This document shows positions 1 through 64,000 of a stretch of 64,000 nucleotides of DNA, piece after piece; within the stretch, counting starts at the first letter, position 1, and each line of letters starts with the position of its first letter. The position numbers and the translations under genes were made by a program. The notes below the pieces were generated by a model that did no database searches, was not told the origin of the DNA, and worked only from the letters and a program-made list of their open reading frames with translations. Source of the stretch: Symbiobacterium thermophilum IAM 14863 (GTDB lineage: Bacteria; Bacillota; Sulfobacillia; Symbiobacteriales; Symbiobacteriaceae); contig NC_006177.1 of the NCBI RefSeq assembly GCF_000009905.1, positions 2,852,001 through 2,916,000 of the forward strand, given 5' to 3'.

Positions 1-92
1 GCGATCTCCAGCTTCAGCCGGTCCAGCGGGGTCAGTTCCTTCGGCTTCTTCTGCCGCCCCTTGGCGGTCGGGGATTTCGTCTTCTTCTGCAT
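1..92 (-). CDS. Possible small acid-soluble spore protein, N-terminal part
   Basis: Only the first 30 codons lie in the window; the gene runs off the left edge. The start ATG is preceded by a GGAGGG ribosome binding site about six bases upstream. The peptide is very rich in Lys (tail MQKKTKSP) and then reads LTPLDRLKLEIA, which resembles the beginning of the DNA-binding core of alpha/beta-type spore proteins in Clostridia-like spore formers. Such proteins coat spore DNA. The match rests on roughly ten residues, so the family call is tentative; the gene itself is well supported by the start signal. Confidence 0.5.
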   Translation of the reverse strand, partial: MQKKTKSPTAKGRQKKPKELTPLDRLKLEI

Positions 93-236
93 ATGGCTCC
101 CTCCCGCCCCTATCTTGGCCGCAGATGCGATTTCATAAACGAACGGGAAGGAATCGCGCCCGGTGAACCCGAATATGCACAAGTGCATATACTGCATTGC
201 ATAGACTCTTCCCAACATTGGGGGCAGACAGACGCG

Positions 237-1178
237 ATGACCATCCATGTACTCGGTTTCCCCACCACGCTGGGGCTGCCGCGCCACGCCGTACGGCACG
301 CCCCGGAGGCCCTGCGGGCTACGGGGCTGCTGGACTTCCTGGGGCAGCTCGACAGCCGGGTGATCGACCACGGCGACATGGCGGTGCCGCCCGGGCTGCG
401 GTCGGATCCCGTGCCCGTGCGCATCGCCAAGGTGGTGGAGGCCGCCCGCCGGCAGCAGCAGCACTGGCAGCGTGTCGCTCGTCCCGGCGACCTGCTGTTC
501 ACCATCGGGGGCGACCATTCCACGTCGCTGGGCACCATCATGGCGCTCGCGGCCCTGGGGTACGATTTCGACGTCGTGTGGGTCGACGCCCACGGCGACT
601 TCAACACCGTTGAGACGTCGCCGTCCGGCAATCCCCACGGGATGGTCCTCGCCCTCGCGACCGGACTCCTTCCCGATGCGATGGACGGGGTCATCCGCCC
701 GGACCGGCTCCGGCTCTGGGGCATCCGGGACCTGGACCCCGGCGAACGGCGACTCCTCTCCGAGGCGCGGGTCGAGGTGGTCTCCCCGGCCGAGGTGCGC
801 GCCCGGCGTGCGGAACTGCTCGCCGGCCTGAGGCCCAACGTCTTCGTCTCGTTTGACATCGACTCCGTGGACCCGGCCGAGGCCCCCGGCACCATGACGC
901 CCGTTCCCGGCGGCTTTACCCGGGACGAGGCGGTGTCGCTGGTGGCCGACATCGTCCGCGGACGGAACCTCCTCGCGCTGGACGTGGTGGAGTTCCACCC
1001 CGACCGGGACGAGGGTGACGCGACCGGCCGACTGGCCCACGCGGTGATCCGGGCAGCCCTGGAGGCGTGGCGCGGTCAGTCGCCCATCCGCTCCGGCAGT
1101 CCCTGCGCCTCCAGGTCGGACGCCGACAGCAGGCCTTCGGCCTGCGCCAGCCCCACCAGGCGGTTGTACTCCCCCTGA
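237..1178 (+). CDS. Arginase/agmatinase-family ureohydrolase
   Basis: A 313-residue manganese hydrolase of the ureohydrolase fold (arginase, agmatinase, formimidoylglutamase), cytosolic. The metal-binding signatures are intact: GGDHS at residues 91-95, DAHGDFN at 117-123 and SFDIDSVDP at 205-213, giving the expected His and Asp ligands. An in-frame reading extends upstream to 93, but conserved sequence begins at the ATG at 237 (MTIHVLGFPTT). The last 35 or so residues are Arg/Ser-rich and lie antisense to the gene at 1076-1324, so the true C-terminus may be shorter if a base is wrong near 1075. Arginine catabolism is the default role, but substrate cannot be read from sequence. There is no partner gene beside it. 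Confidence 0.85.
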   Translation: MTIHVLGFPTTLGLPRHAVRHAPEALRATGLLDFLGQLDSRVIDHGDMAVPPGLRSDPVPVRIAKVVEAARRQQQHWQRVARPGDLLFTIGGDHSTSLGTIMALAALGYDFDVVWVDAHGDFNTVETSPSGNPHGMVLALATGLLPDAMDGVIRPDRLRLWGIRDLDPGERRLLSEARVEVVSPAEVRARRAELLAGLRPNVFVSFDIDSVDPAEAPGTMTPVPGGFTRDEAVSLVADIVRGRNLLALDVVEFHPDRDEGDATGRLAHAVIRAALEAWRGQSPIRSGSPCASRSDADSRPSACASPTRRLYSP

Positions 1179-1324
1179 ATCCGGGAGAGGTCCCGGTCGT
1201 AGTTCAGGGACTGCGGCTGAACGTCGAGGGGCAGCCGCTCCGGCAGGTGCTCCGCCCGCTCCAAAGTCTCGTGCGCCTGATGGTACAACTCCCGGAGCCG
1301 CTCCAGGATCTCGTTTCGCCTCAT
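1076..1324 (-). CDS. Hypothetical 82-residue charged helical protein
   Basis: A small protein beginning MRRNEILERLRELYHQAHETL, rich in Glu, Leu, Arg and Gln, likely to be mostly alpha-helical and possibly coiled-coil. It has no cysteines, signal peptide or recognised motif. The start is supported by a GGAGGC-type site just upstream on the minus strand. Its 3' part overlaps the arginase-family gene by about 103 bases in convergent orientation, which is unusual; one of the two gene ends may be misjudged. I do not recognise the family. Confidence 0.6.
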   Translation of the reverse strand: MRRNEILERLRELYHQAHETLERAEHLPERLPLDVQPQSLNYDRDLSRIQGEYNRLVGLAQAEGLLSASDLEAQGLPERMGD

Positions 1325-1371
1325 CCGAATCGCCTCCTTGATCCGGAGGCTAGTCTACCCCGTCGTACGCA

Positions 1372-1408
1372 ACGGGCTGCAGCCGCCGCAAAGGCGACTG
1401 CAGCCCGT
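1372..1408. terminator. Hairpin downstream of the CapA-like gene
   Basis: A perfect 11-bp stem (ACGGGCTGCAG with CTGCAGCCCGT) contains a second inner stem, CGCC/GGCG, around a GCAAA loop. It sits just past the 3' end of the minus-strand lipoprotein gene. There is no clear T-run on either side, so it could be a weak intrinsic terminator or an mRNA 3'-end stabiliser. Confidence 0.5.
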
Positions 1409-1427
1409 CACTCTTCCCGTGCATGCA

Positions 1428-2642
1428 CTAAGGGTAGCACATGTAGCCGTCCTCCGGCGCACCGTCGCTGCAGGGCGACGCGACGCCTTCCAGCCACTGG
1501 GGGAAGCCCCGGTCGTCGGTGCGGGCCACCCGGGTCTCCCAGCGTCGGATCCCGTCCTTGCCGATCGTCACCGTCAGGACCCAGCTGGTGCGGGACGGCT
1601 CGTCCAGGTCCGGGCCCACGTCCACGAAGTCGTCGAAGACGAAGTTGCCGAGGCTGTAGGCGATCAGCCGATCCTTGTAGATCTCCACCGGCTGCGTCAC
1701 GTGGGGGTGGTTGCCCACCACCAGGTCCGCGCCGTTGTCGATGGCCACCCGGGCGATCTCGGCCTGGTCCTCGGCGTGCCAGAACATGTAGTCGTAGCCC
1801 CAGTGCGGGTAGACCACCACGATGTCCGCCTCGGCCCGCGCCGCCCGCACGTCCGCGGCGAGCCGGTCCAGTTCGATCCAGGCCAGCCCGGGCGTGTCCG
1901 GCCCCGCCGCGTAGCTGCGCAGCTCGACGTTGTTGTAGCCGAGGAGGGCGATTCGGAGCCCGTTCCGCTCCAGGATCAGCGGCCGGTGGGCCTCCTCGTC
2001 GTTCATGCCGCCGCCGAAGTAGGGCACCCCGCCCTCGGTGAGCAGCCGCAGCTGCTCGGCGAAGGCCTCCTTGCCGTAATCGCCGGAGTGGTTGTTGGCC
2101 ACCGAGACGGCGTCGAAGTACCGCGCCAGCACCGGGACCACCCGGGGATGGCACCGGAAGTTGAACCACTTGGGGACCGGCTCGCCGACCGTGGACACGA
2201 CGCACTCCAGGTTTCCGACGGTGAGGTCCGCGCCGGTCAGGGCGTCCGCCACGCCGGCGAACGGGTCCTCCCCCCGGGCCAGGTAATCACCCGGCAGGCG
2301 GTCCAGCATGATGTCGCCGACGAAGGTGATGGTTACGGTGCCGTCCCCCCCGCCGGTTCCCGCGCCGCTGCCGGGGCTGCTGCCCGACGCATCGTCGGGA
2401 CCGCCTGCAGAGCCGCTCCCGGGGTGATCGCCGGCGCCGTTCCCGGCCCCCTGCCCGCCATCCTGCGCGCCGCCGTTCTGCAGCCCCGGGTCCGTGCCGC
2501 CGTTCTGCGGTCCCGCGCCCGGACCGCCCGCAGGCGGTGCCCCGGGACCGGGCTCGGCGTCCGACGGGCCGGCCGACAGCGCAGTGCAGCCCACCAGCGC
2601 GACGATCAGCAGGGGGATGAGCAGAAAGCGCTTCACTGCCAT
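1428..2642 (-). CDS. CapA-family lipoprotein (PGA_cap metallophosphoesterase-like)
   Basis: A 404-residue exported lipoprotein. The N-terminus MAVKRFLLIPLLIVALVGC is a lipoprotein signal with the lipobox cysteine at residue 19. Residues 20-102 form a low-complexity Gly/Pro/Asp linker. The C-terminal domain has the CapA/calcineurin-like pattern GDIMLDR (109-115), then GNLECVVS, ANNHSGDYG, YPHWGYDY and GNHPHVTQP, in the usual order. CapA proteins were named for poly-gamma-glutamate capsule synthesis, but many members stand alone, and there are no capB or capC genes here. The protein is predicted to be anchored on the outside of the membrane. The polyglutamate role is not supported by context. 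Confidence 0.85.
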   Translation of the reverse strand: MAVKRFLLIPLLIVALVGCTALSAGPSDAEPGPGAPPAGGPGAGPQNGGTDPGLQNGGAQDGGQGAGNGAGDHPGSGSAGGPDDASGSSPGSGAGTGGGDGTVTITFVGDIMLDRLPGDYLARGEDPFAGVADALTGADLTVGNLECVVSTVGEPVPKWFNFRCHPRVVPVLARYFDAVSVANNHSGDYGKEAFAEQLRLLTEGGVPYFGGGMNDEEAHRPLILERNGLRIALLGYNNVELRSYAAGPDTPGLAWIELDRLAADVRAARAEADIVVVYPHWGYDYMFWHAEDQAEIARVAIDNGADLVVGNHPHVTQPVEIYKDRLIAYSLGNFVFDDFVDVGPDLDEPSRTSWVLTVTIGKDGIRRWETRVARTDDRGFPQWLEGVASPCSDGAPEDGYMCYP

Positions 2643-2824
2643 AACTCCTTATTTCAAATATATGAATAGCGTATATGCGATACAACGCGCTCTGGCCTGA
2701 TTCGGCGAAGCGGCCCCCGCTTCCTGCCGCCAAGCCTTACCACGGTCGGACGGGCAGCGCAGCCGGGGGATGCGGCGGACTCGCCGCGCCCCTGCCCAGA
2801 GACCGGCCCGCCGCATTTGGGCGC

Positions 2825-2878
2825 TGGACGGCATGGCGCCGATGTGCTACGATAGTTGACCGATGGTACGTAACATCG
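2825..2878 (+). promoter_or_regulatory. Promoter with downstream palindromic operator-like site
   Basis: TGGACG (2825-2830) and TACGAT (2848-2853) are spaced 17 bases apart and form a plausible vegetative promoter for the gene starting at 2914. Directly after it lies an 18-base near-perfect palindrome, CGATGGTACGTAACATCG (2861-2878), symmetrical at 16 of 18 positions. Its place at or just after the start of transcription would suit a repressor site. A second possible -35, TTGACC, overlaps the palindrome. Confidence 0.4.
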
Positions 2879-2913
2879 TTGCACTTTAGTACTGACTGAA
2901 AGGGGAGCGACCC

Positions 2914-3315
2914 GTGGCGTGGATGACCATCCTGGGCCTTGACTGGAAGGGCGGCCGGTTCGCCCATCCCCTGGACATCGTGGACGTGCCGCAGAAGCCG
3001 GGCGTGTTCAAGCTGCATGCCCGCCGGAAGAGCGGCGAGTGGGAGGTCTTCTACGTGGGCCAGGCCCAGAACCTGTACAGCGTGCTGCTGGCCTACCTGG
3101 GCACCATCGTGGAGGGCGATCCGCAGGCCGCGGGCATCAACGCATGTGCGAAGGCCCGGATCGAGACCGATGAGGTGGCCTACTCCTATGCCGTGGTGAC
3201 CGACGAGACGGAGCGGCAGGGCTGCCTCCGCAGCCTGTACGAGTTCTACCGGCCTGTCTGCAACTCGCCGGAGCAGATTCCGGCCGTGGACAGCGTCGCC
3301 TGCAACCCGTTCTGA
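2914..3315 (+). CDS. Small protein with GIY-YIG-like core
   Basis: A 133-residue cytosolic protein starting at GTG, with AGGGGAG about seven bases upstream. The segment KPGVFKLHAR followed some ten residues later by VFYVGQAQNLYSVLLAYL has the two-strand layout of a GIY-YIG nuclease core (usually GVYxL...YVGxxxNLxxRL). The first motif is altered and the catalytic Arg after the NL element is not obvious, so it may be a degenerate or non-catalytic member. It has no neighbours in an operon. The gene is flanked by its own promoter and terminator, so it is a single-gene unit. Function unknown; the fold assignment is my inference. Confidence 0.55.
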   Translation: MAWMTILGLDWKGGRFAHPLDIVDVPQKPGVFKLHARRKSGEWEVFYVGQAQNLYSVLLAYLGTIVEGDPQAAGINACAKARIETDEVAYSYAVVTDETERQGCLRSLYEFYRPVCNSPEQIPAVDSVACNPF

Positions 3316-3320
3316 ACAAC

Positions 3321-3356
3321 AAAGGACCGCCGGCACGGCAACGCCGGCGGTCCTCT
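3321..3356. terminator. Bidirectional intrinsic terminator
   Basis: An 11-bp GC-rich stem (GGACCGCCGGC with GCCGGCGGTCC) is preceded by AACAAA and followed by TCTTGT. It separates the convergent genes ending at 3315 and 3379 and can serve both strands. Confidence 0.8.
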
Positions 3357-3378
3357 TGTATGCCTTCCGGATCCCCCG

Positions 3379-4368
3379 CTAGATCCCCTCCTGGTAGATG
3401 CGGGCGATGATGCCCTCGATCTCCGGCTCCTCCACGGTGAGGTCCCGGATGGCGCAGCGGGCCGAGACCCGGGCGATCAGCTCGCTCGCGGAGAGCTCGT
3501 CCCGGTTGAACCGGAGCCAGATGCGGTGGCCGTCCCGCCGCACCAGCTCGGCCCCCTCCACCGCGACGTCCACCACCGGGCCGTTGGGCTCCAGGTCCAC
3601 GACCAGGGTCCGGTGCTTGCCGAACCGCTCCTTGATCTGCGCCACGGGCCCGTCGTAGATGACCCGGCCGTGGTCGATCAGGATCATCCGCTCGCAGATC
3701 TTTTCGATGTCCTGCATGTCGTGGGTGGTCAGGATGACCGTCACGCCCCGCTCCCGGTTGATGGTCCGGATGAAGTCCCGGATCCGCTCCTTGGCCACCA
3801 CGTCCAGGCCGATGGTCGGCTCGTCCAGGTAGACGATCTCCGGGTCGTGCAGCAGCGCCGCGGCCAGGTCGGCCCGCATGCGCTGCCCCAGCGATAGCTG
3901 GCGGACGGGGGTGTTCAGGAACTCGTCCAGGCCGAGCAGATCCCGGAACAGGTCCATGTTCTGCCGGTACCGCTCCCGGGGCACCTTATAGATGTGCCGG
4001 AGCAGCTCGAAGGACTCGACGGTGGGCAGGTCCCACCACAGCTGCGTCCGCTGGCCGAACACCGCCCCGATCTGCCGGGCGTTCTCCACCCGGCGCAGGT
4101 AGGGCACGACCCCCCTCACCCGCACCTCGCCGGCGGTCGGCACCAGGATGCCGGTCAGCATCTTGATCGTCGTCGACTTGCCCGCGCCGTTGGGCCCGAT
4201 GTAGCCCACCAGTTCGCCCCGCTCGATGGTGAAGGAGACGTCGTCGACCGCCACGCGGGTGTCAAACTCCCGGGAGAAGAGCGTGCGCAGGGCCGCGAAG
4301 GGGCCCTCCTTGCGCCGGGCCACCTTGAACTCCTTGCGCAGCCCCCTGACCTCGATCACTGCGCCCAC
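3379..4368 (-). CDS. ABC-2-type transporter ATP-binding protein
   Basis: A 329-residue ATPase subunit. Walker A is GPNGAGKST at residues 58-66, the signature LSLGQ at 158-162, Walker B IVYLDEP at 178-184, and an H-loop TTHD follows. The N-terminal insert with basic residues before ALRTLFSREF is typical of the ATPases that pair with ABC-2-type permeases encoded by two genes. Those permeases usually follow the ATPase gene directly, yet here the downstream side holds a terminator and a convergent gene, and upstream is an unrelated peptidase. The membrane partner must be elsewhere or lost. Export is the likely direction; the substrate is unknown. Confidence 0.85.
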   Translation of the reverse strand: MGAVIEVRGLRKEFKVARRKEGPFAALRTLFSREFDTRVAVDDVSFTIERGELVGYIGPNGAGKSTTIKMLTGILVPTAGEVRVRGVVPYLRRVENARQIGAVFGQRTQLWWDLPTVESFELLRHIYKVPRERYRQNMDLFRDLLGLDEFLNTPVRQLSLGQRMRADLAAALLHDPEIVYLDEPTIGLDVVAKERIRDFIRTINRERGVTVILTTHDMQDIEKICERMILIDHGRVIYDGPVAQIKERFGKHRTLVVDLEPNGPVVDVAVEGAELVRRDGHRIWLRFNRDELSASELIARVSARCAIRDLTVEEPEIEGIIARIYQEGI

Positions 4369-4408
4369 GCCAGATGCCCCCTCTCTGCCGCCATCACTGC
4401 CGGGATTT

Positions 4409-4963
4409 TCACGGATCCGAATCGGGCGGGGTTCCCACGGCCCGCAGGTATTCGCCGTACCAGCGCAGCAGCCGGCGCCGCTCCCGCCAGTCGGGGCACG
4501 CCCGCTCCACCAGGGCCCAGAACCGGGGGCTGTGGTTCAGCTCCCCCAGGTGGGCGATCTCGTGGACGAGGACGTACTCCAGGAGCTCGTGGGGCCCGCC
4601 CCGCAGCCGGTGGCTGATCTGGATGTTGCGGGTGCGGCCGCTGCAGGATCCCCAGCGGGACTCCTGCCGACGGAACCGGACCCGGCCCATGGGGAAGCCG
4701 TAGTAGCGGTCGTTGATCTCCCGGGCCCAGCGGGCCAGCGCGGCGTCATCCGTGACCGGGGACGGGGTGAGCCGGCTCAGCGGCCCCGCGCCGGTCAGCT
4801 GCAGCTGCCGTGCCCGCTCCAGCCGGGGCGTCAGCCTCCGGGTGAGCTCCTCGATGTGGCGGACCTGCTCCGCCCGGCTGAGCCGGCTGGAGATGTACAG
4901 CACGATCTCGCCGTCCCGGATGGTGCCCGACGAGTGCTTCTTGTCCTTGAAGACGATCCGCAC
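4409..4963 (-). CDS. YgjP/SprT-like zinc metallopeptidase (DUF45)
   Basis: A 184-residue predicted zinc peptidase of the YgjP/M48-like group. The metal site is HEIAH at residues 134-138 with the third ligand His144 in ELNHSPRFW; RWGSCS at 103-108 is the other hallmark of the family. The reading frame is open upstream to 5152, but the GTG at 4963 has a GGGAGAGG ribosome binding site seven bases away and gives the expected protein length. There is no signal peptide, so it is cytosolic. It lies 65 bases downstream of the endonuclease III-like gene and may share its transcript. Confidence 0.8.
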   Translation of the reverse strand: MRIVFKDKKHSSGTIRDGEIVLYISSRLSRAEQVRHIEELTRRLTPRLERARQLQLTGAGPLSRLTPSPVTDDAALARWAREINDRYYGFPMGRVRFRRQESRWGSCSGRTRNIQISHRLRGGPHELLEYVLVHEIAHLGELNHSPRFWALVERACPDWRERRRLLRWYGEYLRAVGTPPDSDP

Positions 4964-5028
4964 GGAGACCCTCTCCCTTCCCCCTCCGCGCCGTTTCCCA
5001 GGCCCCGCTGCGCACGCGGACGCGGCAG

Positions 5029-5820
5029 TCAAGGTCGCCCCGCCTCGCAGCAAGGCCCCCTTCCCCGCCCGTCCACGGTTCGGGCCCGGCCGGCTGCGCC
5101 GCCCGCCTCCTCCACGACCCCCACCCGGGGACACAGGTCCGCCAGCGGGCACTGGCCGCAGCGCGGGTTCCGCTTCAGGCAGAGCCGGTTGCCCAGGGTG
5201 TCGATCAGCGCGTGGTACTCGCCCCGCAGCTGAGCGTCGGCCGGGGTCCAGCCGTGGAAGAACGCCTGCATCGCCTCGTACCGGGCATCCGGCGCGAAGA
5301 CCCCCAGGCGGGCGAAGATCCGGCGGGTATAGGCGTCCATGGCCATCACGGGACGGCCCGCGGCGTAGCAGAGGATGCAGTCCGCGGTTTCGGGGCCGAT
5401 CCCGGGCAAGGCCAGGAGCTCGGCCCTCAGCTCGTCCGCGGGCCGGCGCAGCATCGCCGGGAGGTCGCCGCCGTAGCGGTTCATCACGTGCGCGGCAAAC
5501 CCCTTCAACCGCTGCGCCTTCTGCCGGAAGTAGGCCGCGGGCCGGATCAGCGGCTCCACCGCCTCAGCCGGGGCCGCGTCCATCGCGGCCACGTCCAGCA
5601 GCCCCGCTTCCGCCAGGGCCCGCACCGCCTTGGCTGCGTTGCTCCAGGCCACGTTCTGCACCAGGATGGCCCCGGCGATCATCTCGAAGGGCTGAGCCTT
5701 GGCCGGCGGGGGCTCCAGGGCGGACGGCCACCAGTGGCGCGGGCCGAACGCCTCCAGCAGCCGCCGGTACACCTCCGCCACCCACCGCGCCCAGCCCTCC
5801 GGGGGCTCAGGCCGAACCAC
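5029..5820 (-). CDS. Endonuclease III-like HhH-GPD DNA glycosylase
   Basis: A 263-residue base-excision repair protein. The helix-hairpin-helix LPGIGPETAD lies at residues 138-147, the catalytic Asp is D162 in MAMDAYTRR, and a [4Fe-4S] cluster loop has Cys214, 221, 224 and 230 (C-x6-C-x2-C-x5-C). The lyase lysine of true Nth (GRKTA) is replaced by Glu144 (GPETA), so it is probably a monofunctional glycosylase rather than a bifunctional AP lyase; the excised base is unknown. GTG start with GGAGGA located in the end of the upstream cyclophilin gene; the two genes are three bases apart and surely co-transcribed. Confidence 0.85.
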   Translation of the reverse strand: MVRPEPPEGWARWVAEVYRRLLEAFGPRHWWPSALEPPPAKAQPFEMIAGAILVQNVAWSNAAKAVRALAEAGLLDVAAMDAAPAEAVEPLIRPAAYFRQKAQRLKGFAAHVMNRYGGDLPAMLRRPADELRAELLALPGIGPETADCILCYAAGRPVMAMDAYTRRIFARLGVFAPDARYEAMQAFFHGWTPADAQLRGEYHALIDTLGNRLCLKRNPRCGQCPLADLCPRVGVVEEAGGAAGRARTVDGRGRGPCCEAGRP

Positions 5821-5823
5821 CGC

Positions 5824-6522
5824 CTACTCCTCCGCAATGGTCACTTTCCGGATGACGGGCGGATTCACGGGAGTGGAGGGCACCGGGTCGAAGCTGTTCC
5901 CCTGCCGCACCTCCACCGACTCCAGCTGGGTCAGCACGTCATCCCCCTCGATCAGCTGGCCGAAGATCACGTAGACCGGCTGCTGGTCGAGGCCCCCGCA
6001 GGAGAGGCCCGTGCAGATGAAGAACTGGCTGCCCGCGGAGTTGGGCGCCGTCGTGCGGGCCATGGCCAGGGTGCCCCGCTGGTACGGCCGGGTCACCGGG
6101 TACTCGTCCGGGATGGTGTAGCCGGGCCCGCCGGTGCCGGTGCCCGTCGGATCGCCGCCCTGGATCATGAAATCCTTGATGATCCGATGGAAGGTCACCC
6201 CGTCGTAGAAGCCCTCCCGCGCCAGGAACACGAAGTTGTTGACCGTCTGGGGCACCTCGTCGGCGAAGAGCTCGAACGTCATCGTGCCCAGGCTGGTCTC
6301 CATGGTCGCGGTGTAGCGCTTGGCGGGGTCGATGATCATCTCCGGCGGCTTGTCCCACTGCTTGTGGCCCGCCTGGTCCGCACCGCCCTGACCGGCGCCG
6401 CCCTGCTGACCTGCCGGCGACCGGTTGTTGTACACATCCTGCGGGCTGCGGCCGCCGCACCCGGCCAGCACCAGGAGCAACGCCAGCGCGCCGGCGGCCG
6501 CCTTCCAGCCTCGACTCTGCAT
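5824..6522 (-). CDS. Cyclophilin-type peptidyl-prolyl isomerase, lipoprotein
   Basis: A 232-residue extracytoplasmic foldase. A short signal peptide ends in the lipobox LVLAGC (Cys22), followed by a Gly/Gln-rich spacer to about residue 65 and then a cyclophilin domain with FHRIIKDFMIQGGDP and GSQFFICTG, which contain the active-site Arg, Phe and Gln. It should accelerate proline isomerisation in proteins outside the membrane. It is the first gene of a minus-strand unit with the endonuclease III-like gene and is divergent from gluQ, with about 130 bases between them for both promoters. Confidence 0.9.
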   Translation of the reverse strand: MQSRGWKAAAGALALLLVLAGCGGRSPQDVYNNRSPAGQQGGAGQGGADQAGHKQWDKPPEMIIDPAKRYTATMETSLGTMTFELFADEVPQTVNNFVFLAREGFYDGVTFHRIIKDFMIQGGDPTGTGTGGPGYTIPDEYPVTRPYQRGTLAMARTTAPNSAGSQFFICTGLSCGGLDQQPVYVIFGQLIEGDDVLTQLESVEVRQGNSFDPVPSTPVNPPVIRKVTIAEE

Positions 6523-6650
6523 CCGCCATTCCCTCCAGTGTGTCGATTGGATCCGAACGGAATCCGGTGCGCTCCCGAACAGAATAACCTGTCCCCCTCG
6601 GGCAGGGCAAGCCGGTCCGGGACGCCGAATAGGTAGACCGGTGATCGAAC

Positions 6651-7622
6651 ATGCTCTGCGGCCGCTTCGCCCCCACCCCGTCGGGGGCTCTCCATCTCGG
6701 CAACGCCCGCACCGCCCTGCTGGCCTGGCTCCACGCGCGCCGGGCCGGCGGCCGGTTCATCCTGCGGATCGAGGACATCGACAGGGCCCGCTCCAGGCCC
6801 CACCTGGCCGAGCAGGCCATCGCCGACCTGCGCTGGCTGGGGCTGGACTGGGACGAGGGGCCCGACGTCGGTGGCCCCCACGGGCCCTACTGCCAGTCCG
6901 AGCGGGAGGAGCTCTACCGGGATGCCCTGGCCCGGCTGCAGGCGGAAGGACGCCTGTACCCGTGCTACTGCAGCCGGGCGCAGCTGATGGCCATCGCCTC
7001 GGCGCCCCACGGCCTCACCTCCGAGGGGCCGGCCTATCCCGGCACCTGCCGGAGGCTGACCCCCGAGGAACGCCGCGCCCGGGAGGCGGACGGCAAGACG
7101 CCCTCCCTCCGCTTCGCCCTGCCGGACGAGGAGATCGCCTTCACCGACCTGATCGCCGGGCCGCAGCGGTTTCCGCCCGGCGCCGGCGGCGACTTCGTGG
7201 TGCTCCGGGCGGACGGGGTGATCGGCTACCAGCTGGCGGTGGTGGTGGACGACGCCCTGATGGGCGTGACCCACGTGCTGCGGGGCGGCGACCTGCTGGA
7301 CTCCACCCCGCGGCAGATCCTGCTGTACCGGGCCCTGGGCCGGCCGGTGCCCGCGTTCGGCCACCTGCCGCTGCTCCTGGGACCCGACGGGGCGCGCCTG
7401 GCCAAGCGCCACGGCGCGGTGACGCTGGCCGGCATCCGGGCCGCCGGCACGTCCCCGGAGACGGTGGTGGGCCACCTGGCCTACCTCAGCGGCCTCGTCG
7501 ACCAGCCGGAGCCCGTCCGGCCGGAGGAGCTGATCCCCGTCTTCGACCTCGCCCGCATCCCCCGGGAGCCGGTGCGAATCCCGGCGGAGACCATCGCGGC
7601 GCTCAGCGGCGGGACCGCCTGA
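6651..7622 (+). CDS. gluQ: Glutamyl-Q tRNA(Asp) synthetase
   Basis: A 323-residue paralogue of the GluRS catalytic domain without the anticodon-binding half, the normal size for GluQRS. The HIGH-like motif is ALHLGN (13-18), the KMSKS-like loop is LAKRHG, and the zinc site is Cys105, Cys107, Tyr129 and Cys133, the same C-x-C...Y-x3-C spacing as the E. coli enzyme. The known activity is transfer of glutamate to queuosine in the anticodon wobble position of tRNA-Asp. The short C-terminus also fits. It is monocistronic and divergent from the cyclophilin gene. It implies that the organism makes or salvages queuosine. Confidence 0.9.
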
Positions 7623-7642
7623 GCGAGGGCCCGCAACGGTGT

Positions 7643-7879
7643 CTACGCCGGCCGCCAGCCGGGCAGGAAGACCCAGCGGAACTCCTTGGCCCGGGTGCGC
7701 TTGGTCATCTTGGACATGCAGTTCTCGCAGGCGGTGGCCGCCGTCCGGTAGCCGGGCAACCGCTCCTTGGACTGGATGATGAGAACCGGTTGGCCGCACC
7801 ACGAGCACGCGTTCTCTTCGTACGTGTACTGCTCGAAATCGGGCTCCACGCCGTACTTGCGGATCTCCGCCGCGTCCAT
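7643..7879 (-). CDS. Small putative zinc-binding protein
   Basis: A 78-residue protein with two CxxC knuckles: CSWC near residues 25-28 and CENC near 51-54, spaced as in a zinc ribbon. The C-terminal part is basic and aromatic (TKRTRAKEFRWVFLPGW). The start MDAAEIRKYG is preceded by GGAGGTG. It lies between gluQ and the SNF2 gene on the opposite strand. Zinc binding is an inference from the cysteine spacing; no function can be given. Confidence 0.65.
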   Translation of the reverse strand: MDAAEIRKYGVEPDFEQYTYEENACSWCGQPVLIIQSKERLPGYRTAATACENCMSKMTKRTRAKEFRWVFLPGWRPA

Positions 7880-8066
7880 CGTCAGATGACACCTCCGCCG
7901 TCTTGCCCCGTACTCGGGGCGTGTGTTCTTCAGCCACGCTGCGCCGCCGGGCGCAGCGCGGCTCTTTCTCCTGCGGCGCCCGTCGTCCAGAACATGCCTG
8001 TTATGTCGACCGCGGCGCCGCGCAGACTATCGCGGACCAGACCGCGCGATGGGGGGAGTCTGCGCC

Positions 8067-9581
8067 GTGAGTCTGTCAACGGTGACCCACAGCCTCGGGC
8101 TGCCGCCGGCGCCCAGCCTCTTCGCCGGGGACGGGTGGCGCGCACAGAGCCCGGACGCACCCCTCCCGTTTTTTGACCTGCCCGCGCCGCCCGAGGGTGC
8201 GGCGCCCGACCCCGACGCCCTGTACGCCCCTCCCGGCGAGGAGCTGTACGACTACCAGGTGGACGGCGCCCGGTTCCTCATGGAGCACCCTGTGGCCCTC
8301 CTGGGCGACGAGATGGGGCTGGGCAAGTCGATCCAGGCCATCTCCGCCCTGCGGCTGCTGATCCGCCGGGGCGAGGTGGGCCGGGCCCTGATCCTGTGCC
8401 CGAAGACGCTGATCTTCGACTGGTACTACAAGCTGCGCCTCTGGGCGCCGGACCTGCGGGTGGTGCCGGTCGAGGGCCCCCGCCGGCGGCGGCAGTGGTA
8501 CTGGCGGTGCCAGGTGCACGTGCATCTGGTGGGCTACGAGAGCTGGCGCGAGGACCTGAAGGCAGGCCTGGCCTCCCCCGATGTCTACGATCTCATCGTG
8601 CTGGACGAGGTCCAGCGCATCAAGAACCCCGGGACGGCCATCCACAAGGCGGTCGCACAGGTGCGCGCCCCCTGGCGGTGGGGGCTTTCGGGCACCCCGC
8701 TGGAGAATCGGGTGGAGGAGCTGCTGGCCATCTTCGCCTACCTGAAGCCCGGCCTGCTCCCCGGCCGCAAGGGATGTCCGGTGGAAGAGATCCACCGGCG
8801 CATCGCCCCCTACGTGCTCCGCCGGCGCAAGGCAGACGTTCTGCGCCATCTGCCTCCCAAGGAACACCGCACCGTCTGGCTGGATCTCACCCCGGCCCAG
8901 CGCATGGCGTACGAGGCCGCCGAGCGCGCGGCGGTGGCCGCCATCCGGCAGGCCGGGCACGCCGCGGCGCCGGTGATCGCCCTGACCCTGCTGAACCAGC
9001 TGAAGCAGCTCTGCAACCTGGACCCCGCCACCGGCGCCTCCTGCAAGTTGGCCTTCCTGGAGCAGGAACTGGCCCCGCTGGTCGCGCGCGGCGAAAAGGC
9101 GGTGATCTTCTCCCAGTATCCCAAGGTGACCCTGGAGCCGCTCCTTCCCCGGCTGGAGCCCTTCGGGGCCGTCCTGTTCGACGGCTCGCTCAGCGACTGG
9201 AAGCGGCAGCTGATCGTCCACCACTTCCAGCACGGGGACATGCCCCGGGTCCTGGCCATGTCGCTGAAAGCCGGCGGCGTGGGCATCACCCTCACCCGGG
9301 CCAACCACGTCTACCACCTGGACCACTGGTGGAATCCCGCGGTCGCCCAGCAGGCCGAGGACCGCACCCACCGCATCGGCCAGCGCAGACCGGTGTTCGT
9401 CACCACCCTGCTCACCCGGGGCACCGTGGAGGAACGTATCGCCGAACTGGTGGAGCGGAAGCGGGAGCTGTTCCACGAGGTCATGGACCCGCTCACGGAA
9501 CCCGGGGAGCCCGAGGAGCAGCCGTACCTCCTGCAGCGGCTCAGCCGCGCGGAGATCCTCTCGCTGTTCGGCGTACACTGA
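8067..9581 (+). CDS. Short SNF2-family DEAD/H-type ATPase
   Basis: A 504-residue Swi2/Snf2 ATPase consisting of little more than the two RecA-like lobes. Walker A is DEMGLGKS (81-88), motif II is DEVQ (180-183) in place of DEAH, motif III is SGTPLEN, and lobe 2 ends with EDRTHRIGQ, the SNF2 motif VI. The frame is open back to 7923, but a GGGGGGAG site precedes the GTG at 8067. It lacks the SWIM zinc finger or long N-terminal domain of the larger bacterial HepA-like proteins. Members translocate on double-stranded DNA and remodel protein-DNA complexes. No helicase partner or nuclease gene is beside it. Confidence 0.88.
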   Translation: MSLSTVTHSLGLPPAPSLFAGDGWRAQSPDAPLPFFDLPAPPEGAAPDPDALYAPPGEELYDYQVDGARFLMEHPVALLGDEMGLGKSIQAISALRLLIRRGEVGRALILCPKTLIFDWYYKLRLWAPDLRVVPVEGPRRRRQWYWRCQVHVHLVGYESWREDLKAGLASPDVYDLIVLDEVQRIKNPGTAIHKAVAQVRAPWRWGLSGTPLENRVEELLAIFAYLKPGLLPGRKGCPVEEIHRRIAPYVLRRRKADVLRHLPPKEHRTVWLDLTPAQRMAYEAAERAAVAAIRQAGHAAAPVIALTLLNQLKQLCNLDPATGASCKLAFLEQELAPLVARGEKAVIFSQYPKVTLEPLLPRLEPFGAVLFDGSLSDWKRQLIVHHFQHGDMPRVLAMSLKAGGVGITLTRANHVYHLDHWWNPAVAQQAEDRTHRIGQRRPVFVTTLLTRGTVEERIAELVERKRELFHEVMDPLTEPGEPEEQPYLLQRLSRAEILSLFGVH

Positions 9582-9583
9582 AA

Positions 9584-9611
9584 GGGTCCGGAGCCGTCAG
9601 GCTCCGGACCC
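9584..9611. terminator. Bidirectional terminator
   Basis: A perfect 12-bp stem (GGGTCCGGAGCC with GGCTCCGGACCC) around a GTCA loop, preceded by AAA and followed by ATTGT. It starts two bases after the SNF2 stop codon and faces the convergent gene at 9628. Confidence 0.85.
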
Positions 9612-9627
9612 ATTGTGCGCGGCGGCC

Positions 9628-9864
9628 TCAGCCCGCCGCCCCTTCCGGCTCCTCATCCCCGGGCGGGAACTTGGCCAGCTCCGCCTCGGCCTGGTCCCGG
9701 TACAGGAAGACAGCATCCCCCGTGCTGCCCATGCGGTGAACGGCCTTCTTGATCCCCTCGCGCTCGAAGGGTTCCCGTTCGATCAGATAGTAATACTTGG
9801 TACCGTTGGGATGGTTCATGACCCAGATCATCAGGTCCTTCTGCGTCAACGCGCCCTTTGCCAT
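9628..9864 (-). CDS. Hypothetical 78-residue protein
   Basis: Starts MAKGALTQKDLMIW at an ATG with GAGG about nine bases upstream; an open frame continues to 9966, but no start signal is seen there. The middle reads MNHPNGTKYYYLIEREPFEREG and the end is acidic (PPGDEEPEGAAG). It looks like a compact cytosolic alpha/beta protein. No motif is recognised. It diverges from the OsmC-like gene, with a shared upstream region of about 100 bases. Confidence 0.6.
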   Translation of the reverse strand: MAKGALTQKDLMIWVMNHPNGTKYYYLIEREPFEREGIKKAVHRMGSTGDAVFLYRDQAEAELAKFPPGDEEPEGAAG

Positions 9865-9964
9865 GTCCCCAGACCTCCTCGTCTGTCGTCGCAGACTATT
9901 CGGCGGATGGGCGGCGAACCCCTCCTGACCAGATGAGAAACGAACATCCACGGGAGGCGATCTC

Positions 9965-10423
9965 ATGCACGACGGTAGCCTGACCCTGCGCGCCTATGCG
10001 TCCTGGAAGGGGGTGACCGCCACCAGCGGCGAGGTGAGCAGCAGCTTCTCCAACCTGCGGCTGGCCTTCACCGCCCCCGTGGCGGACGGCGGGGAGCCCG
10101 GCCTCACCTCCCCGGAGGAGATGCTGCTGGCGGCCGCGGCCACCGGCTGGATCACCGCCTTCCTCGACGTGGCCCGCCAGATGGTGCTGGACGTGGCCGA
10201 CGTGGCCGTGGAGGGCGAGCTGGTGCGCACGTACGACGAACTGGAAGGGACCCGCATCGAGCGGATCGCGCTGAAGCCGGAGGTGAAGCTGCGCTCCGGG
10301 CTCGGCTTCGAGAAGGTGCACGACATGTTCCGTCGGGCCACCGCCCTCGCCCGGCAGCGCTCCCCCGTGCTGCGGGCCCTGGCGGCGGGCGTCCAGCTGG
10401 AGGTGGACCCCTCCTATCATTAG
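9965..10423 (+). CDS. OsmC-like protein without catalytic cysteines
   Basis: A 152-residue protein with the OsmC/Ohr layout: TSPEEMLLAAAATG at 48-61 corresponds to the family's PEELLAAAHAxC helix, and SPVLRALAAGVQLEV near 133-147 corresponds to CPVxxAL...VEI. Active OsmC/Ohr peroxidases use one Cys in each segment. Here both are replaced (Gly61 and Ser133) and the protein has no cysteine at all, so it cannot act as a thiol peroxidase. The start is ATG with GGGAGGCG upstream. It is followed 22 bases later by a GntR regulator gene, suggesting one transcript. Function unknown; a binding or sensing role is possible. Confidence 0.75.
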   Translation: MHDGSLTLRAYASWKGVTATSGEVSSSFSNLRLAFTAPVADGGEPGLTSPEEMLLAAAATGWITAFLDVARQMVLDVADVAVEGELVRTYDELEGTRIERIALKPEVKLRSGLGFEKVHDMFRRATALARQRSPVLRALAAGVQLEVDPSYH

Positions 10424-10445
10424 GCTGCGTGCGGGAGGTGAGCGA

Positions 10446-11402
10446 GTGCAGGCCTTCCGGCTCAACCGGTCGAGCTGCGTTCCCCTCAAGGAGCAGCTCC
10501 AGGCCCAGATCCGGTACCAGATCGCCGCGGGCCTCCTCCACCCCGGGGACCAGCTGCCCTCGCTCCGGGACCTGGCCGCCGGGCTGGCCATCAACGTCAA
10601 CACCGTGGCCCGGGCCGTGGAGGAGCTGATCGGCGAAGGCTACCTCACGTCCCACCAGGGCAAGGGCATCTTCGTGGCCGACGAGCCGCCCGGACAGGCT
10701 CCGGGAGCCGCGCTGCGCTCGCTCCTCTCCGGCGTGCTGGCCACCGCGCAGGAGTGGGGAATGGATGCCGAGGAGCTCGCACTGGATCTGCTGTCGCAGG
10801 CACAGCTCGCCCGCAGCCCGGCGCCCGCGGCGAACCGGGTGGTCCTGGTGGCCACCGCCCGGTCCGACCTGCGGCGGCTGCAGCGGCAGCTGGAGTCCCA
10901 GCTTCCCGGCACGCAGGTGGCGGCCGTTCTGCCCGAGGAGTTGGGCCACGTCCCACCCGGGATCCCCGTCGTCACCACCCTCTTTCACGGGCCGGCCCTG
11001 CGGCGCTGGCAACCGGTGGTCCTGGCCGGGGCCGAGTCCCGGGGGGCGCTGGACCGGCTGGCACGGCTGCCCGCGGGCAGCTGCGTCGCGGTGGCCGCAT
11101 CGGACCGGGTGCAGGCCGCCCGCATCCAGCAGAGCCTGGAGCAGGGCGGGTTCGGCCACCTGCGTTTCCGGGCGGTGACGGCCCCGGACGAAGTCGACGC
11201 CCTCCTCGGCGATTCGGCCTGCCTCCTGGCGGCGCCCAGCGGCTATCCCCTCGCGGAGGCCGCCCGGGCGGCGAGGCCCGGCCTCCCGTGCATCCGCGAG
11301 CCCCTCGCGACGCCGCCGGAGGCCCTGACCAGCCTGCGTGAGGCCCTGGGCGGAGCCGCTGCCCCGCCCAGGCGGGTGGCGATCCGGTCCTCCTGGGTCT
11401 AG
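10446..11402 (+). CDS. GntR-family (YtrA-like) transcriptional regulator
   Basis: A 318-residue regulator. The N-terminal winged helix contains PLKEQLQAQIRYQIAAGLL, PGDQLPSLRDLA and NVNTVARAVEELIGEGYL (about residues 14-65), the typical GntR recognition helix. Unlike short YtrA proteins it carries a long C-terminal domain (about 90-318) that resembles a periplasmic-binding or Rossmann-type sensor (VVLVATARSDLRRL, VAVAASDRVQAARI). Starts at GTG after GGGAGGTG. It probably controls itself and the upstream OsmC-like gene. The ligand cannot be read from the sequence. Confidence 0.8.
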   Translation: MQAFRLNRSSCVPLKEQLQAQIRYQIAAGLLHPGDQLPSLRDLAAGLAINVNTVARAVEELIGEGYLTSHQGKGIFVADEPPGQAPGAALRSLLSGVLATAQEWGMDAEELALDLLSQAQLARSPAPAANRVVLVATARSDLRRLQRQLESQLPGTQVAAVLPEELGHVPPGIPVVTTLFHGPALRRWQPVVLAGAESRGALDRLARLPAGSCVAVAASDRVQAARIQQSLEQGGFGHLRFRAVTAPDEVDALLGDSACLLAAPSGYPLAEAARAARPGLPCIREPLATPPEALTSLREALGGAAAPPRRVAIRSSWV

Positions 11403-11508
11403 CCGCCGTTCGTCGCCCTCCCGCGGCATTTTGCCGCCCGGGGGTACTACACCGGCAGGCTGTGCTGTATGATAGGCACATGACCACATCCGGTGGGGGG
11501 GATCGCGG

Positions 11509-11718
11509 GTGAGCCAGACGATCAGCCGGGAGGAGATGCGCCAGGCCTACCTGGACATCCTCGAGCGGGCGGAGGATGCGACCGCCCTCCGGCTGGCCAT
11601 CATCTGCTCCGATCAGTTTCCCGAGACGCTGAAGGAACGGGCGCGGCTGGCCCCCTCGCTGGAGGCCCTGCGGGCGCTGCTGGCCGAGCATCGCCGCCGG
11701 TCCGTGCCGGTGGGATGA
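11509..11718 (+). CDS. Hypothetical 69-residue helical protein
   Basis: GTG start with a strong GGTGGGGGG-type site nine bases upstream. The protein (MSQTISREEMRQAYLDILERAE...) is short, acidic then basic at the end, and predicted to be all helical, with a single Cys. A TATGAT box at 11468-11473 may be the -10 element. It is closed by its own terminator. Family not recognised. Confidence 0.6.
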   Translation: MSQTISREEMRQAYLDILERAEDATALRLAIICSDQFPETLKERARLAPSLEALRALLAEHRRRSVPVG

Positions 11719-11722
11719 AAGA

Positions 11723-11752
11723 AGCCGGGCAGGGGTCGATCCCCGCCCGGCT
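11723..11752. terminator. Intrinsic terminator
   Basis: An 8-bp stem AGCCGGGC/GCCCGGCT encloses a further GGGG/CCCC stem around TCGAT, just after the stop codon at 11718 and before the convergent peptidase gene. Confidence 0.75.
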
Positions 11753-11779
11753 CGCTCGTTGGCGTCCAAGCTCTGCGCG

Positions 11780-12859
11780 CTAGCTCAGGTTGTTCTTCAG
11801 GCGCGCCACCGTCTCGGCGTCCAGCTTCTTGATGACCGCCGCCAGCAGCTTGGCGGCGTTCTCCATGTCGTCCCGGTGGATCAGCGCCGCGTGGCTGTGG
11901 ATGTACCGGGTGGCGAAGCCCACGGCCAGCGACGGCACGCCCCGCCCCTGGATGTGGATCCGGCCGGCGTCGGTACCGCCTCCGGCCATGGCCTGGAACT
12001 GGATGGGAATCTCCAGCTCCTCGGCGGTGTCGATCACCAGGTCACGCAGGCCGCGGTGCGGCACCATCGAGGCGTCGTAGATCATGATCAGCGGGCCCGC
12101 CCCCATCTTGCCCTCCACCTGGCCGTCGCCGCCGGGGACGTCCGTGGCCAGGCCGACGTCCAGCGCAAAGGCGATGTCCGGCTCGATGGTGTTGGCCATG
12201 GTGGTCGCGCCGCGCAGGCCGACCTCCTCCTGGACCGTGCCCACCGCGTAGACCTCGTTGGGATGGTCCTGGCCCTTCAGCTCCTCCAGCACCATGATCG
12301 CCACCGCGCAGCCGGCACGGTTGTCCCACGCCTTGTTCATCAGGATCTTGGGGTTGGGCATCACGTGGAAGTCGCAGTAGGGCACGATCGGATCGCCCGG
12401 CCGCACGCCCCACTCCTGGGCCTCCTCCTTGGAGCTGGCGCCGATGTCGATGAACATGTCCTTGATCTGGACGACCTTGTTCCGCTCCTCCTGGGTGAGG
12501 ATGTGCGGCGGCTTGGACCCGACCACGCCGATGAGCTCGCCCTTGCGGGTCAGGACCTTGACCCGCTGGGCCAGCATGACCTGGCTCCACCAGCCGCCGA
12601 CGGGCTGGATCTTCAGGAACCCCTTGTCGGTGATCTGCGTGACCATCCAGCCCACCTCATCGAGGTGCCCGGCCAGCATGATGCGGGGACCACCGGCCTG
12701 CCCCTTCTTAATGCCGGCGATGGATCCCAGGTTGTCACTGATGATCTCGTCGCAGAGCGGCTCCAGGTACTTGCGCATCACCTGCCGAACGGGCTCCTCG
12801 AAGCCGGAGATCCCGTTCGCGCTGGTGAGCTCCTCATACATCTTCAGCCGTTGATCCAC
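11780..12859 (-). CDS. M42-family metalloaminopeptidase
   Basis: A 359-residue cytosolic zinc/cobalt aminopeptidase of the M42 family (FrvX/YsdC/PepA-type glutamyl aminopeptidases). Recognisable features are [18 protein letters not shown] at the N-terminus, [11 protein letters not shown] with metal-binding His and Asp, [10 protein letters not shown], and the catalytic QEEVGLRGA. The frame opens at 12880, but a GGGAGG site eight bases before the GTG at 12859 favours that start. These enzymes form large self-compartmentalising dodecamers that trim peptides. The gene is divergent from a LysR regulator, which may control it through the palindrome at 12905-12921. Confidence 0.88.
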
Positions 12860-12904
12860 CAGTTGGGCCTCCCTCTCCATCGATGGATGTACTTGACGAG
12901 GCTT

Positions 12905-12921
12905 GTGGTTAATTCAACCAC
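12905..12921. promoter_or_regulatory. 17-bp palindrome, operator-like
   Basis: GTGGTTAATTCAACCAC is a perfect inverted repeat of six bases each side of AATTC. It lies in the divergent region between the M42 peptidase and the LysR gene, 46 bases upstream of the peptidase start. The same layout GTGNNTAATTCANNCAC recurs at 33156-33172. Confidence 0.5.
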
Positions 12922-13058
12922 CCGTCGGAAATCCCCTGCCTACTCCCTAGCGGCAATGGGACTTTAGTCTATTGCGCCCCCTCTTCACCCCGTCTTAATC
13001 TGATCATAAGCGGAGCTTTTTGCCTTCCGGAGCATGACGCGAAAGGGGGTCCGCCACC

Positions 13059-13955
13059 GTGCTGTTGTCATACCTCCGGGTCTACTGCGACATCATCGAA
13101 ACCCGCAGCTTCTCCAAGGCGGCGGCGCGGAACTTCATCTCCCAGCCCGCCGTGAGCCAGCAGGTGAAAGCGATGGAGGAGCACTTCCAGCAGCGGCTCA
13201 TCGAACGGTCTCCCCAGGGCATCTACCCCACGGAGGCCGGACGCATCTTCTACGAAGCCGCCCGGGAGATCGTGGAGCGCTACCAGGCCCTGGAGCAGCA
13301 GATGGCGAACCTGAGCCAGTCCGTCTCCGGCACCATCCGCGTGGCCACCGTTTACACGGTGGGGCTCCACGACCTGCCCCCCTATATCAAGAAGTTCATC
13401 CAGACCTACCCCCAGGCCCGGATCCACCTGGAGTACAGCCGCACGAACAAGATCTACGAGGCGGTTCGGCAGAACCAGGTGGACATCGGTATCGTCGCCT
13501 ACCCCCAGGAAGGGCGGCAGCTGGGCGTCATCCCCCTGCCCTCCGACGAGCTGGTGGTCATCGTCAGCCCAAACCACCCGCTGGCCCGGGCGGGCAAGCC
13601 CGTCGCCCTGCAGCAGCTCCACCGGCTCCCGTTCATCGCCTTCGACCCGGACATCCCCACCCGGAAGGCCACCGACCGGGTGCTGAACGACCACGGGGTG
13701 GACGTGGAGATCATCCACGAGTTCGACAACGTGGAGACCATCAAGCGGTCAGTCGAAGCGGAGCTGGGCGTCTCGATCATCCCGCGGCGGTGCGCCCAGT
13801 GGGAGGTCAGATCCGGGTCGCTCGTCGCCCTGCCCATCGCGGACATGCGCATCGAGCGGCCGGTGGGCGTCATCTACAAGCGGGGCAAGAACTTCAGCAA
13901 CACCCTGCAGAAGTTCATCGCCATCCTCACGGGAAGGGAAGAACAGGAGGACTGA
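13059..13955 (+). CDS. LysR-family transcriptional regulator
   Basis: A 298-residue regulator of normal LysR length. Residues 1-60 form the winged helix (SFSKAAARNFISQPAVSQQVKAMEEHF), followed by a linker helix and a periplasmic-binding-like effector domain starting near residue 88 (GTIRVATVYTVGLHDLPPYIKKF). Start GTG with GAAAGGGGG upstream. Sequence style is close to the CysL/CysB-like group found in Firmicutes, but the effector is unknown. It is divergent from the M42 peptidase; LysR proteins commonly regulate the divergent neighbour. Confidence 0.85.
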   Translation: MLLSYLRVYCDIIETRSFSKAAARNFISQPAVSQQVKAMEEHFQQRLIERSPQGIYPTEAGRIFYEAAREIVERYQALEQQMANLSQSVSGTIRVATVYTVGLHDLPPYIKKFIQTYPQARIHLEYSRTNKIYEAVRQNQVDIGIVAYPQEGRQLGVIPLPSDELVVIVSPNHPLARAGKPVALQQLHRLPFIAFDPDIPTRKATDRVLNDHGVDVEIIHEFDNVETIKRSVEAELGVSIIPRRCAQWEVRSGSLVALPIADMRIERPVGVIYKRGKNFSNTLQKFIAILTGREEQED

Positions 13956-13961
13956 CCGTAT

Positions 13962-13994
13962 GCAGCGGTGCTGCCCGCCGGGCGGCACCGCTGC
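13962..13994 (+). terminator. Intrinsic terminator of the LysR gene
   Basis: GCAGCGGTGC pairs with GCACCGCTGC, with a further inner GCCCG/CGGGC stem, seven bases after the LysR stop codon; it is followed by GGTCATCTTT. Confidence 0.8.
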
Positions 13995-14160
13995 GGTCAT
14001 CTTTGCGCACAGGCCTGCGAAGGTTTATACCATGAGAAAATGAAAAACCCGACGGGTACCCCGTAACCTTCGACGTCCTATCTCGTTAGTAAGGGCGATG
14101 GCAGACAGACAGACGCAGCTCGGGCGGCGCTGGACAGTGTTGACGGGAGGGACGCGCTGA

Positions 14161-14757
14161 ATGTTATCGTTGACGGACGAGCAATTGGTGGAACGGGCAC
14201 AGGAAGGCGATCGCTGCGCGCTGGGCGAGTTGATCAGCCGTTACGAGCAGCGTACCTATAATCTGGCCTACCGTTTAATGGGAAATCACGCCGACGCATG
14301 TGACGCAGCCCAGGAGGCCCTGGTGCGCGTCTGCGTGAGGCTTCACAACTTCCGGGGCGATTCCCAGTTCTCGACCTGGCTCTACCGGGTGGTGACGAAC
14401 ACCTGCCTGGACGAACTCCGGCGCAGGGGTCGGACGCGCTGCGCGTCCCTGGATGAGGCCATGCCCCTCGACGAAGGCTCCGTCCCGCGCCAGGCCGTCG
14501 ACGACTCCGACGGGCCGGTGGAATATGCGGAGCGCCACGAGGTGCAGGCGGCCGTGCAGCGGGCCATCGGGCGGCTCCCGTACGACTACCGGGTCGTGGT
14601 GATCCTGCGCGACCTCCACAACCTGAGCTACCAGGAGATTGCTACCGTCCTGGGCACCACGCTGGGCACCATCAAGTCCCGGCTGCATCGGGCACGGCAG
14701 GCCCTGCGCTGCATCATCGAGGACACCGAGGCCCATCGGCTGGACATTGCCGGATAG
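14161..14757 (+). CDS. ECF-type RNA polymerase sigma factor
   Basis: A 198-residue sigma-70 family protein of the extracytoplasmic-function class. Region 2 spans about residues 20-88 (YNLAYRLMGNHADACDAAQEALVRV... FSTWLYRVVTNTCLDELRRR) and region 4 about 128-185 (LPYDYRVVVILRDLHNLSYQEIATVL followed by GTIKSRLHRARQAL). No anti-sigma gene follows; instead a structured RNA region and an opposite-strand gene are found, so the sigma is an orphan here. GTAACC at 14063 and CGTTAG at 14084 resemble an ECF promoter and could mean autoregulation, but this is weak. GGGAGGGACGCGCTGA precedes the ATG. Confidence 0.88.
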   Translation: MLSLTDEQLVERAQEGDRCALGELISRYEQRTYNLAYRLMGNHADACDAAQEALVRVCVRLHNFRGDSQFSTWLYRVVTNTCLDELRRRGRTRCASLDEAMPLDEGSVPRQAVDDSDGPVEYAERHEVQAAVQRAIGRLPYDYRVVVILRDLHNLSYQEIATVLGTTLGTIKSRLHRARQALRCIIEDTEAHRLDIAG

Positions 14758-14843
14758 ATGAAACTTCTGTTCGTATGATTATTTCAGAAAAGTAACCCCT
14801 CGTTCGCTGTTCGCGTGGCGAAGGACCGTGGTAGACTCAAAGT

Positions 14844-15035
14844 GCAAGGGGCGCAGGGGATTGGCTGAAGAACCCGAAGCCCGCTGATTCGAGATCTCCG
14901 GATCCCAGAATCGCGACCCGGCCCGGTACGTGGAACCCGTTGTTCCGAAATCCTCTGTCGCTCCTTTTGGGCGCCCGGCTGTGTCCAAAGCCGGGCACCG
15001 CAACCCCCTGAAGGCAGCAGCCTCCAGGGGGTTGT
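14844..15035 (+). ncRNA. Candidate structured RNA with 6S-like fold
   Basis: No gene on this strand, yet strong ordered pairing exists. A 17-bp closing stem joins 14846-14862 with 14949-14966 (one bulged T, two G-T pairs). Inside it the 5' side of a bubble is unpaired (14863-14881), a terminal arm forms at 14882-14915 (CGC-T-GATTC...GAATC-GCG with inner GATC/GATC), and the 3' side carries a small hairpin GGAAC/GTTCC (14932-14946). This order matches bacterial 6S RNA in miniature. An 8-bp perfect hairpin (14973-14996) and a terminator-like hairpin (15002-15033) follow. TAGACT at 14832-14837 is a plausible -10 with TTCGCG at 14810. 6S RNA is an inference; another RNA class is possible. Confidence 0.45.
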
Positions 15036-15102
15036 TCGCGTGCGCGGCAGGGAATGCGCCATCTCACCCCGAAGAAGGCTCCGGGTGGGCAGGGCCGCGG
15101 GG

Positions 15103-15570
15103 CTACTCAAAGTTCCCGGGCGGGGCGTCCAGCCGCGGCTCCTGATAGTTGTCGGGCATCCAGCCCAGCTCCGCGGTCTTGCGCGCGGCGTTCTGCACCG
15201 CGTCCGGAGCAGCCTCCTGAGCGGCGTGCGCCGCGCTGTGCGCTGCGTCCTGCCCGGCGTATGTCGGTTCGGGCGCGCCCTGCACGGCCGCGGCCCGCTC
15301 GCCGGCGTCCTGTCCGGCGGTGAACTGGCCGCCCCCATCTTGCCCGGCCTCAGCCGGCGCAGTCGGCATGTCCGTCCCATCCGCGGTGAACAGGGCGGCA
15401 GGATGGGTGAGGGTCGGCTCCACGTTGCTCGTCGCATGGGCGCTGACGTTCGGCAGATCGGTGTCCTGGCGGTCGCCGTCTAAGGGTAGAGCGGTTTCAT
15501 CACCCGTCCGGGGCACGAACAGGAACCAGGCAATACCGAGCACAGCCAGAAAGAGCAAGAACCAGATCAT
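15103..15570 (-). CDS. Hypothetical protein with N-terminal membrane anchor
   Basis: A 155-residue protein. Residues 1-20 (MIWFLLFLAVLGIAWFLFVP) form one transmembrane segment without a cleavage motif. The rest is low-complexity, rich in Ala, Asp, Gln and Pro, with repeated GQDA and HAA-type words, and probably disordered outside or inside the cell. The end NYQEPRLDAPPGNF is less biased. GGGGGGAAGTCAGG precedes the ATG. No homologous family is recognised. It diverges from the exonuclease gene at 15651. Confidence 0.6.
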   Translation of the reverse strand: MIWFLLFLAVLGIAWFLFVPRTGDETALPLDGDRQDTDLPNVSAHATSNVEPTLTHPAALFTADGTDMPTAPAEAGQDGGGQFTAGQDAGERAAAVQGAPEPTYAGQDAAHSAAHAAQEAAPDAVQNAARKTAELGWMPDNYQEPRLDAPPGNFE

Positions 15571-15650
15571 CCTGACTTCCCCCCCTGTCCCGCGTAGTCT
15601 GCCCCAATCCGCAGAAATCCTTTCCGAAAGGGTCGATCGCCATTCCCGCG

Positions 15651-16502
15651 ATGCTCCTCGTCGACGGCGGCCTCATGTTCCGGACCTTCTTTGCGCTTCC
15701 GCCGATGACGGATCCGAAAGGCCGTCCCGTCAACGCCGTCTACGGCTTCGTGAGCATGCTCCTGCGGCTGCTCGCCACGCTTCGGCCCAGCCATGTGGCC
15801 GTCGCTGCGGACAGCCCCGTCGCCGAAAACCGCCGCGCGGTCCTCTACCCGCCCTACAAAGCCAACCGGCCAGAGTGCCCGCCGGACCTCGCCCCCCAGT
15901 TCGCGCTCCTGCGCGAGGTGCTCGCGGCGCTGAACATCACCGTTGTCGGGGTGCGAGGCTACGAGGCCGACGATCTCATGGGCACCATGGCCCGCATGGC
16001 CGAGGCCGAGGGGATGGAGGTGATCCTCCTCACCGGCGACCGCGACGCCTTCCAACTGCTCTCCGGCCGCACCGCGGTCCAATACGTCAAGCGGCTGAAC
16101 CAGACGATCACCTACGATGTGGCGCGGTTCGTCACGGAGTGGGGGATCCTCCCGTCCCAACTGGCCGACCTGAAGGGGCTGGCGGGCGACGCCTCCGACA
16201 ACATCCCCGGGATCCGGGGCATCGGGCCCAAGACGGCCGTGAGGCTGCTCCAGCAATACGTCACGTTGGAGGCCGTCCTCGCCCATGCGCATGCTCAGCC
16301 CGGCAAGCTCAGGCAGCGACTGGAGGAAGGGCGGGAGATCGCCCTCCTCTCCAAGCGGCTGGCCACCATCGACCGGCATGTGCCGGTTTCGTGCACGCCT
16401 GGGGCATGCGCCCTGGACCTGGACCTGGATACCGGCGCGGCTGTGTTCGAGGAGTTGCACTTCCGCTCGCTTCTGCCCAGCCTCCGGCGGGCGATGGCCT
16501 GA
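15651..16502 (+). CDS. 5'-3' exonuclease (Pol I N-terminal-type flap nuclease)
   Basis: A 283-residue stand-alone version of the DNA polymerase I 5' nuclease domain. Acidic metal ligands are seen in LLVDGG near the N-terminus, YEADDLMGTMA, LTGDRDAFQLL and GLAGDASDNIPGIRGIGPKTAVRLL, which also contains the helix-hairpin-helix. Members remove RNA primers and 5' flaps. The ATG at 15651 lacks a close ribosome binding site; AAAGGG lies about 20 bases away, so a rare start a few codons earlier is possible. It is followed by a terminator and is a single-gene unit. Confidence 0.88.
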   Translation: MLLVDGGLMFRTFFALPPMTDPKGRPVNAVYGFVSMLLRLLATLRPSHVAVAADSPVAENRRAVLYPPYKANRPECPPDLAPQFALLREVLAALNITVVGVRGYEADDLMGTMARMAEAEGMEVILLTGDRDAFQLLSGRTAVQYVKRLNQTITYDVARFVTEWGILPSQLADLKGLAGDASDNIPGIRGIGPKTAVRLLQQYVTLEAVLAHAHAQPGKLRQRLEEGREIALLSKRLATIDRHVPVSCTPGACALDLDLDTGAAVFEELHFRSLLPSLRRAMA

Positions 16503-16569
16503 CGCCGGGGCAGCAGGGACGGGTGCCCACCAGGCCTGTCTTCCTGCACGGAAGGCGAACCGCGCGGAT

Positions 16570-16607
16570 GGACCGGAGCACGTCCCCCACAGGGCGCGCT
16601 CCGGTCC
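16570..16607. terminator. Bidirectional terminator
   Basis: A perfect 10-bp stem (GGACCGGAGC with GCTCCGGTCC) around an 18-base loop, followed by TCGT, between the convergent exonuclease and CoA-binding genes. Confidence 0.65.
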
Positions 16608-16625
16608 TCGTATGTCTGAGCGGGA

Positions 16626-17042
16626 TTATCCCTTTGCCTTCAGGGCTTCCTTGTACAGGCACCTGTCCTGCACGGTCAAGAGGCCCAACGCCTCGGCTTC
16701 GGCCACCGCCTCGTCGTTCACCACGCCTTCCTGCATCCAGAGCACCCTGGGCCTCGCCACCATCTCGCCGATCTCCCGGACCACGTCCAGGGCGTACTGC
16801 GGCGCGCGGAACACCTGGACCACGTCCACCGGGAACGGGATCTCCCGCAGCGAACTGTAGACCTTTTCCCCCAGGATTTCGCCGCCCTTCGGGTTGACCG
16901 GCACAATGCGGTAACCGCGCCGCTGCATCTCCGCGCTCACCCGGTAACTGGGCCGTTCGGGGTTGTCGGAGAGTCCCACCACGGCCAGCACCTTCGGCCC
17001 GTCCAGCACCCATGCCACCGTCTTCGGGTCATTCACGGCCAC
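16626..17042 (-). CDS. CoA-binding domain protein (YccU-like)
   Basis: A 138-residue Rossmann-fold protein. VLAVVGLSDNPERPSYRVSAEMQRRGY near residues 18-44 is the nucleotide-binding turn and helix, followed by IVPVNPKGGEILGEKVYSSLREIP and a C-terminal WMQEGVVNDEAVAEAEALGL, the usual order in the CoA_binding_2 family. It resembles the N-terminal domain of succinyl-CoA synthetase alpha and binds CoA in the structures known, but no reaction has been assigned to the family. It has its own start site upstream of the metY gene end. Confidence 0.85.
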   Translation of the reverse strand: MAVNDPKTVAWVLDGPKVLAVVGLSDNPERPSYRVSAEMQRRGYRIVPVNPKGGEILGEKVYSSLREIPFPVDVVQVFRAPQYALDVVREIGEMVARPRVLWMQEGVVNDEAVAEAEALGLLTVQDRCLYKEALKAKG

Positions 17043-17118
17043 GCCAATCGCCCCCTTGGTTCTACCTCAATATTTTGGACGCCGGCGCCGACCGCGCCGA
17101 AATGGCGGCGTCAGGGGC

Positions 17119-18426
17119 TCACGCACCCGCCGCCTTCTCCAGGGCCTGCTCCAGATCGGCAATCAGATCCGCCACGTCCTCGAACCCCACGGACACCCGG
17201 ATCAGGTCATCGCCCACGCCGGCGGCCTCCCGCTGGGCCGGGGTCAGCTGGCTGTGGGTCGTGGACGCGGGGTGAATGACCAGCGACCGGGCGTCGCCCA
17301 CGTTGGCCACATGGGAGAAGAGGCGCACGGAGTCGATGAAGCGGGCGCCCGCCTCCAGGCCTCCCTTCAGGCCGAAGACCAGCATGCCGCCGAAGCCTCC
17401 GGTCAGGTAGCGCTGCGCGAGGGCGTGATCCGGATGGCTGGGCAGGCCGGGGTACCGCACCCAGGCCACCGCCGGGTGCTCCGACAGGTACCGTGCGATC
17501 TCCAGGGCGTTCTCGCTGATCGCCCGCATGCGCAGGGCCAGGGTGTCCAGTCCCAGGAGCAGCAGGAAGGCGTTGAAGGGCGACTGGCAGCCGCCCAGGT
17601 CCCGCAGCATCTGGGCCCGGACCTTGGTGATGAATCCGGCGCGGCCGAAATCGACGGCGTACCGCACGCCGTGATACGACGGGTCCGGCTCGGTGAAGCC
17701 GGGGAAGCGGGGCGAGTTCCAGTCGAAGTTGCCCGAGTCCACCACCACGCCGCCCATGGCCACGCCGTGGCCGCCCAGCCACTTGGTGGCCGAGTGGATG
17801 ACCAGGTCGGCCCCGTGCTCGATGGGCCGGCACAGCATGGGCGTGGCGAAGGTGTTGTCGATGACCAGCGGCAGCCCGTGCTCGTGCGCGATGGCGGCCA
17901 CCCCGGCGATGTCGAACACGTCCAGCCGCGGGTTGCCGATCACCTCGCCGAAGATCAGGCGGGTCCGCGGCGTGATGGCCCGGTGGAAGCCCGCCAGGTC
18001 ATGCGCGTCGACGAAGCGGGCCGTGATGCCCCACTTGGGCAGGGTGGTCGCGAAGAGGTTATACGTGCCGCCGTAGAGGCTCGAGGAGGTGACGATCTCG
18101 TCGCCGGCGTTGCAGATGGCCAGCACGGTCGCCGCCAGCGCGGCGTGGCCTGAGGCGAAGGCGACGGCCCCGATCCCGCCCTCCAGCGCCGCGACGCGGG
18201 CCTCGAATGCAGCCGTGGTGGGGTTGTTAATCCGGGTGTAGATGTTGCCCTCGGCCTCCAGGGAGAACAGCTGCCGAGCGTGCTCCGTCGATTGGAAGGC
18301 ATAGGCGGTGGTCTGGTAGATGGGCACCGCCTGCGCGCCCGTGAGCGGATCCGGCTGCCAGCCCGCGTGAACCACCAGGGTCGCGGGCCGGTACCGGTCG
18401 GAGGCCGCGTCGCTGCGGTCAGGCAT
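17119..18426 (-). CDS. metY: O-acetylhomoserine sulfhydrylase (Cys/Met metabolism PLP enzyme)
   Basis: A 435-residue PLP enzyme of the gamma family, the length typical of MetY rather than the shorter MetB/MetC. Landmarks are PIYQTTAYAF, TRINNPTT, ALEGGIGAVAFASGHAA, SSSLYGGTYNLF and the PLP-lysine motif HSATKWLGGHG. It should convert O-acetylhomoserine and sulfide to homocysteine. The start overlaps the end of the kinase gene by eight bases, so translation is probably coupled. No SAM riboswitch is seen upstream of the pair. The MetY versus cystathionine gamma-synthase assignment rests on length and motif style. Confidence 0.85.
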   Translation of the reverse strand: MPDRSDAASDRYRPATLVVHAGWQPDPLTGAQAVPIYQTTAYAFQSTEHARQLFSLEAEGNIYTRINNPTTAAFEARVAALEGGIGAVAFASGHAALAATVLAICNAGDEIVTSSSLYGGTYNLFATTLPKWGITARFVDAHDLAGFHRAITPRTRLIFGEVIGNPRLDVFDIAGVAAIAHEHGLPLVIDNTFATPMLCRPIEHGADLVIHSATKWLGGHGVAMGGVVVDSGNFDWNSPRFPGFTEPDPSYHGVRYAVDFGRAGFITKVRAQMLRDLGGCQSPFNAFLLLLGLDTLALRMRAISENALEIARYLSEHPAVAWVRYPGLPSHPDHALAQRYLTGGFGGMLVFGLKGGLEAGARFIDSVRLFSHVANVGDARSLVIHPASTTHSQLTPAQREAAGVGDDLIRVSVGFEDVADLIADLEQALEKAAGA

Positions 18427-19336
18427 CCCGTTCCACCTCCAGCTGCCGCATGATCTCGGGCGAAAGCGCCGGCCGGGCGCCCACCCGGGTCACCACCTCG
18501 GCCCCGAGCCGATTGGCCCGCAGCGCGGCCCGGTACGGGTCCAGCCCCCGCCGCAGGCCGTCGATGAGGGCGGCACCCCAGGCATCGCCGGCGCCGGTGC
18601 CGTCCACCGCCGGCGCCGAGGGCGCCACGGGGGGCACGTATGTGAGCTGTCCTGCCCGGGCGAGCAGCGCTCCCTCCGGCCCCAGCTTTACCGCCACCAG
18701 GTCCGCGCGGCGGGCCAGCTCCCGGGCGGCATCCTTCACGTCCGCACAGCCGGTCAGCGCCCGGGCTTCGTCGCGATTGGGCATCAGCACCCGGATGCCC
18801 TCCGGCAGGTCCAGCCCGTGCCGGCGGATGAACCCGGCGGACGAGGGATCGAACGACACGGGCACCCCCGCCTCCCTGGCCACGGCCAGGGCGCGCTGCA
18901 GCGCCTCGCGGGTGGAGTCCCAGAAGAAGGCGTATCCGGTGGCGTGCAGCCAGCCGGCGGTCCGAATGCGCTCCTCCGGCAGGTCGCCGGGACCGAAGAA
19001 GTGGTTGGCCCCCCGGGGAACCATCATGTGCCGCTGCACGCCGTCGCTGAAGAGGACCAGGACGGCGGTGGGGTAGACGGGATCCACCGCAGCGTGCACC
19101 TCGACGCCCTCCCTGCGCATGTCGTCCACCAGGGCCCGGCCCAGGAGGTCATCGCCGACGCGGGTGGCGAAGCAGACGGGGCTGCCCAGGCGACGGGTCC
19201 ACACCGCGAAGTTGGCGGCCGACCCGCCGGGGGCGGACCGCACGTCGCCCGGCGTGTCCGTGTCGGCCTCCAGGGCCGAGGACGCGGTGGCCACGACGTC
19301 AAGGACCAGGTCGCCGAAGGTGAACAGATGCCGCAT
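18419..19336 (-). CDS. PfkB-family carbohydrate or nucleoside kinase
   Basis: A 305-residue ribokinase-like enzyme. The N-terminal signature is GGSAANFAVWTRRLG near residues 36-50 and the C-terminal one is DGTGAGDAWGAALIDGL, with the catalytic Asp in GAGD. The substrate (ribose, fructose, KDG, adenosine) cannot be fixed from sequence. ATG preceded by AAGGAGGG. It is the first gene of a two-gene unit with metY, an unexpected partner. It starts just downstream of the aldolase terminator. Confidence 0.85.
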   Translation of the reverse strand: MRHLFTFGDLVLDVVATASSALEADTDTPGDVRSAPGGSAANFAVWTRRLGSPVCFATRVGDDLLGRALVDDMRREGVEVHAAVDPVYPTAVLVLFSDGVQRHMMVPRGANHFFGPGDLPEERIRTAGWLHATGYAFFWDSTREALQRALAVAREAGVPVSFDPSSAGFIRRHGLDLPEGIRVLMPNRDEARALTGCADVKDAARELARRADLVAVKLGPEGALLARAGQLTYVPPVAPSAPAVDGTGAGDAWGAALIDGLRRGLDPYRAALRANRLGAEVVTRVGARPALSPEIMRQLEVERDA

Positions 19337-19368
19337 TCCGTGCCCTCCTTAATGCACTGCAAAGAACA

Positions 19369-19400
19369 ATCGCCGTTGGGTAAGTTTCCCCAACGGCGAT
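19369..19400 (-). terminator. Terminator downstream of fba
   Basis: A 12-bp stem ATCGCCGTTGGG/CCCAACGGCGAT around TAAGTTTC lies 23 bases after the aldolase stop codon; TTCTTTGC follows on the minus strand. Confidence 0.8.
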
Positions 19401-19422
19401 CGCGATTCCTATCGTGCCCGCA

Positions 19423-20277
19423 CTACGCCTTGCCGGCGCAGCCGAAGAGCCGCATCTTCTCCTTGATGTGCTCCTTCAGCACCTCGCGGGCCGGAGCGAA
19501 GATCTTGCGCGGGTCGAGCTCGTCCGGCCGCTCGGCCAGCTGGCGCCGCACCTCGGCCAGGAAGGCCTGCCGCAGCTCGGTGTCGATGTTCACCTTGCGG
19601 ATGCCCAGCTCGATGCCCTTGCGCATGTCCTCTTCGGGCACGCCCGAACCGCCGTGCATCACCAGCGGGGCGCCGGTCTTCTGGTGCACCGCGGCGATGC
19701 GGTCCAGATCCAGCTTGGGCGGCAGCTTGTACGGACCGTGGGCGGTGCCGAAGGACATGGCCAGAGCATCCACCCCGGTGGCCTCGTAGAACTCGATGGC
19801 GTCGGGAACGGGCGTGAGCATCGCATCCCGCTCGTCGACGGCGATGTCGTCCTCCACGCCGCCGATCTTGCCGATCTCGCCCTCCACCGAGACGCCCACC
19901 GCGTGCGCGATCTTGACGATCTCCTTGGTGCGGGCGATGTTCTCCTCCTTCTCGTACTTCGACCCGTCGAACATCACCGACGTGAAGCCGGCCCGGATGC
20001 AGGCCATGATGGTGTTGAAGTCGGTGCCGTGGTCCAGGTGGAGCGCCATGGGCACGGTGGCCTTGGCCGCCGCGGCCTTCACCATGCTCACGATATAGTC
20101 AAGGCCCGCGTACTTGATGGCCCCCTGGCTCGCCTGCAGAATCACAGGAGAACGGGCCTCCTCCGCTGCTGCGACGATTGCCTGAACGACCTCCATGTTG
20201 TTGCAGTTGAATGCTCCGACCGCGTACTTGCCCGCCTGTGCTGCATCCAAGAGCGTCCTCAGTGAGACCAGAGTCAT
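19423..20277 (-). CDS. fba: Class II fructose-bisphosphate aldolase
   Basis: A 284-residue zinc-dependent aldolase of glycolysis and gluconeogenesis. Diagnostic segments are VGAFNCNNMEVVQAIV, ALHLDHGTDF (zinc ligand His and catalytic Asp), SVMFDGSKYEKEEN, VEGEIGKIGGVED and LVMHGGSGVPEE. The frame is open to 20301, but GGGAGG eight bases before the ATG at 20277 (MTLVSLRTLL) fits the family start. It has its own terminator downstream. The close relatives include tagatose-bisphosphate aldolases, so that activity cannot be fully excluded. Confidence 0.92.
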   Translation of the reverse strand: MTLVSLRTLLDAAQAGKYAVGAFNCNNMEVVQAIVAAAEEARSPVILQASQGAIKYAGLDYIVSMVKAAAAKATVPMALHLDHGTDFNTIMACIRAGFTSVMFDGSKYEKEENIARTKEIVKIAHAVGVSVEGEIGKIGGVEDDIAVDERDAMLTPVPDAIEFYEATGVDALAMSFGTAHGPYKLPPKLDLDRIAAVHQKTGAPLVMHGGSGVPEEDMRKGIELGIRKVNIDTELRQAFLAEVRRQLAERPDELDPRKIFAPAREVLKEHIKEKMRLFGCAGKA

Positions 20278-20433
20278 CGTCTTGCCTCCCACCGCCCCCA
20301 CGGGGCGCCTTTGCTTATAAGTGGACTGTTATGCCAGCCGTGGGGCTGCTTCCTATCGGAGAAGCTATAGATTCTTTGAATACCGCAGATAGGCTGTCCG
20401 GACGCGGGCGCCCGAAGCCGGCGTCCAGCCCGC

Positions 20434-22149
20434 TCAGCGCCCCGCCCCGGGCAACAGCGCCTCGGTGTTGGCCCCACCGGGCGGCACGATCGGGAAGACG
20501 TTCTCTTCCTCCTCCACCACGACCTCCAGCAGCACCGGACCCTGGTGCGCCCGGGCCTCGGCCACGGCCCCTTCCAGCTCGCCGAGCCGCCGCACCCGCA
20601 GCCCCTTGATGCCATATGCCTCGGCCAGCTTCACGAAATCCGGCATGCCCGGCCGCAGGTCGACCTCCTTGTACCGGCCCTTGTAGAACATCTCCTGCCA
20701 CTGGCGCACCATGCCCAGGTAGCCGTTGTTGAGCAGGACGATCTTGACCGGCACCCGCTCCTGGACCACAGTGGCCAGCTCCTGGATGCACATCTGGAAC
20801 GAGCCGTCGCCGGTGATGAGCACCACGTCCCGGTCGGGGCGACCGATCGCGGCGCCGATGGCCGCCGGAAGGCCGAAGCCCATCGTGCCCAGCCCGCTGG
20901 AGGAAAGCCACGTCCGGGGCTCCGTACGGGTGCAGTAGTGCGCCGCCCACATCTGGTGCTGGCCGACGTCGGTGGCGACCACGGCCTCCGGCCCGAAGGC
21001 CGCCTGCACCGCCTGGATCACCTGCTGCGGCTTCGGCACCCCGTCCGGGTCGGTGGCGATCTCCTCGCCCCGGCGCACGCCCCAGAGCGGGAACTGCTCC
21101 TGCCACCCCTGCACCTGCGCCCGCCACTCGGGGAGGGTCTGGGACCAGTCGCCCAGGGCCTCGTTGAGCTGCGCGAGCACCAGGCCGCAGTCGCCCACCA
21201 GCGGGATGTGCGCCGTCAGGTTCTTGGACATCTCCGCGGGGTCGATGTCGATGTGGATGATCCGGGCCTTGGGCGCAAACCGGGAGGCCATGCCGGTCAC
21301 CCGGTCGTCAAAGCGCATCCCGCAGGCGATCACCAGGTCGGAGTTGGCCACCGCCCGGTTGGCGGCAAAGGTCCCGTGCATGCCCACAAGCCCCAGGCAC
21401 AGCGGATGGTCCATGGGGAAGCCGCCGAGCCCCATCAGCGTCTCCACCACCGGGGCGTCCATCCGCTCAGCCAAGGTCCGGAACGGTCCGGTGGCGTCCG
21501 GGGACGAGACCACGCCGCCGCCGCAGATCAGGACCGGCTGCCGCGCGGACCGGATGGCCTCGGCGGCCGCCGCCACCGCCTCCGGGCTGGCCTCCCGCGG
21601 CACCCGGTAGCCCGGCAGGTGGATCCTGGGCGGGTACTCCCAGCGCACCTGGGCGTTGGTCACGTCCTTGGGGATGTCGATCAGGACCGGTCCGGGCCGG
21701 CCGGTGCGGGCGATGTAGAAGGCCTCGCGCACCACCCGGAGCAGGTCGTTCGGGTCCGTCACCAGGTAGTTGTGCTTCGTGACGGGCATCGTTATGCCCG
21801 TGACGTCGGCTTCCTGGAACGCGTCCCGGCCGATGAGCGAACGGGTCACCTGCCCCGTGATGGCCACGATCGGGGTCGAGTCCATCATGGCATCGCACAG
21901 GCCGGTCACCAGGTTGGTCGCGCCGGGGCCGGAGGTGGCCAGCACCACCCCGACCTTGCCCGTGGCCCGGGCGTACCCCTCGGCCGCGTGGATCGCCCCC
22001 TGCTCGTGCCGGGTCAGCACGTGGTGGATGGGGCTGTCATAGAGGGCGTCGTAGATGTACAGACTCGCCCCGCCGGGGTAGCCGAAGATGACCTCGACCC
22101 CCTCCGCCTCCAATGCCCGCATCAGGGCGCGGGCCGCCTGCATCTCCAT
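20434..22149 (-). CDS. ilvB: Acetolactate synthase large subunit
   Basis: A 571-residue thiamine diphosphate enzyme making acetolactate or acetohydroxybutyrate. The N-terminal GYPGGASLYIYDAL and RHEQGAIHAAEGYARATG carry the catalytic Glu; GDGSFQMCIQELATVVQ...NNGYLGMVRQWQ is the ThDP-magnesium motif. It is the last gene of the branched-chain operon, 18 bases after ilvD, while its regulatory partner ilvN is the first gene; these two are usually adjacent. A hairpin with GGACGC/GCGTCC arms (20400-20423) just after the stop may be the operon terminator. Confidence 0.93.
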   Translation of the reverse strand: MEMQAARALMRALEAEGVEVIFGYPGGASLYIYDALYDSPIHHVLTRHEQGAIHAAEGYARATGKVGVVLATSGPGATNLVTGLCDAMMDSTPIVAITGQVTRSLIGRDAFQEADVTGITMPVTKHNYLVTDPNDLLRVVREAFYIARTGRPGPVLIDIPKDVTNAQVRWEYPPRIHLPGYRVPREASPEAVAAAAEAIRSARQPVLICGGGVVSSPDATGPFRTLAERMDAPVVETLMGLGGFPMDHPLCLGLVGMHGTFAANRAVANSDLVIACGMRFDDRVTGMASRFAPKARIIHIDIDPAEMSKNLTAHIPLVGDCGLVLAQLNEALGDWSQTLPEWRAQVQGWQEQFPLWGVRRGEEIATDPDGVPKPQQVIQAVQAAFGPEAVVATDVGQHQMWAAHYCTRTEPRTWLSSSGLGTMGFGLPAAIGAAIGRPDRDVVLITGDGSFQMCIQELATVVQERVPVKIVLLNNGYLGMVRQWQEMFYKGRYKEVDLRPGMPDFVKLAEAYGIKGLRVRRLGELEGAVAEARAHQGPVLLEVVVEEEENVFPIVPPGGANTEALLPGAGR

Positions 22150-22167
22150 CTCCCCGTCCTCCTTTGC

Positions 22168-23850
22168 TCACTCTTCCGGCGTGCGCAGCACCGCACCGGT
22201 GTTGGCCGACGTGACCAGGGCGGCATAGCGCCCCAGCCAGCCCTTCCGCACCTTGGGCGCGGGCTTGACCCAGGCTGCCCGGCGCCGCTCCAGCTCATCC
22301 GCCGGCACCTCCAGCGTGAGCCGGCGGCCGGGGATGTCGATGGTGATCACGTCGCCGTCCCGCACCAGGGCGATGGGCCCCCCTTCGGCCGCCTCGGGCG
22401 AGATATGGCCCAGGCAGATGCCCCGGGTGCCGCCGGAGAAGCGGCCGTCGGTGATCAGGGCAACCTCCTTCCCCAGGCCCATCCCCACAATGGCCGACGT
22501 GGGCGCCAGCATCTCCGGCATGCCGGGGCCGCCCTTGGGCCCCTCGTAGCGGATCACCACCACGTGGCCCGGCTGCACCCTGCCGCCGAAGATCCCCTGC
22601 AGCGCCTCGTCCTGGGAGTCGAAGCAGATCGCCCGGCCGGTGAACGTGGTGATGGACGGGTCCACCGCCCCCACCTTCAACGCTGCGCCGTCGGGGGCCA
22701 GGTTGCCGAAGAGGATCGCCAGGCCGCCGGTCTCGGCGTACGGGTCCTCCACCGGACGGATGACCTCCCGGTTCCGGTTCTCGGCCTCGGCCCAGAGCTC
22801 GCCGATCGTCTTCCCCGTCACCGTCAGGCAGTGGGGATGCAGCGTCCCCTCCTTCCGGGACAGCTCCTTCAGGATCGCCATCACGCCGCCGGCGGCATGC
22901 ACGTCCTCGATGTGCACCTCGGCCGTGGCGGGCGAGACCTTGCACAGGTACGGCACCCGGGCGGAGAGCGCGTTGATCCGCTCCAGCGGGTACGCGATGC
23001 CCGCTTCGGTGGCGACGGCCAGGGTGTGCAGGACGGTGTTGGTGGATCCGCCCATCGCGATGTCCAGCGCAAAGGCGTTGTCGATGGCCTCGGGCGTGAC
23101 GATGTCCCGGGGCCTGGGGCCTCCGGCCAGGGCCATCTCCACGATGCGCCGGGCCGCCGCCCGCGCCAGCGCCTCCCGCTCGGCCGACCGCGCCAGGGCG
23201 GTGCCGTTGCCCGGCAAGGCCAGGCCGAGGGCCTCGCAGAGGCAGTTCATCGAGTTGGCGGTGAACATGCCCGAGCAGGAGCCGCAGCTGGGGCAGGCCA
23301 GGTCCTCCAGCTCCTTCAGCTCCTCGTCGCTGATCATCCCCCGGCTGTGGGCGCCGACCCCCTCGAAGATGGTGATCAGGTCGGCCCTGCGGCCGTCCTT
23401 GAGCCGGCCGGCGGCCATGGGGCCGCCGGAGATGAAGATCGTCGGGATGTTCACCCGCATGGCCGCCATGAGCATGCCCGGGGTGATCTTGTCGCAGTTG
23501 GGGATGCAGATCAGCGCGTCCAGCTGGTGCGCCTCGATCACCGTCTCCACCGCGTCGGCGATCAGCTCCCGGCTGGGGAGGCTGTAGCGCATCCCGATGT
23601 GACCCATGGCGATGCCGTCGTCGACGCCGATGGTGTTGAAGATGAAGGGCACGCCGCCCGCCTCCCGCACGGCCTCCTTCACCAGGTCGCCGAACTCCTT
23701 CAGGTGGACGTGCCCCGGCACGATGTCGATGTAGCTGTTGGCGATGCCGATGAAGGGTTTCCCCATGTCGGCGTCGGTGACGCCGGTCGCCTTCAGCAGC
23801 GCTCGATGCGGGGCCCGGTCGGGCCCCTTCTTGATCAGGTCGCTGCGCAC
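22168..23850 (-). CDS. ilvD: Dihydroxy-acid dehydratase
   Basis: A 560-residue iron-sulfur dehydratase acting in Val, Ile and Leu synthesis. Cluster cysteines occur in [11 protein letters not shown] and [19 protein letters not shown]; the substrate region [12 protein letters not shown] is also present. The frame is open to 23865, but GGAGGG six to seven bases before the GTG at 23850 ([16 protein letters not shown]) matches the normal N-terminus. It lies 36 bases after ilvE in the operon. Confidence 0.93.
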
Positions 23851-23886
23851 CGTCGATCCCTCCATCGTCGCTTGCGTGGACTTTGG

Positions 23887-24768
23887 TCAGCCGATCGGCG
23901 TGCCTTCGACCTGCACCCGCCGGCGGAACTCGGCGATGAGCTGCCTGGTGATCTCGCCGGGCTGGCCCGAGCCGATCTTCCGGGCATCGCACTCCACCAC
24001 CGGCACGATCTCCGCCGCGGTGCCCGTGAGGAAGCACTCGTCCGCGGTGTACAGGTCGTATAGGGTGAAGGTGCCCTCCTCCACCGCGTAGCCCAGGTCC
24101 CGGGCGTACTCCATCACCGCCGCCCGGGTGATGCCGGGCAGGATGCCCAGATGGACCGCCGGGGTGATCAGCCGGCCCTTCTTCACGATGAAGATGTTGT
24201 CGCCGGTGCCCTCGCAGACGTAGCCTTCCTTGTTCAGCATGATGACCTCGGGATACCCCTGGGTGGCGGCGCTGATCTTGGCGATGATGCTGGTCAGGTA
24301 GTTGAGGCTCTTCACCTGCGGCCAGACCGTATCCGGCGGGTTCCGCCGGGTGGAGACGGAGATCACCTGCATCCCCCGGGTGTAGACCTCCTCCGGGTAG
24401 AGGGCGATGGAGTCGGCGATGCAGACCACCGTCGGCCGGGGGCACTTGCGGGGATCCAGCCCCAGGTCGCCCCGGCCCCGGGACACCACCAGCCGGATGT
24501 AGGCATCGCGCAGGTTCGAGCGGCGCAGCGTCTCCAGCACGACCCCCTCCATCTCCCGCCACGACAGCGGGATCTCCAGCCAGATCGCCCTGGCGGAGTC
24601 GTACAGCCGGTCCAGGTGCTCGGTCAGCCGGAAGACCCGCCCGCCGTAGGCCCGGATGCCCTCGAAGACGCCGTCGCCGTACAGGAAGCCGTGGTCAAAC
24701 ACGGACACCTTGGCCTCGTCCCGGGAGTACCACTCGCCGTCCACGTAGACCTGGATGGACACCGCCAA
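23887..24768 (-). CDS. ilvE: Branched-chain amino-acid aminotransferase
   Basis: A 293-residue fold-type IV PLP aminotransferase. VSVFDHGFLYGDGVFEGIRAY, KSLNYLTSIIAK (the PLP lysine) and EGTGDNIFIVKKG are the class signatures in order. It catalyses the last, reversible step for Leu, Ile and Val. It is separated from leuA by nine bases and followed by ilvD. A D-amino-acid transaminase is the main alternative in this fold, but the operon context supports IlvE. Confidence 0.92.
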   Translation of the reverse strand: MAVSIQVYVDGEWYSRDEAKVSVFDHGFLYGDGVFEGIRAYGGRVFRLTEHLDRLYDSARAIWLEIPLSWREMEGVVLETLRRSNLRDAYIRLVVSRGRGDLGLDPRKCPRPTVVCIADSIALYPEEVYTRGMQVISVSTRRNPPDTVWPQVKSLNYLTSIIAKISAATQGYPEVIMLNKEGYVCEGTGDNIFIVKKGRLITPAVHLGILPGITRAAVMEYARDLGYAVEEGTFTLYDLYTADECFLTGTAAEIVPVVECDARKIGSGQPGEITRQLIAEFRRRVQVEGTPIG

Positions 24769-24777
24769 CGCCCCCCC

Positions 24778-26361
24778 TCAGTCCCCGTAGGCCCGCATCT
24801 GCCAGCCCGGCGCCGGATCGTCCGACACGGCCAGCGCGGCCCCGGAGAGGATCTTGTTCATCGCGTTCATGTAGGCCCTGGCAGACGCCTCGATGACGTC
24901 CGTGGAGGTGCCCCGCCCCGAGGCGACCCGGTCGCCCGCGCGCACCCGCACCGTCACCTCGCCCAGCGCATCCTCGCCTTCCGTCACGGCGTTCAGCCGG
25001 TAATCCAGCAGCTGCCCCTCGAAGCGGGCCGCCCGGTCAATGGCGTGGTAGAGGGCGCTGATGGGCCCGTCGCCCGAGGCCGCCTCCTGGACCACCTCGC
25101 CTTCCCGCACCAGCCGGACCGACGCGGTCGCAATGCGCTCGTTGCCCGCGACCACCTGGAAGGACTCGAGCCGGCAGACCTCGGTCACCGTCCGGTGCGC
25201 CTGCTCGTCGCCGACGATCGCCATCAGGTCGTGGTCCGTGATCGTCCGCTTGCGGTCGGCCAGCTCCTTGAACCGCCGGAAGGCGGAGTCGATCTCGGCG
25301 TCGGTGAGCTGGTAACCCAGGTGCTCCAGCCGGGCCCGGAAGGCCGCCCGCCCGGAGTGCTTGCCCAGCACCAGGGACGACTCGGGGACGCCCACGTCTT
25401 CGGGCTTCATGATCTCGTAGGTGTCCCGGTGCTTCAGCATGCCGTCCTGGTGGATGCCGGACTCGTGGGCGAAGGCGTTGGCGCCGACGATGGCCTTGTT
25501 GGGCTGCACCTGGATGCCCGTGACGCTCTGCAGCAGCCGGGAGGTGCGGTAGATCTCGCGGGTGTTGATGGCGGTCGTGGCGCCCCACTGGTCCCGCCGG
25601 ACCCGCAGGGCCATCACGATCTCCTCCAGGGCCGCGTTGCCCGCCCGCTCGCCGATGCCGTTGATGGTGCACTCCACCTGCGTGGCGCCGGCCTCGATGG
25701 CGGCCAGGGTGTTGGCCACCGCCAGGCCCAGGTCGTTGTGGCAGTGGACGGAGAACTGGACCCCCTCGGGGGCGTCCACGTGCTCGATGAGGTACCGGAT
25801 CAGGTCGTAGTACTCCTTCGGCGTGGTGTACCCCACGGTGTCGGGCACGTTGAGGATCGTCGCGCCCGCCCGGGCAGCCACGGTGAAGATCTGGACCAGG
25901 AAGTTCCAGTCGGACCGGGTCGCGTCTTCAGCGGAGAACTCGACCTCGGGCCCCAGCGACCGGGCCAGGGCGACGGCTTCCCGGGCCGCCCGCACCACCT
26001 CTTCCGGCTTCTTGCGCAGCTTGTACTCCATGTGAATGGGCGAGGTGGCGATGAAGGTGTGGATGCGGGGCTTCTGCGCGCCCTTCACCGCCTCGTAACA
26101 GCGCCGGATGTCGTCCTCGTTGGCCCGGGCCAGACCGGCGATGGTGGGCCCGGTGATGGTCTCGGCGATCGTCCGCACGGCCTCGAAGTCGCCGGGCGAG
26201 GCGGCGGGAAAACCGGCCTCAATGACGTCGACGCCCAGCTTGCTAAGCTGGCGGGCCACCTCCAGCTTGGCCTCCGCCGTCATGCCGAACCCAGGAGCCT
26301 GCTCACCATCCCGCAGGGTGGTGTCGAAGATCCGAATCCGCCGCGTCACCGCCGTCACCAT
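24778..26361 (-). CDS. leuA: 2-isopropylmalate synthase
   Basis: A 527-residue enzyme committing 2-ketoisovalerate to leucine. The catalytic domain shows [39 protein letters not shown] (metal His pair) and [14 protein letters not shown]; after [13 protein letters not shown] the C-terminal half is the regulatory domain that binds leucine in homologues. Length fits the bacterial LeuA type 1. It is the only leu gene in the operon; leuB, leuC and leuD are not in the window. About 87 bases separate it from ilvC. Confidence 0.93.
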
Positions 26362-26448
26362 CCTTTTCGCTCGTGAATTATCGGGGCCCCCAAAAGGGGG
26401 TGTGTCCCCAGCGCATCCGTGCTGTTCGCATTCGTGTGGGTCCGCGCC

Positions 26449-27973
<1,525 letters not shown>

Positions 27974-28009
27974 CCGACCTCACCTCCTCGTCACGCGCCT
28001 GTCCAGGAA

Positions 28010-28375
28010 AACCAAAATCCCTATCGCTCAGGTTCGCCACCTGGCGATAGGGACGATTTGACCGTCGTGGTACCACCCTACTTCGCCCCCTCCCGCGCGG
28101 GGAAAGAGCCTCGTCTGGGCATAACGGCCTTGCGGCCGGCTCCCGCCTACTGACCGTGCAGCCTGCCTGCGGAGGCAGGAGCGCAGGTCCGGTGCGCATG
28201 CGCCGCACGGAGGTTCAGCGGGGCGGCTCAGGGGTGAGTTCGGATCGGGACGGGTACGGCCTTCCCAGCGCCGGCCGCTCTCTGGAACCCGTGGGACCGG
28301 TCCTACTGGCCCCTTCATCGCTTTGGACGCTATGGGCGCCGGCGGTCAGCACTTTACTAAGCTAACGTGCCAGCG
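28010..28375 (-). promoter_or_regulatory. T-box leader (Leu specifier) of the ilv-leu operon
   Basis: The conserved T-box core AGGGTGGTACCACG is on the minus strand at 28079-28066. Downstream a terminator hairpin (TCCCTATCGC with GCGATAGGGA, 28053-28018) ends in TTTTGGTTTT. Upstream lies a long stem I region with CCAGTAGG and AGAGAGC elements. Within GAACTCACC, CTC at 28238-28236 reads as the specifier codon for leucine. The RNA should sense uncharged tRNA-Leu: without charging, the T-box pairs with the acceptor end and an antiterminator forms, allowing expression of ilvN and the genes after it. The specifier choice is inferred from position, not proven. Confidence 0.88.
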
Positions 28376-28386
28376 TATTGATTGCG

Positions 28387-28415
28387 ATTGTACCCACGCC
28401 CCCGCGCCCTGTCAA
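28387..28415 (-). promoter_or_regulatory. Vegetative promoter of the ilv-leu operon
   Basis: TTGACA (28415-28410) and TACAAT (28392-28387) are separated by exactly 17 bases. Transcription should begin near 28380, directly before the T-box leader. Confidence 0.85.
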
Positions 28416-28501
28416 CACCCCTTGCACACATTTTCACATTTTCCCGGATTGAACGGCGTATGAACCCGGAAATGAAGGAAAGAAAAGGGAGCCCCCGCAC
28501 C

Positions 28502-28532
28502 GAAAAAGAGAAGCCGCCGCAAGCGCGGCGGC
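28502..28532 (-). terminator. Terminator of the receiver/HD-GYP unit
   Basis: A perfect 8-bp stem GCCGCCGC/GCGGCGGC with an AAGC loop (28513-28532), followed on the minus strand by TTCTCTTTTT. Confidence 0.85.
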
Positions 28533-29363
28533 CTAGATGGCGTACAGCTCCCGCGTCCCCTTTTCTTCCAGGGCCTGATGGATCAGCCCATCCTGGTACA
28601 ACCGGACGAACGCGGGCACGAGAGCGGGGTCGAACTGGGTCCCCGCGCAGCGCCGGATCTCGTTCACCGCGGTCTCCATCGTCAGTGGAGCGCGGTAGAC
28701 CCGGACGCTGGTCATGGCGTCGAAGGCGTCGACGATCGCAAGGATGCGCCCCTCGATGGGGATCTCCTCGCCGGCCAGCCCCTGCGGGTAGCCCTTGCCG
28801 TCCCAGCGCTCGTGGTGGCACAGCACGAACGGGATCGCCGGCACCAGGGCGTCGATGCCCTGCAGGATCTGCGCGCCGATGGTGGTGTGCTGCTTCATCA
28901 GCTCGTACTCCTCGGCGGTCAGGCGCCCCGGCTTGCGCAGGATGGCGTCGGGCACGCCGATCTTCCCGATGTCGTGCAGCAGCGCGCCCATGCGGGCGAT
29001 GGAAAGCCGCTCCCTCTCCCAACCCAGCCGCTCGCAGAAAGCCAGGGTGATGCGGGCCACCCGGTCGGTGTGGCCCCGCGTGTAAGGATCCCGGGCCTCG
29101 ATGGAGTTCGCCAGCGCGCCCACCGTGGCCACCAGCAGCCGCTCCAGCGCGACGGTGCGCTCCCGGACCAGCTGGTACTCGCGGTTCAGGTCCTCGGCGT
29201 ACGAGAGCAGCTGGGCGCGCAGCAGGCCCACCTCCGCCGCCTGACGGGACAGATCGGCCCGCACGCCGCCAAAGTCTCTGGCGAGGAGCAGGCTCTGGGT
29301 GCGCCAGTAGCGGACCTCCCGTTCCAGCTCGGCCCGTGTCAGCCCGGCGATGTCGTCATGCAT
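28533..29363 (-). CDS. HD-GYP domain phosphodiesterase
   Basis: A 276-residue protein likely to hydrolyse cyclic di-GMP. Residues 1-75 are a predicted coiled coil; the HD-GYP domain follows with HDIGK at 130-134 and HHERWDGKGYP at 183-193, both with intact metal-binding and GYP residues. The frame is open to 29462, but ATG at 29363 starts four bases after the stop of the receiver gene, so the two are coupled. The receiver and output domains that are often one RpfG-like chain are here two proteins. A role in second-messenger signalling is inferred from family. Confidence 0.88.
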   Translation of the reverse strand: MHDDIAGLTRAELEREVRYWRTQSLLLARDFGGVRADLSRQAAEVGLLRAQLLSYAEDLNREYQLVRERTVALERLLVATVGALANSIEARDPYTRGHTDRVARITLAFCERLGWERERLSIARMGALLHDIGKIGVPDAILRKPGRLTAEEYELMKQHTTIGAQILQGIDALVPAIPFVLCHHERWDGKGYPQGLAGEEIPIEGRILAIVDAFDAMTSVRVYRAPLTMETAVNEIRRCAGTQFDPALVPAFVRLYQDGLIHQALEEKGTRELYAI

Positions 29364-29367
29364 CGGC

Positions 29368-29736
29368 TTAGCCCTCCGCCTGCGAGAGCAGTTTCTCGAC
29401 GGCTTCCAGCAGGCGCAGCGGGCTGTATGGCTTCGGCAGGAAAACGTCGGGGCCGGCCTCACCGATCGCCGTGGAGGTCTCCTGCTCCGTCAGCAGGATC
29501 ACCGGGGTGTTGCCGGCTCCCCTGTCGCGCTTGATCGCACGGCACACCTCCATGCCGCTGACACCGGGCATCGCCTCGTCGAGGATGACCAGGTCAGGCC
29601 GGTGCCTCTCCCGAAGCGCGAGAGCCTGTACGCCGCCCGAAGCCTCGATGATCTCGTAGCGCGGATCCTGAAGGGTGGCGCGGAGCAGGGTGCGTCGCGA
29701 AGGGTCTGCGTCAGCGATGAGGATTTTCTTAACCAA
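29368..29736 (-). CDS. Single-domain response regulator receiver
   Basis: A 122-residue CheY-like domain with phospho-acceptor Asp53 (VILDEAMPG), the conserved Thr in ILLTEQ and Lys in FLPKPY. The acidic pocket is ADADPS rather than the usual DD pair, so one metal-binding carboxylate is shifted or missing and phosphorylation may be altered. No histidine kinase is nearby. It directly precedes the HD-GYP gene and probably controls it. AAGGAGGAAAG precedes the start. Confidence 0.87.
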   Translation of the reverse strand: MVKKILIADADPSRRTLLRATLQDPRYEIIEASGGVQALALRERHRPDLVILDEAMPGVSGMEVCRAIKRDRGAGNTPVILLTEQETSTAIGEAGPDVFLPKPYSPLRLLEAVEKLLSQAEG

Positions 29737-29802
29737 TCGGCTTTCCTCCTTGCGGGGGTTACGCCAATTTCTGCTGTTCGCTCCCGCGCTGTGGAAATCC
29801 TG

Positions 29803-30630
29803 CTAGTCCGGGACCGTTTCCCGTCTGAATGAACCCAATACCTTACAATAGTTCGCATGTTTTGCCAAATCGGCCAATGCCGCGCGCACGTGCGGATCGT
29901 CCCGGTGCCCCTCGAAGTCCAGGTAGAAGACGTACTCCCACGGGCGGTTCCGAGAGGGCCGGGACTCCAGCTTCAGCAGGTTGATGTTCCGGTTGGCCAG
30001 GGCCCCCAGGGCCATGTAGAGCGAGCCGGGCTGGTGCGCCAGGGCCAGGAAGAGCATCGTCTTCTGCGGCCCCTCCTCCCGGGGCGCCGGATCCCGCTGC
30101 AGCACGACGAACCGGGTGATGTTGTCCTTGATGGTCTGGATCGACTCCGCCAGCACCGCAAGGCCATACCGTTGAGCCGCGCCCAGGCCGGCCACCGCCG
30201 CCACGCCGGTCAGGCCCTGCTCCCGGATCATCTTGGCCGCGCCGGCCGTGTCGTAAGTGGCCATCACCTCCACCCCCAGATCCCGCAGGAAGCGGTCGCA
30301 CTGGGCCAGCGCCTGCGGGTGCGAGATGACCCGGCGGATGTCGGACAGGGTCTGCCCGGGAAGGGCGAGCAGCGCGTGGTTCACGGGGTGGAGCACCTCG
30401 CCGGCCACGTACAGGTCGTACTGGCGCAGCAGATCATACACGTCATTGATCGACCCGGCCTGGGAGTTCTCCACCGGTGCCAGGCCGTAGTCCACCGTCC
30501 CGCTGGCCACCGCCTCGAAGAGGTCGACGAAGGACTTGCACGGATACGGCTCCGCCGAGGGGCCGAACCGGGCGCGCACCGCCTCGTCCCCATAGGCCCC
30601 GAGTTCCCCCTGGAAGGCGACGACCGGCAT
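29803..30630 (-). CDS. pheA: Prephenate dehydratase
   Basis: A 275-residue monofunctional enzyme converting prephenate to phenylpyruvate for phenylalanine synthesis. The catalytic lobes include AFQGELGAYGDEA, PVENSQAGSINDVYDLL and the NITRF motif; the C-terminal ACT domain has GSLYMALGALANRNINLLKLESRPS, with the ESRP Phe-binding motif. GGGAGTG precedes the ATG at 30630 (MPVVAFQGELG); the open frame to 30675 lacks such a site. No aromatic-synthesis neighbours are present. Confidence 0.92.
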   Translation of the reverse strand: MPVVAFQGELGAYGDEAVRARFGPSAEPYPCKSFVDLFEAVASGTVDYGLAPVENSQAGSINDVYDLLRQYDLYVAGEVLHPVNHALLALPGQTLSDIRRVISHPQALAQCDRFLRDLGVEVMATYDTAGAAKMIREQGLTGVAAVAGLGAAQRYGLAVLAESIQTIKDNITRFVVLQRDPAPREEGPQKTMLFLALAHQPGSLYMALGALANRNINLLKLESRPSRNRPWEYVFYLDFEGHRDDPHVRAALADLAKHANYCKVLGSFRRETVPD

Positions 30631-30826
30631 GCTGTTCACTCCCGAACTGGATTTTTCGGTCATTCTATCACACATCCGCAGGCGGGGCGAGCGGCGCGGT
30701 ATCAGAATTGGGTGGGGAGAATATGTATGAGTATACGGTAAATGGGAACCATAGTGATGACAGAGCGAACAGTCCCATGTGAACCTGCCCGGCGGGAAAG
30801 AAGGGGGATTTCATCTTCTCCCTTTA

Positions 30827-30855
30827 TTGACAATATTTGGGTTGCATGGGATAAT
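30827..30855 (+). promoter_or_regulatory. Consensus promoter of the MarR gene
   Basis: TTGACA (30827-30832) and GATAAT (30850-30855) with a 17-base spacer. It gives a leader of about 65 bases before the GTG at 30927. Confidence 0.85.
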
Positions 30856-30926
30856 GGGTTCTGCAAGCGTTGGACCGGCCGGCGGCCTCCAGGTCGACGC
30901 CGTGCCACCAACAAAGGGAAAGGCTG

Positions 30927-31436
30927 GTGAAAGGCTTGAAACAGCAGGCCGATACGGCCCCGGCGGATCGTTTTACGCCTGAGAACATTCTTCCCCTTCT
31001 TCAGACCATCGCCGACCTGGTGGAGAAGCGCTGTCACAGGTTCCTCAGCCGGAACTACGGGCTGACCATGCCCCAGTACCAGTTGCTCCTTGCGGCGATG
31101 AACGGCGGCGCCACCACCCTCGGCAGCCTGGCGGACGAGCTGAACTGCTCGCGGGGTAACCTGACGGGGGTGGCCGACCGGCTGGAGCGGGACGGCTGGC
31201 TGGTGCGTGAGCGCAGCACCGAGGACAGGCGGGTCGTGAACATCCGCCTCACGGAGAAGGGCAAGAAGGTCTGGGAGATCCGGAACGCGCTGGCCAAGGA
31301 GATGGCCGAGATCGCGAAGATCTGGTCTCCGGACGAGATGACCATCATGTTGCGCTCCCTGGAGCGGCTCTACACCGAGCTCAAGGGGGAGGCGGTCAAG
31401 CCGACCGGCGAGAAGCCGGCCACCGAAGCGATGTAG
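30927..31436 (+). CDS. MarR-family transcriptional regulator
   Basis: A 169-residue winged-helix regulator: helices QYQLLLAAMNGGATTLGSLADELNCSRGNLTGVADRLERDGWLV and the wing RERSTEDRRVVNIRLTEKGKKV cover about residues 48-110. GTG start after AAAGGGAAAGG; the open frame upstream to 30870 has no site. It has a consensus promoter and a strong terminator, so it is a single-gene unit. It may act on itself or on the MFS exporter 2 kb away, but no site proves it. Confidence 0.87.
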   Translation: MKGLKQQADTAPADRFTPENILPLLQTIADLVEKRCHRFLSRNYGLTMPQYQLLLAAMNGGATTLGSLADELNCSRGNLTGVADRLERDGWLVRERSTEDRRVVNIRLTEKGKKVWEIRNALAKEMAEIAKIWSPDEMTIMLRSLERLYTELKGEAVKPTGEKPATEAM

Positions 31437-31476
31437 ACAGGGACCACCTGGGGATCGCCAGGTGGTCCCTGTGTCT
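31435..31476. terminator. Strong bidirectional terminator
   Basis: AGACAGGGACCACCTGG pairs with CCAGGTGG...CCCTGTGTCT (17 bp, one bulge) around GGATCG, between the convergent MarR and SpoVB-like genes. Confidence 0.9.
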
Positions 31477-33065
31477 TAGCTCCAGGGCCAGAGGATCGCC
31501 AGCCACCGCTCCAGGCGCGGGGCGAGGGGCCCCGCCATCGCGAGCAGCTCGGTCCGGGTGATGCTGCGGGTGGCGACCAGGGTCCCGCCGTAGAGCAGCG
31601 GCGCCACCACCGCGGCCACGGCCAGGGCCTCCACCCGGCCCGCGGTGCCCCACAGGGCGGCGATCAGCCCCGCCAGGCCCGCGCCCATCACCAGCGAGGC
31701 GACCGTCGGCCCCATCAGGATGCGGCCCCAGGGGACCGGCTCCTGCAACAGCCGCTCCAGCTCCCGGGCGTTGAACCACAGGGCGGTGAAGAACATCGCC
31801 ACCGAGGCCGTGGCCACCCCGTTGACGTCGATGCCCCGGATGGGTGCGAGCAGGCCATCCAGGGCCAACTTCAGCCCCATGGCCAGGGTGAGGTTGCGCA
31901 TCGGCGCGCCGGTCTCTCCCAGGGCCTGCAGCTGCGCCACGGTCATCCAGGTGAGCGGCCCGAGCAGCGCCACCGGCCCCAGGTGGCGCAGCGGGTCGGC
32001 GGCCAGCGGCTCGCCGAAGAGCAGGGCGATGGGGGCCGCGAGCACCATCGCGCCGATGGCCACCGGCAGGCAGATCAGGCTGGCCGTCCGGAGCCCCATC
32101 ACCACCCGCTGCCGCACGGCCTCCATGTCGCCCCGGGCCTGGGCGGCAGTGAGCGTCGGCACCGTCGCGTTGGCGACCGCGTTGGTGAGCACGAAGGGGA
32201 ACCACACCACCTGGACGGCGATGCCGGCGAAGGCGCCGTAGAGCGCGGTGGCCTGCGCAGGCGGGTAGCCGGCCTTCAGGAACCCCCGCTGCACGATGGA
32301 GACGTCCAGCACATTCAGCAGGGGCATGGTCACCGACCCCAGGGTGACCGGCCACGCCAGCCGCAGCATCCGCACCCCGAGCCCCCGGGGCATCTGCCGT
32401 TCCTCCCGGGGGGCATCCCCCGCCTCGTCCTCCTCCCGCTCCCGGCGGACCCGCCAGAGCATGAAGAGCACCGAGGCCAGGGCCCCCACCGTGATGCCCA
32501 GCGCCGCCCCGGCCGCGGCGTACTCCAGCCCCAGCGGCAGCAGCAGGACGGCCGCGCCCATGGTGACGGCGATCTTGGTACCCTGCTCCAGCACCGAGGC
32601 GACGGCGCTGGGGGTCATCTGCTTCTGGCCCTGCATGTAGTGCCGGAAGACGGAGTCCAGGCCGTTCAGGATGATCGCCGGGGCCAGGGCCACCAGCGGC
32701 CAGTAGGACCGGGCGTCGCCCAGGGCCCGGGCCAGGAACGGCGCCCCGATGAGCAGCAGACACGCGGCGGCGGCGCCGGCGAGGAGCGCGTAGGTCAGGG
32801 CCAGGTGCAGGACCCGGTGCATCACGTCCCGCCGCCCCCGGGCGTTGTACTCGGCCACCAGGTTCTGCACGGCGACGGGCACGCCGCCCACCGCCAGGTG
32901 GAGCAGGGCGTTGTAGGCCGGCAGGGCCATCTGGTAGATGCCCAGGCCCTCCGAGCCCACCATGCGGGTGAGGGGAAGCCGGACCAGCAGGTTGCCCACC
33001 TTGATGATGAGCCCCGCCAGCGCGAGGGCGGCGGCGCCCTTCAGCACCGACTCTCTCCGGCTCAT
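31476..33065 (-). CDS. SpoVB/MurJ-like lipid flippase family protein
   Basis: A 529-residue integral membrane protein of the MOP superfamily (polysaccharide exporter, SpoVB, MurJ), with about 14 hydrophobic segments. The N-terminus SVLKGAAALALAGLIIKVGNLLVRLPLTRMVGSEGLGIYQMALP is characteristic of the SpoVB group in spore formers, which is linked to cortex peptidoglycan formation. Some relatives act in peptidoglycan precursor flipping during growth. GGAGGGGGG precedes the ATG. It stands alone, with no sporulation neighbour, so the sporulation role rests on family resemblance. Confidence 0.83.
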   Translation of the reverse strand: MSRRESVLKGAAALALAGLIIKVGNLLVRLPLTRMVGSEGLGIYQMALPAYNALLHLAVGGVPVAVQNLVAEYNARGRRDVMHRVLHLALTYALLAGAAAACLLLIGAPFLARALGDARSYWPLVALAPAIILNGLDSVFRHYMQGQKQMTPSAVASVLEQGTKIAVTMGAAVLLLPLGLEYAAAGAALGITVGALASVLFMLWRVRREREEDEAGDAPREERQMPRGLGVRMLRLAWPVTLGSVTMPLLNVLDVSIVQRGFLKAGYPPAQATALYGAFAGIAVQVVWFPFVLTNAVANATVPTLTAAQARGDMEAVRQRVVMGLRTASLICLPVAIGAMVLAAPIALLFGEPLAADPLRHLGPVALLGPLTWMTVAQLQALGETGAPMRNLTLAMGLKLALDGLLAPIRGIDVNGVATASVAMFFTALWFNARELERLLQEPVPWGRILMGPTVASLVMGAGLAGLIAALWGTAGRVEALAVAAVVAPLLYGGTLVATRSITRTELLAMAGPLAPRLERWLAILWPWS

Positions 33066-33155
33066 GCTCGTCCCCCCTCCGAAGCAACGTATGCGCGGGG
33101 CGCGGGGGACATGCCGGACTTGGAGCTGCAGGCCGCGGCAGGAGTTCGCCTCCGC

Positions 33156-33172
33156 GTGACTAATTCAGTCAC
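33156..33172. promoter_or_regulatory. 17-bp palindrome upstream of MFS gene
   Basis: GTGACTAATTCAGTCAC is a perfect inverted repeat with the central AATTC, 26 bases upstream of the MFS start. It shares ten of its twelve fixed outer and central positions with the palindrome at 12905-12921 (GTGNNTAATTCANNCAC). Confidence 0.5.
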
Positions 33173-33197
33173 TATTCAGGGAGGCGAACAAACCCTT

Positions 33198-34445
33198 ATG
33201 GATCAGGCACGGCGGAACCTCTACGTGCTCTGGGTCGGCAACTTCCTCACGGCGTGCAGCTTCTCGCTGGTAATGCCCTTCCTGCCCCGGTTCATCGCGG
33301 AGCTGGGCGTGACGGCGAACCTGTACACGTGGTCCGGTCTGATCTTCTCGGTCACCTTCCTCTCCAGTTCGATCATGGCGCCCATCTGGGGCAATCTGGC
33401 CGACCGGTACGGGCGCAGGCCGATGCTCATCCGCGCGGGCGTGGCCATCAGCATCGTCTACCTGCTGATGAGCTTCGTCACCAGCCATGTGCAGCTCTTC
33501 TGGCTGCGCCTGCTCAACGGCGCCTTCTCGGGGTTCATCCCGTCTGCGGTCGCCCTGGTGGCCACCAACACCCCGGAGGACCGGGTGGGCCGCTACCTGG
33601 CCATCCTGCAGACGGGCATGGCCACCGGCACCATCCTGGGGCCGCTGCTGGGCGGCACGCTGGCGGAGCTCCTGGGCATCCGCTGGACGATGCGGGTGGC
33701 CTCCGTCCTGGTCCTCATCTCCGTGCTGCTGGTCATCTTCCTGGTGCGGGAGCGCGTCCTCGGCGCGGGGAAGGCCCGCACCAGCGTGCTCTCGGACCTG
33801 AAGCTGGCCGTCTCCAACCGGCGGCTGCTGGCCCTCATGATCTCGGCCCTGCTCATCCAGGCGTCGCTGCAGTCGCTGCAGCCGATCCTGTCGAACTTCA
33901 TCCCCACCCTCACCCGGGAGGGCTGGATCGCGGCCGTCACCCGATCGCTGTTCGGCGAGGGCGAGGCCACGGACTTCGTCGTGGGCTTCGTTTTCTCCCT
34001 GCCGGCCATCGCGACGGTGCTGACGGCCCCCCGGCTGGCGCGGGCGGGTGAGCGGATCGGCTTTGCCCGGCTGCTGTCAGCGGGCCTCCTGGCGGCCGGC
34101 CTGCTGATCCTGCCGCAGTCGCTGGTGCAGAGCATCGGCTGGCTGATCCTGCTGCGCTTCGTCTTCGGCATCGCCACGGCGGCGGTACAGCCCTCGGTCA
34201 ACGCCGCCCTGGCCGAGGTGGTGCATCCCTCGTTCCGGGGCCGGGCGTACGGGATCAATACCAGCGCCAACAACCTGGGGTCGGTGCTGGGACCGTCGCT
34301 GGGCGGCTGGGTGGCCGACGCCTTCGGCCCCCGCGCCGTCTTCGTGGTGACGGGACTCGTGATGCTCGCCGCCTCGGCCTGGGTGCAGCGGATGCTGGTC
34401 CACGGGCCGGAGGAGCCGCTGGTGGGCGCCCCGGAAGAGGTGTAG
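33198..34445 (+). CDS. MFS multidrug efflux-type transporter
   Basis: A 415-residue 12-segment transporter. The loop 2-3 signature GNLADRYGRRPMLIRAG near residues 62-78 and the antiporter-type motif in segment 5 (GPLLGGTLAELLG) indicate proton-coupled drug export like the MdtG/TetA-type group. An open frame extends far upstream (to 31983) but is antisense to the flippase gene; the ATG at 33198 begins the conserved N-terminus, with GGGAGG 13 bases away. It lies just downstream of the palindrome at 33156. The substrate is unknown. Confidence 0.87.
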   Translation: MDQARRNLYVLWVGNFLTACSFSLVMPFLPRFIAELGVTANLYTWSGLIFSVTFLSSSIMAPIWGNLADRYGRRPMLIRAGVAISIVYLLMSFVTSHVQLFWLRLLNGAFSGFIPSAVALVATNTPEDRVGRYLAILQTGMATGTILGPLLGGTLAELLGIRWTMRVASVLVLISVLLVIFLVRERVLGAGKARTSVLSDLKLAVSNRRLLALMISALLIQASLQSLQPILSNFIPTLTREGWIAAVTRSLFGEGEATDFVVGFVFSLPAIATVLTAPRLARAGERIGFARLLSAGLLAAGLLILPQSLVQSIGWLILLRFVFGIATAAVQPSVNAALAEVVHPSFRGRAYGINTSANNLGSVLGPSLGGWVADAFGPRAVFVVTGLVMLAASAWVQRMLVHGPEEPLVGAPEEV

Positions 34446-34459
34446 GGAGGGATGTGCGC

Positions 34460-35047
34460 GTGGTGCTGCGCATCGGGGTCATCGGCCAGTCGGGGCCGAT
34501 CAGCGAGGAACTGCGTGCGGCTGCCTTCGCCGTAGGGAGGGCGGTCGGCGCCCGGGGCGCGCTGCTCTTCACCGGCGGGCGCGACGGCGTCATGGCCGCC
34601 GCCAGCCAGGGCGCGCAGTCCGCCGGCGGGGTGACGGTGGGCATCCTGCCGGGCGACGACCTGCGGGAGGCGAACCCGTACGTGACCGTCCCCGTCACCA
34701 CCGGCCTGACGATGGTGGGGCGAAGCGAGGTGCTGGTGCACGCGGTGGACGCCTGCATCATCGTGGGAGGCGGCGCGGGCACCCTGGCGGAGATCGCGGT
34801 GGCGTATCTGTACCGCAAGCCGCTGGTCGCCCTGCGCGGCACGGGCGGCTGGGGCGATCACCTGGCCTCGGCCCTGGTGGACGGGCGGTTCCTGGACCAC
34901 CGGCGGCTGGTGCCGATCCACTACGTGGCGGATCCGGAGGAGGCCGTCGCGCTGGCGGCGGAGCTGGCGCAGCGGGGGCAGCGTCCGCCGGACCGGCCCG
35001 CTCCCGGGCTCGGGGACGTGCCGAAGCTGCGGGAGGCATCGGAATAG
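34460..35047 (+). CDS. LOG-like Rossmann protein (TIGR00725-type)
   Basis: A 195-residue cytosolic protein of the lysine-decarboxylase-like/LOG superfamily. GGRDGVMAAASQGA and GGGAGTLAEIAVAYLYRKPLV are the two Gly-rich signatures that bind a phosphate. True cytokinin phosphoribohydrolases carry PGGxGTxxE; here the equivalent is GGGAGTLAE, as in the related TIGR00725 group. GTG at 34460 is nine bases after GGAGG, though GTG at 34454 is also possible. It begins 14 bases after the MFS gene and is probably co-transcribed with it. Confidence 0.8.
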   Translation: MVLRIGVIGQSGPISEELRAAAFAVGRAVGARGALLFTGGRDGVMAAASQGAQSAGGVTVGILPGDDLREANPYVTVPVTTGLTMVGRSEVLVHAVDACIIVGGGAGTLAEIAVAYLYRKPLVALRGTGGWGDHLASALVDGRFLDHRRLVPIHYVADPEEAVALAAELAQRGQRPPDRPAPGLGDVPKLREASE

Positions 35048-35508
35048 GATTTGGATCGCGCGGCGCGGGCGGGGCCGGTTGGGGCGGCTGCGCTCCGGGA
35101 TGAAACTCGGGGCGCATGTGCCCTGGTTCCGGCCCCTCCGCGCTGTTCTCGTTGCGTGTGGGGCGGCGGAAGCCGCGGCACATGCCGGTGCTCGACGCCT
35201 GTCCCCCGACAAGGCAGGGCCGGCAGCCGGTGCCCGCCGCGGCGCGCAATCCCTGTTGTGGGCGCACGGGAACGGACGGGGGACGGTCGCTATGCCTCCC
35301 GCATGCGCGCCGTTCGCGTAGCGTGTGGGTAATGGGCTGACGTTGCCGGCTCAGGTTCTCCCAGGTACACAGGAACTGGATTGAGCAGGCTGGATCTGGC
35401 AGATCGGTCGGAGAGCTCACGGCCGCTCCCAGTGCTCATTGTGTGGGGGTTGGGAGACAGCCAAGGATCCGCCAGGGGCCGGAGGAACCATCCATACGAA
35501 GTCAGAAG
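35048..35508. other. Non-coding stretch between convergent genes
   Basis: GC-rich 460-base gap. Short open frames exist on both strands but none has a ribosome binding site or recognisable product. No RNA gene or clear repeat is seen. Confidence 0.6.
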
Positions 35509-35531
35509 GGCCCCGCCGGATCGGCGGGGCC
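35509..35531. terminator. Terminator downstream of oxidoreductase gene
   Basis: A 10-bp stem GGCCCCGCCG/CGGCGGGGCC with a short GAT loop, 13 bases after the minus-strand gene end; TTCTGACTTC follows on that strand. Confidence 0.75.
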
Positions 35532-35544
35532 TCTCGTACGCTCT

Positions 35545-36630
35545 TCAATCCACGGACACCCACTGTCCCGTCCGGGCCGACTCCTGCACCGCTGCCAGCA
35601 CCCGCTGAACCTGCAGGCCCGTGGCAAAGTTGGGCTCCGCATCCGTCCGGCCATCCCGGACGGCCGTCAGGAACGCAGCCTGGGCGGCCACGCTGAGCGG
35701 CACCGGGTTGCGGCCGCCGGTGTTGATGGTCTCCCACCCGCTGAGGCCGGGCACCTTCTCCTGCTTCAGGTAGAGGTTCAGCTCGTTGTGGTTGGTGAAC
35801 CCGTTGAAGGCCACCGACCCCCGGGTCCCGTAGATCGTCAGGTCCGGCCCCCTGCGCACCCCCGTCGCGAGCCGGGTCGCCTCCATCACGCCGACGCAGC
35901 CGGCCTCCATCTCCATCGTCACCAGGGCGACGTCGTCGACCTTCACCGGCGCCTTCCGGTCGCTGCCTGTCGCCACAGGCCGCTCCTTGATGAAGGTCCG
36001 GGTGAGGCCCATCACCCGGCGGGGACGGCCCAGCAGGAACGTGAGCAGGTCGACGGCGTGGGATCCCAGGTCGTAGAGCACGCCGCCCCCGGTGCGTGCG
36101 CTGTCCAGCCGCCACGTGAGGGGACGCTCCGGGTCCTCGTAGCCCGAGTGCAGGAAGGTGAGCCGAAAGCTGGTGATCTCGCCCAGGGTGCCGTCCCGGA
36201 TCAGGCGGCGCGCCGCCTGGACGGCGGAGCCGAAGCGCATCTGGAAGGCGATCTGGGCCACCCGGCCCGACGCCCGGGCCCTGTCGTACAGGTCCTCCGC
36301 CTCCGCCACCGTCCGGGCCAGGGGCTTCTCGCAGTAGACGTGCTTGCCGGCCGCCAGTGCTGCGGCGGCGATGGGGTGGTGCAGGTCGTCCGGCGTGCAG
36401 ACGTGGATGATGTCGACATCGGGCGAGGCGACGAGCTCGCGCCAGTCGGCGGTGGCAAGAGCGAAGCCGGCCTCGGCCTGCGCCTGCCGGGCGGTCTCGG
36501 GGCGGCTGGTCGCGACCCCCACCAGCTCGATCGGTGCGCCGACGTCCAGGTAGAACGGGATCTGGCGGTAGGCCTCTGCGTGGATGCGTCCGAAGCTGTA
36601 ACCTACGATGCCGATGCGGTAGGGTTTCAT
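35545..36630 (-). CDS. Gfo/Idh/MocA-family oxidoreductase
   Basis: A 361-residue NAD(P)-dependent sugar or inositol dehydrogenase-like enzyme. The Rossmann turn is IGIVGYSFGRIHAEAY near the N-terminus and the family motif CEKPLART, with its catalytic Lys, follows HVYCEKP near residue 95. A C-terminal alpha/beta dimer domain includes DLGSHAVDLLTFLLG with the His-Asp pair. GGGAGGA six bases before the ATG at 36630 (MKPYRIGIVGYS) fixes the start. The substrate is unknown. It is the last typical chromosomal gene before the IS-rich region. Confidence 0.87.
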   Translation of the reverse strand: MKPYRIGIVGYSFGRIHAEAYRQIPFYLDVGAPIELVGVATSRPETARQAQAEAGFALATADWRELVASPDVDIIHVCTPDDLHHPIAAAALAAGKHVYCEKPLARTVAEAEDLYDRARASGRVAQIAFQMRFGSAVQAARRLIRDGTLGEITSFRLTFLHSGYEDPERPLTWRLDSARTGGGVLYDLGSHAVDLLTFLLGRPRRVMGLTRTFIKERPVATGSDRKAPVKVDDVALVTMEMEAGCVGVMEATRLATGVRRGPDLTIYGTRGSVAFNGFTNHNELNLYLKQEKVPGLSGWETINTGGRNPVPLSVAAQAAFLTAVRDGRTDAEPNFATGLQVQRVLAAVQESARTGQWVSVD

Positions 36631-37122
36631 GGGGGATCCTCCCTTCTCGATCGCCCTCATACCGAAAGGTAAGACTTCTCCGATCGTCAGCGCAACTGAC
36701 CCGTAAAGTCCGGCGGCCGCATTTTTCAGAGTTTACACGCCGTCTCCGGTGGTGCGCTTTCGAGGCAGATCTCCGCTAGGATGGGCACAGTCGAGTCCAA
36801 TCGTGCAGGTACACCCTGAAGGATAGCACCTAGATTGGGTTTTCCCCAGTAGACGGCCCAGCCCTTCAAGAAGAAGAGAACGTAGCCTCATTCATTTTTT
36901 CTCCCTCTCTGCAGTACAAGATCGACCGCTAAGGTCTCCCACCTTGGGCACAGCCCGCCGGCCGACTGGAAGGGGGAATCATCCGGAAGATCTGTCCTCC
37001 TTGCACGGGCATGATACGTAAGATTGCTGCACCGCAAGTCTTGTGCGAAGCCTCGCCCGGTCCACAGCCATGCATCTTAGAAGGGCAACAGGCTTCGCCT
37101 GCTTTGCCAACACCAGTTCCCC
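36631..37122. other. Non-coding junction before the first IS21-like element
   Basis: About 490 bases. It includes the upstream region of the oxidoreductase gene. GC content falls noticeably here. I see no gene, no RNA and no tidy repeat; the region marks the transition to the accessory locus. Confidence 0.55.
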
Positions 37123-37250
37123 TGTGTTTGATCAAGAGATTGGGAGCCACTTTGATCATCCAAAAGTGAGCCACCTGACAGCCCTACAGGGCTGTTTTTG
37201 CTTCCATTGCGGTTTCCAGTTGGCGGGTTGCCAGTTTATACCTGCGGGGC

Positions 37251-38024
37251 TTACGGTGTTTCCGGGTGGTGCTTCAAAGCTTCCTGCCGTCGAAGGGTCT
37301 CACGGAACCGGTACGACTCCCCATTCATCTCGATGATGTGGGCCTTGTGAGTCACACGGTCTGCCAACGCTGCTGTCATCTTCTGGTCCCCGAACACCTG
37401 CGGCCATTCCGAGAATTCCAGGTTCGTCGTGATGATCAGGCTGCCCCGCTCGTACCGTGCGGCGACAAAGTGGAAGAGCAGTTCACTGGCCGGGCGGCTG
37501 AGGGACACATAGCCAAGCTCGTCCAGCACGACGAGGTCGAACCGTAGCCACTGCTTTTCGAGGCGGCTGAGGCGGTGCTCGTTCTGCGCCTCCTGCAGTT
37601 CGGCAACGAACTGGCCCACGCGCCAGAAGCGAACGCGGTAGCCCTGTCGGCACGCTGCGATGCCGAGTGCTGTAGCTAGGTGAGTCTTACCTGTCCCGCT
37701 GTTTCCAACAAGGAGGATGTTTTCCCGATCCCGGATGTATTCACTCTTGCTCAGCGCCAGGATCTTGGCCTTGTTCACGGACGGCATGACCGTGAAGTCG
37801 AAGGACTCCAGTGTTTTGGGAACAGGGAAGCCGGCGGCCTTGAGACGGCGCTGGAGTTGGTTGTCTTCCCGATGGATCACCTCCTGTTCCATGAGCGCTT
37901 GTAGGTACTCCTCAAATGTCTTGTTGTGCTCTGCTGCATCCCGCGCCAGCTCCTTGTACAGCCGCCGGACTGTGGGGAGTTTCAGGCGCTTCAGGTAGTA
38001 GTCCAGCAGGAGTTCCTGGCTCAA
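37251..38024 (-). CDS. istB: IS21-like helper ATPase IstB
   Basis: A 257-residue AAA+ protein that assists the transposase in target selection. Walker A is LLVGNSGTGKTHLA, Walker B LVVLDELGYV. It starts with TTG at 38024, overlapping the istA stop (TTGA), a tight coupling usual in IS21. The open frame further upstream to 38174 is antisense-like noise inside istA. Apparently complete; C-terminus GESYRFRETLRRQEALKHHPETP. Confidence 0.88.
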   Translation of the reverse strand: MSQELLLDYYLKRLKLPTVRRLYKELARDAAEHNKTFEEYLQALMEQEVIHREDNQLQRRLKAAGFPVPKTLESFDFTVMPSVNKAKILALSKSEYIRDRENILLVGNSGTGKTHLATALGIAACRQGYRVRFWRVGQFVAELQEAQNEHRLSRLEKQWLRFDLVVLDELGYVSLSRPASELLFHFVAARYERGSLIITTNLEFSEWPQVFGDQKMTAALADRVTHKAHIIEMNGESYRFRETLRRQEALKHHPETP

Positions 38025-39526
38025 TGCACCACACCCCCTTTCAGGAGCCGGTTGTACTCGGCCAGTGAGGGTTGCTGGACCCGAATGCCGGCCAGTTCCC
38101 CGGCGGTGGAGGTCGATGCCTCGGCTCCAAGATCCGGCTGAACAGCAAGGAGTTGCTTGACAGCCGTGTAGCAAGCCGTTCGCTGGGCCAGGGCCAGCTC
38201 CAGAGCGGTACTTACCTCTGAAACCGAATAGGCGCGGTGCAGCATAAGGATCTCGATGAACTCCCGGTCACTGCGGCCCTGCGCCTGCATCTCGGCCCGG
38301 AACTGGTGGTAAACGGGCGGAAGCTGCGCCATCCGGTAGGGTTTCGCCTGCTCTAGCGCCCCTGGCTTTACGTGAAGGAGTTCCAGGTAGTGGTCCAGAT
38401 CGAGGATCTCCCGGTTGCGCTCGTAGCAACGGAGATGACTGGCAATCTTCTCCTGCCCGGCGTAAATGTCGATCCGGTCCCAGTAGGCCCGCACTTGCAG
38501 TGGCCGGTTCGCATACTGAACCGGTACGGAGTAGCGGCAGGTCTCGAACGTCACGCAGGACACCTTGTTGCTGGAAACCAGCGCCACCTTGCAGCAATCG
38601 AATGGCCGGGCAGGGAGAGGGCGCAGGTACTTCTTCTCCTCCTCCCAGCGCTCCAGGATGGACTGCGTCGAGCCCTGGGGGATACGCCTGGCATACTCCA
38701 GGCACCGCTGCCACAGAATGGCGTTGAGTTCGTCCCAGGTTCTGGCTTCCCGGTGTGGCCCGACGATGTAACGCTGGGCGAGACCGACCAGATTCTCTAC
38801 CGAGCCTTTCTCGTTACCGGAAGCCGGATTGCAGAAGTTGCTGTCGATGAGGTAGTGGGTGCGGAAGCTCAGGAAGGCATCCTGCTCTTCCCGGTTGCGG
38901 CCTTCCAGGATTCGTTTCACCGCCTGCTTCAGGTTGTCCAGGGTCATACGGCGGGGAACTCCGCTCAAGCGCTCCAGCGCCCGCCGGAGGCCGTCGAACA
39001 TGGCTTCCTGCCGCTGAGTCGGATACGCAATCACAACCGGCATGCCGCTCCAACGTAAGCGGACACACAGGATCTGGACTGTGACTTCTGCACCGTCGAG
39101 GACCACTACCGCCTCACCCCAATCCACCTCGATGCTCTCACCGGGGTCGTGGGCGAGGGGGATGAAGGCCGGCTGCACTCGCTTCAGCTTCCGGATCTTG
39201 GCGATGTAACGCCGGACGGTAGGTTCGCTGCCCTGGTAGCCCAGGGCAACCAGGTCCTCGTAGATAGTCCTTCCGGTCCACCGTTGTTTGCGGGGCAAAA
39301 TCTCGTTTTCCGCGAGTCGCCGCTCGATCTCTGCCTGAAACTCCGGGGTCAGCACCACGGGCTGAGCCGGCTTCTGCCGCTGGTAGCGCGGCACTTTAGT
39401 CAGCTGTGCGTATTTAGCGACTGTTTTCCGAGAGATTCCGAGCGCCTTCGCCACCTGTCGCTGCGATTTCCCTTCCACATGAAGGAGCCATCTGATACGC
39501 TCAACATGAGCCATCTCGATCTTCAT
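38021..39526 (-). CDS. istA: IS21-like transposase IstA
   Basis: A 501-residue DDE transposase. The N-terminal helix-turn-helix (GKSQRQVAKALGISRKTVAKYA) binds the element ends; the catalytic core has IEVDWGE, TLDNLKQAV and ASGNEKGSVENLVG, giving the D, D and E. Length is normal and no stop or frameshift is seen, so the element may be active. AGGGGTGAAAGG precedes the start. Confidence 0.9.
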   Translation of the reverse strand: MKIEMAHVERIRWLLHVEGKSQRQVAKALGISRKTVAKYAQLTKVPRYQRQKPAQPVVLTPEFQAEIERRLAENEILPRKQRWTGRTIYEDLVALGYQGSEPTVRRYIAKIRKLKRVQPAFIPLAHDPGESIEVDWGEAVVVLDGAEVTVQILCVRLRWSGMPVVIAYPTQRQEAMFDGLRRALERLSGVPRRMTLDNLKQAVKRILEGRNREEQDAFLSFRTHYLIDSNFCNPASGNEKGSVENLVGLAQRYIVGPHREARTWDELNAILWQRCLEYARRIPQGSTQSILERWEEEKKYLRPLPARPFDCCKVALVSSNKVSCVTFETCRYSVPVQYANRPLQVRAYWDRIDIYAGQEKIASHLRCYERNREILDLDHYLELLHVKPGALEQAKPYRMAQLPPVYHQFRAEMQAQGRSDREFIEILMLHRAYSVSEVSTALELALAQRTACYTAVKQLLAVQPDLGAEASTSTAGELAGIRVQQPSLAEYNRLLKGGVVH

Positions 39527-39753
39527 CCTTTCACCCCTGCAAACTGGAAATGCGGTACATCCCAGTTTACAGGTTTGGAAGATTGAGGTGGCTCACTTTT
39601 ACGTGATCAAATGGCCCCCAAATGGCTCCCTTTTAGGTTATCAAACACATCCACCGTTTCGTCGTCAATCGACGGAAGTCAGGTCATGCACGGCAGGGGA
39701 GGCACCGGTTGAGCCAGAATCATTAAGGTACATTGGGAATGCCGGAGGATACT

Positions 39754-41952
39754 ATGCGTACCTCATTACCATTATCTCGTTTCGGACTTGCCATCCTACT
39801 GCTTGTCATCTGGGTCGGTCCTTTTTTCCAAGGGTACTTCTTTCCAACTCCGGCTTTGGCGGCCATGGCAACTACCGCTGGAGCCTTCCTGCTCTGGGCA
39901 GTGGGGCGTAGGAGACAGCACCTTGCCCTCGACCTACCCGGTGATTGGACGGGAGCCCTACTCCTTGCGCTCACGGGTTGGTGCCTGCTCTCGACCCTGT
40001 GGGCCATTTACGTTCGAGATAACCTGACCCTGGTGCTGCAGGTTATGACCGGCTTCGCGGCCTTTGCAGTGGTGAGGGCGGAGAACACGACTGAGGTTCG
40101 CCGTGCAATCGTGTGGGTTCTGAGTCTGAGCGCACTGGTTGTGGCTGTGCTGGGCTTGCTTGAGTACAGCGGCTTCTTTTTGGAACACGTCGCCCTGGGC
40201 AACGTACTTCAAGTCGAACCTCGCCGGAACCGGGTCTACACCCTCTTCCAGTACCCCAACACTGCTGCTATCTTTTTCCTGTCTGCGTTGCTACTGCAGA
40301 ACGCCCGGCTTCTCTCGTCGGAGTCGTGGACGGAGAAGATCGTGCTGGCAGGGACTTCGGCCGTGCTCGCAGTAGCTTGCACCCTAACCCTATCTCGCGG
40401 TGCAGTGCTCATCGCACCTGTAAGCGTGGTATTGCTGTGCATTGGCTTGTCGCCGCACCAGATTCTTCCCTCTCTTCTTCACTGGGTGACCGCCGCTGCA
40501 CTGCCGGTAGCTTTGACGTTGTGGCCAATTACACGTGCGGCGGCGGTCGATGCCTGGCCAACGGTCCTACTGTGGGCCGCGGTGGCTGCCCTGGTGGCTG
40601 CCCTGGGTACTGGGAGCCTGCGAGCACTGCTACAGCTTCCGAGGCGAGTGCAAGTTATCGCCGCGTGCACTCTCCTCGCTGCCCTAACGGTTGTTGGAAC
40701 TGTAGCTGCCCCTCGCGTCTTCAACCAGCTACCCTCCGTTTTCACTCGCATTTCGCACCTGGACCTCAGGGATATTACACAAGACGGTCGCGTCGAGTTT
40801 CTTCGTGATGCAGCGCGACTAGCTGTACGACGACCGTGGGGTTACGGCGGGGGCGGATGGCTTCGCACCTACACGCAAGTGCAGCGATACAACTACGTCG
40901 CTCGAGACCCTCACAGCCACTATGCGCTTACCCTGGTCGAATCTGGCTTTCTGGGACTTGCGCTACTACTCGGAGCCCTGGTGCTCGCTGCGCGAGGCGC
41001 CTTTCAAGCCCGGAGAGGCGACCCCGTCCGCTGGTCGATGGGGGTTGCGGCACTTACGCTGGCTCTACACGCAGCAGTAGACATCGACCTCTCCTACTAC
41101 GCTCTCTGGTTACTACTCTGGACCCTGATCGGAGCGTCGCAAGCCGAGGGTAAGCCTCTTCCGGGAAAGCAAGAACGCCGGCTAACATTTGCGCTGGCGT
41201 TCACGCTGGCCACGGCCACGATACTCGTGAGTAGCACCATGTTTCTTGCTGCGCGCTCGTACAACGACGCTAGTACTGCAGTGTTAGTGGGTGACAACGA
41301 AGCAGCACTGACGGCTGGCCGCCGGGCGATCCGGTTGGATCCACTTAACAGTCAATACCGTACTATGATTCCCACTTCAGAAAACATCAACCGGGCTCTT
41401 CAACTTGACCCGTATAACGAAGAACTTTGGAGGTTTGTCTCAGAAATTTTGGAAGCGCAAGGGGATGTATCCGGGGCGCTAACTGCTGCACGGCAAGCCC
41501 TTGAACTTCGTCCGATGTCAATCGAGCATTATGAACGTGTGGCAGAATTGCTCGTCGGCATCATGACGGAAGCCGTACTAGAGGGTCGCATAACGGAGTC
41601 CGTAGAGATCGCTCAAAAGATAATTGCGTTGGGTGAGACAATGGAGCGACGAGGCGAACCCTCTCTGGAGAAGCAACCAGTGTTGTTTCCAGATTACCTG
41701 GCACTCACGTGGACGCCGCGTATGAGCTTGGCCGCAGGGCAGGCATACTTGGTTACGGGGCAGTTCGAGGCGGCGGACAGATGGTTAACGGCGGCACTAG
41801 CCAACTCACAGACAGCGCCCGACGCCGCTCTTTGGCTACACGCCCTGTACACTCGTACCGGGAATCACGAGAAGCTGGCATCACTGGAACCCGCACCGTC
41901 TGAACAGGCACGAAGCTCCCCGCTTTACGCTGCCCTAATCGGTGTTCAGTAA
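39754..41952 (+). CDS. O-antigen ligase/polymerase-like membrane protein with repeat tail
   Basis: A 732-residue protein. The first 450 or so residues hold about 12 hydrophobic segments and a large extracytoplasmic loop with DGRVEFLRDAARLAVRRPWGYGGGGW and HSHYALTLVESGFLGLALLLG, the Wzy_C/O-antigen ligase pattern. Residues about 500-732 form helical repeats of TPR type (DNEAALTAGRRAIRLDPLN, GDVSGALTAARQALELRPM). It would join or polymerise lipid-linked sugar chains on the outer face of the membrane. GGAGG five bases before the ATG at 39754 sets the start. It lies between two IS21-like elements, on the strand opposite to the main polysaccharide operon. Confidence 0.82.
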   Translation: MRTSLPLSRFGLAILLLVIWVGPFFQGYFFPTPALAAMATTAGAFLLWAVGRRRQHLALDLPGDWTGALLLALTGWCLLSTLWAIYVRDNLTLVLQVMTGFAAFAVVRAENTTEVRRAIVWVLSLSALVVAVLGLLEYSGFFLEHVALGNVLQVEPRRNRVYTLFQYPNTAAIFFLSALLLQNARLLSSESWTEKIVLAGTSAVLAVACTLTLSRGAVLIAPVSVVLLCIGLSPHQILPSLLHWVTAAALPVALTLWPITRAAAVDAWPTVLLWAAVAALVAALGTGSLRALLQLPRRVQVIAACTLLAALTVVGTVAAPRVFNQLPSVFTRISHLDLRDITQDGRVEFLRDAARLAVRRPWGYGGGGWLRTYTQVQRYNYVARDPHSHYALTLVESGFLGLALLLGALVLAARGAFQARRGDPVRWSMGVAALTLALHAAVDIDLSYYALWLLLWTLIGASQAEGKPLPGKQERRLTFALAFTLATATILVSSTMFLAARSYNDASTAVLVGDNEAALTAGRRAIRLDPLNSQYRTMIPTSENINRALQLDPYNEELWRFVSEILEAQGDVSGALTAARQALELRPMSIEHYERVAELLVGIMTEAVLEGRITESVEIAQKIIALGETMERRGEPSLEKQPVLFPDYLALTWTPRMSLAAGQAYLVTGQFEAADRWLTAALANSQTAPDAALWLHALYTRTGNHEKLASLEPAPSEQARSSPLYAALIGVQ

Positions 41953-41966
41953 CGACAACGAGACGT

Positions 41967-42002
41967 TGCCCCCACCGGGATCAAACTCCCACGGTGGGGG
42001 CA
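41967..42002 (+). terminator. Intrinsic terminator of the polymerase-like gene
   Basis: TGCCCCCACCG pairs perfectly with CGGTGGGGGCA (11 bp), 14 bases after the stop codon, followed by CACTTCTT. Confidence 0.85.
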
Positions 42003-42323
42003 CACTTCTTGCCTTCCGAAATCACGGTTCCTTCTCAGAATCAACTCTAACCGACAACCGCCCCCTCAGTTTTCGTTGATATACATCGTAGTATAACTGT
42101 TCCTGCGTATTCCGGACGGATTCGACCACTCATTCCGGTCGAATCCGTCCACTTATTACGGATGAAATCGACCACCGTTTGCGGGGATAGTCGACCGCCC
42201 ATTCCGGCCCAAATCGACCGGCTCGAATCCTAGAGCGAAGCGGCATGGTCGACCATTACAGGGTTTTGCCGGCTCCTCCCGAATTGTGGATAACATCTCC
42301 ACACGAGAGGACGTGGGCAAGCC

Positions 42324-43871
42324 TTGGCAAATCGGACGTTGTCGATGCGCAAGATCAGAGAGATCCTTCGCTTGAAGTGGGAGGTCGGGCTCTCCGCCCG
42401 GCAGATTGCCCGGAGCCTCTCGATCTCGCACAGCACCGTGCTGGACATGCTTCGGCGGCTTGAATGCTCCGGTCTTTCCTGGCCGCTGCCGAACATCGAC
42501 GACGCAGAACTTGAGGCCAAGCTTTACCCAGGAAACCCCCAAGGGCTAGTAGAGCGGCCCTTGCCAGACATGGCCTACATCCACCGGGAACTGGCCCGAA
42601 AAGGGGTTACCCTGCAGCTCCTGTGGTGGGAATATAAGCAGAATCATCCAGATGGGCTGCAGTACAGCCAGTTCTGCCAGCGATACCGGCAGTGGCGTTC
42701 CAAGCTCGATGTCGTTCTCCGGCAACCGCATCGGGCAGGTGAGCAGATGCAGGTGGATTTCGCCGGCGATACCGTGCCCATTCATGACCGCGAGACGGGA
42801 GAGGTTTGGCAGGCTCCGATCTTTGTTGCCGTTCTGCCGGCCAGCAATTACACCTTTGCCAAGGCCTATCCGGCTCAGGACCTGCGTTCCTGGATCAAAG
42901 CCCACTGCGACGCCCTGGAGTTCTTCGGTGGCGTTCCAGAGATCATCGTGCCGGACAATCCGAAGGCCGGCGTCACCCGCGCTTGCCGCTACGAACCGGA
43001 TCTCAACCCGGCTTATCAGGAAATGGCGGCCCATTACGGCGCTGCGGTCATTCCGGCAAGACCCCGCAGCCCCAGGGATAAGGCGAAAGTCGAAAACGCG
43101 GTCCTGGTGGTGGAGCGCTGGATTCTTGCCGCCCTGCGGAACCACACCTTTTTCAGTCTTCACGACGCGAACCGGGCAATTCGAGAGGCCGTGGCCAGAC
43201 TCAACGACCGACCGTTCCAAAAACTCGAAGGAACGCGCCGGAGCCTGTACGAAACGCTGGACAAGCCGGCGTTGCGCCCTTTACCGCCGCAGCGTTATGA
43301 GTTTGCTGAGTGGCGGAAAGCCAAGGTCAATCTCGACTACCATGTCGAGGTCGACCGCAACTACTACAGTGTCCCGTACCCGTTGGTTGGGGAGACGGTG
43401 GATATCCGCCTCACGGACGGCCTGGTGGAAATCTTGCACCGGGGAAAACGAGTAGCCTGCCATCCACGGGCGACCGGCCGTGGACGGTCCGTCACCCAGA
43501 TTCAGCACATGGCAGCCTCCCACCGCCGGCATCGGGAATGGACCCCGTCCAAGTTGCGGCGTTGGGCGGAATCGGTCGGACCCCACACGGCGCAGTTGGT
43601 GGTGACGATCCTGGAGGAGAAGCCGCATCCGGAGCAGGGCTTCCGGTCGTGCCTTGGCATCATCCACCTGGCCAGGAAGTATGGCTCCGACCGTCTCGAA
43701 GCGGCCGCCGCCCGGGCATGTGCGGCCCGGACGTTCAGCTACAGCAGTGTGAAGTCCATCCTGGCCCATAACCTCGATCAAGCGCCGCTGCCTGGCCCGC
43801 CGGACAACCAAGCCACTCCGGTGCATCCCAATCTGCGGGGCCCCGACTATTACGCAGGGGGAGGGCCGTAA
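42324..43871 (+). CDS. istA: IS21-like transposase IstA (copy B)
   Basis: A 515-residue DDE transposase. The helix-turn-helix LSARQIARSLSISHSTVLDML is near residues 24-44, and the catalytic residues lie in MQVDFAGD, IIVPDNPKAGV and RSPRDKAKVENAV. The N-terminus MANRTLSMRKIREIL is the usual one for this lineage and corresponds to a TTG start at 42324. No disruption seen. It ends three bases before istB. Confidence 0.9.
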   Translation: MANRTLSMRKIREILRLKWEVGLSARQIARSLSISHSTVLDMLRRLECSGLSWPLPNIDDAELEAKLYPGNPQGLVERPLPDMAYIHRELARKGVTLQLLWWEYKQNHPDGLQYSQFCQRYRQWRSKLDVVLRQPHRAGEQMQVDFAGDTVPIHDRETGEVWQAPIFVAVLPASNYTFAKAYPAQDLRSWIKAHCDALEFFGGVPEIIVPDNPKAGVTRACRYEPDLNPAYQEMAAHYGAAVIPARPRSPRDKAKVENAVLVVERWILAALRNHTFFSLHDANRAIREAVARLNDRPFQKLEGTRRSLYETLDKPALRPLPPQRYEFAEWRKAKVNLDYHVEVDRNYYSVPYPLVGETVDIRLTDGLVEILHRGKRVACHPRATGRGRSVTQIQHMAASHRRHREWTPSKLRRWAESVGPHTAQLVVTILEEKPHPEQGFRSCLGIIHLARKYGSDRLEAAAARACAARTFSYSSVKSILAHNLDQAPLPGPPDNQATPVHPNLRGPDYYAGGGP

Positions 43872-43874
43872 CGA

Positions 43875-44630
43875 ATGCCCTTGCAGACGACGATTGAAAG
43901 GCTTCGGGAAATGCGGCTTCGCGGCATGGCTGACGCCCTGGTGCGCCAACAGCAGCAACCTGAACTCCAGTCCCTGTCGTTCGAGGAACGTCTGGAACTC
44001 CTCGTGGATCAGGAATGGCTCGACCGGCAAAACCGGCGCCTGGCTCGGCTTCTCAAAGAGGCGAAATTCCGCGTGGCCGCATGCATGGAGGATGTTGACT
44101 ACCAGCATCCGCGCGGCCTGGACCGAACCGTCATGCGGAGCCTCGCCGCATGCCAGTGGGTCGAGTACGGCCAGCACATCCTGATTGTTGGACCCACCGG
44201 TGTGGGGAAAACGTTTATCGCGTGCGCCCTGGGCAACGCCGCCTGCCGGCACGGCTACACCGTTCGCTACTACCGAGTGCCGCGACTCCTTGCCGAGCTG
44301 GCTACCGCTCGGGTTGATGGCTCCCTTCGCCGCATCCTCAACACCCTGGCCCGGACCGATGTACTGATCCTGGACGACTGGGGTCTCGCTCCCATCTCTG
44401 TGGCGGAATCCCGAGACCTTCTCGAAGTCATCGATGATCGTACACAGGCACGGTCGACAGTGATTGCCTCGCAGTTGCCGATCGAAACGTGGCACAGTGT
44501 GATCGGCGACGCTACCGTAGCCGATGCGATCTTGGACCGCCTGGTACATGGTGCGCACAAACTGAACCTGAAGAGGGAATCCATGCGGAAGATAGCGAAC
44601 CTCCAGACATCCCAGTCGAGCATGGCTTAG
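43875..44630 (+). CDS. istB: IS21-like helper ATPase IstB (copy B)
   Basis: A 251-residue AAA+ protein. Walker A is LIVGPTGVGKTFIA and Walker B DVLILDDWGLAP; the second region of homology is SVIGDATVADAILDRLVHGAHKLNL. ATG start directly after the istA stop. Complete. Confidence 0.9.
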   Translation: MPLQTTIERLREMRLRGMADALVRQQQQPELQSLSFEERLELLVDQEWLDRQNRRLARLLKEAKFRVAACMEDVDYQHPRGLDRTVMRSLAACQWVEYGQHILIVGPTGVGKTFIACALGNAACRHGYTVRYYRVPRLLAELATARVDGSLRRILNTLARTDVLILDDWGLAPISVAESRDLLEVIDDRTQARSTVIASQLPIETWHSVIGDATVADAILDRLVHGAHKLNLKRESMRKIANLQTSQSSMA

Positions 44631-44772
44631 CGCTGCCAAGCCATCGCCACTTCGCTCCATCCCCTCAGTGCCACCGCGCTGGCCGGATGAAATCGGAAAC
44701 GGCGGTCGACTTGGATCAGAACCGGTGGTCGGCTTGAACCGGAATCACTGGTCGATTTGACCGGAATACGCA

Positions 44773-45393
44773 CCTGAGACTGGCCACCTGCCGTTTCACA
44801 AGACCCTTCACGATTTTGACTTCAACTTCAGCCTTCCATCGATGAGTGGCAGATCCGTAAGTTGGCAACACTTGCCTTAGTGGCCGAAGCGGCAAGCATT
44901 CTCTTTCTCGGTCCCCCGGGGGTCGGCAAGAGCCACTTCGCAGTTGCACTGGCCGTTGAGGCCATCCACCAAGGGATCGGCGCCTACTTGTCAGTGCCCG
45001 CCATCTCGTGGAAGACCTCCGTCGAACTCGTGCGGAGACAGGTTCGAGAAGCGCATACGGGTCCACACGTCGCCGAGACTCCCGATTATCGACGAACAGG
45101 GCTACCTGACGCTTACCCCAGTAGAAGCCAGTTTGCTCTTCCAGTTAGTCAACTCCCGCTATGAGCGAGGGAGCATCAGCCTCACCAGCACCAAGAGCTT
45201 TGCGGAGTAGGGTGAGGTCTTCGTTGATCCCGTCATCGCCACGGCGATACTGGACCGGCTCTTGCACCACAGCCATATTGTGAATACCTGCGGAGAGAGT
45301 TACCGCTTGAACGAGAAGCGCCGGATCGAACTATACACCACCCCACCGGCCCAGCTTGAAAGACAACTCCCGACCACAGATCGCCGTGGTTAG
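44773..45393 (+). pseudogene. Decayed istB of a third IS21 lineage
   Basis: Reading begins abruptly at HLPFHKTLHDFDFNFQP, lacking the first 60 or so residues of IstB, then keeps Walker A FLGPPGVGKSHFA. A frameshift near 45030-45060 moves the reading to IIDEQGYLTLTPVEASLLFQLVNSRYERG, and an in-frame TAG at about 45208 replaces the Trp of the usual FGEWGEIF. The end [20 protein letters not shown]...[11 protein letters not shown] is clear. The 5' end was lost at the junction with IS21 copy B. Confidence 0.85.
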
Positions 45394-45655
45394 ACTCCCG
45401 ACTTAAGGCTGTCAGCCAGGGGGGCCAAATCTATACCAGCTCAGGTGGGTCAAAAGTAAGCCGACGTTGACAGCAGCATCGGACGGCGGAGTGCTGCCTT
45501 AGCCTGGCCATAGTGCCTCGACCTCTTCTCCCGATTGGTGGTCGGCTGGGAGATGGGGGAACACCCCAGTACAGAGCTCGTGGTTGATACAGTAGCCTGC
45601 TGCCTCCGTCCATATAGAGGTTCTTCACATTTTCTAAGCTTTTATACCATCCTTC
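45394..45655. other. IS21 end remnant and spacer
   Basis: After the decayed istB, GGTGGGTCAAAAGTAAGCCG and the adjoining GTTGACA (45444-45472) look like the right terminus of that old IS21 element. The remaining bases up to the Wzx stop hold no gene. Confidence 0.5.
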
Positions 45656-47140
45656 CTAGAAGTCGTTCTTGTGATCGGACCCTAAGCTGTAACTTCCCGT
45701 CGCTTTGGAACGGCGATGTAGCCGCCACGTCTCAATGGTGTTGATCAAATGTACCCGCAACTCACCAACATTCAGAAGGACCGCTGTACACATATAGACC
45801 AGCACCCCTGCGATAACTTGTCCACCGAGGGCCAACGGGCCACGATATCTGGCAAGAGGTGCAATGAGCCAACCCATAATAAGCGTAGCCACTACTATCT
45901 TGACTAGGCTCCCGACAGGAAACGGCATTGCAAAAATGTTCCTTCCAACTCCCCAACTCAGCATGGCAGCAATAAGGAATGAGATCACTGTTGAATAGGC
46001 CGCTCCGACCAATCCGAAGTGATGCACGAGAATAATGGTCAGCCCAACTTTTGAGATGGCGGTGAGGACAGCTACACCAACCTGGGCCAAAGTGTTCTTG
46101 GCCAACTGAAATGCTTGGTCCAAATAATAGGTCTTCACTCCTTCAAGTAGAGTGCCTACCGCAATCACCGGTATCAGACGAGCGACGTCCATCTGGAACT
46201 CAGGACCAAAAAACACGCCAGCGACGTTCGGAGCTAGTAAAATTATGCCAAGAGTTGCGGGCACGCCCAGGCCGAGGAGAACTACACAGTTCGCACTAAG
46301 CTGTCGACGTGCGGCCGCAATACCCTCATTCTCTAGTGTACGAATTGCCAGGGGCATTCCTGCCAGGTTAGTCACCGTCATCAGAGCACCTAAACTCTGA
46401 AAAGGAAGATCATATGCCACAGCATAGAGACCCGCTGCCTCCGCCCCCACCATGAATCCAAGGATAAATCGATCCACAGTGCTCACACCATAGTTGAGTG
46501 TCGATGTGGTCGCGAGGGGTAAACCAAATGTCCAGATTTGACGCATAACCCTCCAATCGAAGCCCCTCACAACCCACATGTAGCGATTACGCCAATACGA
46601 CCAAGCGGCAGGCACCAAGTTCGCGATGACAAGTCCCCAGAGCGCCCCAATGGCCCCGCCCCCTAAATACGCAAGGCCACTGCTTAATGTGAGACCAAGC
46701 AAAGCCCTAGTGGTCAACAAGACACCATACTTAACTGGATTCAACTGAACTCTGGTAACTTCAACTTCCAACTCCAACCAAGCCTGCGTCCATAAAAGTA
46801 GTAAAGTGACCAGGATCCACTGAGGGAACCCAAAGATGATGGCTGCCAGACCACCCAACACGCTCAACACAACCACTTCTATGCAGTACGCTACTGCAAT
46901 TGTGGAGAGTAGAGCGCCACGCCCCCCCTCACCTTGAGCAGATGGAAGAAATCGTAGGAGACTGACACGAAGCCAGTGAAAACCGACCGCGTTTGTCATA
47001 CCAACCACCGCCACGACCATGGTATAAATCCCATATTCACCCGGTGTTAACAACCAGGTCAAGACAGATAGGGTCGCTACTCTGATCAGTACTGGAACTC
47101 CGTGTGCCCCTAAGTAAAGGAAACTATGTCGAATTAACAT
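45656..47140 (-). CDS. Wzx-type polysaccharide flippase
   Basis: A 494-residue membrane protein with about 14 hydrophobic segments, MOP superfamily. The N-terminus SFLYLGAHGVPVLIRVATLSVLTWLLTPGEYGIYTM and the central DRFILGFMVGAEAAGLYAVAYDLPFQ are typical of O-unit/teichuronic flippases. It would flip undecaprenyl-PP-linked repeat units built by the glycosyltransferases upstream. It is the last gene of the minus-strand polysaccharide series and is cut off from it by the IS256/IS1182 insertion, so it may need a new promoter. Confidence 0.85.
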   Translation of the reverse strand: MLIRHSFLYLGAHGVPVLIRVATLSVLTWLLTPGEYGIYTMVVAVVGMTNAVGFHWLRVSLLRFLPSAQGEGGRGALLSTIAVAYCIEVVVLSVLGGLAAIIFGFPQWILVTLLLLWTQAWLELEVEVTRVQLNPVKYGVLLTTRALLGLTLSSGLAYLGGGAIGALWGLVIANLVPAAWSYWRNRYMWVVRGFDWRVMRQIWTFGLPLATTSTLNYGVSTVDRFILGFMVGAEAAGLYAVAYDLPFQSLGALMTVTNLAGMPLAIRTLENEGIAAARRQLSANCVVLLGLGVPATLGIILLAPNVAGVFFGPEFQMDVARLIPVIAVGTLLEGVKTYYLDQAFQLAKNTLAQVGVAVLTAISKVGLTIILVHHFGLVGAAYSTVISFLIAAMLSWGVGRNIFAMPFPVGSLVKIVVATLIMGWLIAPLARYRGPLALGGQVIAGVLVYMCTAVLLNVGELRVHLINTIETWRLHRRSKATGSYSLGSDHKNDF

Positions 47141-48571
47141 GCTACTAGGCAGCCTCCTACGCGGTCCAACAACTCTGCGTAACGCAACGTCTTCGTGCGA
47201 CGAACCAGTCAGTGCTCGCCCTATACAGGTTCGAGGCTACAGTAGGTTTCACCAGGCTCTTCACGGACTTGTCAATCCCCCCACCAGCCAGGGAACACTG
47301 TTCCCCTGAACTAAGTACGCTCTCTGGGAACGGCCCAATTGCTCCTTGACTGCGGCTGAGGCGTTGTCCCGGAAATCGTGGAAATTCAAAGTGGCGGCCC
47401 TCAAGCCCCGTTTGGTATAACGGGGGTGGACAGTAGGAAGGAGGTTGCCGCCACTGATGTCATTGTACCGCGGGAAGACCAAGAAGCGCCAGATGCTGGA
47501 GGTGGACAAACAGCCCTGGTTGCCCCAGCAGGTGCAGGTGACGCTGCATGCCCTCATGGGAGCAGCCAAGGAGGGTCTGCTGGCCCTGGCCGTCGCTGTG
47601 GGGCTTGACGTACTGCGCTCCATGATGGAGGCAGAGGTGACGGCCATCGTCGGCCCCAAGGGCAAGCACAACCCCAATCGAAAGGCTTTTCGGCACGGTG
47701 CCGAGGAGGGGCGGGTGGTGCTGGGGGGACGGAAGGTACCCATCCAGCGGCCTCGGGTGCGGACGAAGGACGGACAGGAGGTCAGGCTCTCGAGCTACGA
47801 AGCCTTCCAGGATGAGCAGTTGCTGACGCAGGCCGCCCTGGAACGGATGCTTCATGGCCTCTCCACTCGGCGCTACCATCATGGCCTGGAGCCGGTGGGC
47901 GACGATCTGCCGGCCGTGGCTACGTCCAAGAGCAGCGTAAGCCGGCACTTCGTGGCGGCCACACGCAAGGCACTGGCTGAGCTGCTGGCGAGGCCGCTTG
48001 GTGATCAGCGCTACCTGGTGCTGATGCTGGACGGGATCGAAGTCGCAGACCACACCGTGGTGGTCGCACTGGGGATCACGGACGACGGGCAAAAGCAGAT
48101 CCTCGGCCTCTGGGAAGGGGCTACCGAGAACGCAACCGTCTGTCGCGCCCTGCTAACAGACCTGGTGGAACGCGGCCTGCGGGTGGACGGAGGCATCCTG
48201 GTGGTGATAGATGGGGCCAAGGCCCTCAGGGCTGCCGTGCGGGACGTGCTGGGTGCCAGGGCGACCGTGCAGCGATGCCAAGTTCACAAAAAGCGCAACG
48301 TGCTGGACCACCTGCCGGACGAGGCTCGCGCGTGGGTCAGCCGCAAGCTGGAGCAAGCCTGGAGGGAGACGGACTACGAGAAGGCCCGGACTGCTCTCAC
48401 CAGCCTGGCCAAGACCCTGGACGACAAGTATCCGGGCGCCGCCGCCAGCCTGCGCGAGGGGCTCGAGGAGACCCTGACCGTCCTGCGGCTGGAACTGCCC
48501 GAGGCGCTGCGCAAGACTCTCCGTTCCACGAACCCCATCGAGTCCGCCTTCGAGAAGGTACGGATGGCTAG

Positions 48572-50098
48572 GAGCCTGTCCGGGTAACCGCACGTGAGAT
48601 AGGGGCAGACTCCCAATGATTGGATATCAACGATCGTGCCTACTTCTTCATGCGCTGTCTGAAGGCAGATTTCGGGTCTATCCGGCCTGCCTGAACGCGT
48701 AGAGCTTCAAGAGATTGTGGCAAAGGCACACAAGAAGCCATTCCCCGTTGACTGCTTCCAGTCCACGGAGATGGAACTGCCGGAAACCACGAGCCTCCTT
48801 GATCTGCCCGAAGACCGGCTCAATGCTCTGCTCTCGCTTTCGGTAGCGCTCGGCGTGTCGCTTTAGCTGCAGTTTCCGCCGCATCCGATCCCGAAGCGTT
48901 GCTCCCTTGGGAATCGGGCCGCGTGGTGATTTCGCACGGCGACGTTCGCTGTGCCGCTGCTTCTCCGGAGGAATGTAGGGATTGATTCGCCGCTGCAAGA
49001 GCCACTGAACGTTTTGCTCACTGAAGTACCCTGCATCGGCAGAAACCTCCTCCGGCATCTCATCGACATTGGTTTCGACCTGCTCCATCATGGGGATCAA
49101 GTGCGGAGCATCTGCCGCCTGGTTTGTTACGGCAGCAGCGACGACAATCTGCGTATCGGCATCGACGACGGCCTGGGCGTTGTACCCCTGGATGAACTGC
49201 TTATCAGAGCCTTTCATGATCCGGGAATCGGGATCCGTAAAGTTGCGCTGCGCTGTTGGTGCGGGTTCTGCCTTCGGCCGCTTCCGCCGACGACCGCCCT
49301 TGGGCCCCTTGGGTCCCGGCTCCTCGGGAGGCTCATGTTCGTCAGCGCCGGCCCTCAGGCGCGCTTCGGCTTCCAGAGCAGCCTTGGCTTCTTGAATCTT
49401 GGCCAGCCGCCGCTCACGGAAGCGGAGTTCTTCGGGCAGTTCATCCCCACGACGATGTGGGCCGAAGCGGTGATCCTCGGCCTGGTCAGCTTGCTCGGCT
49501 TTCTGGAGCAGCTCTGCGATCTCCGCCTTCAGGCGTTGTTCTTCCTCCACCATCCGGCTGTAGCTCATCGCCTTGTGCTTGGAGGCGTTGGCCTTGATCT
49601 TGGTGCCGTCCAGGGCCACATGACCCAGGCGAACCAGCCCGGCCTTCTTGCAGATCTTGACCACTTGCAGGAACAGGTCGGAGAGGGCCTTTAGATGCCG
49701 CTTCCGGAAATCGCTGATCGTCCGGAAGTCGGGCTGGTTGTTGGCCGCAAGGACGCGGAAGGCTACGTCCTCCTGCAGCCGGCGTTCGATCTTGCGAGAG
49801 GAGTAGACGCCGTTGCAGTAGGCGTACAGCAGCACCTTGACCATCATCCGCGGATGGTACGGTGGGTAACCTCGCAGCTCTCGCTCGTATGTCCGTTCGA
49901 TTTGGCTTAGATCGAGTGAGTCCACGACATCACTCAGGAAATAAGCGAAATGGTCATGCGGAAGCCAGTCCTGCAGGGCAGGGGGCAGCAGCAACAGCTG
50001 ATTGGGCTCATACGGTCGATACGTCTTCTTGCTCATGATGAAGACATTGGACACCCAACCCTTTCGCTCCTACAGAACTGGCTTACTCAGACAGGCTC
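48572..50098 (-). mobile_element. IS1182-like insertion sequence
   Basis: A 1527-bp element with ends GAGCCTGTC and GACAGGCTC, duplicating the palindromic target CTAG (48568-48571 and 50099-50102). It sits inside the IS256-like transposase gene. Its one transposase gene is intact. Confidence 0.92.
48678..50036 (-). CDS. IS1182-family transposase
   Basis: A 452-residue transposase from MSKKTYRPYEPNQLLLLPPALQDWLP, the classic N-terminus of the family; an outer GTG at 50054 is also possible. The core has LGHVALDGTKIKANASKHKAMSY, DPDSRIMKGSDKQFIQGYNAQAVVD and the C-terminal RKREQSIEPVFGQIKEARGFRQFHLRGLEAVNGEW, carrying the D, D and E. No stop or frameshift, so potentially active. Confidence 0.92.
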   Translation of the reverse strand: MSKKTYRPYEPNQLLLLPPALQDWLPHDHFAYFLSDVVDSLDLSQIERTYERELRGYPPYHPRMMVKVLLYAYCNGVYSSRKIERRLQEDVAFRVLAANNQPDFRTISDFRKRHLKALSDLFLQVVKICKKAGLVRLGHVALDGTKIKANASKHKAMSYSRMVEEEQRLKAEIAELLQKAEQADQAEDHRFGPHRRGDELPEELRFRERRLAKIQEAKAALEAEARLRAGADEHEPPEEPGPKGPKGGRRRKRPKAEPAPTAQRNFTDPDSRIMKGSDKQFIQGYNAQAVVDADTQIVVAAAVTNQAADAPHLIPMMEQVETNVDEMPEEVSADAGYFSEQNVQWLLQRRINPYIPPEKQRHSERRRAKSPRGPIPKGATLRDRMRRKLQLKRHAERYRKREQSIEPVFGQIKEARGFRQFHLRGLEAVNGEWLLVCLCHNLLKLYAFRQAG

Positions 50099-50338
50099 CT
50101 AGCCGCAACGTCAAGCGCTGGCGGAACGGCCAGCAGGTGCTGCGCTGGACTGCCGCGGGCCTCCTGGAAGCGGAGAAGGGCTTCCGGCGCATCAAGGGAT
50201 ACCGCCAGCTCCCAATGCTGTCGGAAGCCCTAAGCAGACACGCCGCTCCAGAAGCATCCAGCGCCGTGCAAACGGCCTAAAAACGAAGAAAAAGGCCGCC
50301 ACGAAATTCCACGGCGGCTGGGACGTCGCCGCGGCTGA

Positions 50339-50948
50339 GGCTACTCAACACTACAAACTATAATCACCAGGCCGTCTCCAGGAACAGAAGCAAGCCTATT
50401 TACGCGATTATCGAGCAGGATTACATTCATAAGCCGAAACACCTAGGCGTCCAAGTGTATCGCCCGCGAGAAGATACAGGATGCAAAGGCCAAAGTCCGG
50501 TGCACTGGGCACCAGTGTCGGCCGGAGAGTCGCTTGGCCACGTCTACTGACAGTGCCCACAGGAGTCTAAACGACACTTCGAGACGACCCCCGGAAGCGG
50601 GATGCCCCCCTGCCTCGCCAGAAAGTCAAGTAGGGGCATCACAAAATCTCGGTGCACGAGCCGAAGGATTCAAGCATGACATCCCGTCTCGTGCACCGGG
50701 TCAAAGACTTTCAGACGTTGAATGGAGTCAAGTAATTGGCTGCCGCGAACCGTTCATAGCTTAACACCAATACAAGCGAATCCATGGTGCTCAGTTGTTC
50801 TGACGGTTCTTCTGGTAGACAGAATTTCGGAAGCAAGTATCACCCCATCTACGCCCCAATTGAGCCGAGCATATAACCTACAAGTGCGCAGATACATGCC
50901 TTAATCCGGAGCTGGTCAAGACGACGGAGCAGGCCGTCGATCGCTGTC
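50339..50948. other. Non-coding gap with three inverted repeats
   Basis: No gene is supported on either strand. Three inverted repeats occur: CACTGG/CCAGTG (50503-50517), GATGCCCC/GGGGCATC (50601-50640) and GGTGCACGAG/CTCGTGCACC (50651-50697). On the minus strand the last-named is followed by CGAGATTTTG and could terminate transcription coming from the glycosyltransferase gene. Together with 47141-47351 it made a gap of about 820 bases inside the operon before the IS insertion. Confidence 0.5.
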
Positions 50949-52079
50949 CTAACTCATCTGATAAGCTTGATCTAATAGTCGTGGCAGGGCATTACTTTCG
51001 TGTCGCATCTCAGTAGCACGTTGGCGCACCCGCTTCCTTAACTCATGCCGACATTTACTGTCCGCGACTACTGTGAAAAGGGCATCACTAAGAGCCTTCG
51101 GATCGTCAGGAGGAACGATCAATCCGCAAACCTCGTGATTACCGGCCATAACATCAACAACGCCATCCACTTTGGTAGCAACCAAAGCCGGTCCCGACAT
51201 TAACGCCTCTATGAGGGTTAATGGCATTCCTTCCCACCGTGACGATAGTACGAATACGTCCGCAACTGAATAGAGTTCTTGCAAGTCGTTCCTCCAGCCA
51301 AGCAACCGAACTCTCTCCACGAGGCCGTACTCCTCGATTAAACCTTGAAGCCTTTCTCTCTCAGAACCTTCCCCGGCTATCACAATCCGAAAGGCGTTAC
51401 AGCGACTGGTCAACTGGTGAGCGGCCTGAATAAGGATATCAAACCCCTTCTGGCGCTCAAGTCGACCAGCAGCCACAATCAACACTTCATCGTGGCTAAC
51501 TCCTAGGGAGTCCCTCAATCCCGGATCGTGGCTTTCGATAGGACTGTACTGATGTACCAACGCCAGGTAGTTAGGCACGAAAAGGATCGAGGTTGGCTTC
51601 ACACGACGGCAATTGATGAGAAACTCCCGCACTGAGTGTGACACCGCTATCCACAAGTCAGGGCCACTGCCGGTAAGAATGCGCTCTGGCAGGTAACTCT
51701 TGCGCCACACCTCCCTAATGTGCTGCATGTGAATATGTTTGAAGGTACCCGAACGGAATGGGGGCAGCCTCCGAACTAGCTGCACAGCAACTCGCATTCT
51801 AGCCTCGTTGGTATGGACAATGTCAGGCTTAATGTCTTCGATGGCCTGAGCCACTGCGCGCAATCGTCCCCACGAGAGACCGGACGCTGGGTTATAATCT
51901 CGTAATTCAATAACCCTTGCCTTCGCACCCAGTTCGCTCTTGAATCGTGCAACCCAAGGTCTGGGACAGGCGATAACCACCTCAGCCTTTGCAATTTGCG
52001 AGATGAGGTCGCAGTAAAGCACTTCCATTCGTTCTGCTCCTGCCCAAGCAAGTGGTTCAGAAATCATCAACACCCTCAC
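50949..52079 (-). CDS. Glycosyltransferase, GT4-like
   Basis: A 376-residue GT-B enzyme. The N-terminal half has the acceptor-side AWAGAERMEVLYCDLI; the C-terminal half has the nucleotide-sugar site VAAGRLERQKGFDILIQAAHQL, VIAGEGSERERLQGLIEEYGL, RVRLLGWRNDL and the EX7E-type SRWEGMPLTLIEALMSG. It starts at GTG overlapping the wzy stop (GTGA), so the two are coupled. It should add one sugar to the lipid-linked repeat unit; donor and linkage unknown. Confidence 0.87.
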   Translation of the reverse strand: MRVLMISEPLAWAGAERMEVLYCDLISQIAKAEVVIACPRPWVARFKSELGAKARVIELRDYNPASGLSWGRLRAVAQAIEDIKPDIVHTNEARMRVAVQLVRRLPPFRSGTFKHIHMQHIREVWRKSYLPERILTGSGPDLWIAVSHSVREFLINCRRVKPTSILFVPNYLALVHQYSPIESHDPGLRDSLGVSHDEVLIVAAGRLERQKGFDILIQAAHQLTSRCNAFRIVIAGEGSERERLQGLIEEYGLVERVRLLGWRNDLQELYSVADVFVLSSRWEGMPLTLIEALMSGPALVATKVDGVVDVMAGNHEVCGLIVPPDDPKALSDALFTVVADSKCRHELRKRVRQRATEMRHESNALPRLLDQAYQMS

Positions 52080-53347
52080 GCCTCACTCACCCCTGACTTG
52101 TGCGATAATCCGAGCATTACTGCGTACCAGCAGCTAACCAACGGAATCTTCGTGTAGTCTCCAAAAATATTCGCCACCAAGAATGGTGCTAACACCACTA
52201 TGCCGAAGAAACTTGATTTGCGGATAATAGGTAAGAAAGCGATCAAAAACGCCGCACACAGGACTATGAGCCAGATCACACCAAAATCTCTCAACGCGGA
52301 TAAATAAGCATTCTCCACTATCGTAGAGGTGACTAGATCGCCCGGTGTTAAGCCCGTGCCGAACAGTACAGTCCATATCGACCCGGACACTTCCCGCATG
52401 ACTTGCTGCCAGTTCTCAAGCCTGCCATCCGCCGCAAGGGCACTAACCCCGAACCGTCCGAACCTGTCCAACGCTATCGCCCTTATGTTCCCAACACTTA
52501 ACGGCAATGTCAACAACAGCAACCCGGAGACACCAGCCCAGAGCGCCCTGGCTTTGAGCCGTTTATTGGATGACAACCAAACGTACAGCAGAAGGCAACC
52601 CAGGGCCGCAGCGAAAGATAACAACCCAGACCTGGATCCTGTTGCGATGACAGCCGAACTACTGATTACAACCGAAACTAACCACTTTGTTTCGAATCGG
52701 CGAAGGAAGAGGTATAGCTGAGCGGTCAAACCCGCAATAAACACCTGACTTGCTATGTTCGGGTCGTCAAGGAACGAAATGACACGATTATACTGTGAAC
52801 CAGCCATAAAGTTCGACTTCGTGCTCAACACAAGCGGGTCAGCACCGGTAACGATGTGGAACTGCCGGATAGGTTCCGGCGCAACCAACTGAATCATCCC
52901 GATGACCGCCAAGAACAGGCCCACACGAGCAATCACCTTTGCGACTTGTATGCGGTAGTGATCAGTCGGCAGGCTATGCACAGCCAAAAAAACGACTAGA
53001 GGTTCTAGATATAGCCTAAAAACGTCTGCTGCTCCAATCAGCCCAACCGATGACCGACAAGTCTGTATCAGCCCAATGATGAATGTGACTGCCAAAAAGG
53101 GGAGAACTCTCCGAGCAAGCCAGAATTTGGTGCGCGTCAAGCTAAGTATACTCGCTACACCTAGCAAACCAAACAGCGCGACTTCTACCAGTGCTCCACT
53201 CCAAGAGATACCACCTCGGCTTGTCATCCGTTTCCAAATCGGAAGGAACGGTAGTACTGCCACTAGGAGACACAAGACCTGGTGTACCAACTTAGACGTA
53301 CTCATGTAGAGGAGGGCATGAGAAAGTCCACTCCGACTGTGCTCCAA
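52076..53347 (-). CDS. Wzy/O-antigen-ligase-like polymerase
   Basis: A membrane protein of about 423 residues with 10-12 hydrophobic segments and a loop containing SFLDDPNIASQVFIAGL and DGRLENWQQVMREVSGSIWTVLFGTGL, followed by VENAYLSALRDFGVIWLI, the Wzy_C-type arrangement. The start is uncertain: TTG at 53347 has GGAGGG seven bases upstream, while ATG at 53305 (MSTSKLVHQVL) lacks a site. It probably polymerises the repeat units after Wzx flipping. It is coupled to the GT4 gene that follows. Confidence 0.78.
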   Translation of the reverse strand: MEHSRSGLSHALLYMSTSKLVHQVLCLLVAVLPFLPIWKRMTSRGGISWSGALVEVALFGLLGVASILSLTRTKFWLARRVLPFLAVTFIIGLIQTCRSSVGLIGAADVFRLYLEPLVVFLAVHSLPTDHYRIQVAKVIARVGLFLAVIGMIQLVAPEPIRQFHIVTGADPLVLSTKSNFMAGSQYNRVISFLDDPNIASQVFIAGLTAQLYLFLRRFETKWLVSVVISSSAVIATGSRSGLLSFAAALGCLLLYVWLSSNKRLKARALWAGVSGLLLLTLPLSVGNIRAIALDRFGRFGVSALAADGRLENWQQVMREVSGSIWTVLFGTGLTPGDLVTSTIVENAYLSALRDFGVIWLIVLCAAFLIAFLPIIRKSSFFGIVVLAPFLVANIFGDYTKIPLVSCWYAVMLGLSHKSGVSEA

Positions 53348-53635
53348 GAACAATCCCTCCGAAAACCGGGTGGTGGCGTAATACGCGAACTAGAACCGAC
53401 GAGGCGATTCCTCACAATTGTAATGAAACAGGCGGATCGCGAAATATGTTGGGGCCGTGCTCATTCACGCTTGGCAGTCAGTGTAGTCTGATGACATGCA
53501 ACCTGGGGCTGTTGATTGGAACGCGCTTGCGCTTTGCTCAGGATTACTGTGCGCCCGCCGTCAAGATTAGAGGCTGCGTGAGCCGATTCCTCGGAATGGA
53601 TGGCTTTACCTAACCGACTCCCGGATGGTTGTCGG

Positions 53636-53960
53636 AGAACGCCTCATGGTTGGGGGAGTGGACATGGCACTGTGGCGCCGCAAACCAAAGAGACGTATGA
53701 GCGATCACTCAGATCATGGTGCCCATTACACCTCACTGCTGTTCATCGAGCGACTCGAAGAGGCAAGAATAGTGGGCTAGATCCACTCGGTGGGAGATGC
53801 GCTGAACAATATAGCCGCGGAGAGTATCTACTCCACCTTGCAGACCGAGCTCCTGGAACTGGACGCGTGGCCCGCTCGGACCAACCTGCGTTTCGCGGTC
53901 TTCATTACCGACACAACATAATGCTGGTGAAATACCAACCAACCAGGGCAACTGGGCACA
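53636..53960 (+). pseudogene. Decayed IS3-family orfB fragment (plus strand)
   Basis: One frame reads VDMALWRRKPKRRMSDHSDHGAHYTSLLFIERLEEARI, matching the conserved HHSDRGSQYTS block of IS3 transposases, and stops; another continues SVGDALNNIAAESIYSTLQTELLELDAWPARTNLRFAVF, the DNAxAESFxxTLKTEL block with the catalytic Glu. Frameshift and missing ends show it is dead. The 280 bases upstream (53348-53635) have no gene. Confidence 0.85.
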
Positions 53961-53996
53961 GCTAGAGTCACAATACAAAAGCACGTTTAACAACCA

Positions 53997-55205
53997 TCAG
54001 CCATCCAAAAAGAAATCCACTACCGGTCGTAGAGCCTTTTCCATAGAATAACGTTCGTTTACCAGAGATCGACACGCGTCGTAATAACCAGACCAGTTGG
54101 AAGCACGAGTGGAAATCTTCTCTCTTAATTCGGGGTATTGCGAAAGCGCTGCAGGTTCGATTTCTCGTGGATCTACCAGAACGCCAATACCCTTCGTTAC
54201 CACCACATCCGCCGCAGCTCGCAGCCCGGGACTTGTCACAATAAGGAGCCCTGCAGCACAGTACTCAGCGAACTTGTTCGGAAATGCCACCCGGTTTGTC
54301 CAGTTGTCCTCCCGCAGAACAAAGCCCACATCGCAAGCGTGAAGAGCTGGAACGACTTCTTCCGGAAGCAGCGACATACTCACAACCTCGTCGCTCGGGA
54401 CACCCGAATCGACAACGCGCGCTAACGATCTCTCGGGATCCGGAGTAAACAATACCAGCCGGCAAGCACTGCCCAGGTGTTGACGCCACACCCGATAACA
54501 CGCGATTGTTTCATCAAATAGTTGCCACGGAGAAAGTCCACCACTGTAGACAAACGCAAGTTCACTGTTCCCGATGCCTAGACGCTGGCGCCACCTCTGT
54601 CGGATCACAGGTGGGTCTTCTACCACCAAGTGCGACCCTACACATGGGACCACATAAGTAGACCGTGCCCCGTACCGTTCGACTGACAACTCCGCGAGTT
54701 CGTTGGTAACGGTTAGAACCCCAGCTGTACGAGGAACCGCCCACTGATGGAGGCGTATGGCTGCATGAAACAAAGCCTTTCTAAACCAAGCAGGACCCAA
54801 ACGTGGATTTGGGTACTCCACCCATTCTTCCGGGACGCCGTGAAGGTCAATCAACGTTCTTTCGACCGGTAGCCACGGTAGTAGCGGATATACTAGATCC
54901 CCAGACAATATCACACCCCGATACTGGGTTGTTCTTAATCTTCGCTTCACTTCCCCCAATAACCGCCGCATGGATTCCGGAAGGTTGCCCCAACTGTTAC
55001 AATACACATATTCACAATTAAACCCAGGTAGTTGCGGTGCTCTTGGACCATTCTTGACATGATGGCTCCTGATCAGCGCTAAGGCATCGGTTTCTATCCC
55101 GAACGCTTTACTCAACGTCGAGGCTCGACTAGAAACCAACCGCCACTCCCCGTTGGCAGTATATAAATTGCGTGAAGAAACGAGGAGAACTTTGCCAACC
55201 GCCAT
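53997..55205 (-). CDS. Glycosyltransferase (GT-B fold)
   Basis: A 402-residue enzyme. The C-terminal half has LAFVYSGGLSPWQLFDETIACYRVW, RLVLFTPDPERSLARVV and CDVGFVLREDNWTNRVAFPNKFAEYCAAGLLIVTSPGL, the PxKxxEYxAxGxPV-like sugar-donor site of GT4-type transferases. GGAGG eight bases before the ATG at 55205 (MAVGKVLLVSSRN) sets the start. It is bracketed by decayed IS3 copies in opposite orientation, suggesting acquisition by transfer. Donor and acceptor sugars are unknown. Confidence 0.78.
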   Translation of the reverse strand: MAVGKVLLVSSRNLYTANGEWRLVSSRASTLSKAFGIETDALALIRSHHVKNGPRAPQLPGFNCEYVYCNSWGNLPESMRRLLGEVKRRLRTTQYRGVILSGDLVYPLLPWLPVERTLIDLHGVPEEWVEYPNPRLGPAWFRKALFHAAIRLHQWAVPRTAGVLTVTNELAELSVERYGARSTYVVPCVGSHLVVEDPPVIRQRWRQRLGIGNSELAFVYSGGLSPWQLFDETIACYRVWRQHLGSACRLVLFTPDPERSLARVVDSGVPSDEVVSMSLLPEEVVPALHACDVGFVLREDNWTNRVAFPNKFAEYCAAGLLIVTSPGLRAAADVVVTKGIGVLVDPREIEPAALSQYPELREKISTRASNWSGYYDACRSLVNERYSMEKALRPVVDFFLDG

Positions 55206-55299
55206 ATGGTTCGCCTCCAATTGCACGACGATAGGTCCCATGTCACGCCCGCCCTAGGGACATGTTGAATTTGTTGAACACGAGTTCGCCACCCAACGA

Positions 55300-55950
55300 T
55301 CAAACGAGCGCGCTTCCTCTAGCCCCATGGGTAAGTTCAGTTACGCCTAGAGTTGTCTCGATTTCGTAGACACGACAGTTGGGTTCTGACGCGGTCTCGG
55401 CCGCTTTCACAGATAGTCCGTGCCTCTTCAACGTCTGCTGGTGAGAGGTAGCCCAGCGCTGAGTGACGTCTGCGGCGATATAGAAGACTTCCAAGATGGA
55501 CAACCGCAAACTGGCGAGCGTCGGCCAGATCGACTGATTGAGCAGTTCCGTCTGCAAAGTGGAGTAAAAACTTTCTGCGACTACGTTGTCCAGGGCATCC
55601 CCTTTCCTCAGAATGTCCCTTCGTACATGACATTCCATCCCCTTTTGGTCTCTACCCCAAATACTGGAGTGTCCACCGAAACGGTTAAGTCCAGCCGTCT
55701 GCGCTGCATACTTGGTGCTCGGTACGTTGCTGGCCCTACGAGGGTTTGGACGATCAAATCCCTGCGCCTTTCTCGTCGCCCAACGTTCCAGATCGATACG
55801 TCCCGCATCCCTGAACGATTAAAACGCTCCTAAGGGCACTCAACTTCGGCCGTGCATGGTGAAATTAGAGCAGCCTTACTTAAACTGTCTCGCGCTCTCG
55901 CAAACGACGATTCTCATGCCACAGGCGACTCAGTTCATCTCGCTTCGATA
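55300..55950 (-). pseudogene. Decayed IS3-family element (minus strand)
   Basis: At 55950-55879 the frame reads SKRDELSRLWHENRRLRERE and stops, the leucine-zipper end of IS3 orfA. At 55640-55300 two frames together give DALDNVVAESFYSTLQTELLNQSIWPTLASLRLSILEVF and YRRRRHSALGYLSPADVEEA, the C-terminus of orfB. The middle of orfB is largely lost. The orfB block is clearly similar to the plus-strand fragment at 53636-53960. Confidence 0.83.
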
Positions 55951-56160
55951 TTGTAACGCTTCATGTGTCGGCAGAGTTTCCACTTGACACATCTGACTGC
56001 CCTGCATCTTTGTACAGACTTCTGTTACTCGCACCACTTCTGGTTGGTCCCTGTTGCCAGGCGGATGGCCCCAATTCGTGACTCCCGAGGGTGCCCCCTT
56101 ATCATAACGTTTCCGGTTATCCTCCCAGGGATGCCCTTCCCACCGGGCTACCATACAGCA

Positions 56161-57159
56161 TCAAATCGATGATCTCCTATTTCCATAACCCTGAGGGTGG
56201 TCGCGATGCCACCGCCAAGCAGTCTCAACAATCGCCTCCAAGTCAAACTGCGGCATCCACTGCAACTCGCTTAGCGCCTTTCGATTGTCAGCCACAAGAA
56301 TAGGAGGGTCACCTGCCCGCCGGTCGGCGACCACAGACTTAATCGGCATCCCCACAACCTGCTGAGCCACGTCAACAATCTCACGAACCGAGTACCCGCG
56401 CGCACTACCAAGGTTATAGACGCTACTGGTCCCAGTCGCACAGAGTCTGGTGATAGCTCGCACATGGGCATCGGCCAGATCACAAACATGAACATAGTCC
56501 CGAACGGCAGAACCATCCGGAGTGGGATAGTCAATGCCAAACACAGTTACGAAATCCCGTAAGCCGAGAGCGACCTGCAAGACGATGGGGATGAGGTGCG
56601 TCTCTGGCATGTGGTCTTCTCCAATCTGTCCTGACGGGTGAGCACCGGCAGCGTTAAAGTATCGGAGCGATATGTGCTTGAAGCCATATGCCACATCATA
56701 CCACTTCAATATTCGCTCCAACATCAACTTCGATTCACCATAAGGATTAGTCGGTCTGGTGGGATGCTCTTCCGGAATGGGAACCACCTCAGGCTCTCCG
56801 TATACCGCTGCGGTAGAGGAGAGGACTACCCATGGTACGTCAGCTCTAATCAGCTCATCAAACAGCACAATACTAGCGCTCACGTTGTTGCGAAAATAGA
56901 CCGAGGGTTCCCGCATGGACTCCGCCACTAAGCTGGCGGCCGCCAAGTGAACGACCCCATCGAAGCGCCGTGCCTGCAACACTGTCCGCAGTTTGTCGCG
57001 ATCACCAACATCGCCAATTATGACTTCGCTATCGCATACCGCCTCCATGTGTCCAGTCGAGAGATTATCATAAACAACCGGTTCATGACCTGCCTCCAAC
57101 AGCGCCCGAACAACATGACTGCCGACGTATCCAGCTCCACCAACCACCAAGACCCTCAC
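56161..57159 (-). CDS. galE: UDP-glucose 4-epimerase
   Basis: A 332-residue extended SDR enzyme. NAD turn MRVLVVGGAGYVGSHVVRALLEAGH, active-site NPYGESKLMLERIL (YxxxK), and HPSGQIGEDHMPETHLIPIVLQVALG, which is specific for GalE. It supplies UDP-galactose for the polysaccharide. GTG at 57159 gives the classic N-terminus; AGGTGA lies five bases upstream, and a GTG at 57168 is the alternative. It follows the glycosyltransferase gene by 16 bases. Confidence 0.93.
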   Translation of the reverse strand: MRVLVVGGAGYVGSHVVRALLEAGHEPVVYDNLSTGHMEAVCDSEVIIGDVGDRDKLRTVLQARRFDGVVHLAAASLVAESMREPSVYFRNNVSASIVLFDELIRADVPWVVLSSTAAVYGEPEVVPIPEEHPTRPTNPYGESKLMLERILKWYDVAYGFKHISLRYFNAAGAHPSGQIGEDHMPETHLIPIVLQVALGLRDFVTVFGIDYPTPDGSAVRDYVHVCDLADAHVRAITRLCATGTSSVYNLGSARGYSVREIVDVAQQVVGMPIKSVVADRRAGDPPILVADNRKALSELQWMPQFDLEAIVETAWRWHRDHPQGYGNRRSSI

Positions 57160-57175
57160 AAAAATCACCTACTAG

Positions 57176-58261
57176 CTAAGAGATTATCAACTCGTATATG
57201 CGTCTCGTCTGATCGAGCATTCGATCTAGTGTAAATCTCTGCTCATACGTTTTGCGAGCCTCATTCCCCAGTTTCTCCCGTAACTGTGGATCCGTTAGAA
57301 GAGTAGTTAGGTACCGTTGCAGCGCATCTACATCGCCCCTGGCAACGAGGTATCCCGTTCTGCCATGCAGTACCGCTTCCCTCACTCCGCCCACATCCGA
57401 GGCAATAACCGGTAAGCCCGCACGCATGGCCTCTAGAATCGTTATAGGAAACCCTTCCCAGTTCGAGGTGAGAACAAAGATCTGGGCATCCGCTAGTATG
57501 TCCGCGATGTCATGGCGGCTTCCTAGGAATCGTACACGGTCCATCATTCCAAGTTGATGGGCCAGTTGTCGGTGTTCCCTTTGTGTTTCACCCTCCCCAA
57601 CAAACGAAAGTGTGAAAGGCACATTGACTCTCGAAAGTGCCTTTAGTAGTAGAGCTTGATCCTTTTGCGGGGCGAACCTAGCTACCATGACGATGTGAGG
57701 AGGTAAGTCGGCCCTCCCCACTTGAGCCCGTTGGACCACGTCAGGAACACCGTTATGAACAACAAACATCCTGTCTGTCGGAAATCGATATCGACTAGCA
57801 AGTAACCTGTCGGCGTCTGAAACGGTAATCATATACCTGGACCAGTGTGCCGCCAGGCGTTCTGCCGGGAGCGCGACACATCTGCGCCAAAGGGGTACCC
57901 CATCTGCAAACGCCCATCCATGGACTGTGTATACTGCCGGGACACCAGCTAACCTCGCCGCAAGTCTCCCCACCTGACCAGCCTTCGATGAATGAGCATG
58001 AAGTAGATCCGGTCTTATTCGACGCAATAACCGTACTAGCGCGCGTGCTGCAAGAAAATCCTTGGCAGGGTTCACCGGACGAACCAAGCCCTCGATCAAA
58101 TGAATTGGTATTCCTAACCGTGCCGCCTCATCCGTTAAGAACCCGCGCTCGCCTACGGCCAAGTGCACCTCTGCTGTACGGGAAAAGTTGCGCAAGAGGT
58201 CAAGCAGGTGAACTTGGGCCCCACCTTTCTCTGCCAGTGTTATCACGTATAAGATTCTCAT
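57176..58261 (-). CDS. Glycosyltransferase, GT4-like
   Basis: A 361-residue GT-B enzyme beginning MRILYVITLAEKGGAQVHLLDLL, with HAHSSKAGQVGRLAARLAGVPAVYTVHG in the acceptor half and VARFAPQKDQALLLKALSRV, FVGEGETQREHRQLAHQLGM, RVRFLGSRHDI and TSNWEGFPITILEAMRAGLPVIASDVGG in the donor half. It resembles capsule and EPS glycosyltransferases. It lies between galU and galE in the same direction, so a galactose or glucose transfer is plausible but unproven. Confidence 0.88.
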   Translation of the reverse strand: MRILYVITLAEKGGAQVHLLDLLRNFSRTAEVHLAVGERGFLTDEAARLGIPIHLIEGLVRPVNPAKDFLAARALVRLLRRIRPDLLHAHSSKAGQVGRLAARLAGVPAVYTVHGWAFADGVPLWRRCVALPAERLAAHWSRYMITVSDADRLLASRYRFPTDRMFVVHNGVPDVVQRAQVGRADLPPHIVMVARFAPQKDQALLLKALSRVNVPFTLSFVGEGETQREHRQLAHQLGMMDRVRFLGSRHDIADILADAQIFVLTSNWEGFPITILEAMRAGLPVIASDVGGVREAVLHGRTGYLVARGDVDALQRYLTTLLTDPQLREKLGNEARKTYEQRFTLDRMLDQTRRIYELIIS

Positions 58262-58366
58262 TTCATCTACTTCCCCTCCGACGCGATGCCAGTCTAGTAG
58301 GCTATCAATCCATGGCAGTCGAGGGCCAAGTTACGGCCGACACATCCCAGAAACCCAGCTCAGCAG

Positions 58367-59248
58367 TTACGTATTTGCAGTTGGGCGGCCTGCCACGAGA
58401 TCCTCTAGGTATACCCGAAGCCCATCAGCCAATTCGTTGCGCTCCAGCGCCAATTCAATGGTTGCCTGAATGAACCCAAGCTTCTCGCCTACGTCGTACC
58501 GCTTGACCGCTGGCTCGTAGGCATACACCTGAGAGAACCGGTTCAGTTCCCGCAGACCGTCCGTCAGTTGAATCTCACCATTCCGCCCCGGCGGCAGATC
58601 TGACAGTATCTCGAAAATCGCTGGATCCAGTACATAACGCCCGACGATGGCCAGATTCGACGGCGCCTTCGTCACCGAAGGCTTCTCTACCAAGTCGACG
58701 GCACGATGGAGCCGCTCACCCGCTGGCTCAGGTGCGATCACGCCATAACGCGATACCTCCTCCAGGGGTACAGGCCGCACCGCGATCACCGAGCCTCCCG
58801 TCTCCTCATATGTGTCGATCAACTGCTTCAAGCAGGGGGTGGCACCGATGAAAACCTCGTCCCCCAGAAGTACTGCGAATGGTTCATTACCCACGTGCCT
58901 GCGCGCCTGGTACACCGCGTGCCCAAGCCCCATAGGCTGCTTCTGCCGGATGAAGTGGATATCGGCCATATCGCTCAGTCGCCTCACAGCGGCCAGTAGT
59001 TCACCGTTGCGTCCCTCCAGCATTAGTTCCAACTCCAGATTCCGGTCGAAGTGGTCCTCAATTGCACGCTTTCCCCGGCTGGTAACAATAATGATATCCT
59101 CGATCCCGGAAGCCACCGCCTCTTCCACTACGTACTGAATGATCGGCTTGTCCACGAGTGGAAGCATCTCCTTCGGTTGCGCCTTGGTCGCCGGCAGGAA
59201 TCGCGTACCCAAACCCGCAGCGGGGATCACAGCCTTCCGAACCCGCAT
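58367..59248 (-). CDS. galU: UTP-glucose-1-phosphate uridylyltransferase
   Basis: A 293-residue nucleotidyltransferase making UDP-glucose. RKAVIPAAGLGTRFLPATKAQPKEMLPLVDKPIIQYVVEEAVASGI is the GalU/GtaB signature, with VLLGDEVF for the metal site and VEKPS later. AGGAGG lies nine bases before the ATG (59248); a GTG one codon earlier is equally possible. With GalE it forms the UDP-sugar supply of the locus. Its upstream side is cut from the epimerase by an IS1380-like element. Confidence 0.93.
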   Translation of the reverse strand: MRVRKAVIPAAGLGTRFLPATKAQPKEMLPLVDKPIIQYVVEEAVASGIEDIIIVTSRGKRAIEDHFDRNLELELMLEGRNGELLAAVRRLSDMADIHFIRQKQPMGLGHAVYQARRHVGNEPFAVLLGDEVFIGATPCLKQLIDTYEETGGSVIAVRPVPLEEVSRYGVIAPEPAGERLHRAVDLVEKPSVTKAPSNLAIVGRYVLDPAIFEILSDLPPGRNGEIQLTDGLRELNRFSQVYAYEPAVKRYDVGEKLGFIQATIELALERNELADGLRVYLEDLVAGRPTANT

Positions 59249-59313
59249 CACAATTCGCCTCCTTATGACCAGACTAACTCTACCCGTCTCGCTTACCGTG
59301 ATGGTGGTCCTAG

Positions 59314-61049
59314 CTCAAGTTTCGCGTGAATAACCCGGACTTCGTGCAATGGAAACCCATTGAAAAAGCATCAGTCTGAACCAAATGATACATGGTGGGA
59401 TTTGCCCCTCTTAAACCACCATGTGGAGGTTCGACTGATGCAGTCTCATGGTACGACACCCAACATCGCTGCGCAAGCCATCAAGTCCACCACCCGACAT
59501 GGTTTTCTCGTCGCTCTTGGCTGGGTAGCTCAAAGGCTCAACCTGGTTGAGATCCTGAATCGGCACCTGCGCATCAAGCAGAAGACCTACGCCCACACGC
59601 CGGTTGACAAGGTGGTCGAGGCGTTGGTTGCCATTCTCGGCAACTGTCGCTACATGAAGGATCTCAACTTCGATCCTGAGCCGCTGGTTGCCGATCCTGC
59701 CGTAGCTCAAGCCTGGGGGCAGGAACGCTTTGCTCACTTTTCCACCGTCTGTGCGACCTTCAGCAAGCTGACGGAGGAGAACGTTCAGCAGCTTTCCGAC
59801 GCACTCGCTGAGATCCAGGCCCCGCTGCTTCAGCAGGAGGTGGCTGCCGTAGCAGGTCCAGACCGCTCCGGAATGGTCATCGTCGACATTGACCTCACCG
59901 GCCAGAAGGTTCGGGGCGAGACCAGGCAGTACACCGGTACCGACTTCGGCTACATCCAGGGGAAGTTGGCCCGAGGCTATCAGATCGCAGCCGCCTTCCT
60001 CAGCGGGAAGCAGCAGCGCTTTGCCATCGACGGCCTTCTCAAGTCCGGCAAGGCCAACAGCCGTTCCGGCGCCTGCCTGCTCGAACTGATTCCCAGGATC
60101 GAAGCCCGGATTGGTCGTCCCCTGCGGCGAGTCGAATGGGTCGAGGCATGCCTGGCTCAGCAGAAGGCTCGGGTCAGGCAGCTGTATCAGCAACTGCAGA
60201 CGGTATCAGGCAAGGGCAGCGCCCGCCGGAAGCAGAAGCTGCAGCGTGAGTTCCAGGAGGAGGTTCAGCACCTCCGTGAAGTGAACCAGCGACTCCGGCA
60301 GTACCGGCAGGAGAATCGGACGAACCTGGCTCCCCTCCGTATTCTGCTGCGAGCTGACAGCGCCTTTGGCACGCCGGAAGTGATCCAGCGCCTGCTGGAA
60401 CTGGGGTATGAGTTCACCATCAAGTCCTACTCCGGGAGCAACGTCGCCTACAAGCACCTCTTCGACGCTGTACCGGCAGAGAACTGGGTTGAAGTCGAGA
60501 AGAACCGGTTTGCCTCCGAAGCCGTTACCGTACCTGGCCCCACTTTGCTCGCACCATATCCGGTGCGCCTGGTCGCCATGCGCCGCTGGGACGCCGATGG
60601 CCGGGAGGTCCGCAGCGTCATCCTGACTACGCTCCAGCCTGAGGAGCTCACCACGACAGAGGTCGTCAAGCTCTACCATGGACGGCAGACCATCGAAGCC
60701 GGGTTCCAGGAGTGGAAGGGAACGTTCCACTTTGGTACTCCTCGGCTGCGGAAGTATGAGGCCAACGCCGCCTTCACGCAGCTGGTCTTGTTCGCCTTCA
60801 ACCTGGTGCGCTGGGCTTGGCGGTTTCTGAGCACGAACTCGCCCAAACTGGCCGAGGCGGGGAGTCGACTCTTGGTACGAGTAGCGGCCCGGTGCCGAGC
60901 AACCATTCGGTGCCTCGGCGACACGCTGCGGTTGGTGTTCAGCCGGGGTACTCCCCTGGCTGGAGCTGAGATTACCCTGAACCGGGCCACTCCCTACCCA
61001 TACGCCCTTTTAACACCACGAATGTCGAGTTGTTCGCGTGAAACTTGAG
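59314..61049 (+). mobile_element. IS1380-like insertion sequence
   Basis: A 1736-bp element with ends CTCAAGTTTCGCGTGAA and TTCGCGTGAAACTTGAG and an exact CTAG duplication (59310-59313, 61050-61053). It separates galU from the upstream epimerase and is oriented against the operon, so it may be polar on galU and later genes. Confidence 0.93.
59438..61048 (+). CDS. IS1380-family transposase
   Basis: A 536-residue DDE transposase. VIVDIDLTGQKVRG, LRILLRADSAFGTPEVIQRLLELGYEFTIKSYS and YHGRQTIEAGFQEWKGTFHFGTPRLRKYEANAAFTQLVLFAFNLVRW contain the catalytic D, D and E blocks. GGAGG eight bases before the ATG at 59438 sets the start. The frame ends one base before the right end of the element. Apparently intact. 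Confidence 0.9.
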   Translation: MQSHGTTPNIAAQAIKSTTRHGFLVALGWVAQRLNLVEILNRHLRIKQKTYAHTPVDKVVEALVAILGNCRYMKDLNFDPEPLVADPAVAQAWGQERFAHFSTVCATFSKLTEENVQQLSDALAEIQAPLLQQEVAAVAGPDRSGMVIVDIDLTGQKVRGETRQYTGTDFGYIQGKLARGYQIAAAFLSGKQQRFAIDGLLKSGKANSRSGACLLELIPRIEARIGRPLRRVEWVEACLAQQKARVRQLYQQLQTVSGKGSARRKQKLQREFQEEVQHLREVNQRLRQYRQENRTNLAPLRILLRADSAFGTPEVIQRLLELGYEFTIKSYSGSNVAYKHLFDAVPAENWVEVEKNRFASEAVTVPGPTLLAPYPVRLVAMRRWDADGREVRSVILTTLQPEELTTTEVVKLYHGRQTIEAGFQEWKGTFHFGTPRLRKYEANAAFTQLVLFAFNLVRWAWRFLSTNSPKLAEAGSRLLVRVAARCRATIRCLGDTLRLVFSRGTPLAGAEITLNRATPYPYALLTPRMSSCSRET

Positions 61050-61068
61050 CTAGATGCGGCATGCCCAG

Positions 61069-62022
61069 TCACAACCTCGCTCCCTGCCCTGCGAGCCGCG
61101 CAGCAGTCACGGTCTCCAGGATCCCTTGTTCCAGTGAGTATCCGGGCAACCAACCTAGGTACTCACGTGCTTTTCGGTTGTCAAGACAACTGTGCCGAAT
61201 GTCCCCTTCTCTTGGAGGTGTAAGAATGGGTTCCGGGGCCTGCTTCACAAGCTCACAAAGGAGGGTATAAAGCGTACGCAGACTGGTTTCAACACCGCTG
61301 CTTATGTTTACAACGAGGTACTCCGATGTGCCCGACTTATCAAGGTAGTCGATCGCTTTCAGGGTAGCATCAGCGACATCCTTCACGTAAATGAAGTCAC
61401 GCGTCTGCCCACCATCTCCGAAGAAGACCGGTGGATGACCTCGCAAGATTGCCTCAACAAAGTTGGCCACGACTCCGCCGTCGCCAGCCGCCTTTTGGCG
61501 TGGACCAAATACGTTTGAATACCGCATCACGACAGCTTTCAATCCATGCAAGAAACAGTACGCTCGGATATACCCTTCGGCCGCTACCTTAGCTATTCCG
61601 TAGGGGCTTAAGGGGCTGAACGGAGCGTCCTCCGTAACAGGGAGTGAACTAGGTATTCCATAAACGGCTGCTGAGGAGGAAAAGACAAAGTTCGGCACCT
61701 GGTGTTCCCGCGCCGCTTCAAGAACACGCAGTGTACCACCTACGTTTACATCCGCATCCAACACGGGATCTCTGACCGATACCGCCACGCTCACCTGGGC
61801 GGCTAGATGTACAATGGTATCGGGCTTTACTTTCCCAACCAATGAAGTAAACTCAGGGGTCAGGATATCGATATTATGGAACTCTGCACCTGGAGGTACG
61901 TGCTCACGAACACCGGTAGTCAGATTGTCCACCACAACGACCCGAAGGCCTTCAGCTAGAAACCGCTCAACTACATGTGAACCAACGAACCCAGCTCCGC
62001 CTGTAATAAGAACAGTCCTCAT
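61069..62022 (-). CDS. NAD-dependent sugar-nucleotide epimerase/dehydratase
   Basis: A 317-residue extended SDR. RTVLITGGAGFVGSHVVERFLAEG binds NAD and SPYGIAKVAAEGYIRAY holds the Tyr-Lys pair; VMRYSNVFGPRQ and the late LDNRKAREYLGWLPGYSLEQGI are typical of the UDP-glucose/UDP-N-acetylglucosamine 4-epimerase-like group. An alternative GTG at 62058 overlaps the sugar transferase stop (GTGA) and would add 12 residues. Substrate not certain; it is different from GalE at 56161. Confidence 0.85.
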   Translation of the reverse strand: MRTVLITGGAGFVGSHVVERFLAEGLRVVVVDNLTTGVREHVPPGAEFHNIDILTPEFTSLVGKVKPDTIVHLAAQVSVAVSVRDPVLDADVNVGGTLRVLEAAREHQVPNFVFSSSAAVYGIPSSLPVTEDAPFSPLSPYGIAKVAAEGYIRAYCFLHGLKAVVMRYSNVFGPRQKAAGDGGVVANFVEAILRGHPPVFFGDGGQTRDFIYVKDVADATLKAIDYLDKSGTSEYLVVNISSGVETSLRTLYTLLCELVKQAPEPILTPPREGDIRHSCLDNRKAREYLGWLPGYSLEQGILETVTAARLAGQGARL

Positions 62023-62054
62023 CACACACCCCATACCGAGACCATACTTGACAA

Positions 62055-63431
62055 TCACGGTACACGCCCCGAACGGTCCAACACCAGTCGCTCGGCTCTC
62101 ATCCGCTGTGGCGTTGGGCTAGCCTCAACTCCAGTTGCACTTTCCCTAGAAATGACGGCTTGTAGCGTCAACAACAGGATCTTAAGGTCGAGCCAAATCG
62201 AATAGTGGCGTATATAATACAGATCGAATCGCAGCTTGTCCTGCGCGCTCGTATAGTACCTGCCCATTACTTGCGCTAGCCCCGTAATCCCGGGAGGAGT
62301 CAGGTGGCGCAGATCATAATCTGGCAGTTCACGGCAAAATTGATCTACGAAATAGGGACGTTCTGGTCGCGGACCTACCAAACTCATCTCGCCCCGCACG
62401 ACGTTGATCAGTTGAGGTAGCTCATCCAAACGAGTTGCCCGCAAGAATTCCCCGATCGGAGTGATCCGAGGATCGTTGGCCGTAGCCAGAACTGGTCCCG
62501 TTCGCTTTTCGGCGTCAACCACCATGGTACGGAACTTGTACAAGACAAACTCCTTGCCATTGAGCCCGACGCGCTTCTGGGTGAAGAAGACCGGCCCGGG
62601 AGAGAAAAGCTTTATCGCAAGAGCCACCGCTGCCATCACGGGCAGTAACATGATGAGCAAGGGGATGGACAGGGAAAGGTCAAGGACGCGCTTTCCGACC
62701 AGTTGACGACCGGTTAACATAAGAGGCCGTATCTCGAACACCGGAGCATCTCCGATCTGGCCGGCAACCGACCCTACCATGAGAATGTCACTCAGCTCGG
62801 GCATAATGAATACCCTGGCCCCAGCGCGCACAGCCGTCTCCAACAACACAAGCCTCGTTCTCCCCACAATAGACGGCCCAGCCACCACCATATCAGACCC
62901 AACCAGGGCAACATCCCCTTCTGCAAGGAGTTGGCCCGGCTCTATGACACGGACGATTTCATACCAGCCCGAAGGCTCATATAGTAGCTTCTCAACAACC
63001 GCTACGGCTTCGTCCCTAGTCGCAACCACCGTGACCCGCGACGCCCGGGCATGCTTGGTTTTCTGCAGTCCCCACCGCCACCCGATCACCGCGATAAAAT
63101 GAATCAAGAATCCTACAACCAAGACCGACCTAGGGGACGAGAAACCCCTAAACCAGAACGCAGCCGCAAGTGCCACGAGAAACAACGCACTCTCTGCGAA
63201 TAGCGCTGACCGCACAATGGATCGAGCAGGCTTCCTAAGATATAGACCGAACCCGAAAAAAACAAATGGTAAAGCCATGAACGTTATAGGTGCGACGACT
63301 AACAGGGACTGCAGGTTCGTCTCAGGTGGAGGCCACCCAACTCGCCAGACCATAGCTCCTGCGAGAGCTGCGACAAGCAGCATGATGTCTACAAGGGCAC
63401 CCCAGAGCCATGAACCACCTTGTCCAGGCAC
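62055..63431 (-). CDS. Priming sugar-phosphate transferase (WbaP/WcaJ-type)
   Basis: A 458-residue polyprenol-phosphate hexose-1-phosphate transferase. Four hydrophobic segments and a CoA-binding-like domain occupy the first 230 residues; the catalytic C-terminus has KRVLDLSLSIPLLIMLLPVMA, FVLYKFRTM, RLDELPQLINVVRGEMSLVGPRPE and PGITGLAQV. It starts repeat-unit assembly on undecaprenyl phosphate at the membrane. GGGAG is eight bases before the GTG at 63431. It is the first gene of the visible polysaccharide series, preceded by a long leader with hairpins. Confidence 0.9.
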   Translation of the reverse strand: MPGQGGSWLWGALVDIMLLVAALAGAMVWRVGWPPPETNLQSLLVVAPITFMALPFVFFGFGLYLRKPARSIVRSALFAESALFLVALAAAFWFRGFSSPRSVLVVGFLIHFIAVIGWRWGLQKTKHARASRVTVVATRDEAVAVVEKLLYEPSGWYEIVRVIEPGQLLAEGDVALVGSDMVVAGPSIVGRTRLVLLETAVRAGARVFIMPELSDILMVGSVAGQIGDAPVFEIRPLMLTGRQLVGKRVLDLSLSIPLLIMLLPVMAAVALAIKLFSPGPVFFTQKRVGLNGKEFVLYKFRTMVVDAEKRTGPVLATANDPRITPIGEFLRATRLDELPQLINVVRGEMSLVGPRPERPYFVDQFCRELPDYDLRHLTPPGITGLAQVMGRYYTSAQDKLRFDLYYIRHYSIWLDLKILLLTLQAVISRESATGVEASPTPQRMRAERLVLDRSGRVP

Positions 63432-63569
63432 AGCCGTCACTCCCGTTCAACAAAGAAGAAACTTGCCTAAGAGCCACTGACTGTGAACCACCCAGTTGTC
63501 CAGCCACTTCCTGCCATCAACGTAATATCCGTCGTAGCCAAAAACCGCCCTTGCTAACATAGAAAAACC

Positions 63570-63641
63570 ACGATCAGGAACTTGCACGCCACACCCGAAA
63601 TCAGTCTTGGGATCACTCTCGCAGGTGAAGTTCCTGGTCGT
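63570..63641 (-). terminator. Terminator-like hairpin in the EPS operon leader
   Basis: ACGACCAGGAACTT (63641-63628) pairs with AAGTTCCTGATCGT (63583-63570) at 13 Watson-Crick positions plus one mismatch or wobble, with a 44-base loop, and on the minus strand is followed at once by GGTTTTTC. It lies 130 bases before the first operon gene and could act as an attenuator. Confidence 0.5.
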
Positions 63642-63674
63642 CTAAGTTCCTTTTCCTACTACAGTGCATGAGTA

Positions 63675-63715
63675 ACCCCAGCCCGGCCCCAGGTCGCGCT
63701 GCGGCTGGGCTGGGT
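63675..63715 (-). other. GC-rich hairpin in the EPS operon leader
   Basis: ACCCAGCCCAGCC pairs with GGCCGGGCTGGGGT, one bulge and one mismatch, with a loop of 14 bases. It is just upstream of the terminator-like hairpin on the minus strand and has no T-run. Confidence 0.4.
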
Positions 63716-64000
63716 ACAGATAACTGAAACGCACTAGTAGACTACAGCGACGAGAACCCGGTGACCCAAACCTGCAACGATTACTGAAACCGAGCGCATG
63801 GCCCAGTGCTCCTTGGTCACACATCCTGTACTCAGTGGAAGACCGAGTTTACAGCACTCAGTAGACGGGCGGGTCTCGCGGAACCTAGTTTTCGCAGCTA
63901 CGTTGAGGCTCGTCTGTATGGACAGTTCCAAGAGGTGTGCATCGATCAACACTAGATAGGACACCCCTCCAAATCGACTCCCAGCCCCGGTTCCGGAGAA

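Follow-up and report, generated by a model that had tools for sequence, protein, structure and literature searches.

The window analysed here is a stretch of 64,000 nucleotides, corresponding to bases 2852001-2916000 of the single-contig genome (3,566,135 bases) of Symbiobacterium thermophilum IAM 14863. An RNA element lies in it between an ECF sigma factor gene and a convergent gene, and the locus comprises the following features (window positions):

14161-14757, + strand: ECF sigma factor gene, 198 aa, with Pfam Sigma70_r2 and r4_2
14783-14812, + strand: conserved upstream block (TTTCAGAAAAGTAACCCCTCGTTCGCTGTTC region), a possible upstream promoter or regulator site, in which CGTTCGCTGTTC is invariant in three species
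14832-14837, + strand: TAGACT, a -10-like box that probably belongs to a promoter of the housekeeping type, from the three-species alignment
14844-14968, + strand: conserved core domain of the RNA (P1, P2, P3, C-rich segment, P5), from the per-species folds and the consensus fold
14846-14862 with 14949-14957/14959-14966, + strand: closing helix P1, 17 bp
14863-14866/14878-14881, + strand: P2 hairpin GGCU/AGCC, 4 bp, from the folds of three species
14882-14915, + strand: P3 arm, from the folds and the consensus fold
14916-14927, + strand: invariant C-rich segment ACCCGGCCCGGU, from the three-species alignment and fold
14932-14946, + strand: small P5 hairpin, absent from the minimum free energy (MFE) fold of genome G002
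14970-14999, + strand: second hairpin, with a conserved stem and a loop that varies across species
15000-15035, + strand: third hairpin, a probable terminator with a weak T tail
15103-15570, convergent: gene encoding a small hypothetical protein whose N-terminus includes a membrane segment; no Pfam match

Orthologues of the ECF sigma factor are present in all five genomes of the family, those of the two sister genera at 69-73% protein identity, and the gene is, as the initial annotation had it, an orphan insofar as no anti-sigma gene adjoins it. Both other genomes of the genus, G001 (more distant) and G002 (close), keep the RNA element in the same place 3' of the ECF gene; the order LysR, ECF, RNA, convergent small gene, 5'-3' exonuclease is complete in G001 and can be followed up to the contig edge in G002. 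Considering that no gene on the same strand lies directly downstream and that the next gene is convergent, the element is not a leader. In the protein encoded at 15103-15570, the N-terminus is kept in G001 and the remainder diverges fast. The sister genera carry a plain hairpin with a short T-rich tail directly 3' of the ECF gene and lack the RNA element, a comparison limited by the G004 contig, which stops 181 bases downstream of that gene.

Folding of 14832-15035 on the + strand gave an MFE of -103.9 kcal/mol, compared with -77.2 +/- 4.5 kcal/mol for dinucleotide shuffles (z = -5.9, matched by 0 of 200). A good fold was likewise obtained for the opposite strand (z = -4.6), as expected for GC-rich inverted repeats; for the core consensus of the three species, the + strand reached z = -4.4 (0 of 500 column shuffles) and the opposite strand z = -3.0. 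The structure is thus real, better than chance and conserved. Most helices proposed in the initial annotation were recovered, namely the terminal arm (P3), the small hairpin of the 3' strand (P5) and two strong hairpins at the 3' side (14970-14999 and 15000-15035). The closing stem has the 17 bp described, with one bulge at 14958, and spans 121 nt rather than about 100. The supposedly unpaired 5' bubble strand at 14863-14881, on the other hand, is predicted to close as P2, its unpaired probability being near zero in S. thermophilum and G002, and to be mostly paired in G001. P1 is common to the predicted folds of all three sequences, P2 lies inside it on the 5' strand and the P3 arm follows directly, with P2 creating a predicted multi-way junction in place of an open bubble. 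The loop of the second hairpin is about 20-30 nt larger in G001 and G002, which have in common a GAGCAGGAGAG segment lacking in the copy of the window.

Conservation of the core exceeds that of the surrounding sequence in the more distant comparison: core identity with G001 is 76.8%, compared with 49% at fourfold-degenerate sites of the adjacent sigma gene and 43% in the flank downstream of the RNA. The respective values for G002 are 85.6%, 71% and 84%, and given such a similar downstream flank the close genome discriminates poorly. The relatives thus showed conservation and a little covariation, the absence of which the initial annotation would have taken to refute its proposal. Compensatory pairs are few, three in all among the three sequences: G-C to C-G in P3 (after a shifted bulge had been re-aligned by hand), C-G to A-U in the second hairpin, and C-G to G-C at the loop end of the third. 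Because P1 and P2 are invariant across the three species, covariation does not bear on them, and the evidence for these two helices consists of stability and conservation.

The element is restricted to the genus Symbiobacterium, as far as sampled. Among 61 genomes searched with BLAST, the three Symbiobacterium genomes alone contain it, and a covariance model of the core detected one copy in each of these, with no match in the two sister genera (one of which, G003, is only 77% complete). Under stricter filters than in this smaller search, the model gave no match in 154 genomes of the class and 398 sampled genomes of the phylum. Scans for exact 17-mers returned 33 stretches in genome_contigs and 5 in viral_contigs, numbers that are near chance by estimate; the model was applied to 15 of the 33 and to all 5, and of these loci the contig of G002 itself was the sole match. 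A plasmid search for the element gave no match, and no report of this RNA was found in the open-access literature that was searched. At gathering thresholds, Rfam searched across the whole window gave no match for the element, and the check with Rfam models, including 6S, yielded no meaningful match for any family; Scr6925 on the minus strand was rejected at 26.5 bits, below its gathering score of 50. The suggestion of a new RNA class thus stands for a conserved structured RNA outside Rfam, in the limited sense of a class confined to one genus. It adds a genus-restricted structured RNA candidate to a poorly studied lineage.

The -10 box TAGACT noted initially is present and conserved across the three species, G002 having the variant TAAACT, and in both G001 and G002 a TGT precedes the box; no -35 partner was recognised at the thresholds of the consensus scan, which called no promoter. 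Further upstream, the invariant CGTTCGCTGTTC 12-mer of the conserved block has three other exact copies in the genome, inside coding sequence as judged by eye. The last hairpin is strong and in that respect terminator-like, as described; its T tail (TTGTTCGC) is weak, and the hairpin is absent from the output of the terminator scan. Hence, of the hallmarks of a stand-alone sRNA gene, fold and conservation are present, and promoter and terminator are weak and uncalled by consensus scans. In the same scan, the interval from the ECF stop codon to the RNA contained no convincing terminator. Read-through from the ECF gene is thus likely, and the element may serve as the 3' terminus of the sigma transcript while also being an sRNA gene in its own right.

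On balance, 14844-15035 is probably a stand-alone structured sRNA gene of about 190-220 nt, restricted to the genus, with its own promoter and a probable action in trans. The RNA would comprise a compact core, in which the closing helix surrounds a multi-way junction, followed by a variable hairpin and a terminator hairpin. Transcription would start from an extended -10 promoter of its own, immediately 5' of 14844, and the RNA would double as the 3' terminus of the ECF sigma transcript, which lacks a clear terminator of its own here. More tentatively, its targets in trans may be mRNAs or a protein, for which the invariant C-rich segment and the CCGUU loop of P5 are candidate contact sites; a C-rich stretch of this type would be suited to base-pairing with the G-rich sequence of ribosome-binding sites. 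The genome also encodes Hfq. Two neighbours in the window were tried as partners, and neither the leader of the ECF gene nor the convergent gene gave a predicted pairing with the RNA that was better than for shuffles. The arrangement resembles 3'UTR-encoded sRNAs with their own promoter (MicL/DapZ type), which likewise lie directly 3' of a regulator gene and have a promoter-like site following the stop codon of that gene, as well as a terminator-like hairpin; in contrast to these, the candidate has a larger, more structured core, and its weak T tail is not typical of an Hfq-type 3' end. Should it prove to be expressed, the element would offer a clean example of a structured RNA gene that arose recently next to the gene of a sigma factor.

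Alternatively, the element could chiefly represent the structured 3' terminus of the ECF sigma transcript, serving as a 3'UTR-derived sRNA or in mRNA protection or termination, without a promoter of its own. This is possible, if rather unlikely: the element occupies the place taken by the ECF terminator hairpin in the sister genera and the upstream interval lacks a convincing terminator, but a conserved -10-like box and an upstream block directly precede the RNA, and a conserved multi-helix core of 125 nt exceeds what a terminator needs. It is doubtful, though conceivable, that the element represents a new class of multi-way-junction RNA which evolved within Symbiobacterium between the ECF sigma gene and its terminator, and which would sense a ligand or bind a protein (RNA polymerase or the sigma factor being possible partners) and would couple to the neighbouring ECF regulon.

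The initial annotation had proposed a shortened 6S RNA. The resemblance to 6S RNA (SsrS, RF00013) lies in the intergenic position and the superficial order of helices, with a long closing stem, a terminal arm and a small hairpin on the 3' side, and some bacteria possess two 6S RNAs. However, a search of 361 bases (14750-15110) with RF00013 gave no match at E <= 10, whereas the same model, as a positive control, detected a single ordinary 6S RNA at another locus in every one of the five family genomes, at 67-79 bits. In this genome, the canonical copy is as follows:

L001 1501-1695 (G000:C1:2589371-2589565), minus strand: canonical 6S RNA, 78.9 bits

The three genus 6S RNAs that were folded have an unpaired bubble strand of 18 nt, whereas in the candidate the 5' strand is paired as P2 in all three species, according to single-sequence prediction rather than probing. 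Compared with the 160-200 nt layout of 6S RNA, the closing stem is present, but the terminal arm measures only about 34 nt and the core 125 nt. Both testable features of 6S membership, the model match and the open bubble (the latter by prediction only), are thus lacking, and computation places the element apart from 6S RNA. It is accordingly very unlikely that the element is a second 6S RNA, or a shortened one, which would bind housekeeping RNA polymerase through mimicry of an open promoter, and a 6S-like function through RNA polymerase binding would have little in its favour. A 6S-like outline judged by eye from one sequence can mislead, the proper 6S RNA residing elsewhere in the same genomes.

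The chance that the element is the leader or body of an mRNA for a small protein of 35-37 codons is equally slim. An ATG follows AAGGGG, a ribosome-binding site, in two species (G001 and G002), and short ORFs span the core; yet the copy in the window has no ATG, and core indels of 1, 2 and 4 nt shift the reading frame from one species to another, so a conserved small peptide was rejected. A Y-RNA-like or other known RNA too diverged for Rfam is most improbable: end-paired architectures are similar in several RNA classes, but no meaningful Rfam match was obtained, and a Y RNA of the YrlA type was rejected as the Ro60/TROVE protein (PF05731) was not found in the single-contig genome.

Upstream of the ECF gene, a probable autoregulatory promoter, CGTAACC-N15-CGTTAG, is located at 14062-14089; the motif is recognisable in G002 and G003 and looser in G004. 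An ECF-dependent promoter for the RNA was rejected, as the genome has just two exact copies of CGTAAC-N15,17-CGTTAG, one at 14062 and one elsewhere, neither of them in front of the RNA. That sole other copy, at G000:C1:250635-250663 on the minus strand, precedes an ATG whose first codons resemble a signal peptide, which makes the gene a candidate member of the regulon.
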